Of a DNA stretch of 38,972 bases, positions 1 to 38,972 are shown piece after piece; position 1 is the stretch's first letter, and each line of letters begins with the position of its first letter. A model generated the notes under the pieces. The model made no database searches. It saw nothing but the letters and a program-made list of their open reading frames with translations, and had not been told where the DNA came from. Source of the stretch: a virus. The stretch is taken from positions 1 to 38,972 of the IMG/VR virus record IMGVR_UViG_3300035698_010794. The stretch is one strand, 5' to 3'. The position numbers were made by a program, and so were the translations under genes.

Positions 1-470
1 TTCCAGCGAATCAGAATAAACACAATGCAAGTTCTTTTAGTGTTGCTAAAGGAAAGATAGCAGACGAAAAATGGTTAGATAAAGGTGGAGCTTCCAGATT
101 CTTCTATTGTGCAAAAGCAAGTAAGAGCGAAAGGAATATAGGATGTGAGGAGTTGGAGGAGAAGATTGGCGGAGGAATGGCTGGAACACAAGACCAAACA
201 CTCTTAACTGGCTCTGGTAACGAGAGAAATAATATAATGAAGAACAACCACCCAACAGTAAAACCTCTATCTCTTATGAAATATCTATGCACTATAACCA
301 AGACCCCAACAGGAGGAATAGTCTTAGACCCTTTTGGAGGTTCTGGAACAACAGGTATGGCTTGTAAGGCAACAGACAGACCTTATATCTTAATAGAGAG
401 AGAAGCTGATTATTGTAAAATAGCAAGGGCTAGAATTAAAGGATTAAAAATACAACAAACATTATTATGA
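1..470 (+). CDS. Site-specific DNA methyltransferase, C-terminal part (5' end outside window)
   Basis: The reading frame is open from the first bases, so only the C-terminal ~155 residues are present. The motif FYCAKASKSERN, then HPTVKPLSLMKYL and the SAM-binding motif DPFGGSGTTGMA are characteristic of the N6-adenine/N4-cytosine methyltransferases that have the catalytic motif before the SAM motif; the catalytic (D/N/S)PP(Y/W) motif must lie upstream of the window. Such phage enzymes methylate DNA to escape restriction or to mark the phage genome. The stop overlaps the next small start as ATGA, so the two are translationally coupled. No partner restriction gene is visible. Family assignment is secure, the target sequence unknown. 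Confidence 0.9.
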   Translation, partial: PANQNKHNASSFSVAKGKIADEKWLDKGGASRFFYCAKASKSERNIGCEELEEKIGGGMAGTQDQTLLTGSGNERNNIMKNNHPTVKPLSLMKYLCTITKTPTGGIVLDPFGGSGTTGMACKATDRPYILIEREADYCKIARARIKGLKIQQTLL

Positions 471-586
471 GTAGTACAGCATACAAGAAGAAGAAAGCAA
501 CAAAACTCAAAGCAGATAAGATGTGGAGAGACAACTATGTCGGTGAGTATTGTGAGATTTGTGGCGGAACTGGAAAACGCACCTAA
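467..586 (+). CDS. Small protein with a C-terminal CxxC knuckle
   Basis: A 39-residue frame begins in the ATGA overlap with the methyltransferase stop. It is very basic at the N-terminus (YKKKKATKLKADK) and ends in CEICGGTGKRT, half of a zinc knuckle of the CxxCxGxG type. Zinc ribbons normally need a second Cys pair, which is absent, so the gene may be truncated where the structured RNA region begins directly downstream. No function can be assigned. The DNA of the CGGTGK segment also resembles a tRNA-Leu D-arm, which I treat as chance. Confidence 0.5.
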   Translation: MSSTAYKKKKATKLKADKMWRDNYVGEYCEICGGTGKRT

Positions 587-597
587 AGTCTTGAAAC

Positions 598-671
598 GGC
601 TTTATAGGTAATCTATTAAATTATATGTTTCGTCAGATTGAAACTTGTACAAAGCCTTTCTGAATATAATT
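598..671 (+). ncRNA. Compact pseudoknotted RNA element (unclassified)
   Basis: This non-coding stretch folds into interlocking helices. AATTATAT (619-626) pairs perfectly with ATATAATT (664-671). Stacked directly on its 5' strand is the hairpin GTTTC/GAAAC (627-631 with 640-644). TCAGA in that hairpin loop (633-637) pairs with TCTGA (659-663), which abuts the other strand of the outer helix. GGCTTT (598-603) can also pair with AAAGCC (651-656). The helices are A/T-rich, so some pairing could be chance, but the contiguous stacking is unusual. A tRNA T-arm follows. I do not recognise the fold. Confidence 0.4.
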
Positions 672-679
672 ACTATAGT

Positions 680-704
680 GTAGGTTCGACTCCTACCCGC
701 CCCA
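680..704 (+). other. tRNA 3'-end-like segment (T-arm plus acceptor strand)
   Basis: GTAGG-TTCGACT-CCTAC is a canonical T-arm with a normal TTCGANT loop, followed by CCGCCCC and a discriminator A, exactly as at the 3' end of a tRNA. No upstream GGGGCGG lies at tRNA distance. The best match is GTGGCGG at 561-567, 6 of 7 pairs, which would give a 144-nt molecule. The segment is therefore either a tRNA fragment, such as those left in phage attachment sites, or part of a larger tRNA-like RNA with the pseudoknot upstream. Confidence 0.45.
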
Positions 705-708
705 CAAA

Positions 709-777
709 CAGATAGTAGTTTAAACAGCAAAACATTATCGACGGATAAAGTTGTAGGTTCGTAGCCTACCTGTCTGA
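709..777 (+). tRNA. tRNA-like cloverleaf with a 4-nt anticodon loop
   Basis: All four helices form. The acceptor is CAGATAG/CTGTCTG (709-715 with 770-776, one G-U). The D-stem is GTTT/AAAC (718-721 with 730-733), the anticodon stem TTATC/GATAA (735-739 with 744-748), and the T-stem GTAGG/CCTAC (753-757 with 765-769); the variable region is 4 nt. The anticodon loop is only GACG instead of 7 nt. The D-loop (AAACAGCA) lacks the GG pair and the T-loop (TTCGTAG) lacks the usual A58. The body resembles a tRNA-Gly. It is unlikely to decode; it is a tRNA mimic, a decayed tRNA or a processing signal. Confidence 0.5.
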
Positions 778-847
778 CAATATAAATAATAAAAAAGAAA
801 AAATGTTTAATAAAATAATCAATAACTAATACAACCTACAACAACCA

Positions 848-982
848 ATGAGAAAATTCACTATCGTAACACTATCAATAATAAGTTTCCCAACTTTAAT
901 AGCTTCTTTCTATATGCAAAGCGAGATGCTACTTTACTTTGGATTACTTTTGCAAGGGATAGTCTTCTTGCTAACTGATTAA
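848..982 (+). CDS. Small hydrophobic membrane protein
   Basis: This 44-residue protein starts MRKFTIVTLSIISFPTLIAS and carries a second hydrophobic stretch ending in GIVFLLTD, so it probably spans the membrane twice or forms a short hairpin. No family is recognised. It stands alone between the tRNA-like region and the promoter that precedes the next gene, and its last codons overlap that promoter's -35 element. Its start has an A-rich leader and no Shine-Dalgarno, as in much of this window. Confidence 0.45.
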   Translation: MRKFTIVTLSIISFPTLIASFYMQSEMLLYFGLLLQGIVFLLTD

Positions 983-996
983 ATAAATGGTAATAT
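968..996 (+). promoter_or_regulatory. Candidate sigma-70 promoter for the packaging gene block
   Basis: TTGCTA (968-973) and TAATAT (991-996) are separated by exactly 17 bp. Transcription would start near 1003, only about 5 nt before the ATG at 1008. Confidence 0.45.
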
Positions 997-1007
997 AAGA
1001 TAATAAT

Positions 1008-1334
1008 ATGAACAACAAATTAGCATTAGAACTTAAAGATGCAGGGTTTGGAAACTTCGCAGATAATGTTATAGATGCAAAGACTGGTAAAAAATTTACA
1101 GATATTTGGATGCCAACCCTTTCCGAACTAATAGAGGCTTGTGGGAATAAGTTCTTTCAGTTATTTAGATGGGATAACGACAAAGAACCACAAGGCAAAT
1201 GGAGTGCAATAGGACAGTTACCATATTATGATTCAATTGATGATGGTGAAGTTTTTAGACTTGATGGTAAAACTCCAGAAATAGCAGTCGCTAAATTATA
1301 TATAAAGTTGAATGAAAATGGCAAGACCAAGTAA
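1008..1334 (+). CDS. Conserved phage hypothetical protein
   Basis: This 108-residue protein has the segment WMPTLSELIEACG near residue 35 and KTPEIAVAKLYIKL near the end. I recognise this pattern from a widespread family of small phage proteins of unknown function (PTLSELIEACG ... GKTPEEAVANLW). It is soluble, mildly acidic and has no signal peptide. Its last codons overlap the next frame, which starts at 1318. Function unknown. Confidence 0.75.
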   Translation: MNNKLALELKDAGFGNFADNVIDAKTGKKFTDIWMPTLSELIEACGNKFFQLFRWDNDKEPQGKWSAIGQLPYYDSIDDGEVFRLDGKTPEIAVAKLYIKLNENGKTK

Positions 1335-1434
1335 AACTAATAAAAAATGGATAGAGATAGCAAAACAATTAAAAAACGCAGTTATTAAGGTAAATGAACA
1401 AAGAACTAAATTATATATTAAACTAAAACAATGA
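1318..1434 (+). CDS. Small basic protein
   Basis: A 38-residue frame (MARPSKTNKKWIEIAKQLKN...) lies between two coupled genes: it starts inside the end of the preceding gene and its stop forms ATGA with the next start. It is rich in Lys, Asn and Gln and predicted helical. The N-terminus MARPSK resembles the start of some small terminase subunits, but nothing more supports that. Tight coupling on both sides is the main reason to believe it is translated. Confidence 0.45.
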   Translation: MARPSKTNKKWIEIAKQLKNAVIKVNEQRTKLYIKLKQ

Positions 1435-1694
1435 ACAAACTAATCAAAGAGGTTAAAAACGAACTCGCTACAAGGGCTGTAAGAGAAGAGAAAGCAAAGA
1501 TCAAGCTAATGCTCGAGTTAATTGATAGTAAGAAGCAACAAGAAAACGCCCTTAGTGAAGAGATTCATTCATTAAAGGCACAGTTAGAGAAGAGAGATTA
1601 TAGGGCGGTGAAGATAGAAGCGTTTGATTGGGTTTGGACTCCTGGTTATAAAGGCTCGGCTTCAGAGATGGGAGAGATAATAAGAAGATTCTAG
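1431..1694 (+). CDS. Coiled-coil protein of unknown function
   Basis: Residues 1-60 are a charged helical coiled coil (heptads through LMLELIDSKKQQENALSEEI), followed by a short tail with three Trp/Phe residues (FDWVWTPGYKG). Total length is 87 residues. It starts by ATGA overlap and ends 3 nt before the small terminase gene, so it is part of the packaging operon. It may assist packaging or DNA binding, which is only a guess from position. Confidence 0.6.
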   Translation: MNKLIKEVKNELATRAVREEKAKIKLMLELIDSKKQQENALSEEIHSLKAQLEKRDYRAVKIEAFDWVWTPGYKGSASEMGEIIRRF

Positions 1695-1697
1695 TAA

Positions 1698-2117
1698 ATG
1701 AACAAAGAACTAAAAAAGCCCCTTAGTAAAATAGAGATTAAGGCTAAAAGGTATGCTAAGACATATATAAAGAACAACTTTAACGGAACAAAGACAATGA
1801 AAGAATTAAACCCTACAATGAGTGATGCTGTAGCAAGAAGTGGAGCATCAGAAACCCTTGCGAATCCTAACTATCAAAAAGCTATTGTTACAGAGATGGA
1901 GAGAATTAAGCTGAATGATACGTTAATCAACAGAATAACTAAGCGTAACATCAAGCAAAAATCCTCCCTTTCAGCCTCAAACCAAGCTATGGATATGTAT
2001 CACAAGATTAAAGGCAACTACGCCCCAGAGAAGGTACTCACAGCTACGATTAGTCTTACAGGCAAGGCATTAGATGAAGCTATTAAAGCTAAATTAGACG
2101 AATTAAAGGCATTATGA
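1698..2117 (+). CDS. terS: Terminase small subunit
   Basis: This 139-residue protein has the layout of small terminases. An N-terminal helical DNA-binding part contains KRYAKTYIKNNFNGTKTMKE, followed by NPTMSDAVARSGASETLANP, the typical 'NPKLSDxxARxxGSexLxxP' signature. The C-terminal part has AMDMYHKIKGNYAPEK, also typical. The protein recognises the packaging site and recruits the large terminase. The gene lies three genes from the large terminase and ends in an ATGA overlap with a zinc-finger gene. Confidence 0.75.
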   Translation: MNKELKKPLSKIEIKAKRYAKTYIKNNFNGTKTMKELNPTMSDAVARSGASETLANPNYQKAIVTEMERIKLNDTLINRITKRNIKQKSSLSASNQAMDMYHKIKGNYAPEKVLTATISLTGKALDEAIKAKLDELKAL

Positions 2118-2506
2118 AGTGTATACACTGTAATAAGGAGTTCAAGTCTAAGAGGGGAACAGCTAAGTTCTGTTCAGCTAAATGTCGTATGAAGTATAAC
2201 TATATAGCGTTGAATAAAAAGGAAGTTAGCGTTGACAAGACGACAGTTAGCGTTGAAAAAGATAGCGTTGACAGAGTTAGCGTTGAAAACAAGCCCCTTA
2301 GTGTTACGCTAAGCCCCGTAGTGACTGATAAGGACTTAAAGGACTACACTGCCCAAGACCTGTATGACGCAATAGACTCATACCCTATGGATGCGTGGAT
2401 CAACAGTCTAGAGTTTAAGGAACTAAAGCGTAGGCTTGATGATTGGCCTATATCTAAGCTAGTGGGTTACTCTATACCTAATTGGAAACTAACGGAGGGG
2501 GTATGA
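2114..2506 (+). CDS. Zinc-finger protein with internal SV(D/E) repeats
   Basis: The N-terminus CIHCNKEF...FCSAKCRMKY is a CxxC...CxxxC zinc finger of the type seen in phage DNA-binding proteins. Residues ~36-62 hold degenerate repeats (VSVDK, VSVEK, DSVDR, VSVEN). A C-terminal segment, LKRRLDDWPISKLVGYSIPNW, recurs in phage proteins near the terminase. The repeats are encoded by four copies of TAGCGTTGA 15-21 nt apart. Position between the terminase subunits suggests a packaging or DNA-recognition role, but the function is not established. Confidence 0.65.
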   Translation: MKCIHCNKEFKSKRGTAKFCSAKCRMKYNYIALNKKEVSVDKTTVSVEKDSVDRVSVENKPLSVTLSPVVTDKDLKDYTAQDLYDAIDSYPMDAWINSLEFKELKRRLDDWPISKLVGYSIPNWKLTEGV

Positions 2507-2598
2507 TGACCCCACCCCACCCCCTATATTATATCTATACTAAGCCTCCCTATATTTTCCCAAAAATTTTACAATTTGAACTTAATCACGTTTAAATA

Positions 2599-4110
2599 AT
2601 GGACACAGAAGCAAGAAAACAACAAATTTTAAAGGAACTAACTCAATTAACCTCTCTTAAACGTAGAGAGACGTGTGAAAATAGTCTAGAAAAGTTCGTT
2701 GATACTTACCTCTCTCATCTTTCTTACAAGAAACGCCCACAATTTCATAAAGACATTATTAATACTATTCAGAATCTGAAAGTAACCCGTAGTTTGTTTA
2801 TAGCTCCTCGTGGATTTGCTAAATCAACTCTTTGTTCTAGGTTCTTTCCATTATGGTTAGCAGTTTATAGTAAGAAAAAAGATATTTTTTTAATTTCTGC
2901 TACGATTCCATTAGCAAAAGAGAATTTACGTATCCTAAGGAACGAACTAGAAGGCAATGAGAAGCTCATACAGGACTTTGGGGAGCTTCAATCTGCTAAG
3001 TGGACAGAAGAACACCTTGTTTTGTCTAACGGCACTATGATAAGGGCTAAGGGGCAGGGATTCCAGATTCGTGGATTCAGACCAGACCAAATTATTTGTG
3101 ATGATTTGGAAGATGATAGTGTTATTTACTCTAAGGAACAGCGAGACAAACTAGAGAATTGGTTTTTTAGAACTTTATTACCTACTCTTAAGCCAGACCA
3201 GAATCTAGTTTACATAGGGACTAAGCTTCATCAGTTTGCTCTTATTTCAAAACTTGAGAAGAAGCCAGAATTCAAAGCAAATCTTTACAGGGCTTTAGTT
3301 GATGGAAAATCAATATGGGAAGATATGTGGCCTGTGGAAGAATTGATTAAAAGAAGAAGGGATTTTGGAGAATATGCTTTTCAGGCTGAGTATCAGAACA
3401 ACCCACTTTCATTGACAGAGCAACCCATTAAGCCCCATCATTTAGAAGGTGTAAAAGCAGAAGGAAAGAAAGTGTTGAGATGTATGTCCATTGACCCTGC
3501 TATATCAGAAAAAGAATCTGCTGATTTCAGGGCTATACAAATCATAGACAAGACGGAGGATGGAAAATTCAGAGAAGTGTTAGCCATTAAGGGAAGATGG
3601 GGGATAGATGAACAAGTCGAGAAGATAGTTGATATGTATTTAAAGTATAGACCGGATAGAGTCTTGTTAGAGGAAGTCGCTTTTCAAAAAGTATTACGCC
3701 ATTTGATTCTTAAAAAATCAAGGGAGAGGAATGTCTATATCCCTATCACAAGAGCAGAGCTTGGAGTGGGAAGCAATAAACGCCCCAAAGATAAGATGAC
3801 TCGTCTTTTACAGGTAATCCATTTATTTGAGCAGAAGCTTGTAGAAATCGTTAGCGAAGATACAAAGCAAGAATTGCTATCCTTTCCTTTTGGGGACTAT
3901 GATGATATGGTGGATGTAACAGTCTATAATCTTTACTGGCTTGCTAATTGGCAATCTGGAAGAAGTATGGTAAAGAAAAGAGATGATAAGATTATTCACG
4001 GAAAAGACTCTTTCTATATTCACGAAGTAAGACCAGGAGTATTTATGGCTAAGATAGGAGAACCACCAATTCCAAAAATTAAATCTAATCTAATAAATTA
4101 CGACAAATGA
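2599..4110 (+). CDS. terL: Terminase large subunit (packaging ATPase and nuclease)
   Basis: The 503-residue protein is the motor that pumps DNA into the capsid and cuts concatemers. The ATPase half has a Walker A-like APRGFAKST at residues 69-77, Walker B IICDDLE at 165-171 and a coupling-type motif near YIGTKL. The RNase H-like nuclease half has SIDPA (Asp299), LLEEVAF (Glu358/359) and the terminal acidic FGDYDDMVD (433-439). Length is normal for the family. The gene is preceded by about 90 nt of A/T-rich spacer beginning with a C-rich tract, and overlaps the GroES gene by ATGA. Confidence 0.95.
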   Translation: MDTEARKQQILKELTQLTSLKRRETCENSLEKFVDTYLSHLSYKKRPQFHKDIINTIQNLKVTRSLFIAPRGFAKSTLCSRFFPLWLAVYSKKKDIFLISATIPLAKENLRILRNELEGNEKLIQDFGELQSAKWTEEHLVLSNGTMIRAKGQGFQIRGFRPDQIICDDLEDDSVIYSKEQRDKLENWFFRTLLPTLKPDQNLVYIGTKLHQFALISKLEKKPEFKANLYRALVDGKSIWEDMWPVEELIKRRRDFGEYAFQAEYQNNPLSLTEQPIKPHHLEGVKAEGKKVLRCMSIDPAISEKESADFRAIQIIDKTEDGKFREVLAIKGRWGIDEQVEKIVDMYLKYRPDRVLLEEVAFQKVLRHLILKKSRERNVYIPITRAELGVGSNKRPKDKMTRLLQVIHLFEQKLVEIVSEDTKQELLSFPFGDYDDMVDVTVYNLYWLANWQSGRSMVKKRDDKIIHGKDSFYIHEVRPGVFMAKIGEPPIPKIKSNLINYDK

Positions 4111-4370
4111 AAATTGAACCTTTAAGCGATAACATTTTAATAGAACCAATTAAAGAAGAAGATAAAACCGAAAGTGGTATTATTCTTCAAAAAACAACTG
4201 AAGAAGAAAGACCAAGACAAGGAAAAGTAATTTCAGTTGGAAGAGATATAAAAGAAATAAAAAAAGGAGATGTTATTCTGCTTTTGAAGTACGGCCCAAG
4301 CGAAGTAGAGATTGAAAATAAAACTTATTTAATAGCAAAAGAAGAAGACATCTTAGCAATTATAAAATGA
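4107..4370 (+). CDS. groES: GroES-like co-chaperonin (Cpn10)
   Basis: The 87-residue protein matches Cpn10 along its length: IEPLSDNILIEPI at the N-terminus, the mobile loop EDKTESGIILQKT with its GIIL contact for GroEL, GKVISVG, KKGDVILLLKYG, and the terminal EDILAIIK. It is slightly shorter than host GroES (about 95 residues). By analogy with T4 gp31 it would cap host GroEL and help fold a capsid protein. Its place between large terminase and portal, coupled to both neighbours by overlaps, supports a role in head assembly. No GroEL gene is in the window. Confidence 0.9.
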   Translation: MKIEPLSDNILIEPIKEEDKTESGIILQKTTEEERPRQGKVISVGRDIKEIKKGDVILLLKYGPSEVEIENKTYLIAKEEDILAIIK

Positions 4371-4639
4371 AACTAACTCAAAGACAACAAAGAGCAAAAA
4401 ATGAATATATTAGAGTAAAGTATGCCGAAGATTTAATCCAACCTTCTGATAATCGTTTTAAGAAACATTACCCTGGGCAATATGCTGAAATGGAAAAGGC
4501 AGAGGAGCAACAAGAGATAAAATTAAAACAAAAAAAGGAATCAAAAGATAATTTCTTTGACAAACATAGAAATGGGCTTCATAATAAAGAAATGAGAACT
4601 ATGTTAAAATTAGAAGAACAATTAGATGGCAAAAAATAA
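4367..4639 (+). CDS. Hypothetical charged helical protein
   Basis: This 90-residue protein is dominated by Lys, Glu and Gln and is predicted to be largely helical. The middle contains DNRFKKHYPGQYAEMEKAEE. It begins in an ATGA overlap with the GroES gene and ends 14 nt inside the portal gene, so it is translated as part of the head operon. No family is recognised. Confidence 0.65.
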   Translation: MKLTQRQQRAKNEYIRVKYAEDLIQPSDNRFKKHYPGQYAEMEKAEEQQEIKLKQKKESKDNFFDKHRNGLHNKEMRTMLKLEEQLDGKK

Positions 4640-6299
4640 AGTAGAATCACAACAATCTTTAGAGGACAAAGAGCAATTCACTGTTTCAATGTCAGATGAA
4701 GAGTTAAAAACTCAAATAGACGCTTGGAGTACAGAATCGCAGAGTGTGTATAGTTCTTTAATTCCAGTATGGGAACAGAACTTACAATACTATCACGGCA
4801 TCCAGACAGGTATTGAGAGAATAGCTGGAAAGCAATCAAGAGCCGTAGAGAACAGAATCTTTATGGCAACGGAAACAATGATTCCTATTGCTACAAGCAG
4901 ACTGCCAGACATTGAGGTCAGGTCAGGAGAAGAAGATGAGAAGTCGCAAATGGAGGCAGGAGAACTACAAGACATTTTAGGTTTTCATATGGAGAGAATA
5001 AGGATTCAAGCCTTATCAGAAAGATTTTTAAGATATATGATAATTCTAAGATATGGAGTATTCAAGGTAGAATGGGATACCGATGAAGATGATGTTGGTC
5101 TAAGAGTAATTGATCCAAGAAGAATAAGGATTCCAAAATTCGGCAGAACAGTTAATGAATTAAAGTTTGTCTTAGAGGATTTAGAATTAACCTATGACCA
5201 GTTAGTTGAATTCTTCGGAAAAGATAAAGCTGAAGAAGTAAGAGCAGAAGGAGTGAAAAAAGGATTTGATTCTAACGATACTATTCAAGACATCACAGGG
5301 CAAGAGAAAAGACTAATAAGAAAAGCTACATTTGCAGTTAGGGAGGTGTGGACAAATGAACTTGCTGTGTGGAGAGCGGGAAGTATAATTCTTGACAAGA
5401 AAGAAAATCCCTATTATAATTTTAAAAATAAGAAGAAGAACTTTTTTGAACAACCTAGAAAACCGTACATTATAAAATCATTATTTCAAACAGCAGAAAG
5501 TATAATAGGAGACACGGATTATATCCAGCAAATGATTTCTATACAGGACAATATCAATACTAGAAAACGCCAACTAGAAGATATTATCGCTAAAGTTGCT
5601 AATCCTCCACTCCTGATAGATTCAGATGTAATGTCAGAAGAACAGGCTTCAAGTATTACCAACGAACCAGGACTTATTCTTTATGGAAAAGATGCCGCCG
5701 CTGGAACAAAGATAAGATTTGAAGCACCAGGACAAGTTCCTAATTATGTATTTTTAGATTTAGAAGGTTCAAGAACAACGTTTGACAATATCTGGGGAAT
5801 CCACTCTACTACCAGAGGTGAAAGAGAAGGAAAAGAAACATTGGGAGGAAGACAATTATTAAGAGCCGCCGATTTAGGAAGAATTGATTTAGTGGCTAGA
5901 CAATTAGAAAGAGCCCTTGACGAAGTAGGCGAATGGTTTACACAATTAATTAAATTGTTCTATACTGAAAAGAAGAGCTTTTCAATATCAGGAGAAGACG
6001 GCACAACATTTATTAAGAACTTTACAAATAAAAGAGTCGGTGCAGGAGTTAAGCCAAGATTAGTAGCTGGTTCAACCCTACCTAAAGACGAGATAACCCA
6101 AAGACAGGAAGCAATACAGCTATGGCAATTAGGAGCAATAGGAATTAAGACTCTTTACAAAAGATTAAAAATGTCCAACATACCAGACGCTATGGATGAC
6201 TTTATAAATACAAAGTCGGGTGCTATATTTCAACAAGGACAAGGAGGAGCACCAACGCAAGGAGCACCAACATTACCAGGTATGACCCCACAAGTATAA
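4626..6299 (+). CDS. Portal protein
   Basis: The 557-residue protein forms the dodecameric ring through which DNA enters and leaves the capsid. Typical portal features are the N-terminal segment with WEQNLQYYHGIQTG, the wing region RFLRYMIILRYGVFKVEWD followed by VIDPRRIRIP, the long helix region IQQMISIQDNINTRKRQLED, and a Gly/Pro/Gln-rich tail. Position directly after the terminase block agrees. It overlaps the preceding gene by 14 nt. No tail-type assignment can be made from the portal alone. Confidence 0.85.
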   Translation: MAKNKVESQQSLEDKEQFTVSMSDEELKTQIDAWSTESQSVYSSLIPVWEQNLQYYHGIQTGIERIAGKQSRAVENRIFMATETMIPIATSRLPDIEVRSGEEDEKSQMEAGELQDILGFHMERIRIQALSERFLRYMIILRYGVFKVEWDTDEDDVGLRVIDPRRIRIPKFGRTVNELKFVLEDLELTYDQLVEFFGKDKAEEVRAEGVKKGFDSNDTIQDITGQEKRLIRKATFAVREVWTNELAVWRAGSIILDKKENPYYNFKNKKKNFFEQPRKPYIIKSLFQTAESIIGDTDYIQQMISIQDNINTRKRQLEDIIAKVANPPLLIDSDVMSEEQASSITNEPGLILYGKDAAAGTKIRFEAPGQVPNYVFLDLEGSRTTFDNIWGIHSTTRGEREGKETLGGRQLLRAADLGRIDLVARQLERALDEVGEWFTQLIKLFYTEKKSFSISGEDGTTFIKNFTNKRVGAGVKPRLVAGSTLPKDEITQRQEAIQLWQLGAIGIKTLYKRLKMSNIPDAMDDFINTKSGAIFQQGQGGAPTQGAPTLPGMTPQV

Positions 6300-6340
6300 T
6301 GATAGAAATTTTGAAAAAGTCGAACAATAATAATTAACCT

Positions 6341-6358
6341 CGAGGTCAGGAAACCTCG
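6341..6358 (+). promoter_or_regulatory. Hairpin in the portal-scaffold gap
   Basis: CGAGGT (6341-6346) and ACCTCG (6353-6358) form a perfect 6-bp stem with a 6-nt loop. No T-tract follows, so it is a weak candidate for an RNA-processing or attenuation hairpin rather than a terminator. Confidence 0.35.
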
Positions 6359-6377
6359 TAAAAAACTGTATATTATT

Positions 6378-6959
6378 ATGGATGAAGATGTAAAAGAAAC
6401 AACAGAGGAATCATCAACCTTGGAGAAGACTGTTCCGTATTCTCGCTTTAAAGAAGTGAATGAGAAAGCGAAATCAACAGAACAGGAGCTTCAGACTCTT
6501 CAAGCTGAAAAAGGAGAAACATTAACTCCAGAACAGCAAAAAGAGAATCAAGCCAAAACTTTTCTTAAAGGTTTAGTAAAAGAACAGCTTAAAGAGGAAA
6601 AGGAAGAAAAGAAAGCTTCAGAAACTCGTAAACAGAAAGAATTTGAAAGTAGTGTTGATGAGGTTCTTGCTACCAACACAGTTGTTGATAGGAAAGAATT
6701 TCTAGAATTTATAGAGAATAACTCTAATAAATATGGCATTACTACTGTTGGAGGGGCAATGAAACTTTATAAAGATTTTAATAAAATCAAAGATGAGACA
6801 GTTGAGCAGACGAAAGAAAACTTATCTGTCAAACCAAATCTTCCAAGGTCTCAAGGAGCTGGAGGCATTACACCTGATAATTCAGGAGACAAAGGGAAAA
6901 GTTATGAGCAAATTACTTCCGAAGCTATAGAGGAAGCTGAAGCGAAAGGTCGTAAATAA
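6378..6959 (+). CDS. Capsid scaffolding protein
   Basis: The 193-residue protein is acidic, Glu/Lys-rich and helical, with a coiled coil around residues 25-100 (KEVNEKAKSTEQELQTLQ; KEQLKEEKEEKKASE). A C-terminal part contains PNLPRSQGAGGITPDNSG. Composition, size and position just before the coat protein are those of a phage scaffold, which templates capsid assembly and is then removed. No protease domain is visible. The start has an A/T-rich leader without a Shine-Dalgarno. Confidence 0.75.
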   Translation: MDEDVKETTEESSTLEKTVPYSRFKEVNEKAKSTEQELQTLQAEKGETLTPEQQKENQAKTFLKGLVKEQLKEEKEEKKASETRKQKEFESSVDEVLATNTVVDRKEFLEFIENNSNKYGITTVGGAMKLYKDFNKIKDETVEQTKENLSVKPNLPRSQGAGGITPDNSGDKGKSYEQITSEAIEEAEAKGRK

Positions 6960-6980
6960 CTTTTAAAATAAAGAATTATT

Positions 6981-8000
6981 ATGCCAGCAGTATCAGCATT
7001 CGTTACAACTACGACACAAACTAGGCTTTTGCCTAAAGTCGTAGACCAAGTCTTGAATGGAAATGTCCTTACAATGAGGTTGTTAAGACAATCTATCCCT
7101 TGGAGGACAGGAACTCAAATCAATATACCTGTAAATCTTTCAGATATTACAGCTGTTGGTTCATACTTTGGTTTTGATGCTTTATCAACAACCCAAGAGA
7201 ACATAAGACAGCGAGCTGTATTCAACCCTAGTCAGTACTATGTTTCAATTCCTATTTCTGGAATTCAAACCGCTATTAACCAAGGAGACGCAGCCGTTAT
7301 TGATTTAGTCGCCACCGAGATTAATTGGAGAGCAAAAAGATTAAGAGATTCAATGGGAGATGGTGTATATTCAGACGGGACAGGAAACGCAGGTAAAGAC
7401 ATATTAGGAATTAGAGCAGCTATCGATGATACTACTCTTGTTGCTACATATGGAGGTATTACCAGAGCCACCAGTCCTAGATGGAACGCTACAGTTACAG
7501 CACAAGTAGGAGGTTTATCACTTCCCAATCTTGCAGCTGATTTTGATGCAGCACAAAGAGGAGATGATGCCCCAACATTAATGGTAACTACGCCAGCCGT
7601 ATTTAGCATTTATGAAGCATTATTGACTCCTACTGTTTCACATCAATTTTCAATGAATGACTATAGGTTAGTTGAAAACACAGGAGGTGTTGGAAGCACT
7701 ATGGTTAAAGTTGGAGGTGTAGTAGCCGCAGGTCAAGGATTCAGAGCATTGACATTTAGGGGTATCCCTGTTGTGTCAGACGAGAAATGTACAGCACAAG
7801 AGCTTTACACTATCAATGAGAATCACTTGAAGTTTTATACCATCAACAGACCTGGCCAATCGATCAGAAATGGTTTTGCTTGGACAGGATTCAAAGAACC
7901 AGGCAACCAAGACGCAGTCGTTGGTCAATTACTATGGGCAGGACAATTAATTTGTGATGCTCCTAGAACAATGGCCAGAAGAACAGGAATCGCCGCATAA
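6981..8000 (+). CDS. Major capsid protein
   Basis: The 339-residue protein follows the scaffold and has the look of coat proteins of short-tailed phages: an N-terminal TTTTQTRLLPKVVDQVLNG, a beta-rich middle with WRTGTQINIPV and YYVSIPISG, a central RLRDSMGDGVYSDGTG and a C-terminal RGIPVVSDEKC. It is assumed to have the HK97 fold that all such shells use. The high content of Thr, Ala and Gly and the careful codon use fit a very abundant protein. Just after the stop lies an AAAAGGTCGT element that recurs after several virion genes. Confidence 0.8.
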   Translation: MPAVSAFVTTTTQTRLLPKVVDQVLNGNVLTMRLLRQSIPWRTGTQINIPVNLSDITAVGSYFGFDALSTTQENIRQRAVFNPSQYYVSIPISGIQTAINQGDAAVIDLVATEINWRAKRLRDSMGDGVYSDGTGNAGKDILGIRAAIDDTTLVATYGGITRATSPRWNATVTAQVGGLSLPNLAADFDAAQRGDDAPTLMVTTPAVFSIYEALLTPTVSHQFSMNDYRLVENTGGVGSTMVKVGGVVAAGQGFRALTFRGIPVVSDEKCTAQELYTINENHLKFYTINRPGQSIRNGFAWTGFKEPGNQDAVVGQLLWAGQLICDAPRTMARRTGIAA

Positions 8001-8037
8001 AAGGTCGTGTTATTAGTATTAATTCGTAGAAAATAAT

Positions 8038-8460
8038 ATGAATCCAGCAAGATATTTACCATCAGCTGCTTACAGAAAAGCAGGAATAATCATAGCTAGT
8101 ACTACCCTATATGGGGCTGTACCAGCAACTGCAACAAACTATACAGCGTTCTTTATAGCTCCATACAAGTGTGTGGTTTTAGGAATAAACGCTACTTGGA
8201 GTACAGCTTCAACCGCTGGAACCCTTAATGTTGAGAGGTTACAGGGCACAGAAGCACAAGATGCAGGAGATGATTTACTTTCAGCTACAATAGACACATC
8301 TGGAGCAGCTGATACAGTAAATGCAGGAACATTAATAGCCGGTGCTAATGCAGCACCATTGGAGTTAGCCGCAGGAGATAGATTAGGATTAGTTGATGGC
8401 GGAAACGTCGCCACTTGTGCTAACCTAACAGTCTCTGTAACGCTAGCACCATTACCATAA
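8038..8460 (+). CDS. Putative capsid decoration protein
   Basis: This 140-residue, Ala/Thr-rich, beta-type protein (ATWSTASTAGTLNVERLQGT; LELAAGDRLGLVDGG) lies immediately behind the coat protein, where phages place head-decoration or head-fibre proteins. The motif 'LxAGDRLxLxxxG' is common in small beta-sandwich virion proteins. No signal peptide or membrane segment is present. Role inferred from position and composition. Confidence 0.6.
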   Translation: MNPARYLPSAAYRKAGIIIASTTLYGAVPATATNYTAFFIAPYKCVVLGINATWSTASTAGTLNVERLQGTEAQDAGDDLLSATIDTSGAADTVNAGTLIAGANAAPLELAAGDRLGLVDGGNVATCANLTVSVTLAPLP

Positions 8461-8551
8461 AGGTCGTAATCAATTTTTTGAGAATCTATGGGTTAGTTTT
8501 ATGTAGTGATATATAAGACGATTATCCCCTTAAAGGCTCTCGAACAAAAAA

Positions 8552-9277
8552 ATGAGTTTAACAAGCATACCCGTAATTTACGGAATCGTACCACACGAGA
8601 ATAGTGAAGACCAGAAGCACCAAATAGGAGTTCTAGGAGTTACTTCTGACGGTAGAAAATATCGTTATGCACAAAATTGTGATGTTGAAATTGCTCTAGG
8701 ACTAATCGCTGTCGCACCTGATGTTTTAGCTAATCACGAAGATTTACCAGTGAATACATTCGCAGTAGGAGATACAAGTATTACTGTGACTGTAGGAGCT
8801 ACAGCTATCACCGGTGACCAATACGAAGAAGGATTCGTTAACATTACCGATGAAACTGGACAAGGAATTATGTATAAAATAGCTAATTGTCCAGCAACCG
8901 CAGGTACAGCAGATATAACTATCAGATTAGCTGAACCTATTAGAGTTGCCGCAGTGGCAGCCACTACCGCTACTCTTTATAGTAACAAGTATAGAAACAT
9001 TGTAGTTTCAGATGGTAATCAAATTGATATGCCAGTTGGAGTTTCAAATGTAACTTTACCTGCAGATTACTACGGATGGATTCAGACAGGAGGTCCTTGC
9101 TCTATTCTAGTAGACGGTAACGACACCACAGCAACTCAAGGTATTACAATTGGTGATACTGCTAACGGTGCTGTTGAAACCTATGATGCTATCGCTGAAC
9201 CAATAGTTGGTATCCAGCCAGCAGGTGTAGGTGCAGACCCAGGAGAGTATGGAATTTTCGAGTTAAAATTAGACTAA
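8552..9277 (+). CDS. Virion structural protein, probably head-associated
   Basis: The 241-residue protein is beta-rich, with many Gly, Thr, Val and Ala residues and an acidic character. It has a likely N-terminal half (IPVIYGIVPHENSEDQKHQIG) and a C-terminal Ig-like or sandwich half ending IVGIQPAGVGADPGEYG. It is the second of two probable accessory capsid proteins after the coat gene. The 91-nt gap before it has an AAAGGTCGTAA element but no clear promoter. Confidence 0.6.
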   Translation: MSLTSIPVIYGIVPHENSEDQKHQIGVLGVTSDGRKYRYAQNCDVEIALGLIAVAPDVLANHEDLPVNTFAVGDTSITVTVGATAITGDQYEEGFVNITDETGQGIMYKIANCPATAGTADITIRLAEPIRVAAVAATTATLYSNKYRNIVVSDGNQIDMPVGVSNVTLPADYYGWIQTGGPCSILVDGNDTTATQGITIGDTANGAVETYDAIAEPIVGIQPAGVGADPGEYGIFELKLD

Positions 9278-9286
9278 CTAAACTGA

Positions 9287-9353
9287 AAGCAGAGAGAGCA
9301 GTCTACTTCGTTCACCTCTGAAAAGAGAGACAATAGTCAGTGAACCTCTGCTT
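9287..9353 (+). ncRNA. Structured leader RNA upstream of a virion gene
   Basis: AAGCAGAG (9287-9294) pairs with CTCTGCTT (9346-9353), GTTCAC (9310-9315) pairs with GTGAAC (9340-9345), and CTCT-GAAA-AGAG (9316-9327) is a GNRA-capped hairpin. The two outer helices are contiguous on their 3' side, with a 15-nt bulge on the 5' side. The element ends 8 nt before the next ATG and could control its translation. Confidence 0.5.
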
Positions 9354-9361
9354 AAAAAATT

Positions 9362-9799
9362 ATGGAAGAAAAAAAAATAAACCCATTGACTGATGTAACT
9401 AAATTCATCAATCAAGATAATGAACCATTTGATATTTATATCGATGGTAAATTAGCAAGACATTTAAAAGCGGGTGAAGAACAGGTGCTACCTGTCTTCG
9501 TAGCCAAAGTAGGAGCTAAACACTTAGTAGATAGAATCTTACAGAAAGCAGGAGTTAAGGACTCTATGAGACCTTCTCCAGAAAGAGATACTTTATTAGC
9601 AAGTATTATTCCAGATATAGCTGAAGAGGTTAAAATAAAACCTCTAACAGAAGAAGAGTTTAGAAAAAAGATAGAGGAAAGAATAGAGAAACAGAAAGAG
9701 GAGATTGACGCTCTTAGAGGAGCAAAAGTAGATACTAGTGAAATAAAAGAATTAAAGAAACAAATTAAAGAGCTCCAAAAAAAACAATTAACAAAATAA
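9362..9799 (+). CDS. Hypothetical head-region protein with C-terminal coiled coil
   Basis: The 145-residue protein has a small N-terminal domain (FDIYIDGKLARHLKAGEEQVLPVFVA) and a coiled coil from about residue 95 to the end (EEIDALRG..., IKELKKQIKELQKKQL). Proteins of this layout (conserved 'G.L...L..G....LP...A..GAKHLVD.IL') are common in the head-gene block of phages, but their role is unknown. The start lies just after the structured leader. Confidence 0.65.
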   Translation: MEEKKINPLTDVTKFINQDNEPFDIYIDGKLARHLKAGEEQVLPVFVAKVGAKHLVDRILQKAGVKDSMRPSPERDTLLASIIPDIAEEVKIKPLTEEEFRKKIEERIEKQKEEIDALRGAKVDTSEIKELKKQIKELQKKQLTK

Positions 9800-9839
9800 A
9801 AAGTCGTTCACTCGCAGAAGTTATCAATTCCAAATAAAT

Positions 9840-10148
9840 ATGGCATTCGGACAACAAGTCGCTTATAGGGCTCAACAGACCAAGGTCAGTGTACCAACAG
9901 GGTCTTGGATTGCGTTAGAAGGAGCAACAGCTTTAACCAATAGATTTGCTGTGAAAGTATCTCACGTCGGTGTGGGTGGAGCAGTAAGATTAGGTTTAAG
10001 TTATGACAACACTATACCAGTAAAAGATGCTGGTCATTGGATGCACCCTGGAGGTGTTGTGGTAGAACCTGCTTCAACAGGATTAACGCTATACGCCCGT
10101 GCCAAAGGTTCTCCAATTAGGGTAATTGTAACGGAATATGGACACTAA
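9840..10148 (+). CDS. Small virion protein, beta-rich
   Basis: The 102-residue protein (SWIALEGATALTNRFAVKVS; VRLGLSYDNTIPVKDAGHWM) is beta-rich and resembles small phage structural or decoration proteins. It ends 6 nt before the first Ser/Thr-rich gene, so both are probably made together. No specific family is recognised. Confidence 0.55.
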   Translation: MAFGQQVAYRAQQTKVSVPTGSWIALEGATALTNRFAVKVSHVGVGGAVRLGLSYDNTIPVKDAGHWMHPGGVVVEPASTGLTLYARAKGSPIRVIVTEYGH

Positions 10149-10154
10149 ATAAAT

Positions 10155-10469
10155 ATGGCAGAATTTCAATTTTTCACACAAAACCTTAAGAGTGAATTTA
10201 CTTGGACATCAACAAGTACTTCTACCAGTACCTCAACATCCACAACTTCCTCAACCTCTACCAGTACATCTACCACTTCCAGTTCATCTACCTCTACATC
10301 TACCACATCTACATCAACCTCATCCACATCAACCAGTACAACTACCTCAAGCACAAGTACCTCAACCTCAACTTCAAGTACATCCACCTCAACAAGTACT
10401 TCTACTTCTACCAGTACTACAAGTTCAACATCTACTTCTACGAGTTCAACGAGTACAGTAACCCCATAA
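10155..10469 (+). CDS. Mucin-like Ser/Thr-repeat protein (short)
   Basis: After a 16-residue leader (MAEFQFFTQNLKSEFT) the remaining ~88 residues are almost only Ser and Thr, ending in STVTP. The Ser and Thr codons are thoroughly mixed (TCA, TCT, TCC, AGT; ACA, ACT, ACC, ACG), so the tract is kept at protein level rather than being a simple DNA repeat. There is no signal peptide, which fits a virion protein. The next gene starts 6 nt later and opens a sugar-modification cassette. I infer an O-glycosylated fibre or capsid decoration. Alternatives are an unstructured linker or a host-adhesion brush. Confidence 0.7.
   Translation: MAEFQFFTQNLKSEFTWTSTSTSTSTSTSTTSSTSTSTSTTSSSSTSTSTTSTSTSSTSTSTTTSSTSTSTSTSSTSTSTSTSTSTSTTSSTSTSTSSTSTVTP
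10200..10465 (+). repeat. Ser/Thr-coding low-complexity tract
   Basis: About 265 bp of TCN/AGY and ACN codons in irregular order give a strand almost without G. It codes alternating Ser-Thr. The longer homologous tract is at 15842-16503. Confidence 0.85.
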
Positions 10470-10475
10470 AAAAAT

Positions 10476-11261
10476 ATGAAAATAGGAATAATAGGTTCTC
10501 ACGGAATGGTTGGTTCGTGTGTTCGGCAATGGTTTGAAAAAAAAGGAGAAGTTTATTGTTATGACAAAGGTAAAAATATAGGGAGTTTAGAAGAAGCAAA
10601 TAAGGCAGATATTATATTTGTAGCAGTTCCAACTCCCTATAAAGAGAATGAAGAATACGATTTATCTGTCTTAAATGATGTAATCGCTAAAATACCAAAT
10701 GGTAAAATAATAGTAATTAAATCAACAGTAAATCCAGGCACTACTGATAATTTTCAAACTCAATATCCAAAAAAGAAGTTTCTCTTTAATCCAGAGTTTC
10801 TAACAGAATTGTCAGCATTGAAAGATTTTATAACTCCAGATATGCAGATATTGGGCGTTAGTAAGGAGAGTTATAATCTAGCCACAGAGGTAATATTAAT
10901 GCTTCCACCAGCACCAGTAATGAGGGTGGTTTCTTTAATAGACGCTGAATGGATTAAGAAAATAAGGAATGCTTTTTATTCAACAAAAGTTATATTTTTT
11001 AATCAAATATACGACATTATTCAAAAAACAGTTGCAGATTATGAAACTATTAGAAGTATAATAGTTAAAGACCCAAGAATAGGAAACTCTCACTCATTTA
11101 TTCATCATAAAGGATATAGAGGTTATGGAGGAAAATGTCTTCCTAAGGACATAAACTCTTTAATAGATTTTGCTAAAGTAAAAGGAGCTAGTTCTGAATT
11201 ATTAGAAAAGGTCAAAGAAATAAATAATACATTAGTTACAGATGACAAAGATATTTGTTAG
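10476..11261 (+). CDS. UDP-glucose/GDP-mannose-type dehydrogenase
   Basis: The 261-residue protein begins with an NAD-binding Rossmann motif (GIIGSHGMVG) and contains IFVAVPTP, IVIKSTVNPGTT and the active-site segment GYGGKCLPKD with the catalytic Cys. Such enzymes oxidise a nucleotide sugar (for example UDP-glucose) to the uronic acid. It is shorter than host enzymes (about 390-440 residues) and lacks most of the C-terminal domain. The substrate cannot be read from sequence. It overlaps the epimerase gene by 20 nt. Confidence 0.85.
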   Translation: MKIGIIGSHGMVGSCVRQWFEKKGEVYCYDKGKNIGSLEEANKADIIFVAVPTPYKENEEYDLSVLNDVIAKIPNGKIIVIKSTVNPGTTDNFQTQYPKKKFLFNPEFLTELSALKDFITPDMQILGVSKESYNLATEVILMLPPAPVMRVVSLIDAEWIKKIRNAFYSTKVIFFNQIYDIIQKTVADYETIRSIIVKDPRIGNSHSFIHHKGYRGYGGKCLPKDINSLIDFAKVKGASSELLEKVKEINNTLVTDDKDIC

Positions 11262-12093
11262 TGGTTCGCTTGGCTTCGTAGGTCAGCATCTATGTAGAAA
11301 ATTAGTAGATAATGGCTATAAGTTTGAGGGAATAGATTTAAAAAGCGGAAGAGACATTAGGAATTTAGTTCCAGAAAACTTACAAGGTTTTGATTATGTT
11401 ATTCATTTAGCGGCTCAACCTAAAGTTCCACTTTCAATAGAGAAACCAAAATTTACCAATTCTCACAATATAGACGGAACATTAAACTTATTATGGTGTG
11501 CTAAAGAGGCAGGAGTAAAAAGATTTATCTTTTCTTCATCTTCTTCTATATATGGGAATCAAGATACATTGCCTTTAAAAGAAGATATGAAACCTAATCC
11601 ACTATCTCCCTACGCTACCCAGAAATTAACAGGGGAACATTACTGTAAGAACTTTTCAGATTTATATGGTATGGAAACAGTATCATTGAGATATTTCAAT
11701 ATATATGGAGAAAATATGCCTTTAGATGGTGCTTATTCTGCTTGTATAGCTCGTTTCTTAGACTTCAAGAAGCAAGATAAACCTTTAACAATTTATGGTG
11801 GAGAACAGACAAGAGACTTTACTTATGTAGGAGATGTAGTGTTTGCGATTATGTCAGCTATGCACTCTCCAAAAGTCGGTAAAGGTGAGATTATCAATAT
11901 AGGTGGTGGACAAAACCACTCTATCAATGAGATAGCTAAAGCAATATCAAGCAACCACGAACATTCACCACAAAGAAAGGGTGAACCTAAAGATACATTA
12001 GCTGATATTTCTAAAGCAAAAGAGTTATTAAAATGGTCGCCTGAAACAAATCTTATAGATTGGCTAAATGGAGCAAAAAAAGACACATTATAG
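11242..12093 (+). CDS. NAD-dependent sugar epimerase/dehydratase (extended SDR)
   Basis: The 283-residue protein has the Rossmann motif GSLGFVGQHL at the N-terminus, SSSSSIYG, the catalytic YATQK (YxxxK) near residue 128, RYFNIYG and TRDFTYVGDV, all typical of UDP-glucose 4-epimerase-like enzymes. It would interconvert or modify nucleotide sugars with the dehydrogenase encoded just upstream, for example to make a UDP-uronic-acid derivative. Overlaps with both neighbours show operon organisation. Exact substrate unknown. Confidence 0.88.
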   Translation: MTKIFVSGSLGFVGQHLCRKLVDNGYKFEGIDLKSGRDIRNLVPENLQGFDYVIHLAAQPKVPLSIEKPKFTNSHNIDGTLNLLWCAKEAGVKRFIFSSSSSIYGNQDTLPLKEDMKPNPLSPYATQKLTGEHYCKNFSDLYGMETVSLRYFNIYGENMPLDGAYSACIARFLDFKKQDKPLTIYGGEQTRDFTYVGDVVFAIMSAMHSPKVGKGEIINIGGGQNHSINEIAKAISSNHEHSPQRKGEPKDTLADISKAKELLKWSPETNLIDWLNGAKKDTL

Positions 12094-12496
12094 AGAGTAT
12101 AAGGATTATCCTGATTATGTTGAACAACAAAAAAGCAAACTGATAACATTGTGGAAGTTTTTACCGACTTATGACCAGAAGTATTCCGAGATACTATTTG
12201 AAAGACTTAAAGAGAGTGAAGTAGTTAAGCAAGGAATGAATGCTCTATGTTTAGCGGCTCGTATTGGAACGGAAGTAAAATCGTTTCATAAGTTAGGATG
12301 TTTCGCTGTTGGGATTGACTTGATTACTTCTGAAAATAATAAATATGTTCTATATGGAGACTTTCATAAACTACAATTTCCTACTAATAGTGCTGATGAT
12401 GTTTTAGCTCTTATTAAAGGCTTTACGCTGATTAAAAGAACAAGGTTCACTTATCCCTGGAAAGGAGAACATTGTGTATTTAAAAAAGATGATTAA
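12068..12496 (+). CDS. SAM methyltransferase-like protein, apparently internally deleted
   Basis: Residues ~55-105 keep the SAM-binding part of a class I methyltransferase (ALCLAARIGTEV, then AVGIDL and YGDFHKLQFP). The family normally continues with about 60 residues including a 'DVVFTNSLDH' segment, but here NSAD runs straight into the C-terminal LIKGFTLIKRTRFTYPW and WKGEHCVFKK. The reading frame is intact, so this looks like an in-frame deletion that probably abolishes catalysis. It starts 26 nt inside the epimerase gene. Confidence 0.65.
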   Translation: MEQKKTHYREYKDYPDYVEQQKSKLITLWKFLPTYDQKYSEILFERLKESEVVKQGMNALCLAARIGTEVKSFHKLGCFAVGIDLITSENNKYVLYGDFHKLQFPTNSADDVLALIKGFTLIKRTRFTYPWKGEHCVFKKDD

Positions 12497-13103
12497 ATTA
12501 TCTATTGTACTCGTACATTATTCAACAGACGACTATAAGTCAGAATTGGCTCGCTTTTGCTTGCGTCAGCTTAAAAGAACTCTTGATAAGACTTGTGAAT
12601 TGATAATCGTTAATAACGGAGATAGAGATGAGGACTTTTCTGAATTTGCCGACATTTATATTAAAAACGACAAGAATGGTTTAGGCTATGCTAGAAATGT
12701 TGGTTCAAGAAAAGCAACTGGTAAGTATATTTGCTTTATGGATAATGACGTATTCACTATGCCGAATTGGTGGAAAGAATGTATTGGACTATTGGAATCG
12801 TTCCCAGAAAAGAAACTAATTGCCTCACCAGTTTATACAGCGTGCCACGTTTTTCAGAAGAAATATCACGTTGGAATGTTAGCTGGACACTTTTTAAACA
12901 AGCGTTCTGGTTCGCCTTGTCATTTAATGAAAAGAGAAACCTTTGACGAGTTAGGAAACTTCCCAGAAAGGTTCGGCAAGTATGTCGGTGGAGATGGTGG
13001 AGAGTTTATTGATAGGCAATGTAAGGCAGGGTATTTAATTATTCTTACAAGGAAAATGGAAGCACATCATTTAGGAACTAAAAAATATAAATATGAAACT
13101 TAG
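12489..13103 (+). CDS. Glycosyltransferase family 2 (GT-A fold)
   Basis: With the ATG at 12489 (overlapping the previous stop) the protein has 204 residues. It has the GT2 layout: IKLSIVLVHYSTDD, LIIVNNG, GLGYARNVGSRKATG, the metal-binding FMDND (DxD-type) and GGDGGEFIDR as the acceptor-side acidic motif. It transfers a sugar from a nucleotide donor. An upstream in-frame GTG at 12474 is possible but lacks any ribosome-binding signal. It is one of two adjacent GT2 genes between the two Ser/Thr-rich genes. Confidence 0.88.
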   Translation: MIKLSIVLVHYSTDDYKSELARFCLRQLKRTLDKTCELIIVNNGDRDEDFSEFADIYIKNDKNGLGYARNVGSRKATGKYICFMDNDVFTMPNWWKECIGLLESFPEKKLIASPVYTACHVFQKKYHVGMLAGHFLNKRSGSPCHLMKRETFDELGNFPERFGKYVGGDGGEFIDRQCKAGYLIILTRKMEAHHLGTKKYKYET

Positions 13104-13830
13104 TGTAATAATTACTGCTTTTGATAGGCACGAAGTAACCGTTGCTCACGTTAAGGGTTGTATGGAGTCAACGATTATGCCCTATGAGATTATTGTTGTT
13201 AATGACCACGGCGACCCTAACTTAAAAGAAATGCTTTTAAAGATAGATAGGAAATGTCCTATAGTTTATGCTTACATAGAACAAGATATTCCGTGGAATT
13301 ATACAGGTGCTCGTAATTTAGGAGTTTGGCTATCAGGTGGGGACTTTTTAGCAATGGAAGATAACGACCACATTCCACATAAGGATTTTTATGAAAAAGC
13401 ACAAAAATTACTTGAAGAAAGACCAGAAGTAAGTAGGGTTCTTTCAAAGGGTAGATTAAGAGTGAAAAGAGATGAAGTGATAAAAAAACCCATTACTGAA
13501 TGTGAAGTGTTTGGGAAAAAAACTTATCATAGAGACACACAAATTTTAAGAAGAGATATGTATTTAACAATGAAAGGTTGTGATGAACAATTCGCCGGTG
13601 CTTATGCTTGGGCTTGTACAGACTGGCGTAGAAGATTAGCGAGGGCAGGAATCATTAGTGCTAATACCGGAATTTATTATGTCGTTGTAGACGCTGAAAC
13701 ACACTCATTACTTCGCAGAAAAAGTTATAGGAATTATGAGTTAGCACGTAAAAAAACACATACTCAAAGTCCGAAAGGCATTTTAAACTTTACATATAAT
13801 TTTATTAGATATGACAAATCAAATAACTGA
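13093..13830 (+). CDS. Glycosyltransferase family 2 (GT-A fold)
   Basis: The 245-residue protein shows KLSVIITAFDRHE, YEIIVVNDHGD, NYTGARNLGVWLSGGDFLAMEDNDHIP (read here as separate GT2 motifs, with the DxD-like MEDND), and a C-terminal CTDWRRRLARAG. It overlaps both neighbours by 11-20 nt. Donor and acceptor are unknown. Together with its upstream paralogue it could extend a short glycan on the Ser/Thr tracts. Confidence 0.87.
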   Translation: MKLSVIITAFDRHEVTVAHVKGCMESTIMPYEIIVVNDHGDPNLKEMLLKIDRKCPIVYAYIEQDIPWNYTGARNLGVWLSGGDFLAMEDNDHIPHKDFYEKAQKLLEERPEVSRVLSKGRLRVKRDEVIKKPITECEVFGKKTYHRDTQILRRDMYLTMKGCDEQFAGAYAWACTDWRRRLARAGIISANTGIYYVVVDAETHSLLRRKSYRNYELARKKTHTQSPKGILNFTYNFIRYDKSNN

Positions 13831-14281
13831 TTGGCTTTTAAAAGTTTTTCAAGAACAAGAGAACGCTGAACCCATTGCCGATTTTGGTGGTGGCAGAACA
13901 AGGAAAAGAATAAGTAGAATTTTAAAAAAGGTTGGAATAAATAGCCATATAGTGTATGATATAAGGAACGGTGATATAGATTTAGATTTGGTCAAGGGCG
14001 TGATTAAAGAGAAATATCAAACAATCATATGCACCGATATGCTAGAACACGTTAGAAACCCGTTCAGCGTCGCTAAGAACGTCTATGAAGGACTACAACA
14101 AGGTGGTATTGGACTAATTTCAGCACCATTTTATTGGAAGAAGCACGGAGATGATTACTTCAGATTTTCAAAAGAGGGTTTATGGGCTTTGTTTGATGGC
14201 TACAATGTTGAAAAGGTTGAATCATTTGAAAGAAAAGACAAGGGATATCTAAGGTCATATTTAATAATAAAAAAATTATGA
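13811..14281 (+). CDS. Class I SAM-dependent methyltransferase
   Basis: The 156-residue protein has a short SAM site (IADFGGGRTRKRI), an acidic residue after VYDIRNG and the motif TIICTDMLEHVRNP followed by GIGLISAPFYW. This is the Methyltransf_11-like pattern often found in sugar clusters. It overlaps the glycosyltransferase upstream by 20 nt and the FkbM gene downstream by ATGA. It probably O-methylates a sugar of the same glycan. Confidence 0.8.
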   Translation: MTNQITDWLLKVFQEQENAEPIADFGGGRTRKRISRILKKVGINSHIVYDIRNGDIDLDLVKGVIKEKYQTIICTDMLEHVRNPFSVAKNVYEGLQQGGIGLISAPFYWKKHGDDYFRFSKEGLWALFDGYNVEKVESFERKDKGYLRSYLIIKKL

Positions 14282-14829
14282 GAAAAATACTTATAGACTG
14301 TGGTTCTCACATAGGGAATTTTACAAGGTTTTTTATAAGAAATGTTCCAAATGCAAATGAATATGAATTTCATTTGTTTGAACCTAATCCAAGATTTAAA
14401 GATAGTTATAAAAACATAGATTGTACTTACCACCCAGAAGCAGTATGGATTGAAGATGGGGACATAGATTTAGCTTTATCAACTCGCAAGTCATTGGGAA
14501 GTACTATTATAGCAGGAAAAAAGAGGAACGCAGATTACAACAACAAAATAAAGGTTAAGTGTTTAGATTTTGGAAAATGGATAAAAGAGACTTTTAATAA
14601 AGATGACTACATAATCCTTAAAATGAACATTGAAGGAGCAGAATATGAAATTCTACCAAAAATGTTTGAAGATGGCTCTATTGAGTATATCAATCTACTA
14701 TTTGGCGAATTACATAGAGGTAAGTTTAGAGGGCGTACACGCACAGATGACCTTTCAATTATAAATAAATTAAGTGAGTATAATCTTAGCTTTTTAAGAA
14801 TGAGAAAAAATATAGATTTGGTAAAATAA
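14278..14829 (+). CDS. FkbM-family methyltransferase
   Basis: The 183-residue protein has the FkbM signature: LIDCGSHIGNFTRFF (SAM motif), FHLFEPNPRF, and ILKMNIEGAEYEILPKM. FkbM enzymes O-methylate sugars or other small molecules and are frequent in glycan clusters. It starts in an ATGA overlap and ends 1 nt before the long Ser/Thr-rich gene, which closes the cassette. Confidence 0.85.
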   Translation: MRKILIDCGSHIGNFTRFFIRNVPNANEYEFHLFEPNPRFKDSYKNIDCTYHPEAVWIEDGDIDLALSTRKSLGSTIIAGKKRNADYNNKIKVKCLDFGKWIKETFNKDDYIILKMNIEGAEYEILPKMFEDGSIEYINLLFGELHRGKFRGRTRTDDLSIINKLSEYNLSFLRMRKNIDLVK

Positions 14830-14830
14830 A

Positions 14831-16585
14831 ATGTTTAAAATAGACAAACAATTTTTTAAGAAATATCAGAAACCAATCCTTTGGTTAGCTAATTCTTTTT
14901 TAGGAAAGTATCTTTTCCAGTTTGAGAAAATAGGACACGAATTACTGGAATGGCAGAAAATAGATAGAATAACCCCAAACTCAATTCGTTATAAAAATAA
15001 AGATAATTCCTATACCGAGCAATTCTTTGGAAGAAATGAATATGCCTTAAAGTTAGCTCCATTAGTTTGGTGGCTTCCTATTGAATTATTTGAAGAAGGA
15101 ATAAATGGAGGTAGAGGATTATTAAGACCAGCTTATCAGTTGGTTGCGTTAGCTTTAATTTTAAAATTACCTAAAGGATTGCCTTTATTAGGATTAACTA
15201 CTACCGACTTTTATCCTGACGAAGACCCTGAAAGTACAAGTGTTGACGGACAGGTACTACACGCTGGTGTTAATATAACTTGGGATGCTATACAGGGAGG
15301 AGCTGGGACAACTGCTGACCCAAGTGCAGCTGATGGTTATCCTGCTTATATTGGTGCTGGTACAACTGGATATACTCAAATAAGGCGTGGTATCTATCTA
15401 TTTGATACTTCAGATTTAGGTGCTAGTTCAACAATTAGTGGGGCTACTATGAATATCTATGGAGCAGGTAAAGATGACTCTGAAAGTATTACCCCAACAA
15501 TAAATATCTATGCTTCAAACCCTGATACTAATACAACTTTAATTGCATCTGATTATGCTACATTAGGAACAACAGCTTTTTCAACAGCCATTACTTATGC
15601 TAGTTATAATACATCTGCTTATAATGTTTTTACATTAAATGGAGATGCTGACCCTGATAGAACTCTTGGATTAGCGGCTATTTCCAAAACAAGTATTACT
15701 AAACTTGGAGCAAGAGAGGCAACTTATGACGCTACAGATACTAATCCAAACATTGAAGGAAACGATGGTAATAGTTGGTTTAAGGGTTATTTTGCCGATA
15801 ATGGCTCAAATAAACCTAAATTAGCAGTAACTTATACAGTACCTACAACTACAACAAGTACATCTTCCTCAACATCAACAACCACATCAACTTCAACATC
15901 AACATCTACATCCACAAGTACGTCTACATCAACAAGCACTTCCACAACCACCAGTACGTCTACGTCAACCTCTACATCAACAACAACAGTAACATCATCA
16001 AGTACTTCCAGTTCAACGAGTACTTCTACAACGACATTAACATCTTCCTCAAGTAGTAGTTCGTCTACCAGTACTAGCACTTCAACGAGTACATTAACCT
16101 CTAGTTCTACATCTACGAGTACTTCAACTTCCACTTCAACTTCAACTTCAACAACTACAGTAACTACATCTTCAAGCACTAGTTCAAGTACGTCTACATC
16201 CACGAGTACATCTACATCTTCAAGCACGAGTTCTAGTACCAGTACTTCAACATCAACGAGCACATCAAGTAGTACAACGAGTTCTACTTCAACCAGTACT
16301 AGCACATCTACATCATCTAGTTCTACAAGTTCAACTTCTACATCAACTTCCACAAGTTCATCATCCTCATCAACATCAACTTCTACTTCTACAACCTCAT
16401 CAACGAGCAGTAGTTCATCTACTACTTCCAGTACTTCTACATCAACATCCACTTCTACAAGTACCAGTACTTCCAGTTCTACATCTACATCATCAACAAC
16501 ATCAGCACCACCATTCATAATTCCTATTTTAGATATTAAGCCAGTTAAGCCAATTCTTGACATTAAGAGAACAAGTAGGCCATAA
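14831..16585 (+). CDS. Large virion protein with DNRLRE-like domain and mucin-like Ser/Thr tract
   Basis: The 584-residue protein has an N-terminal ~130-residue part of unknown fold (with PLVWWLPIELF and two hydrophobic patches). A beta domain at about 137-335 has DNRLRE-like signatures (RRGIYLFDTSDLG, ATMNIYG, KPKLAVTYT). Residues ~338-558 are a ~220-residue tract of nearly pure Ser/Thr, and the tail ends PPFIIPILDIKPVKPILDI. DNRLRE domains are extracellular beta-sandwich modules in other proteins. I infer a tail or head fibre with a glycosylated stalk. The gene follows the modification cassette directly. Confidence 0.7.
   Translation: MFKIDKQFFKKYQKPILWLANSFLGKYLFQFEKIGHELLEWQKIDRITPNSIRYKNKDNSYTEQFFGRNEYALKLAPLVWWLPIELFEEGINGGRGLLRPAYQLVALALILKLPKGLPLLGLTTTDFYPDEDPESTSVDGQVLHAGVNITWDAIQGGAGTTADPSAADGYPAYIGAGTTGYTQIRRGIYLFDTSDLGASSTISGATMNIYGAGKDDSESITPTINIYASNPDTNTTLIASDYATLGTTAFSTAITYASYNTSAYNVFTLNGDADPDRTLGLAAISKTSITKLGAREATYDATDTNPNIEGNDGNSWFKGYFADNGSNKPKLAVTYTVPTTTTSTSSSTSTTTSTSTSTSTSTSTSTSTSTSTTTSTSTSTSTSTTTVTSSSTSSSTSTSTTTLTSSSSSSSSTSTSTSTSTLTSSSTSTSTSTSTSTSTSTTTVTTSSSTSSSTSTSTSTSTSSSTSSSTSTSTSTSTSSSTTSSTSTSTSTSTSSSSTSSTSTSTSTSSSSSSTSTSTSTTSSTSSSSSTTSSTSTSTSTSTSTSTSSSTSTSSTTSAPPFIIPILDIKPVKPILDIKRTSRP
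15842..16503 (+). repeat. Long Ser/Thr-coding low-complexity tract
   Basis: About 660 bp of mixed Ser and Thr codons in irregular order, with only rare Val or Leu codons. The coding strand is nearly free of G. Reverse-strand frames stay open here only because of this composition. Confidence 0.9.
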
Positions 16586-16608
16586 TAAAATAATAACCAT
16601 AAACCAAA

Positions 16609-18198
16609 ATGTTATTTTTAGCGAGAAACAACGAACTAATAAAGGATAGAGAACGCACCTACTTGACAGCCCCAGTAGCAGTTGCAGGTGTTACTTTAAC
16701 GGTAAAAGCTGTTGACGGTAATGCTTGGGCTGATGACGATTACATTATTATAGGAGAAATTGGAACAGAAACTTCCGAACTTTTACAAATTAATGGTGTT
16801 GTTGCCGATGGAACTGCTCTTACAATAGACCAATCAGGAGCAGGTGGGGCAAGATATGTCCACGCTGTAGATGAACCAGTTTATAGAATAGATTACAACC
16901 AAATAGAGTTTTCAAGGTCTGCTACAGTTGCAGGAGTTAAGGCAGTTATGGAAGCTGCTAATGAAATACAACCAGATGACTTATTTACCAGATACGAAGA
17001 TATAACCAACATTACTGGTTTTGGATTTGTAAGATTTAGAAATGGGGCTACTTATTCAGAGTATTCAGACCCTATTCCTTATACAGGATACACACCTAAA
17101 TCATTAGGAAGAATTATTAAAATGGTTAGAAGACATTTAGATGAGCCAGATTTCAGAACATTAAGAGATGAAGATATTATTGAAGAAGTGAACGAAAAGC
17201 AAAGAGATATTTCTCACGAAAGATTATGGCCATTTTATGAAGACATATTTTCAGACTCTACAGTAGCCAATCAAAGGCAATATGATATTGATACTGATGT
17301 AGTTGTAGGAAAATCACATACAATGGTTGTTAAAGGAACACCAATGGCTAAAATAAACAGGAAAAGATGGAATATGCTACATTGGGATACAGCGAGAGTT
17401 GGAGACCCTACCCATCACCACATTTGGAACAATGATATATTTTTATACCCTACACCTTCAAGTGCTGCCGCTACAGATACTTTAGATGGTGCTATTACAG
17501 CCGCCGCTACAGTAATTATGTTAGAAGATAACTCAGACTTTGAAGCACAAGGAAGAGCTTTAATTAATTCTTTAGAGGTTATTTCATATACGAGTAAAGA
17601 CGTAAAGGATTCTTTAGATGGAGCTATTACTGCTGCTATTGTTACTCTAACAGTAGATAGCACTACAGGCTTTCCAGCAGTTGGAACAGTAACTATTGAT
17701 TCAGAAGATATTACATATACAGGAACTACAGCTGTTACATTTACAGGTTGTACAAGAGCAGCAAACGCTACTACAGCTGTTGCTCACGCTGATAACGCTA
17801 TTGTAACTGCTACCACCCTTAATGGTTGCAGGAGAGGATTAGAAGAAACCCTCGCCGCTATTCACGCTGACGCAGTTTGTATAGTTGAAAGAGATATTAT
17901 TTATACAGCCAACAGAGAACCTAATGAGTTAAGAGATATTATGGATGAGACTTTAATCCCAGACCCACTAACTTTAGTCTATGGAACAGCTATGGAATTA
18001 GCTTTAGGAAAACTTGGAAATGAAGCTATGCACGACAGAATGAAATCAAAGTACGACCAAGGAATGGACAGATTAAGAGATAAGTTCGGCAGAAAATCAA
18101 CTTCATCTTATTACACTATTAAAGACAAAGATGACTATGTAAGAGATGTCGGGGCGTTTAGAAATCCGAACGACCACCCTACTAATATAAATTTATAA
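16609..18198 (+). CDS. Head-tail adaptor/connector-like structural protein
   Basis: The 529-residue protein has a middle segment typical of short-tail adaptors (SLGRIIKMVRRHLDEPDF; DEDIIEEVNEKQRDISHERL; WNNDIFLYPTPSS). It also has beta modules at about residues 288-328 and 333-373 that repeat each other (DTLDGAITAA... and DSLDGAITAA..., ending EVISYTS and DITYTGT). The second has the FTGCTR ending also found in the next gene's product. The adaptor would link the portal ring to the tail. Assignment rests on pattern and position. Confidence 0.65.
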   Translation: MLFLARNNELIKDRERTYLTAPVAVAGVTLTVKAVDGNAWADDDYIIIGEIGTETSELLQINGVVADGTALTIDQSGAGGARYVHAVDEPVYRIDYNQIEFSRSATVAGVKAVMEAANEIQPDDLFTRYEDITNITGFGFVRFRNGATYSEYSDPIPYTGYTPKSLGRIIKMVRRHLDEPDFRTLRDEDIIEEVNEKQRDISHERLWPFYEDIFSDSTVANQRQYDIDTDVVVGKSHTMVVKGTPMAKINRKRWNMLHWDTARVGDPTHHHIWNNDIFLYPTPSSAAATDTLDGAITAAATVIMLEDNSDFEAQGRALINSLEVISYTSKDVKDSLDGAITAAIVTLTVDSTTGFPAVGTVTIDSEDITYTGTTAVTFTGCTRAANATTAVAHADNAIVTATTLNGCRRGLEETLAAIHADAVCIVERDIIYTANREPNELRDIMDETLIPDPLTLVYGTAMELALGKLGNEAMHDRMKSKYDQGMDRLRDKFGRKSTSSYYTIKDKDDYVRDVGAFRNPNDHPTNINL

Positions 18199-19971
18199 AT
18201 GGCAAAACTTGCAGACAAAATAATTAATGATTTAACAGGTGGATTAGTTTTAGATTCATCAGATTCAGTAATGGCTGATAATCAGTTAAAGGACTCTTTA
18301 AATCTTGATTTTGATGAGCAAGGCAAGTTAAAAAGAAGAAGAGGAATAGTACAATTTGGAGATACTCAAAGCGGAATAATAGATGAATCAGTTGTATTTA
18401 CAAGACAGACTTTAGGAAGTTCCCCAACTGTTAATCATTTGTTTATAGACAGAGCTGCTAATGGTACTCTTTATAAAGTATTTGGAAATTATACTACTTT
18501 AGAAATAACACCAGCAACAACAATAATTACCATAGCGAATATGAATGCTGATTTTACTGCTACTGGTAACCTAGAAATTAACGGAGATATAATAGCTTAC
18601 ACAGCTCAAGCAGGTGCTACTTTTACAGGATGTACTGGAATAAGAACAATACACCCAGCTTTTAGTGAAGTACATCAAATTTTAAGCATAGGAGCAACAG
18701 GAGTAAATACTACTTCTGGAGCATATTTTTCAGTTCTTAATAACTTACTTTTCATAAATGGAAGATTAAACAGTGCTACTTTTGATGGTGCTGCCGTAAC
18801 CACTGTAGATACAGATGAACCATCAGGCATATTTGCTACAAATTACAGAGATAGAATATATGTAGCAGGTGCAGGAGCTACCGATGCAGTAGGAACAAGA
18901 AATGGTCTTCCAATTAGAATTTCTTTTTGTCAGCCAGGAGACCCAACAGATTGGGGAGATTACACTACAGATTATTTTGACGTTGAAGATGATAGAGGAG
19001 AAAGTGTTACAGGACTTTCAGAGATGAATGATACTTTACTGATATTTAAAATGAATTCAATTTTCTCTTATGATGAAGTTCAATTAAGACAAAGATTATG
19101 GAATGTTGGGGCGTATAGTCATAAAGTTGTTGAAAAGATAGGGGAGTTGTTATACACTTTCTGCCCAACTGGAGTGTGGATAACTAATGGAGTATCAGCT
19201 CAAAAAATATCAGACCCAATAAGTAAGTACCTTGAAAACTTCCAACCAGAATTTGAAACAACGATAGGTAGGGTAATAACAAATTGTTTTGCAGGACAAT
19301 TCAGAAATAAGTATTTTTTATATCTTCACGATTCAACGAAACCTGAATCAAGAAAAGATGTAGTTCTTGTTTATGATACACTTAAAGGAACTTGGACAGT
19401 TCACGATACATATACAAACTTTGCTCACTTTGGTTCTTTTCAAACTTTTTTAACAGGAGAACCTTCAGAGGCTACAGCTGGTGCTACTACTTCTCAATTC
19501 GGAGAAGCATTATTCGCAGGAGATACAGGAGGAAAATACTGGAGATTATTTGAAAATACATTTCTTGATAACCAAGCTACAAGAGTAAGGAGAGGAGGAG
19601 ATATTACCCCAAACCTTATGTCAAACAGTGCTGGTCTCGCAATTCAAACAACTGCTGAAACTAAATTTTATAATATAGGAGATGAACCAACCCAATTATC
19701 AAGGGTAAGAAAAATCGCAGTACTTGTAGAACAAGGCACATTTCAAGTATCATACAGGTTAGATGTAGGAGACCATATTACAGATTGGATTTCTTTAGGA
19801 GATTTTAAAGCCACTATGACCGAGAGAAAACTTAAAGAAAACAATAATCAAGGATATAGAATAGCATTTAAAATCACTTCCAATACCTCCGACATTACAA
19901 CCATATTTAATGGTATAATATTAAAAGAAAGAGAAACATTAGAACAAACAAAGTATGGAATCAAACGATAA
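18199..19971 (+). CDS. Beta-propeller-like tail protein
   Basis: The 590-residue protein opens with a conserved segment (NDLTGGLVLDSSDSVMADNQ; LKRRRGIVQFG). It continues with repeated beta blades (YFSVLNNLLFINGRL; NYRDRIYVAGAG; LYTFCPTGVWITNG; RNKYFLYLHDS; LVYDTLKGTWTVHD). This matches the tubular nozzle or stopper proteins of short-tailed phages. A small module at ~100-145 ending FTGCTGIR is shared with the preceding protein. It starts right at the preceding stop. Confidence 0.7.
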   Translation: MAKLADKIINDLTGGLVLDSSDSVMADNQLKDSLNLDFDEQGKLKRRRGIVQFGDTQSGIIDESVVFTRQTLGSSPTVNHLFIDRAANGTLYKVFGNYTTLEITPATTIITIANMNADFTATGNLEINGDIIAYTAQAGATFTGCTGIRTIHPAFSEVHQILSIGATGVNTTSGAYFSVLNNLLFINGRLNSATFDGAAVTTVDTDEPSGIFATNYRDRIYVAGAGATDAVGTRNGLPIRISFCQPGDPTDWGDYTTDYFDVEDDRGESVTGLSEMNDTLLIFKMNSIFSYDEVQLRQRLWNVGAYSHKVVEKIGELLYTFCPTGVWITNGVSAQKISDPISKYLENFQPEFETTIGRVITNCFAGQFRNKYFLYLHDSTKPESRKDVVLVYDTLKGTWTVHDTYTNFAHFGSFQTFLTGEPSEATAGATTSQFGEALFAGDTGGKYWRLFENTFLDNQATRVRRGGDITPNLMSNSAGLAIQTTAETKFYNIGDEPTQLSRVRKIAVLVEQGTFQVSYRLDVGDHITDWISLGDFKATMTERKLKENNNQGYRIAFKITSNTSDITTIFNGIILKERETLEQTKYGIKR

Positions 19972-20683
19972 ACCAACAGAATTAAAATCAACAGGATTAA
20001 ACACATCTAGGGATGAAATGAATTTTGAACCGTTAGAGGTAGATTTTATTAATATGGTAATACGCCAAAAGCCAGGCAATCCTTTAGGGTGGTGGTTAGG
20101 AGATTATCCAGATAACTATACTGAAATAGAAAAAGATGGTACGGTAGTATTTCACGGAAATGCAACTGTATGGGATGATTTAAGAGTTCCAGTTACAACT
20201 GCTAAACCAGGAAATGTAGTTCCAGATTTCGGTGCATTTTTAGCAGCAGGAGGATTAAAAACATATTTATTTGATGGAGGAGGTAGGGCAGAAGAAATAC
20301 ACTTTATAGTTCAACTGCCACATAGTTATAAAATAGGAACAGATATAACACCACACGTTCATTGGACTCCTACTGATACTGGTGCAGGAAATGTAAGATG
20401 GAGTTTAGAATATACTTGGGTAGATATAGATGGAACATTTGGAGCTTCAACTACTATTCATACAATAGACGCAGCTTCAACAACAGCTTGGGAACATTTA
20501 AGAATAGATTTTGCAGTGATAGATGGAAGTGGAATTACTGGTATATCAAGTATGTTAGTATGCAGATTATTCAGAGATTCAGCAGACGTTGGAGATACTT
20601 ATGCTTCTGATGCTGCTTTATTAGAAATAGACTTCCATTATGAATCAGACACAGTCGGCAGTAGAACAATATTAGCAAAATAA
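19955..20683 (+). CDS. Tail fibre/receptor-binding-type protein with jelly-roll domain
   Basis: The 242-residue protein has the conserved ATVWDDLRVP turn near residue 67 and a C-terminal domain with the pattern ITPHVHWTPTDTGAGNVRW followed by LEYTWVDIDG, which I recognise from virion-surface proteins of many environmental phages. It overlaps the propeller gene by 17 nt, placing it on the tail tip. The receptor is unknown. Confidence 0.65.
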   Translation: MESNDKPTELKSTGLNTSRDEMNFEPLEVDFINMVIRQKPGNPLGWWLGDYPDNYTEIEKDGTVVFHGNATVWDDLRVPVTTAKPGNVVPDFGAFLAAGGLKTYLFDGGGRAEEIHFIVQLPHSYKIGTDITPHVHWTPTDTGAGNVRWSLEYTWVDIDGTFGASTTIHTIDAASTTAWEHLRIDFAVIDGSGITGISSMLVCRLFRDSADVGDTYASDAALLEIDFHYESDTVGSRTILAK

Positions 20684-20685
20684 TT

Positions 20686-22293
20686 ATGGCAAATAACGTA
20701 GCAACTTCAATTGTAGACTTTTTAAAAGGAAGGGGGCTAAAACCTCAAGCAGGTGAGAAGTTTCCTTTCTATGATACAAGAGGACAATTATTTAATAGAA
20801 TGGGCTTAGGTACTAATTTAGGCGAGTTTAGAGGAACAGCTGAACAAAACACAGCTCTATTACAATCTTTAAGAGGTGCAGAAAAAAGCACAGGTATTAG
20901 CATTACTTCGGAGAATCTGTTTGATGTGGCTATGGTAGGTATGGGGGGTGGAACACAAGCACCAACTCCATTACAGCAAACACCATTAGAACAACCCACA
21001 GGTCAAGCAACTACAGGAACTCAACCACTTCCAACAGAACAACCTGATTTAACACAACAACCTTCTCTAGCCCTAGACGCTAGCAGTCTATTACCTCAAG
21101 TGCCAGAAGCTGGAGATGTAGCATCACAAGCATTAGAACAAGTAACTGGTAGTGCTACCTATCCATTAGTACAAGAATCACAAGAAGCTCAAAAAGAAGC
21201 TATCAGATTAGGTTCTCAACGTCAGAAAGAATCATTTATACAACAAATTGCTTCAAAAGGATTATTCTTTTCGGGAGCAAAAACAAAAGGTTTAAAAACA
21301 ATAGAGGCAGACCAGCTATCTCAAGTATTAGGAGTAGATAGAAAGTTCGCCCTTTTAATAGCACAAGGATTAGAAACAGCCGCCCAAGATATAGTTAAGG
21401 AAGCACAGAAAGGCAGGACAGAAGCCATTAACTCTTTGGGAGCTTTAGGGTATGCAATTAACCCTCTAACAGGCAAGGTAGAAGCTACTCTTGCGGCAAA
21501 GAAAGCTGTAGTAACAGAAGAAAGATTGGCAACACAACAAGCAGAACAGGTAAGGCAATTTGATGTAACTCAAGAAAGATTGAAAGCCCAACAGGAAGTT
21601 GCCGCTGCTCAAACAGCTTTTAGCCAAGCAGTAACTCTTGACCAAAGAAGAATTGCCCAAGCTAATTTAGACATAGCACAGAAAAAATTATCATTTGAGG
21701 AACAAAAGGAACAACCAACCGACCCAACCCAAATTAAAAGCCCACAAGATTTATCCCCATTAGCAAAAGCTGTATATGATAGAACTATTAACCTAACAGA
21801 TATAACTCCAACACAGAGAGCTCAACTTGCACCAGAATTAAATGCTGTTGGATTTACTGCGGCATTAAAAGCAGAAGACCAGCAAGACCTTACGTTTATT
21901 GGAGACCAAATGGGTGATGTTATGAAAAAATGGAAAGCAGTTCCTGATAGTTGTAAAGGAAGTATACAAGGAACATTTCCTGTTGGCCCAGTTGACCCAT
22001 TTCAGTGTAGGCAGAACAAAGAGGTAAGTGCTTTTGATACATCTGTAGGATTTGTTAGTCAAACATTAGCTAGATTAGTAGAAAATGGTAGATTAACAGA
22101 CAAGGACAGAGAGTTTTATAGAGAACTTATGCCTAATAGACTTATTCAAGAGCCAAAAGCCGCACAAGCTGCAGGTGATAATATGCAACGATTATTAAGG
22201 GAAAAACTTGAAACTGATACAGGAGCAATAGAAACAGACATTATTGATGCTACACAAGCCGATGTAGATTACCTTAAAAATTTAGGATATTAA
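20686..22293 (+). CDS. Internal virion (ejection) protein, putative
   Basis: The 535-residue protein has an N-terminal region with FLKGRGLKPQAGEKFPFYDT, a Gln/Pro/Thr-rich linker (residues ~90-130) and a long helical coiled-coil part (residues ~150-350, e.g. TEERLATQQAEQVRQFDVTQ). Size, helical character and position behind the tail genes match the proteins that short-tailed phages eject with their DNA. No enzymatic domain is visible. It is followed 1 nt later by a second protein of the same type. Confidence 0.55.
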   Translation: MANNVATSIVDFLKGRGLKPQAGEKFPFYDTRGQLFNRMGLGTNLGEFRGTAEQNTALLQSLRGAEKSTGISITSENLFDVAMVGMGGGTQAPTPLQQTPLEQPTGQATTGTQPLPTEQPDLTQQPSLALDASSLLPQVPEAGDVASQALEQVTGSATYPLVQESQEAQKEAIRLGSQRQKESFIQQIASKGLFFSGAKTKGLKTIEADQLSQVLGVDRKFALLIAQGLETAAQDIVKEAQKGRTEAINSLGALGYAINPLTGKVEATLAAKKAVVTEERLATQQAEQVRQFDVTQERLKAQQEVAAAQTAFSQAVTLDQRRIAQANLDIAQKKLSFEEQKEQPTDPTQIKSPQDLSPLAKAVYDRTINLTDITPTQRAQLAPELNAVGFTAALKAEDQQDLTFIGDQMGDVMKKWKAVPDSCKGSIQGTFPVGPVDPFQCRQNKEVSAFDTSVGFVSQTLARLVENGRLTDKDREFYRELMPNRLIQEPKAAQAAGDNMQRLLREKLETDTGAIETDIIDATQADVDYLKNLGY

Positions 22294-22294
22294 T

Positions 22295-23686
22295 ATGGCA
22301 GACTTAAACAAAAACCAAATCATTCAAATACTAAACAATAGACCAGCTGGAACTACTCCAGAAGGTATTATTTCTGGATTAAGGCAAAAAGGACATACCT
22401 TAGAAGGTTATCCTACTGAAACTCAAGAAGGAACTAAAGTTCCCAAACAGCAAACATCTTTAAGTTTGACTGGTAAGTTTTTTGAAGGACTTAGTGGTGT
22501 TTTAGGTGCTGCTAAAGAAGTGGCACAAATCCCTCAAACAGTATCAACTGCTGGATTAAAAGCTGTTGGTGAAACATTAGGAGGCAGACCTGCAGGTGAA
22601 GCCTTTGGAGAAGCTGGTAGAGAAATAAGCAGAATTCCTACAGAGGTCGTTAGGGGATTTGGAGCTGGAGTAATGACACCTACTAGACAATTAGAACCAA
22701 GTAGAGTATTTGGTGAAGCTGGAATTGAACAATTAGCTCCTGGAACTCCTGGTGGGTTAGCTGTAGATATTTTTGGAGACCCTACGATGTTGATGAGTTT
22801 ACTAATAAATCAACCAGCAAGACAAGAAATCTTAGCACAATCTAAAAAAGCAAAACCTTTTCTTCAATCATTTGGAGAAGATTTCTCTAATTTTATAAAA
22901 CAAAAACCAGCTGAATTTAAAGAAGAATTTGCTAAAATCGGCAGAGAATTTAAGGATGTTATTCAAAAAGACCCAGAAGAAATAGGCAAAAAACTGGCAG
23001 GACTTAATATTAAAGGTAGCCTAGAAGAAATGGTAGGACAAATAAATAGAAGAGTGCCAAGACTTAGAAAAACATTGGACAGATTAGCAGACGAATCAAC
23101 GGATGTTATTAGAATCCAACCTATTGCCGATAAATTAGATGACTTAGCTAAGAGGTTTGACAAAATTAACAAACCCAAAACTGCTGCACAAATTAGACAA
23201 GGAGTTAATATTGTTAGAGAAAATGCTAGAGTTGATAAGTTTAACGACTTAATTCCTGTAGATGAAGCATTAACCATTAAAAGAGCTCTTGATACAGCTA
23301 GACAAACTGCAAAAGGGGCTTTGAGTGAATCTAAAAAAGTAACTGAGAATTTAATATTCAAAACAGTAGGAAATGAATTAAGAGACCAAATAAATAAAGT
23401 CCCTAAATTAGGGGATATAAATAAAGAATTAACGACATTATTAAAAGGAGTAGAAGCTGTGGCTGATGTTGCTTCCAAGAGATTTTCTGATGGTGGTAAA
23501 TTGCCAGTAGCTATCAGTAAATTCTTTCCATTTGTTAGATTAAGACCAGGTGCTTTTGCTAAAGTTAAAACAGAAGTAGGAAGTAAAATTATAGAATTAA
23601 GTAAGTCAATTGGATTATCTCCTAAAGATATTGAAGAAGCATTAAGAATAGTTTTACCTACATCAATCCAAAATCTATTTGATTAA
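22295..23686 (+). CDS. Internal virion (ejection) protein, putative
   Basis: The 463-residue protein starts with a short helical DNA-binding-like segment (KNQIIQILNNRPAGTTPEGI). It then has a Gly/Ala-rich amphipathic region (residues ~65-125, GVLGAAKEVAQIPQTVS) that could insert in membranes, and a long helical C-terminal half. It closes the forward structural operon and is followed by a terminator-like hairpin. The role is inferred from position and helical composition. Confidence 0.5.
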   Translation: MADLNKNQIIQILNNRPAGTTPEGIISGLRQKGHTLEGYPTETQEGTKVPKQQTSLSLTGKFFEGLSGVLGAAKEVAQIPQTVSTAGLKAVGETLGGRPAGEAFGEAGREISRIPTEVVRGFGAGVMTPTRQLEPSRVFGEAGIEQLAPGTPGGLAVDIFGDPTMLMSLLINQPARQEILAQSKKAKPFLQSFGEDFSNFIKQKPAEFKEEFAKIGREFKDVIQKDPEEIGKKLAGLNIKGSLEEMVGQINRRVPRLRKTLDRLADESTDVIRIQPIADKLDDLAKRFDKINKPKTAAQIRQGVNIVRENARVDKFNDLIPVDEALTIKRALDTARQTAKGALSESKKVTENLIFKTVGNELRDQINKVPKLGDINKELTTLLKGVEAVADVASKRFSDGGKLPVAISKFFPFVRLRPGAFAKVKTEVGSKIIELSKSIGLSPKDIEEALRIVLPTSIQNLFD

Positions 23687-23703
23687 AGATTCAATTTCCA
23701 AAG

Positions 23704-23731
23704 AATCACTCCCATTATATAAAGAGTGATT
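23704..23731 (+). terminator. Terminator-like hairpin between convergent operons
   Basis: AATCACTC (23704-23711) pairs perfectly with GAGTGATT (23724-23731) around a 12-nt loop. It lies between the end of the forward virion operon and the end of the reverse block. There is no long T-run on either side, so it may work inefficiently or in both directions. Confidence 0.55.
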
Positions 23732-23768
23732 GGTATTACAAGAAAGATTATTGTTATTAATAATAATA

Positions 23769-24359
23769 TCATTTCCTTTTATAATTATTTAAATAAGTGT
23801 CTGTTTTTTTATGACAACTAACACATAAAGTTCTACCATTATCTATTGCAAATCTTAATTCTGGATAATCGCAAAATGGTTTTATATGGTCAGCATTTAA
23901 CTTTCCTCCAACTTGTCCACAAAATCTGCAAGTCCATTTATCTCTTTCAAAAACTGCTTCTCGCCATAATTTATACTCAAAGCTATTCCTTATCTTAGCA
24001 TTTATTGGCGTAATTCCTCCCTTCCAACAGTGGAGTTTTTCTTTTACATTTTTAATGCCCTCACTAATCTTTTTTCTATGCTCTACTGACATCTTTTTTC
24101 CTTTCCAATATCCTTTTCTTCCTGAGTTAGCATAACTAAGTTTTTGGGCACGACTCATATTTTGCTTTGCTTCTTTTGTATGCTTTTTACCTTTTAACGC
24201 TTTAGATATATTAGGTTTCGGTTTCCCTTTTTGAACTAGGCTAATTTTCTTTTTTGACTCTTCAGTATGCTTTCTTCCTTTTCCCCATAAAGTAAAATTT
24301 GGGTGTCCTTTTTTGAATCTATATCCTGAGCCAATTGTATTACCCTTTTTGAATGGCAT
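23769..24359 (-). CDS. HNH homing endonuclease with NUMOD3-type repeats
   Basis: The start is the ATG at 24359 (MPFKKGN...), giving 196 residues; the longer frame would begin inside the leader pseudoknot. Residues ~25-95 hold NUMOD3-like DNA-binding repeats (GRKHTEESKKKIS, GKKHTKEAKQNMS, GKKMSVEHRKKIS). The C-terminal HNH has WKGGITPINAKIRNS, CRFCGQVGGKLNADHI and LCVSCHKKTD with four Zn-binding cysteines. Such free-standing nucleases spread by cutting DNA that lacks them. The gene has its own promoter and RNA leader and sits behind the last glycosyltransferase gene. Confidence 0.9.
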   Translation of the reverse strand: MPFKKGNTIGSGYRFKKGHPNFTLWGKGRKHTEESKKKISLVQKGKPKPNISKALKGKKHTKEAKQNMSRAQKLSYANSGRKGYWKGKKMSVEHRKKISEGIKNVKEKLHCWKGGITPINAKIRNSFEYKLWREAVFERDKWTCRFCGQVGGKLNADHIKPFCDYPELRFAIDNGRTLCVSCHKKTDTYLNNYKRK

Positions 24360-24373
24360 AACTTTAAAATTAA

Positions 24374-24422
24374 ACGCCCCCAACTGACAGGCAGGGAGCG
24401 TTGTATAAAAAAGACCCGTCAG
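24374..24422 (-). ncRNA. H-type pseudoknot leader of an HNH gene (copy 1)
   Basis: On the reverse strand CTGACGGG (24415-24422) pairs with CCTGTCAG (24384-24391). ACGCTCCC (24394-24401), in the loop of that stem, pairs with GGGGGCGT (24374-24381). Both stems are 8 bp with one G-U each. The loop TCTTTTTTATACA is identical to copy 2 at 32295-32343, while the stems differ by compensatory changes. The transcript from the adjoining promoter would begin right at the pseudoknot. Confidence 0.75.
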
Positions 24423-24430
24423 CTATTTTA

Positions 24431-24458
24431 ATTATATCAACTTTCTTAATTTTGTCAA
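24431..24458 (-). promoter_or_regulatory. Strong sigma-70 promoter of the HNH gene (copy 1)
   Basis: On the reverse strand TTGACA (24453-24458) and TATAAT (24431-24436) are spaced 16 bp apart. The elements lie within the last codons of the glycosyltransferase gene, so the endonuclease module brought its own promoter. Confidence 0.7.
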
Positions 24459-25640
24459 ACCTTCCTTGTCATATTTCTTTTCATATTCTGCTCCTCTATA
24501 GATATTTTCTTTTAGATTCTTTTCTATAAAGTCTGCTAATTTCTGTTGAGTTTTACTTTTTCTATAAAGTTCTTGTACATATTCTGGTGCGTCACGCATT
24601 AATTCTAACCAACTCCACTGGAAAATACTTAATCCTCCGTTCTTTTTTCCGTGTTTTTCCATATTTAGTTTGTCCCAAGGTTGCGAAACAAGTATTTCGT
24701 TAAAAGTCTTTTTCTTTCTTTTATCTATGAATCTTCTCTCCCCTTTCATAGCGACAGCCGACATCTTCATTATGCTGTCCATTACTTCTTTTCTACCTTT
24801 TCTAAGCCAATTTAAGTAGGCTCTTTCTCTCCAATCATCCATACCTAAAGCGTAGCTGATAGCCAAGACGTTGTATTTATAGTGGTCGTGATTGTAAGAA
24901 TAACCTCTTGATGAAGCTAAATGATAACCTATGGCTTGTGGGTGAACTGATACCGTAGAGCCGAACATCCACCATTTCATATCTAAATAAAACTCTCCAC
25001 CGCCGTAAGCTGTTAGATGTGCTTTGGAATCGTCTAGTCCAGGGTAACCTCCAAAATCTAAAAATTGGTCTTTTCTAACTACCACAGAACAATGCCCCAA
25101 AGCAGGAATATAAAATGATTTTTCAGTAGATAGGCAACGATTACTCCAAGTTCCTTTGATTTCTTCGCCTAATTTAATAGTGTATTGATGGCCTAAAGTA
25201 TGAGGGCTTGGTGGGTAAGCACCCATCCAACCTATTACTCCGTGAACCATACCACCTGTTTCGTCTACTGTCTTAATGGCGTTTTTAATAAACCCTGGTC
25301 TGTAAGCCATATGAGCATCACTTATCCATAGGTACTTTCCTAAAGCCGCCTTAGCTCCTATATTACGAGCAGAGTGATTACCAGCCATTGGGTCTCTGAT
25401 TACTCTTAAGATTCTGCTCCAATAAATCCCTCTCGGCATTATGTAGTTAGTCGTTCCAGAGTTTCCAGTTCTTGGGAATTCATCATCATTAGAGCAATTA
25501 TCAATTACTATTATTTCAAAATCTTTATAAGTAAACCCGTCTGCTTCTAAGCAGTGAGCTATGGAATAAATTGTATGGACTATGTCACTAAATTCATTGC
25601 GTGCCGGTATGATAACTGATATTAGTGGTCTGTTCTTCAT
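24432..25640 (-). CDS. GT-A glycosyltransferase resembling polypeptide GalNAc-transferases
   Basis: The 402-residue protein has the GT2/GT27 start SVIIPARNEFSDI, EIIVIDNCSND, NHSARNIGAKAALG, and a DxH metal motif in LWISDAHMAYRPGF (Asp108, His110). It also has AYGGGEFYLDMKWWMFG at 211-227. The DxH in place of DxD and the GGGE...(M/R)xW segment followed by a Gly/His ending (AIGYH) resemble polypeptide GalNAc-transferases, which start mucin-type O-glycans on Ser/Thr. The lectin domain of those enzymes is missing. It overlaps the methyltransferase gene by 4 nt. Confidence 0.7.
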   Translation of the reverse strand: MKNRPLISVIIPARNEFSDIVHTIYSIAHCLEADGFTYKDFEIIVIDNCSNDDEFPRTGNSGTTNYIMPRGIYWSRILRVIRDPMAGNHSARNIGAKAALGKYLWISDAHMAYRPGFIKNAIKTVDETGGMVHGVIGWMGAYPPSPHTLGHQYTIKLGEEIKGTWSNRCLSTEKSFYIPALGHCSVVVRKDQFLDFGGYPGLDDSKAHLTAYGGGEFYLDMKWWMFGSTVSVHPQAIGYHLASSRGYSYNHDHYKYNVLAISYALGMDDWRERAYLNWLRKGRKEVMDSIMKMSAVAMKGERRFIDKRKKKTFNEILVSQPWDKLNMEKHGKKNGGLSIFQWSWLELMRDAPEYVQELYRKSKTQQKLADFIEKNLKENIYRGAEYEKKYDKEGLTKLRKLI

Positions 25641-26602
25641 ATCTTAGGCAAACTACATTTTGCTAAAACTATTGCTTCGCTATTGGAAATTTCTGTTGGT
25701 TCTCCTTTATTAGTCAAGAATTCTATCTTCTCAAAATACTCTGATAAGACATTGTAAAACTCCTCCGATTTCCATTCCCTAGTGTGGTATCTGTTACCTG
25801 GCTGGACTTTACTTATTTTAGGATGGTTTCTATTAGGAGTTGAGATAAAGAATTCAGTAGCTCCATTTTTAACATCATAACTTCCCCTTTTGTCTTTTTT
25901 GGCGAAAACAATTATGTTCTCTAAAAACTTCTTATAATCAAAGACGTGCTCTATTACCTCTATAGATACTACAAAATCAAACTGCATAAACTCTCTTGAG
26001 TCGTTGATAATATCAATGTTGTCAAAAGAAATTTGGGAAGAGTAATAGATGCCGTTTTTCTGTCTATTAAAAGCCTCTTTTGCAAACTTGATTGACTCTG
26101 CGTTTTTATCTATACCCCAAACAAAATCAGACTCTTGAGATAAGACATTACTTCCTATTCCACAACCACAACCTACATCTACCACTTTAGGTTTCCAGAT
26201 ATACTTTGGGTATTGTGGGTGGTCTAAAACCCTTCTTATAAAGAAGTCTTTAATGAAAGTGTACATTGCTCTTGTATCACCCCATAACAATTTGCCCGAT
26301 TTCTCAAATTGTATGATGTTAAACTTCCATTGGTCTTTATCTTCCATTTCAGGGTTTTCTTTGTATTTTGGGTCGGTAATTCCGTTCTTATTGTGTCCTG
26401 TGGGGTCTTTAATGGGCTTCTCCAATGGTTTTGGGGCTGTACTTAACTCTTTACCCCTTGCTTTCCTTTCTTCGGCTTCTTGAGCCTTTCTACCATCAAT
26501 CTCTTTTACTTGTTTGTTGTAGCAATCTACACAAAGATTATTACCAAAATCTAATGGTATTTCTTTTTCACATACTTCACAGAACCTTTTATTTTTTGGC
26601 AT
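25637..26602 (-). CDS. Methyltransferase with N-terminal zinc ribbon
   Basis: With the ATG at 26602 the protein has 321 residues. The N-terminus has a CEVC...CVDC zinc ribbon, then a charged linker to about residue 85. A class I methyltransferase domain follows with VVDVGCGCGIGSNVL, WGIDKNAESI and VSIEVIEHVFDYKKFL. It sits between a small zinc-ribbon protein and the GalNAc-T-like enzyme with overlaps on both sides. Sugar or protein methylation is possible; the substrate is unknown. Confidence 0.8.
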   Translation of the reverse strand: MPKNKRFCEVCEKEIPLDFGNNLCVDCYNKQVKEIDGRKAQEAEERKARGKELSTAPKPLEKPIKDPTGHNKNGITDPKYKENPEMEDKDQWKFNIIQFEKSGKLLWGDTRAMYTFIKDFFIRRVLDHPQYPKYIWKPKVVDVGCGCGIGSNVLSQESDFVWGIDKNAESIKFAKEAFNRQKNGIYYSSQISFDNIDIINDSREFMQFDFVVSIEVIEHVFDYKKFLENIIVFAKKDKRGSYDVKNGATEFFISTPNRNHPKISKVQPGNRYHTREWKSEEFYNVLSEYFEKIEFLTNKGEPTEISNSEAIVLAKCSLPKI

Positions 26603-26777
26603 CTTTGAATATCTTTTTAATTGGTTCAAAGCATTTATCACAAACTAATCTTGTTACTTGTACTGGTTGGCTTTGTGTGTTTTTTAACGTGTATTGTTTC
26701 TCTATTGAAGTTATTGAGGCAAGTTCATCGCCTTTTTTAATTTCTTTTCCACAGACATCGCAAAAAGTTTTAATCAT
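26589..26777 (-). CDS. Small zinc-ribbon protein
   Basis: The 62-residue protein has one zinc site made of CDVCGKEI near the N-terminus and LVCDKCFEPI near the end, with a beta-hairpin-like middle. It overlaps the methyltransferase start by 14 nt. The same CxxC type begins the methyltransferase itself and the 75-residue protein further upstream in this operon. Confidence 0.65.
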   Translation of the reverse strand: MIKTFCDVCGKEIKKGDELASITSIEKQYTLKNTQSQPVQVTRLVCDKCFEPIKKIFKDAKK

Positions 26778-26797
26778 TGGTCTATTGTTTAATTATT

Positions 26798-27397
26798 TTA
26801 ATTAGTTAAAAATTCTTCTAATTGACCTTTGGTGTTGTTTTTGATTCCGTACCTTCTATGAAACTCTCTATGTGCTTTTTCTGATAAAGTAACTCCGTTA
26901 TCTATTGCAAAACGTAATTCGGGATATTGAGCAAAGTTTTGGATATGATGTGCACGTAATTTTCCTCCTTTTATTCCATATTTCTGACAAGTCCAATTAT
27001 CTCGAGCAAATACTGCTTCTCGCCATAAATGAGCTTCTATGCTATTCCTGATTTTATGATTTTCTGGAGTAATACCTCCTTTCCAATTAGGATGATTCTT
27101 TCCTGTAATTCTTTCATCTCCTTTTTTGAAACGAGTTCTACCTTTATTCTTTAAGTTTACTGGAGTTGTTCTTATTCCTTTCTTAAAATCATTTTTTAAT
27201 TGTTTACCCCAACATTTAGATGAACAAAATCTCGTAATCCCTTTTTTAATATGTGATTGTTCTCTATAAAATTTTTCTCCACAAATTTCACAATTAAACC
27301 ACTCTCCTTTTAATATTCTCTGTTTTGGATAACCAGATTTCTTTCTCGCCCATTCTTTTTGATATACTCTATTATATTCTTTATCTTTAAATGGCAT
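26798..27397 (-). CDS. HNH endonuclease with altered zinc site
   Basis: The 199-residue protein has an N-terminal zinc finger (CEICGEKF, FCSSKCW) and a C-terminal HNH-type domain (WKGGITPENHKIRNS, AHHIQNFAQYPELRF). Compared with the paralogue at 23769-24359, the second Cys of the first CxxC is Tyr (CQKYG) and the last Cys pair is replaced (LSEKAH instead of LCVSCH). It may be Zn-free or inactive. Its start overlaps the GT4 stop (TAATG), so it depends on that transcript. Confidence 0.85.
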   Translation of the reverse strand: MPFKDKEYNRVYQKEWARKKSGYPKQRILKGEWFNCEICGEKFYREQSHIKKGITRFCSSKCWGKQLKNDFKKGIRTTPVNLKNKGRTRFKKGDERITGKNHPNWKGGITPENHKIRNSIEAHLWREAVFARDNWTCQKYGIKGGKLRAHHIQNFAQYPELRFAIDNGVTLSEKAHREFHRRYGIKNNTKGQLEEFLTN

Positions 27398-28659
27398 TAT
27401 TGTTCAAAGAAAAGAGGTTGTATTTGGTTTTTGAAAATCCAATCATACGAAAATTTCTGCTTTATTTTATTAGACCCTTTAAGAGCACGATTGGTACTCA
27501 TCTCTGAAACTATTATCTTAGCTACATCTTCCATAAATCCATCTCTATTGTCAAAGTTAATCTTTTCATCTAATCCACCGAACTTGAAGTATAGGGCGTT
27601 TTCTCCGGCAAACTCTTTTAATGGTGGAACTGACTCATTTAGAATTAACAGACATTTAGATAGCATAGCCTCTAAAAGAATAAGTGAGCAGTTTTCTGAA
27701 ATAGATGGGAATACGAACAAGTTTGATAATTGGAATAATTGAGATACTACTTTTCTTGGAATTCCGTGTTCGTTCTCTGGGACATTTTCTAATGAAGTGA
27801 ATATCACATCTGTCCTTTCTAATCCTTTAGATTCGGCAAGTCTTAACATATCGTCTATTAATTTCTTGTCCTTATCGGCATTAGCGTGAGCATTACAGAC
27901 TATTAAACATACTTTCTTACCAGCTTTTTTAAGTTTAGCCATTACCTCTATCACGATGTTTACTTGTTTTCCACTTATCATTCTTGGCGTTGAGACTGGA
28001 TATATCTGTAAGTAGTCTGCTTCTAAGATGTTGTATTTGTCTATTAGAGATTTAACTAATGGATATAAGTTCCAGAATAAGCGAGGGTCAACTGGGTTGT
28101 GTATTATTCTGACATCTTTAGGGAATAAGCTATATGATTCCGCCGCCCTAATTAAATGAAAATTATTCAAATATACTAACTTTGAATTAGCTGGTAACTG
28201 GTATCTTAATGTATGAGGGTATTCCAAACCATTAGGCATTAAATTAGGAACTGAGTGAATCCAGTGAAACCATTTAATCTTAGCTTCTTTGGCTAATTTA
28301 TGTATTGCTTCGCAGTAAGGCAAGAACCAGCCTTGAAAAATCATATCGTGTTCTATGATTATATCTATGTCTTTAGTGTGTTCTTTAAGAGCCTTGTAAG
28401 CAGTCTCAACTTGGTTTTGGTAATCATCATCTACTGGTTGATGACCACTATAATCTACTAATGTAAAACGTGGAACTATCTTTCTAATTTCTACCCCTTT
28501 TGGCACTTTGTCGTCATCTTTAAAATTGTCGTGAACGAAAAGCACTGTCTTGTAACCATATTTTACCAGAGCCGTTAATTGACTTTCAACCACGCTACAT
28601 AACGAGTAGGCTGAATCAAATTCGTAGAAGGATGTTAAAATTCCTATTGTTGGTTTCAT
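27397..28659 (-). CDS. Glycosyltransferase family 4 (GT-B fold)
   Basis: The 420-residue protein begins with TIGILTSFYEFDSAYS and has the N-terminal acceptor domain (HDMIFQGW, WFHWIHSVPNL), then the donor-binding C-terminal half with QIYPVSTPRMISGKQ and the GT4 motif FVFPSISENCSLILLEAML (E-x7-E type). It transfers a sugar with retention of configuration. Coupled by ATGA to the zinc protein upstream. Confidence 0.88.
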   Translation of the reverse strand: MKPTIGILTSFYEFDSAYSLCSVVESQLTALVKYGYKTVLFVHDNFKDDDKVPKGVEIRKIVPRFTLVDYSGHQPVDDDYQNQVETAYKALKEHTKDIDIIIEHDMIFQGWFLPYCEAIHKLAKEAKIKWFHWIHSVPNLMPNGLEYPHTLRYQLPANSKLVYLNNFHLIRAAESYSLFPKDVRIIHNPVDPRLFWNLYPLVKSLIDKYNILEADYLQIYPVSTPRMISGKQVNIVIEVMAKLKKAGKKVCLIVCNAHANADKDKKLIDDMLRLAESKGLERTDVIFTSLENVPENEHGIPRKVVSQLFQLSNLFVFPSISENCSLILLEAMLSKCLLILNESVPPLKEFAGENALYFKFGGLDEKINFDNRDGFMEDVAKIIVSEMSTNRALKGSNKIKQKFSYDWIFKNQIQPLFFEQ

Positions 28660-28883
28660 ATTTTTTCATTCCAAAAATTTTCCCAATTTTCTTTAGAAAA
28701 TTCTTTTCTAACGAATAAGTTTTCTGGTAATTTTAATCCTCTATGACAAGCTCCACAGAAACAAACATAACGTTGCTCATAAGGAAGAAAGAAAATAGAC
28801 ATACCGTGCATTAGAAAATCACCACAACGAGAACATTTTTTTGGTAATAAATTTTTTCTTTTTATTATTTTTTTATTTTTCAT
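28656..28883 (-). CDS. Small zinc-ribbon protein
   Basis: The 75-residue, Lys-rich protein carries CSRCGDFL and FCGACHRGL, a CxxC...CxxC zinc site, and an aromatic C-terminus (ENWENFW). It overlaps its neighbours by ATGA on both sides. Function unknown. Possibly a nucleic-acid binding or assembly partner for the glycosylation enzymes in this operon. Confidence 0.65.
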   Translation of the reverse strand: MKNKKIIKRKNLLPKKCSRCGDFLMHGMSIFFLPYEQRYVCFCGACHRGLKLPENLFVRKEFSKENWENFWNEKI

Positions 28884-29119
28884 TTGTGAAATGTTTTAAT
28901 TATTGGTTTATCTTTTTCTAAAGCTTCCGACCTTTTTTGTTCAAAAGTTTTAGGTTCTGATTTGTGGAGAACTTTTAAATTCTCATCAATCTTCTTTTCA
29001 AAAACAGGCATTATCTTATTTTTAATAATTTGTTTCTTTCCAACGAAGAAACCCACAACAATTCCTATTAAGAAAACTATGGGTATTAATAAATAATTTG
29101 ACAATGTAGATAACTCCAT
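28880..29119 (-). CDS. Small protein with N-terminal membrane segment
   Basis: The start at 29119 gives 79 residues; an earlier frame would run upstream of the transcription start. A transmembrane helix (YLLIPIVFLIGIVVGFFVG) is followed by a charged cytoplasmic-type helical tail (KIDENLKVLHKSEPK). It is the first gene of the reverse operon, with the -10 element only 11 nt before its ATG. It could anchor the products of the following glycosyltransferase genes at the membrane, but that is a guess. Confidence 0.65.
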   Translation of the reverse strand: MELSTLSNYLLIPIVFLIGIVVGFFVGKKQIIKNKIMPVFEKKIDENLKVLHKSEPKTFEQKRSEALEKDKPIIKTFHK

Positions 29120-29127
29120 ATTATTAT
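29098..29127 (+). promoter_or_regulatory. Divergent forward promoter overlapping the reverse one
   Basis: TTGACA (29098-29103) and TATTAT (29122-29127) have an 18-bp spacer. The two promoters face outward through each other, so polymerase cannot occupy both at once. Confidence 0.5.
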
Positions 29128-29130
29128 ATA

Positions 29131-29158
29131 AGTATATCATAATAAGAGAAATTGTCAA
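29131..29158 (-). promoter_or_regulatory. Promoter of the reverse-strand glycosylation operon
   Basis: On the reverse strand TTGACA (29153-29158) and TATACT (29131-29136) are 16 bp apart. Transcription would start about 5 nt before the ATG at 29119. The element fully overlaps the forward promoter of the divergent gene. Confidence 0.7.
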
Positions 29159-29163
29159 ACATT

Positions 29164-29388
29164 ATGACGGAATCAACTACAAGTAGTAACAGAATAGAGA
29201 TAGTAAGAAATGCAACCAATATCAAGAATATGGACAAGAAAATTGACCGTATTGAGAAACAAGTTACTAACGATATACCTCATCAAATAAAAGAGTTAGA
29301 CAAGAGAATTGATGGTATGTCTATCAAGTTAGCAGGAGTGGTTGCTATTGTTTCTATTTTAACTCAAGTAGCTTTCAAATTGTTCTAA
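29164..29388 (+). CDS. Coiled-coil protein with C-terminal membrane anchor (XhlA-like)
   Basis: With the ATG at 29164 the protein has 74 residues: an amphipathic coiled coil (MDKKIDRIEKQVTNDI; HQIKELDKRIDG) followed by a C-terminal hydrophobic helix (KLAGVVAIVSILTQVAFKLF). This layout is that of XhlA-like proteins, which help holins or sit in the membrane during lysis. A holin-like gene lies 1.7 kb downstream. The TTG at 29152 is less likely because it lies in the -35 region of the reverse promoter. Confidence 0.6.
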   Translation: MTESTTSSNRIEIVRNATNIKNMDKKIDRIEKQVTNDIPHQIKELDKRIDGMSIKLAGVVAIVSILTQVAFKLF

Positions 29389-29401
29389 TTTGTGCTATCA
29401 T
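29373..29401 (+). promoter_or_regulatory. Candidate extended -10 promoter
   Basis: TGC followed by TATCAT (29396-29401) is an extended -10 element; the -35 (TTTCAA, 29373-29378) is weak but 17 bp away. The TGCTATnnTATAGGTA pattern also occurs at 31573. The ATG at 29408 would be at the transcription start. Confidence 0.4.
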
Positions 29402-29407
29402 ATAGGT

Positions 29408-30952
29408 ATGAATAAAAGAGATGTTTATAAAAAATTAGGCAGTCAGCTTATAGAAAAAGGACAGTGGTTTTTAAAAGAAGCTTTTAACTTAAAGATTAAG
29501 AGAACCATTAATAAACTACAAATAACCTATCTCTTTAGTGATATGGGTTTTTCTGTAAACGAATTAAGGTTTGCAGATTTCCAGTATTCAGTTATAGATT
29601 TAAACGTAATGAAGGACATAATTAAATATAGCTGGATTGATAGAAAAGATTACATTTCAGAAGTCCACGATTGCTTATTACCAAACACCCCTTTATTAGT
29701 TAAAATAGATGGAAAAGTACAAATAAAAGCAGTTCAAGAATTGTCTTGCTTACCAGAAAATACTTTTGTTTTAGATAAAAGTCTGATTACTGGTGAATCA
29801 CGATGGACTAGGATAAATTGGGTGAAAGAGAAAGAAAGTAATAAAGATATTATCACCATAAAGAAAAGAAATGGTTTTATTCAAACCACAGAAGACCATA
29901 AATTTTATTTAAGAAAAAAATGGACTAAAGTAGGAGAAGTAGAAAGGATTGGTTGGAATAAAATGAGTTTTACCCATAATAACAATTGGGATATGTTTAG
30001 TAATAATGAACCGATAGATGAAGACTTAGCTTATACTTATGGTGTTTTTATGGCAGATGGGACTTGTAGATGTTATCAAACTAAAACTACTGATTATGGT
30101 TGGAGTTGGCACATTGATATGTTCCAGAAAGAAGCGTTGGAAAGATGTAAAAAAGGAATAGAAAAAGCTTTCAAGATACCAATGGAAATAGTTTTATACG
30201 ATTCTCAAAAGAAAGGTTCTGTTAGGGGTGGTTTTACAGCTAGAAGAGATATGTTCAGGCTTAAAGCAAAGAAGAATTATGGAAATGGAAGAAAATTAGT
30301 AGAGTTATTTGAACCAATACTTTATAATGAGAATAGAGAAAAAATTATACCTAGTATTATTTTAAACGCAAACAAGGATTCAAAATTAGCCTTTATGGAA
30401 GGATTCTTAATTGGAGATGGTTGTTTAGTGAGAGATGGATATCAGGCTTGTTGTAAATCTCCAACAGCCCTATTAGGACTACAAATAATTGCTAATAAGA
30501 TTAATTGGGACTCGTCTGTTGGCTACGACAAAAGAAGTGATTGTCCAGTAATTTCGTTATACCCAAATAGATTAAAGCTTAATGTCAAGAAAAGAAATTT
30601 TATAAGAGAAAATAGGGGGACTACAAAAGTTTATGATATTAATACTGATTCAGGACACTTTTTTGCTGGAAACTTTTTAGTTCATAACTGTGATGACTTT
30701 GCATTAGAGTTTAAAGCACATTTATCTGGGATATATAATATAAATTCAGTAGCACTAGCAAAAGGTATCAAGGTTATGTTGGAGAATGGAAAAGAGATTT
30801 GGCACAGAGCTTGCATTTTCTTAGCAGTAGAAGGTAATGTATTAAAGGCATACTTACTAGAAACACAAACAGGAAAATTTATAGAGATAGAAAATGACCT
30901 CCCAGTCGCTATAGGAGATTGGACATACTCACTTTCAGAAATTGAATTTTAA
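29408..30952 (+). CDS. Cysteine-peptidase-like phage protein interrupted by an intein
   Basis: The 514-residue precursor has an 88-residue N-extein, a 339-residue intein and an 87-residue C-extein. The joined host protein reads EVHD/CDDFALEF, followed by WHRACIF and YLLETQT. This recalls the papain-like peptidase fold of fungal lectin MOA and its phage relatives, where the Cys of CDDFAL and the later His are catalytic. Its substrate is unknown; position before the holin suggests the lysis or late region. Start chosen at ATG 29408; an upstream TTG lies before the presumed transcription start. Confidence 0.75.
   Translation: MNKRDVYKKLGSQLIEKGQWFLKEAFNLKIKRTINKLQITYLFSDMGFSVNELRFADFQYSVIDLNVMKDIIKYSWIDRKDYISEVHDCLLPNTPLLVKIDGKVQIKAVQELSCLPENTFVLDKSLITGESRWTRINWVKEKESNKDIITIKKRNGFIQTTEDHKFYLRKKWTKVGEVERIGWNKMSFTHNNNWDMFSNNEPIDEDLAYTYGVFMADGTCRCYQTKTTDYGWSWHIDMFQKEALERCKKGIEKAFKIPMEIVLYDSQKKGSVRGGFTARRDMFRLKAKKNYGNGRKLVELFEPILYNENREKIIPSIILNANKDSKLAFMEGFLIGDGCLVRDGYQACCKSPTALLGLQIIANKINWDSSVGYDKRSDCPVISLYPNRLKLNVKKRNFIRENRGTTKVYDINTDSGHFFAGNFLVHNCDDFALEFKAHLSGIYNINSVALAKGIKVMLENGKEIWHRACIFLAVEGNVLKAYLLETQTGKFIEIENDLPVAIGDWTYSLSEIEF
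29672..30688 (+). mobile_element. Intein with LAGLIDADG homing endonuclease
   Basis: The element starts with Cys (CLLPNTPLLVKIDG, block A), has the TTEDHKFYL block B with Thr and His, two LAGLIDADG-like motifs (YGVFMADGT, EGFLIGDG) and ends with VYDINTDSGHFFAGNFLVHN before the +1 Cys. All splicing residues (Cys1, block B His, penultimate His, Asn, +1 Cys) are present, so it should splice. Confidence 0.93.
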
Positions 30953-30980
30953 AGGTCAATTATTCAAATAAATTTTAAAA

Positions 30981-31091
30981 ATGGCAAAAAATACCCCCAA
31001 GAGAGATGGTAGCGGAAAAGGCGTAAGAGCTAATAAAGGTAGAGGAGGTTGCAAAGTTACTAGCAAAACTGGTAAAGGTAGAAGAAAATAA
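30981..31091 (+). CDS. Tiny basic Gly/Lys/Arg-rich protein
   Basis: A 36-residue frame (MAKNTPKRDGSGKGVRANKG..., with one Cys) has the pattern 'DGSGKG...GRGGC' that I recall from short proteins of phages and uncultured prokaryotes. It is too short for any fold call. It lies in the 167-nt gap between the intein gene and the holin-like gene, both followed by AAARGTC elements. Possibly nucleic-acid binding. Confidence 0.5.
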   Translation: MAKNTPKRDGSGKGVRANKGRGGCKVTSKTGKGRRK

Positions 31092-31119
31092 AAGTCAACT
31101 ATCAATCAATTAAATACAA

Positions 31120-31389
31120 ATGTTAAATAGTGCATTATATTATATAGAAATGATTGCTGTTGTCGTTGCTTTAACGGAAACATTCAAAAGAGCTTTTAAA
31201 ATTAAGAAAGGTTGGATACCAGCAACAAGTATAGTAGTTGGAATTTTTTGGTCTTGGTGTCTTAATTTATTTATATATACTCCAGAAATGATTATTCTTG
31301 GTATAGGTATGGGAATATCTGCTTCAGGATTATTCAGTAATATCAAGCCACTCTTTAGTATTCTTATAAGTAAATTTAATAAAAGATGA
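31120..31389 (+). CDS. Holin-like membrane protein
   Basis: The 89-residue protein has hydrophobic segments at about residues 8-20, 32-55 and 58-80 (IVVGIFWSWCLNLFIY; MIILGIGMGISASGLF) and a positively charged C-terminus (ISKFNKR). Size, topology and the Gly-rich third segment match phage holins that permeabilise the membrane at lysis. A signal-peptide transglycosylase is encoded 4 kb downstream. Confidence 0.65.
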   Translation: MLNSALYYIEMIAVVVALTETFKRAFKIKKGWIPATSIVVGIFWSWCLNLFIYTPEMIILGIGMGISASGLFSNIKPLFSILISKFNKR

Positions 31390-31484
31390 AAGACGAAGAG
31401 GAAGAAAAAGATTTAGAATGGCCGGAAGACAGTGAAGATACTGGTATCCAAAAGGGAACAGGCTCTGAAGAAACTTCTCAATAA
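31386..31484 (+). CDS. Tiny acidic protein
   Basis: A 32-residue frame very rich in Glu and Asp (MKDEEEEKDLEWPEDSED...) starts by ATGA overlap at the holin-like stop. It ends just before a structured, terminator-containing region. No homology is recognised. Translational coupling is the main support. Confidence 0.45.
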   Translation: MKDEEEEKDLEWPEDSEDTGIQKGTGSEETSQ

Positions 31485-31533
31485 ATTGAGTGGGGTATCA
31501 TCTATAAAAGTGTGATTTATTCTACTCACGATT

Positions 31534-31562
31534 AAACAAGCCGATTTTCTGCTTGTTTTTTT
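31534..31562 (+). terminator. Rho-independent terminator
   Basis: AAACAAGC (31534-31541) and GCTTGTTT (31551-31558) form an 8-bp stem that runs into an uninterrupted T-tract. A weaker hairpin (TGAGTGG at 31487 with CTACTCA at 31522) precedes it. This ends the late forward operon. Confidence 0.8.
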
Positions 31563-31581
31563 GTTAAAAATATGCTATATT
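31553..31581 (+). promoter_or_regulatory. Promoter of the early region
   Basis: TTGTTT (31553-31558) and TATATT (31576-31581) are 17 bp apart, with TGC just before the -10. The -35 is inside the T-tract of the terminator. An AGGTGA Shine-Dalgarno lies ahead of the ATG at 31620. Confidence 0.55.
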
Positions 31582-31619
31582 ATAGGTAGTAATTTAAAAA
31601 CTTATCGAGGTGAATAAAA

Positions 31620-31901
31620 ATGGAAGAAGCAGACGAAATGAATAAAGAGTTGAAAGGGCTACTCAGAGAAGATATTAAGGCTCTAAAAGCTTACGCCGAA
31701 ATGCTCACTGGAGAAGTTACAATTTCCAACCGAGCTAAACTTGAAACTATTTCTCATATATCAGAAAGCGTTATTAGCAGACTTGATACTATTGCTGGCT
31801 ACGAAGCAGTTAGACACAGTAAAGTCATTTTAGATATGTTAAAAAACGAAGATTTAGAACCTGAAAAGAAAGAACGAGGCAACAAAGATTTATACATGTA
31901 G
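31620..31901 (+). CDS. Hypothetical helical protein, early gene
   Basis: The 93-residue acidic, helical protein (LLREDIKALKAYAEMLTGE; HISESVISRLDTIAGYEAV) is the first gene after a strong terminator and promoter and has a clear Shine-Dalgarno (GAGGTGA) 6 nt before the ATG, rare in this window. Early expression is likely. No family recognised. Confidence 0.65.
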   Translation: MEEADEMNKELKGLLREDIKALKAYAEMLTGEVTISNRAKLETISHISESVISRLDTIAGYEAVRHSKVILDMLKNEDLEPEKKERGNKDLYM

Positions 31902-31933
31902 TTTTTTTTAAATTTTATAAAAGGTGAAAAGAA

Positions 31934-32239
31934 ACGAGAAGAAAACACAGAAGAAGAAAACGCATAAAAGGATTTAGTTTTGCTACAAGAATGGATTGCA
32001 AGGTTAGAGATAACTTTACTTGTCAGATTTGTGGCAGAGAAACCGACTTAGAAGTTCACCACATTTGCAAAAAAAGTGTTTGCTTAAAAGAGTATGGCTG
32101 GTCTATATACGAAGCCAATCATAAAAATAATGGTATAACTCTTTGCACTTATTGTCATTTTAGACAGCACATAGAAAATCTATGGAGAAAGAACATTAAA
32201 ATGTTCAGAACCATAATTGCTAGTAATAGCAGGGGATAA
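31934..32239 (+). CDS. HNH endonuclease with a probable ACG start codon
   Basis: The conserved N-terminal basic segment RRRKRIKGFSFATR lies upstream of the first ATG (31991), in the same frame. No ATG, GTG or TTG precedes it. AAGGTGA is followed, after exactly the same 6-nt spacing as in the preceding gene, by ACG at 31934. Read from there the protein has 101 residues with the HNH core FTCQICGRETDLEVHHI and LCTYCHFRQH. Either ACG initiates or the start was mutated. The stop lies inside a terminator. Confidence 0.7.
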   Translation, partial: TRRKHRRRKRIKGFSFATRMDCKVRDNFTCQICGRETDLEVHHICKKSVCLKEYGWSIYEANHKNNGITLCTYCHFRQHIENLWRKNIKMFRTIIASNSRG

Positions 32240-32256
32240 AATATCCCCACTTTTTT
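32232..32256 (+). terminator. Rho-independent terminator overlapping an HNH stop codon
   Basis: GGGGATA (32232-32238) pairs with TATCCCC (32242-32248) around AAA and is followed by ACTTTTTT. The stop codon of the HNH gene is within the stem and loop. Confidence 0.8.
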
Positions 32257-32257
32257 C

Positions 32258-32286
32258 TTGCTATCCTTAAAGAAGTGTGTTATACT
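32258..32286 (+). promoter_or_regulatory. Promoter of the HNH gene (copy 2)
   Basis: TTGCTA (32258-32263) and TATACT (32281-32286) are 17 bp apart, directly after the terminator. Start of transcription is expected near 32293, two bases before the pseudoknot. Confidence 0.65.
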
Positions 32287-32294
32287 TTAATTAG

Positions 32295-32343
32295 CTGCGA
32301 GGTCTTTTTTATACAACACTCCCCTCCTCGCAGTTGGGAGTGT
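32295..32343 (+). ncRNA. H-type pseudoknot leader of an HNH gene (copy 2)
   Basis: CTGCGAGG (32295-32302) pairs with CCTCGCAG (32326-32333). ACACTCCC (32316-32323) pairs with GGGAGTGT (32336-32343). Both stems are perfect 8-bp helices. The loop TCTTTTTTATACA and the tail up to the ATG match copy 1, while paired bases change in step between the copies, for example ACACTCCC/GGGAGTGT here and ACGCTCCC/GGGGGCGT there. Confidence 0.78.
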
Positions 32344-32357
32344 TTAATTATAAAATT

Positions 32358-33065
32358 ATGCCAAGTGGTGTTTATAAAAGAATATGGGGAATTACAAAGA
32401 AGCAAAAAAGAGAAATAATAAATCTTCGTGAAAAATTCTTGTCTTATGGTGATATTGCTAAGTTAATAACAGAAAAATATAAAGTCAACATTAGTCGTCA
32501 ACGCGTTCATCAAATTACTTCTGGGTACAATTCTCCTTGTTGCAACAAAAAATTGATGAAAGAACTATATAATCGTATAAAAGAAAGAGATGGTTATTGT
32601 TGTCAGTGGGCTAATTTGTGTGATGGTAAAGAGAAAGAGTCTAGTAAATTAATAATCCATCATTTAGATTTTGATGATAGAAATAACGATCCATCAAATC
32701 TTATTACTTTATGTAGGAAGTGCCACGGTTCTTATCATTCTACATATCATCTAAATAAGAATATAACTCTTAATCGTTCTGGAAAATTAGTTGAACGAAT
32801 AAAAATTAAATGTAAATGGTGTAAAAAGGAAATTGAAGTTATTCCTAGTAAAAGAAATAAAAAATACTGTAATGAGAATTGTCGGAAAAATAGAACAAAC
32901 AATAAGGCTTTACAGTATTATATGTTAGCTGTTTTTGATAAAAATACCGTAGTTGAATTGGCAATAAAAACTGGTATTTATCAACCCGCTGTAAGTAAAT
33001 ATATATCACGAGCTATTAGGGAGTATGATTTACCAAGAGTAAACTTATATAAAAATAAAAGATAG
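32358..33065 (+). CDS. HNH homing endonuclease
   Basis: The ATG at 32358 (MPSGVYKR...) follows the pseudoknot; a longer frame would start inside it. The 235-residue protein has an HTH-like N-terminus (EKFLSYGDIAKLITEKYKVN), an HNH core (RDGYCCQWANLCDG; LIIHHLDFDDRNNDPSNLIT; LCRKCHG), a second zinc site (CKWCKKEI, YCNENCRK) and a C-terminal HTH-like part (VVELAIKTGIYQPAVSKYI). It abuts the next promoter at its stop codon. Confidence 0.88.
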   Translation: MPSGVYKRIWGITKKQKREIINLREKFLSYGDIAKLITEKYKVNISRQRVHQITSGYNSPCCNKKLMKELYNRIKERDGYCCQWANLCDGKEKESSKLIIHHLDFDDRNNDPSNLITLCRKCHGSYHSTYHLNKNITLNRSGKLVERIKIKCKWCKKEIEVIPSKRNKKYCNENCRKNRTNNKALQYYMLAVFDKNTVVELAIKTGIYQPAVSKYISRAIREYDLPRVNLYKNKR

Positions 33066-33094
33066 TTGACTTTTAAAAACAATGGGTATATAAT
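33066..33094 (+). promoter_or_regulatory. Consensus-like sigma-70 promoter
   Basis: TTGACT (33066-33071) and TATAAT (33089-33094) are exactly 17 bp apart. The -35 starts on the base after the HNH stop codon. Transcription should begin near 33101. Confidence 0.8.
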
Positions 33095-33103
33095 AGATGT
33101 AAT

Positions 33104-33232
33104 ATGCAGAATTTAAGTAATCACAATTTAATTATTGACTGCAAAGGTCAGATGATAACCTCGCAAGAGGGTGGTTTACTTAAGCCACGCATATTATCGT
33201 CTGTCCTTTTTAGTTTGGAATTAAAATTATGA
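33104..33232 (+). CDS. Possible leader peptide (42 codons)
   Basis: A frame from ATG 33104 (MQNLSNHNLIIDCKGQMITS...) runs through the structured RNA and its stop forms ATGA with the next gene's start. Because it spans the whole RNA structure, it may be a regulatory leader peptide whose translation would melt the fold, or it may be chance. Low confidence. Confidence 0.3.
   Translation: MQNLSNHNLIIDCKGQMITSQEGGLLKPRILSSVLFSLELKL
33146..33211 (+). ncRNA. Three-way-junction RNA with terminator-like end
   Basis: GGTCAGATGATAA (33146-33158) pairs with TTATCGTCTGTCC (33194-33206) with one mismatch and one G-U. Inside are CCTC-GCAA-GAGG (33159-33170, GNRA loop) and GTGGTTT-ACTT-AAGCCAC (33171-33188). 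TTTTT follows at once (33207-33211). With the promoter at 33066 this makes a ~110-nt transcript or an attenuator for the initiator-like gene. I do not recognise a known riboswitch class. Confidence 0.65.
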
Positions 33233-33570
33233 AACAACAATTAAGATTTACTTTAATACTTCACGCCATAAGAATAAAATTAGGAATAACTTTATCCGAG
33301 TATTGCACGGCAGATAGCATTTATCATTTATCAAATAATCCTGATAGTAAAGTTAAAGGTTGGTGTTTTGCTTCTAAAGAATATATTGCAGATTTTCTTG
33401 GAATTAGCGAAAAAACTGTATTTAGAAATGCAAAAAGATTAATAAAGAAAGGGTTAGTAGAGAAAGACCCTATAACAAAACATTTAAGAACTACTAAAAA
33501 ATGGTATGAAAAAGTAGTTATGATGAAACTTAAAAAAGAATATGCTGAAATGTCTACCACTAGGACATAA
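33229..33570 (+). CDS. Winged-helix replication initiator-like protein, possibly C-terminally shortened
   Basis: The 113-residue protein has a winged-helix region at about 20-95 (GWCFASKEYIADFLGISEKT; VFRNAKRLIKKGLVEKD), the type used by phage replication initiators. Its stop TAA is the spacer of the first palindrome downstream. In the same frame after the stop, codons resume a plausible C-terminus with TECPIIYILIITNNNI, so the gene may once have run through the iterons as in other phage initiators. Confidence 0.65.
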   Translation: MKQQLRFTLILHAIRIKLGITLSEYCTADSIYHLSNNPDSKVKGWCFASKEYIADFLGISEKTVFRNAKRLIKKGLVEKDPITKHLRTTKKWYEKVVMMKLKKEYAEMSTTRT

Positions 33571-33662
33571 TGTCCTAGTAACTAAGACACAATGTCTTAG
33601 TAGAGTGAGACAGAATGTCCTATTATATATATATTAATAATTACAAATAATAACATTTAATA
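33559..33662 (+). other. Candidate replication origin: palindromic iterons plus A/T-rich tract
   Basis: ACTAGGACA-TAA-TGTCCTAGT (33559-33579) and ACTAAGACA-CAA-TGTCTTAGT (33581-33601) are perfect 9-bp-arm palindromes. A decayed third lies at 33604-33624 (AGTGAGACA-GAA-TGTCCTATT). Centres are 22-23 bp apart, two helical turns. About 40 nt of nearly pure A/T follow, suitable for unwinding. Confidence 0.6.
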
Positions 33663-33683
33663 CTGCAACTAAAGTTGCTAAAG

Positions 33684-34088
33684 ATGAATAAATTAGAAAA
33701 AGACAAACCAAAACCCAATCAAATAGTAAATCACTTCTTCGTTCTTAAAGGTTGGGATTATAAAGATAAAAAATTTTACAAAGATAATGATATTGTTTAT
33801 GGTCGCCACGTCAAACCAGCTAAAGAATTACTTATCCTCTGCGACCAGAATGTAGATAAGGCAAAAGAAAAATTAAACAAGGTAGCAAAATGGGCTGATA
33901 GTAGAGGTTTAGACTACACGATTGAAACAGTTTTAAAAAAATGGCTCGAGATACTAAAACCAAAAGAAAAAGAACCTTATTTTAGAGATATGAAAATGAT
34001 TAAAAAATTTAACAAGTGGTATTGTATTGATCCTTTCGGCGAATTTTTAGAGTTTGCCGGACTAGAATCAGAAATAATTTATAAATAA
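33684..34088 (+). CDS. Replication-region protein, function unknown
   Basis: The 134-residue protein (ATG 33684) contains HFFVLKGWDYK, VYGRHVKPAKELLILCDQNV and KVAKWADSRGLDYTIETVLKKW. I recall this pattern from small phage proteins that follow replication initiators. An upstream TTG at 33675 is less likely. It is the first gene after the candidate origin. Confidence 0.65.
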   Translation: MNKLEKDKPKPNQIVNHFFVLKGWDYKDKKFYKDNDIVYGRHVKPAKELLILCDQNVDKAKEKLNKVAKWADSRGLDYTIETVLKKWLEILKPKEKEPYFRDMKMIKKFNKWYCIDPFGEFLEFAGLESEIIYK

Positions 34089-34104
34089 TAATAAATAAAA
34101 AACT

Positions 34105-34470
34105 ATGTCAATCTTATTCAAAATAAAAAGAAAATTAGCGGAAAAAGGAATTGGCGACCCTCTTATAACTTTGTTTAAAACGACAAAAGAAATTGAAGAA
34201 ATGAGGAAGAAAGGCGAAATAGTATCAGGTTTTAAGCCAAGCCAAAGGTATAATTTTCATAGAAGACCAGATAAAAAAGGAAAATTTGGTATTTTTTACA
34301 TTAAAAATTCTGGAGAGTTTAGAGGAGCAAAAGTTAAAGATAATCTTATTCCCTTAAAAATTCGCTTTAATTCAAGAAGTAGGGCAGAACAATGGGCTTT
34401 GTGGAACTATAAAGACAGGACAGATTGTTGGCAGATTTTTCAGGAACAAACTAAACTAATTTCTAAATAA
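34105..34470 (+). CDS. Hypothetical protein, early region
   Basis: The 121-residue basic protein (KRKLAEKGIGDPLITLFKTT; RYNFHRRPDKKGKFGIFYI; SRSRAEQWALWNYKDRTDCW) is not recognised. It follows the replication protein after a 16-nt A/T spacer without Shine-Dalgarno. The C-terminal half looks alpha/beta. Confidence 0.6.
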   Translation: MSILFKIKRKLAEKGIGDPLITLFKTTKEIEEMRKKGEIVSGFKPSQRYNFHRRPDKKGKFGIFYIKNSGEFRGAKVKDNLIPLKIRFNSRSRAEQWALWNYKDRTDCWQIFQEQTKLISK

Positions 34471-34501
34471 AACATCAATAATAAATAAAAAATAAAAAAA
34501 T

Positions 34502-35053
34502 ATGACCAGCTTTAAACTCCAAGAAAAATATATACCTGAAAAATGTGATGGATGCGGACAGACGAAAACTTACCTTTTACCAATCGACAAAGGGTCAATC
34601 GATACTCTAAAAGCAATTTCAGTAGCAATTTATAATAAAGGGATTAATTGTGTACACCCTCGCAAGGAACTCGAGATTGGACCAACAACAAAAAATTACG
34701 ATTTAATGATTAAGAATGGATGTTTAACTTCTGTGATGGTTGGCAACCTCTCAAAATTGAGATTTCACGGACTAATCGCAAAGACAGGAGAACAAGCAGG
34801 AAATTATTGCCTAACAACTAAAGCATCAGATTTTCGTAAAGGTAAATTAATTCCTAAATACGCAATTATAAGTAAAGTAACAGGGCATAAGGAAGATTAT
34901 TGGTTGCCTGAAAAACATCAAGTTTCAATTAAAGATTTTTCAAGTGATGAGGCTTATTGGAGCGGAATCAATTTTGAAATTAGAGAGGGCCACATTATTA
35001 AAGACATCGTTCAAGGCGAACATAAGCAATTATTTCTTAGTTCAGTTAAATGA
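34502..35053 (+). CDS. Conserved phage hypothetical protein with zinc knuckle
   Basis: The 183-residue protein has CDGCGQ near the N-terminus, LPIDKGSIDTLKAISVAIYN, INCVHPRKELEIGP, and LTSVMVGNLSKLRFHGLIAK, a string I recognise from a family common in phages and conjugative elements but without known role. It ends in an ATGA overlap with the cytosine methyltransferase pseudogene. Confidence 0.7.
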   Translation: MTSFKLQEKYIPEKCDGCGQTKTYLLPIDKGSIDTLKAISVAIYNKGINCVHPRKELEIGPTTKNYDLMIKNGCLTSVMVGNLSKLRFHGLIAKTGEQAGNYCLTTKASDFRKGKLIPKYAIISKVTGHKEDYWLPEKHQVSIKDFSSDEAYWSGINFEIREGHIIKDIVQGEHKQLFLSSVK

Positions 35054-35671
35054 AAAAACTAAAAATCTTAGACTTATGGAGGAATTGGAGGTAACCGTAA
35101 ATTATGGGGTGATAATCACGAAATCACTATGGTGGAAATTAATCCTAAAATAGCAAGAATATATCAAGACTTTTTTCCTAATGACAAAGTAATTGTTGGA
35201 GATGCTCACCAATACTTATTAGAACATTACAAGGAGTTTGATTTTATATGGAGTAGTCCACCTTGTCCTAGTCATTCAAAAATTAGAAAGAATAGTGCAG
35301 TTGCTAGGGGACAAAACGAAGCAATTTACCCAGAGATGAGTTTGTATCAAGAAGTTTTGTTCTTACAAGGTTATTTTAAGGGAAAGTATTGCGTTGAGAA
35401 TGTAATAGCTTGGTACGAACCTTTAATTAAGCCACAAGAACTAGAGAGCCATTGGTGGTGGGCAAACTTCTTAATTGTAGAATTTAAAACTGGTAAGAGT
35501 AGAGAACACGATAGTGGAATAGAAAAATTACAAGAAAGAAAAGGTTTTGATTTATCTAAATATAGTGGAATAGATAAAATGAAGACATTAAGAAATTGTG
35601 TTGCACCAGAAACCGGAAAACATATTTTAGATTGTGTTTTAGGAAAAATTAAACAAGGAACGTTACTATGA
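35050..35671 (+). pseudogene. Frameshifted cytosine-5 DNA methyltransferase
   Basis: Translation from ATG 35050 reads KKLKILDLW and stops after 14 codons. The next frame (+1) reads YGGIGGNRKLWGDNHEIT..., the continuation of motif I (usually LDLYCGIGG), then MVEINPKIARIYQ, SSPPCPSHS (motif IV with catalytic Cys), VIAWY and RNCVAPETG. The join at about 35074-35081 lacks 2 nt and the motif I Cys. A restart at 35129 would lack the SAM site. The rest of the gene is intact, so the lesion is recent or a sequencing error; programmed shifting is less likely. Confidence 0.75.
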
Positions 35672-36183
35672 ACTCCAAATCACCCATTCTCCTAATAATT
35701 CTTCTCTTAATGGCTAAATACTCACTATGCCAAGTAGAACCCATTACACAGCCAATCAAGCCCTCACAAGCTGATTCTATCATCTATTTAAGGGCAGGAA
35801 AGTTAGATTATGGAGAAGAAATCAAAATTACTGATAATTGTCTAATAAGTGGATATCCACCATTTACAATAGAAAGCCATACTTTAGGAAGTTTAATGGG
35901 AATTGACCGAATTATTAAACGAGCAAACCTCACTCCTTATGCAGAACTGAACAGAATAATCTGGTTTGAAAGTAGCAACGATTCAAATGCCAAGAACCCA
36001 AAGAGCAGTGCGATAGGATTTTGCCAGATTATAAAATCCACCCGTGAGATGATAGAAAAAGCGATTGGAGAAATTGATTGGAAAAATCCTGACGAGCAAT
36101 TAAGGGCTTGTGTGTGGCTTTATGAAAATGGAGTTCCTGAAAATGAATGGGCGGAAACTGAACACCTGTGGAAAACTCATTGA
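35668..36183 (+). CDS. Secreted lytic transglycosylase/lysozyme-like endolysin
   Basis: The 171-residue protein has a signal peptide (KSPILLIILLLMAKYSLC) and a lysozyme-like domain with NRIIWFESSNDSNAKNP, where Glu in WFESS is the likely catalytic residue, SSAIGFCQII and DEQLRACVWLYENG. These match SLT-type domains that cleave peptidoglycan. The signal peptide suggests export by the host Sec system. Its stop codon overlaps the -35 of the following promoter. Confidence 0.8.
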   Translation: MNSKSPILLIILLLMAKYSLCQVEPITQPIKPSQADSIIYLRAGKLDYGEEIKITDNCLISGYPPFTIESHTLGSLMGIDRIIKRANLTPYAELNRIIWFESSNDSNAKNPKSSAIGFCQIIKSTREMIEKAIGEIDWKNPDEQLRACVWLYENGVPENEWAETEHLWKTH

Positions 36184-36193
36184 CAAAGAACTG
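36166..36193 (+). promoter_or_regulatory. Repeat box 1: TGTGGAAAA-type box plus -35 region
   Basis: CTGTGGAAAACTCA (36166-36179) followed by TTGACAAAGAACTG matches the second box at 36363-36394 with one change in each half. TGTGGAAAA is one base from the DnaA box TGTGGATAA. Confidence 0.5.
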
Positions 36194-36208
36194 CAAAAAG
36201 ACTATAAT
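36180..36208 (+). promoter_or_regulatory. Perfect consensus sigma-70 promoter of the HTH gene
   Basis: TTGACA (36180-36185), a 17-bp spacer and TATAAT (36203-36208) match the consensus exactly. The ATG at 36215 falls on the expected transcription start, so the mRNA would be leaderless. Confidence 0.88.
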
Positions 36209-36214
36209 TATAAT

Positions 36215-36397
36215 ATGAGAAAAAATAAATCAGGGCGTATTTCAAAAATAAAAGACATTCAAGAAAAAGTGTTATCTTTACGAAACGCCAATCTTTCGTT
36301 TTCAGAAATTGGCGATACTCTTAACATATCTCGGCAGTTGGCTTTTTATCATTACAGGAGGGCTGTGGATAACTCAACGCTTGACAAAGAATTGTAA
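36215..36397 (+). CDS. Small helix-turn-helix regulator
   Basis: The 60-residue protein has a resolvase/sigma-4-like HTH (VLSLRNANLSFSEIGDTLNI; SRQLAFYHYRRA). The start at 36215 fits the promoter; a longer frame running from the preceding gene is not preferred. Its stop codon lies in the spacer of the second promoter. With repeated boxes at both promoters it may regulate itself and the RNA downstream. Confidence 0.72.
   Translation: MRKNKSGRISKIKDIQEKVLSLRNANLSFSEIGDTLNISRQLAFYHYRRAVDNSTLDKEL
36363..36394 (+). promoter_or_regulatory. Repeat box 2 with exact DnaA box
   Basis: CTGTGGATAACTCA (36363-36376), ACGC, then TTGACAAAGAATTG. TGTGGATAA (36364-36372 region) is the exact complement of the DnaA box TTATCCACA. 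Confidence 0.55.
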
Positions 36398-36409
36398 AGG
36401 ATATATACT
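36381..36409 (+). promoter_or_regulatory. Second consensus promoter, driving a non-coding stretch
   Basis: TTGACA (36381-36386) and TATACT (36404-36409) are 17 bp apart. Transcription would begin near 36416, 155 nt before the next ATG. Confidence 0.78.
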
Positions 36410-36415
36410 TAATGT

Positions 36416-36540
36416 AGGAGTTAAAAAGTAAGGTAGGGTAAGACAGAAGATAACAACGAGCAATCGGATTAAAAACAATCTAACAAATAAATTAAGATTT
36501 GTTTAATCCCAAAAAACTCAATCTCCTTTCTTACCCCTGC
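36416..36540 (+). ncRNA. Long-hairpin non-coding RNA or structured 5' leader
   Basis: GGGTAAGA (36436-36443) pairs perfectly with TCTTACCC (36529-36536), AGAT (36448) with ATCT (36521), GGATTAAA with TTTAATCC (about 36466 and 36502), and AATCT with AGATT. Together they give a nearly continuous rod of about 100 nt with internal loops. The strong promoter just upstream and the absence of a gene for 150 nt support a real RNA. Its rod-with-bulges shape invites comparison with 6S RNA, but no family is established. Confidence 0.6.
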
Positions 36541-36570
36541 TGATATACATAATCTAACTTCTGCAAAACA

Positions 36571-36759
36571 ATGAAATACATTATATCAATTCTCGCCCTT
36601 CTTCTTTTTATAAGCTTTATAATCACAAAAGGAATAGACCGCCACGAATTAGTAGAATGTGAACAACTACAACTCCAATCCAAATCATACCCCCTTTTCT
36701 ATTCAACAAGTTACCAAAAAGAAATGTGTTCTCAATTTAATATAATTTTAATCAAATGA
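36571..36759 (+). CDS. Small membrane-anchored protein
   Basis: The 62-residue protein has an N-terminal hydrophobic helix (YIISILALLLFISFIIT) followed by IDRHELVECEQLQLQS and YSTSYQKEMC. I recall the 'DRHExxECxxWQxxAxxYPxFYxTxWQKxQC' pattern from small proteins of phages and uncultured bacteria. The two Cys may form a disulphide outside the membrane. It may be a superinfection-exclusion or similar membrane protein, which is speculative. Confidence 0.6.
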   Translation: MKYIISILALLLFISFIITKGIDRHELVECEQLQLQSKSYPLFYSTSYQKEMCSQFNIILIK

Positions 36760-37121
36760 ACAAAGTAAAATGGGAAACGCCAAATCCATTTTTGGGAGGA
36801 GGACGTAATTCTACTCTTCAAGGAAAAGGTTTCTATCTTTCATATAATCCAAATACTCGTTCTACTGAACTTGGTGGTATGTTAGATGATGTTCTTCATT
36901 GTGCTACAGGAAAAGATAAGAACTATACAGGAGAAGAAACGGCACTTGTGAAAGAAGGTAAAGATAATAAGTTCTATATTCTTAATGGCGACTTTAGAAA
37001 AGAATATGAAGAGTTAGTTAATAAAGGATTTAAGGTTTGTTATAAGTTCTATTTAAAAGCTAAAAAAGAAAAAGGTTCAAAGTTTAGTGAAGAAAAAATA
37101 AAAGAATTAACCAATAAATAA
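36756..37121 (+). CDS. Hypothetical early protein
   Basis: The 121-residue protein (KWETPNPFLGGGRNSTLQGK; FYILNGDFRKEYEELVNKGF) starts by ATGA overlap with the membrane protein gene. It looks alpha/beta with a basic C-terminal helix and is not recognised. Confidence 0.65.
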   Translation: MNKVKWETPNPFLGGGRNSTLQGKGFYLSYNPNTRSTELGGMLDDVLHCATGKDKNYTGEETALVKEGKDNKFYILNGDFRKEYEELVNKGFKVCYKFYLKAKKEKGSKFSEEKIKELTNK

Positions 37122-37122
37122 A

Positions 37123-37353
37123 ATGACATTTACAAGTTTTTTAGAACGTAAGTGCATAGAGGAAACTCACTGCATTAAGGACAATTTTCAAGAACACTGG
37201 GAAGAATTTATCAGCATAGATGAAGAAGATAGGTTAAATGAATATGCAGAGGAGTGGAAGAAACAAGAAAATGCAAGAGAATCAAAATCAGATTTAGAAA
37301 CTATTTTGACAAGACAAGAAGATATAATGATTGAAATTCAAAAATTAAAATAA
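37123..37353 (+). CDS. Hypothetical acidic helical protein
   Basis: The 76-residue protein (RKCIEETHCIKDNFQEHWEE; WKKQENARESKSDLETILTR) is acidic and helical. It follows the previous gene after 1 nt. No family recognised. Confidence 0.6.
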   Translation: MTFTSFLERKCIEETHCIKDNFQEHWEEFISIDEEDRLNEYAEEWKKQENARESKSDLETILTRQEDIMIEIQKLK

Positions 37354-37378
37354 TAAATAAATATGACTAAAGAATACT

Positions 37379-37759
37379 ATGCCATCAGGAGTTTATAAAA
37401 GAAAACCATTTACCGAAGAACATAGAAGAAAGATACGGAATGCTCAAAGAGGAGAAAAAAGTCATTTATGGATAGACGGTAGACATACTTATAAAAGAAA
37501 AATTTATCTTAATGAAAGAAGACGAGCAAGAAAATTAAACGCAGATGGTTATCACACTCAAGGAGAATGGGAATTACTAAAAACACAATATGGCTTTACT
37601 TGCCCTTGCTGTGGAAAAGAAGAAAGTGAAATAACTTTATCAGAAGACCATATTATTCCATTGAGCAAAGGTGGTTCAGATTACATTGAGAACATACAGC
37701 CATTATGTCGAAGCTGTAATTCAATAAAACATACTAAAATAATTAAATATAAAATATGA
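37379..37759 (+). CDS. HNH homing endonuclease
   Basis: The 126-residue protein starts MPSGVYKRKPFTEEHRRKI (same first eight residues as the HNH at 32358). It has a basic middle and a classic HNH core: CPCCGKEESEITLSEDHIIP and PLCRSCNSIKH. An 11-codon frame from ATG 37363 (MTKEYYAIRSL) precedes it and may be the cut end of a gene it interrupted. Its stop overlaps the ERF start by ATGA. Confidence 0.9.
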   Translation: MPSGVYKRKPFTEEHRRKIRNAQRGEKSHLWIDGRHTYKRKIYLNERRRARKLNADGYHTQGEWELLKTQYGFTCPCCGKEESEITLSEDHIIPLSKGGSDYIENIQPLCRSCNSIKHTKIIKYKI

Positions 37760-38187
37760 AAGAAGAAAAAACACTTTTACAAAAAATCGGCGAGATACAA
37801 AGAGAAATAGGGGCGATAGAGAAAACCAAAGAAAACCCCTTTTTCAAATCAAGCTACTTTGACATCAATGGTTTATTAGAGGTTCTAATGCCTCACCTAA
37901 AGAAACACAATATAGTAATCTCCCAACCAATCAGCACTATTACAGGGTCAAATGTTCACACAGTATTAAAAACAATAGTGTCAGACGGAAACGAAACAAT
38001 GGAATCAGAATTCCCACTTCCAACAATCCAAGACCCTCAAAAAATGGGTTCAGCTATAACTTACTACCGAAGATACTCCCTACAATCCCTATTCTGCTTA
38101 CAGGCTAAAGACGACGACGGAAACCAAGCCAGTAAAGAAACCAAAGCTAATAAGAAAGCTGATACAACTGACGACCTAAAACTATGA
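37756..38187 (+). CDS. erf: ERF-family single-strand annealing protein
   Basis: The 143-residue protein has the ERF features KIGEIQREIGAIEKTKENPF, GLLEVLMPHLKKHNIVI and QKMGSAITYYRRYSL followed by AKDDDGN. ERF proteins pair complementary single strands in phage recombination and genome repair. The C-terminal tail is short and Lys-rich. The next gene encodes a matching nuclease. Confidence 0.92.
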   Translation: MKEEKTLLQKIGEIQREIGAIEKTKENPFFKSSYFDINGLLEVLMPHLKKHNIVISQPISTITGSNVHTVLKTIVSDGNETMESEFPLPTIQDPQKMGSAITYYRRYSLQSLFCLQAKDDDGNQASKETKANKKADTTDDLKL

Positions 38188-38804
38188 TTTTCAATTCTGA
38201 ACTCCACACCTATACAGACAAAGGAGTTTCTTATCAGCCCGTTAGCGATTGGCTAAACCAATATGCCAGACCTTTCCCTGCCGAAATGATAGCCACAGCA
38301 ATGGCTAAAAAACAGGGGATAGACAAACAAGATATATTAGACAAGTGGTCAATGAAAGCAAACTTCGCCAAGGATTATGGTAATGCAATCCACAAAGCGA
38401 TTGAATACTACATAAAATACGGCGAAGTTCCAGACCACTCCCACCTAAAGAAAGCAGTAAACGAATTTATCAAGTTAAACACCTATAAAGACCTCCACTC
38501 CGAAATAATAGTATTTGACGAAGCAACCAAGATAGCAGGAACGATTGATATTTTAGTCGCATTAGGAAACAAGGAAGTGATAATCAGAGATATTAAAACT
38601 AACGGCGATCTTCACAAAAAAGCAAAAGGAAAACTCCTACCACCTTACGATAGTTTAGAAGCAAATAGCATTAACAAATACACTCTCCAATTATCAATGT
38701 ATAAAAAATTAGCCGAAGCAAGAGGTTTAAAAGTCGTCGGCACAGAGATATGGTATTGGAATGGTGAGTTCGAGATTATAAACATTAAACCAATAGAGGT
38801 ATGA
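38184..38804 (+). CDS. PD-(D/E)XK (RecB/Cas4-like) nuclease, recombination partner
   Basis: The 206-residue protein has KDYGNAIHKAIEYYIKYGE, TKIAGTIDILVAL, VIIRDIKTNGDLHKKAKGKL and NKYTLQLSMYKKLAEARG. The Asp of GTIDIL, the D-I-K of RDIKTN and the QLSMY helix make the PD-(D/E)XK active site. It would resect ends for the ERF annealing protein encoded just upstream (ATGA overlap). Confidence 0.85.
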   Translation: MIFNSELHTYTDKGVSYQPVSDWLNQYARPFPAEMIATAMAKKQGIDKQDILDKWSMKANFAKDYGNAIHKAIEYYIKYGEVPDHSHLKKAVNEFIKLNTYKDLHSEIIVFDEATKIAGTIDILVALGNKEVIIRDIKTNGDLHKKAKGKLLPPYDSLEANSINKYTLQLSMYKKLAEARGLKVVGTEIWYWNGEFEIINIKPIEV

Positions 38805-38972
38805 GAACAATAAAATTTAGAGCTTGGAATAGAAAACATTCAGACCCAAAAGAAAGAATGATGGAGGATGTAGAAGTTCAACCTGGAGGATTTATTATAA
38901 TGCCAGATGGAGAAAGTTGGGCAATCCCTATTATGCAATACACAGGCTTAAAAGATAAGAATGGAAAAGAAA
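38801..38972 (+). CDS. YopX-like protein, N-terminal part (continues past window)
   Basis: The visible 57 residues begin MRTIKFRAWNRKHSD and contain IMQYTGLKDKNGKE, the hallmark of the YopX family, found in many phages with unknown function. It starts by ATGA overlap behind the nuclease gene, with AGAGGT as a possible Shine-Dalgarno. Confidence 0.88.
   Translation, partial: MRTIKFRAWNRKHSDPKERMMEDVEVQPGGFIIMPDGESWAIPIMQYTGLKDKNGKE

Follow-up and report, generated by a model that had tools for sequence, protein, structure and literature searches.

The window, by which we mean the whole stretch of DNA analysed, is a virus record of 38,972 bases. It carries two leaders of one design: copy A (32294–32357, + strand), upstream of a gene for a 235-aa HNH endonuclease (32358–33065, + strand, ATG at 32358; Pfam HNH PF01844, 7.3e-05), and copy B (24360–24423, − strand), upstream of a gene for a 196-aa NUMOD3-HNH endonuclease (23769–24359, − strand; Pfam NUMOD3 9.1e-13, HNH 2.5e-06). 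Both show, in order, a sigma70-like promoter, a spacing of about 7 nt, the 5′ arm of stem 1, a U-rich loop, the 5′ arm of stem 2, the 3′ arm of stem 1, the 3′ arm of stem 2, an A/U-rich tract and the ATG. In copy A, the promoter read from the sequence is TTGCTA-17 nt-TATACT (32258–32286, + strand; score 9/12 in a composite scan). Stem 1 begins about 7 nt past its −10 box, at the presumed 5′ end of the RNA, with the arm GCTGCGAGG (32294–32302), and is followed by the conserved loop 1, TCTTTTTTATAC (32303–32314). The 5′ arm of stem 2, AACACTCCC (32315–32323), the 3′ arm of stem 1, CCTCGCAGT (32326–32334), and the 3′ arm of stem 2, GGGAGTGTT (32336–32344), were assigned by covariation and arm-pairing tests, and an A/U-rich initiation region without a Shine-Dalgarno sequence, TAATTATAAAATT (32345–32357), leads to the start codon. 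In copy B, on the − strand, the promoter is TTGACA-16 nt-TATAAT (24431–24458; 12/12), and the arms assigned by covariation are GCTGACGGG (24415–24423) and CCTGTCAGT (24383–24391) for stem 1 and AACGCTCCC (24394–24402) and GGGGGCGTT (24373–24381) for stem 2. Its loop 1 (24403–24414) is identical to that of copy A, and its initiation region, TAATTTTAAAGTT (24360–24372), is likewise A/U-rich and devoid of a Shine-Dalgarno sequence. The initial annotation had described a promoter, interlocked stems and an HNH start codon at both sites, which direct reading of the sequence bore out; the stems, given there as 8 bp long, are indeed two and crossing but measure 9+9 bp in both copies. The gene of copy B and an HNH-like ORF (26798–27397) are embedded in a block of glycosyltransferase genes plus a methyltransferase gene (24432–28659, − strand).

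Homologous leaders were found beyond the window in three other virus records and two genomes, and two further cases with a promoter and crossing stems are more distant. Copy C was an exact-loop match in IMG/VR 3300009788_000240 (L007), and scanning that record with a descriptor gave the divergent copy D. Copy E was retrieved from another virus record with a covariance model of stem 1, and the rebuilt model retrieved copies F (a whole genome), G (a virus record) and H (a second genome, L515). Copy I (L523) was a weaker match (E about 1e-3) with the same layout and a 33-nt loop. Copy K (L072, IMGVR_UViG_3300033553_000404) was retrieved only by a scan for a promoter with crossing stems and is a candidate by architecture rather than by sequence homology; its virus record appears to read TGA as glycine, as ORFs lengthen under code 25. 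Copies I and K carry less weight than copies A–H, because they were picked by the same descriptor. Both stems are kept in all ten cases (A–I and K), each with a promoter, stem 1, an A/U-rich loop, stem 2, an A/U tract and an ATG. The −10 box lies 3–13 nt before stem 1 in these copies, the distance from the start of stem 1 to the AUG is 61–71 nt in eight of them, and in nearly all the sequence after stem 2 is UUAA. Crossing stems of 10+10 bp also occur at J (L514 3031–3110), upstream of the ORF MKPPLSKRY in the virus that carries copy G, but this pair was left out of the count since its promoter is not clear.

Copies F and H are in Patescibacteria, as the genome sets were drawn from the phylum of the genome holding contig L294, Candidatus Gottesmanbacteria; in these sets, too, the leader was rare (two genomes among several hundred). 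No leader was found at E 0.003 in 398 genomes from the phylum of Mediterraneibacter, an absence that is suggestive at most because the Infernal filters were stricter in that search. Exact-loop patterns in IMG/VR gave mostly chance matches, the genuine ones being L007 and 3300033148_003050, and a pattern scan of genome contigs gave chance matches only. Blastn against cultured phages returned nothing relevant, and neither the MCP-related virus records nor the TM7 and Manatee Spring phages contained a copy. Low-scoring matches (L418, L419, L428, L430, L512, L516–L522 and L524) were rejected, as they lacked crossing stems or lay within coding sequence. When about 4 Mb was scanned on both strands, the majority of the strongest crossing stems linked to a promoter were family copies; strong matches outside the family had weak promoters (8–9 of 12), and offset controls gave a few stems of comparable strength. 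The covariance-model search proposed in the initial annotation did retrieve further covarying homologues, and the leader did not prove to be an already described RNA family: with the Rfam 15 covariance models, no family exceeded its gathering score for the leader, and only a tRNA-like match elsewhere in the window and sub-threshold chance matches were returned.

Covariation was evident in both stems. Among copies A–D, 98.6% of the cells pair and 8 of the 18 pairs are changed on both sides; none of 500 shuffles reached this level, and sliding the partner by 1–3 columns lowered the pairing to 36–54%. The compensations reported earlier, C-G to A-U in stem 1 and A-U to G-C in stem 2, were confirmed. 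In an alignment of seven copies, pairing in stem 1 reaches 100%, and both partners have changed in 6 of its 9 pairs, figures that lean towards stem 1 because the alignment was fitted to it. As an independent test, the arms of each of the ten copies were paired with those of the other copies. Mean self-pairing was −17.5 kcal/mol for stem 1 and −14.5 kcal/mol for stem 2, versus −5.3 and −7.6 kcal/mol, respectively, with swapped arms. Nested single-sequence folding gave z values of −2.2 and −1.0 and would not alone have revealed the structure. The crossing-stem structure is hence well supported, and with the homologues the covariation upholds the original claim of a conserved RNA structure recurring before HNH genes.

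The spacing of the stems limits how they can coexist. The linker between them (L3) is 0–4 nt in the observed copies, whereas a rigid A-form calculation gave a straight-line minimum of 5–6 nt across the shallow groove for 9–13 bp; the minimum at 6 bp, across the deep groove, was roughly 10 Å. On this rigid-helix estimate, the complete double stem cannot form coaxially, because L3 is shorter than required. Hence, of the pseudoknot claimed initially, the crossing stems stand, but a fully paired two-stem pseudoknot is sterically excluded. A knot is feasible in this model if two to four outer pairs of stem 1, often G-U or A-U, open; otherwise the stems would alternate. In nested folding, stem 2 is preferred in nine of the ten full leaders, and the 5′ half alone folds as a largely intact stem 1 in all ten copies, which makes an order of stem 1 followed by stem 2 plausible. 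Two further ideas were discarded. Pairing of loop 1 with the tail as a lock on the start site lacked specific covariation (self −1.8, swapped −1.3 kcal/mol), and a TTG/GTG start further upstream, within the leader, has an open frame in copies A, B, C and E but meets stops in D and H.

The genes behind copies A–G are of HNH type and belong to several families, including HNH PF01844 (A), NUMOD3-HNH (B), HNH (D) and HNH_3 (F). The proteins of C and E are related (35% identity) and have no Pfam match, and they carry an HNH-like WxxDHxKP motif. The ORF of copy G, whose N-terminus resembles that of the protein of copy A, is cut short after about 29 codons and is followed by a TnpB (OrfB_IS605) gene (L511/L514, around G438:C1:44500–45800), an arrangement that probably reflects one mobile element inserted in another. 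Copy K precedes a NUMOD4-like HNH protein, as judged by reading the sequence rather than by Pfam. Copy H precedes a large serine recombinase (L515; Resolvase 5.7e-34) and copy I a DnaD-like helicase loader (L523; phrog_2514, 7e-31). The leader was initially taken to travel with homing endonucleases; it does recur before HNH genes but is not specific to them, and because of the latter two cases we regard it as accompanying genes for mobile DNA and phage replication, most of them, though not all, of HNH type. That the HNH protein controls its own expression, as was also proposed, becomes less likely, because the near-identical leaders A and C (65/71) precede dissimilar proteins.

Possible insertions beside these genes were also noted. 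Leader A is closely preceded by an HNH ORF of 82 aa (window 31991–32239), and leader D by a related stretch (L007 5565–5780, 42% identity), which suggests that one HNH gene was repeatedly inserted beside another. In genome G403 (L513 4536–5411), the leader-HNH gene immediately follows a gene for a tyrosine integrase, a hint of an integrated element.

Several known leaders were compared with the present one. In the T4 gp32 operator, a 5′-terminal pseudoknot precedes a start region that is UUAAA-rich and less structured (PMC535899). The leader has the same layout, a crossing-stem knot whose presumed 5′-terminal position follows from the promoter and an adjacent A/U-rich start region containing UUAA(A). 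It differs in that the T4 operator serves one single-strand-binding protein gene, has a Shine-Dalgarno sequence and forms a knot of about 28 nt, whereas the crossing-stem regions here span about 50–77 nt, with a long stem 1 and a very short L3, and lie on mobile-enzyme genes. The tisB 5′ pseudoknot, which is required for 30S and S1 binding (PMC7708055), is likewise at the 5′ end of its RNA, but it belongs to a type I toxin mRNA whose RBS is distant and sequestered. T4-type homing-endonuclease genes (I-TevI, segB, mobE and seg43(25)) are regulated through leader structure (PMC2988022). They share with the present genes a structured leader directly upstream of a phage homing endonuclease, and the seg43(25) hairpin is also upstream of, not on, the RBS. 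However, the understood T4-type leaders sequester the RBS in transcripts from upstream promoters, as in I-TevI and mobE, where late transcripts start from an internal promoter and so lack the inhibitory stem. Here the promoter lies ahead of the entire structure, no Shine-Dalgarno sequence lies beside either start codon in the window, the A/U tract is outside both stems, and the two stems cross and covary across records.

These precedents and the layout make post-transcriptional control of the start site our best guess: the leader is probably a real control element, judging from its sequence, and a cis-acting 5′-UTR element acting on the start site of the adjacent mobile-DNA-enzyme gene is the reading we favour, at somewhat less than an even chance. 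The leader would extend from the transcription start set by its own promoter to the start codon of the enzyme. Stem 1, at the RNA 5′ end, would fold first during transcription; once the 3′ arm of stem 2 had emerged, it would pair with the loop of stem 1, yielding either a knot in which the outer pairs of stem 1 are open or an alternative hairpin. The knotted 5′ end would then lie 6–18 nt upstream of the start codon, separated from it by the A/U-rich tract without a Shine-Dalgarno sequence. Since most genes of this phage lack Shine-Dalgarno motifs, this tract, outside the stems, looks like an ordinary initiation region. The knot could control translation in one of two ways, by serving as an operator on which a single-strand-binding protein nucleates (T4 gene 32 type) or by acting as a standby or S1-binding structure for the 30S subunit (tisB type), and the structured 5′ end would also shield the mRNA. 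Translation and/or stability of the mobile-DNA-enzyme mRNAs is most likely what the leader controls. Against this reading, translation of other genes in this phage presumably proceeds without a leader of this kind, and no gene for a gp32-type single-strand-binding protein was identified among the window ORFs examined.

A serious rival is that the leader is a passive stabiliser, in which the terminal stem keeps pyrophosphohydrolase and 5′-dependent RNases away from the 5′ end and so extends the life of the mRNA, while stem 2 merely reinforces it. 5′-terminal stem-loops are known to stabilise bacterial mRNA, and RppH of B. subtilis requires unpaired 5′ nucleotides (PMC3997798); in most copies stem 1 starts at the presumed +1, at the very 5′ end like those stabilisers. 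Known stabilisers, however, are single hairpins without a crossing second stem. A simple hairpin would suffice for protection, which leaves the two crossing stems and the near-constant distance from stem to AUG unexplained, and copy F has about 4 unpaired 5′ nucleotides. Although we consider it doubtful as the whole explanation, stabilisation may act alongside translation control. Transcription attenuation, with stem 2 as a terminator-like hairpin and stem 1 competing sterically, appears improbable. Stem 2 is GC-rich in most copies with U-rich sequence next to it, both stems cannot be complete together, and in copy K stem 2 ends in a U run; yet K is the exception, and in most copies the U tract is regularly broken (UUUAAUU), whereas a normal-looking terminator in the window, near 31,520–31,550, ends in seven T. 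The stems also share no sequence, unlike those of classical attenuators.

Could the conserved element act as DNA, as operator palindromes or as a recombination or insertion site travelling with the gene? It accompanies mobile enzymes, and leaders A and C are almost the same although the genes behind them differ. Their near-identity, however, begins just past the −10 box and extends as far as the start codon, whereas around and above the −35 boxes the two sequences are unrelated; conservation that starts at the predicted start site, not upstream, fits a function as RNA, as does the fixed position relative to promoter and AUG. Moreover, the arms stay complementary although their sequences vary freely; a DNA-binding protein that recognises a particular sequence would not allow this, and RNA pairing explains it better. 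We therefore regard a DNA-level role as very unlikely. A ligand-binding riboswitch of H-type pseudoknot design, the ligand role suggested at first, seems if anything a shade less probable: in size and topology the element is similar to leaders of the preQ1 or SAM-II class, and loop 1 is conserved among copies A–C, but F, H, I and K differ freely from one another in their loops and junctions, the linked genes point to no metabolite, Rfam offers no match and we found no evidence for a ligand. A trans-acting guide or cofactor RNA or a ribozyme for the endonuclease, raised earlier from the co-occurrence with HNH genes, is hardly credible for some 50 structured nucleotides that are continuous with the mRNA, have no conserved catalytic core or Rfam match to guide or ribozyme families, and also precede the serine recombinase and DnaD-like genes.

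The host of the window phage is likely a member of the tiny Patescibacteria, judging by its structural proteins and the scarcity of Shine-Dalgarno motifs: its portal protein has just two matches among 50,697 phage records, one being a TM7 (Saccharibacteria) phage and the other an environmental relative, and the best match of its capsid protein is the same TM7 phage. A bolder and rather unlikely proposal is that the leaders form an RNA class confined to Patescibacteria and their phages, a Shine-Dalgarno-independent translation switch in which the incompatible stems alternate, and co-transcriptional refolding or a shared host/phage RNA-binding protein times the mobile-DNA enzymes. Structured leaders on phage endonucleases are known, and the covarying crossing-stem leader is previously uncatalogued; no earlier description was found in the literature searched, chiefly papers available without subscription. 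It adds an RNA motif that genome annotation currently misses and bears on how selfish DNA enzymes keep their expression tolerable. Little is known of gene control in Patescibacteria and their phages, most of which cannot be cultured; the leader offers a concrete handle, its defined start, two testable helices and natural variants giving a way into the control of genes without Shine-Dalgarno sequences. Elsewhere in the window, the tRNA-like Rfam match (RF00005, 709–777, + strand, 39.2 bits, without an ARAGORN call) is possibly a degenerate tRNA or an integration site.
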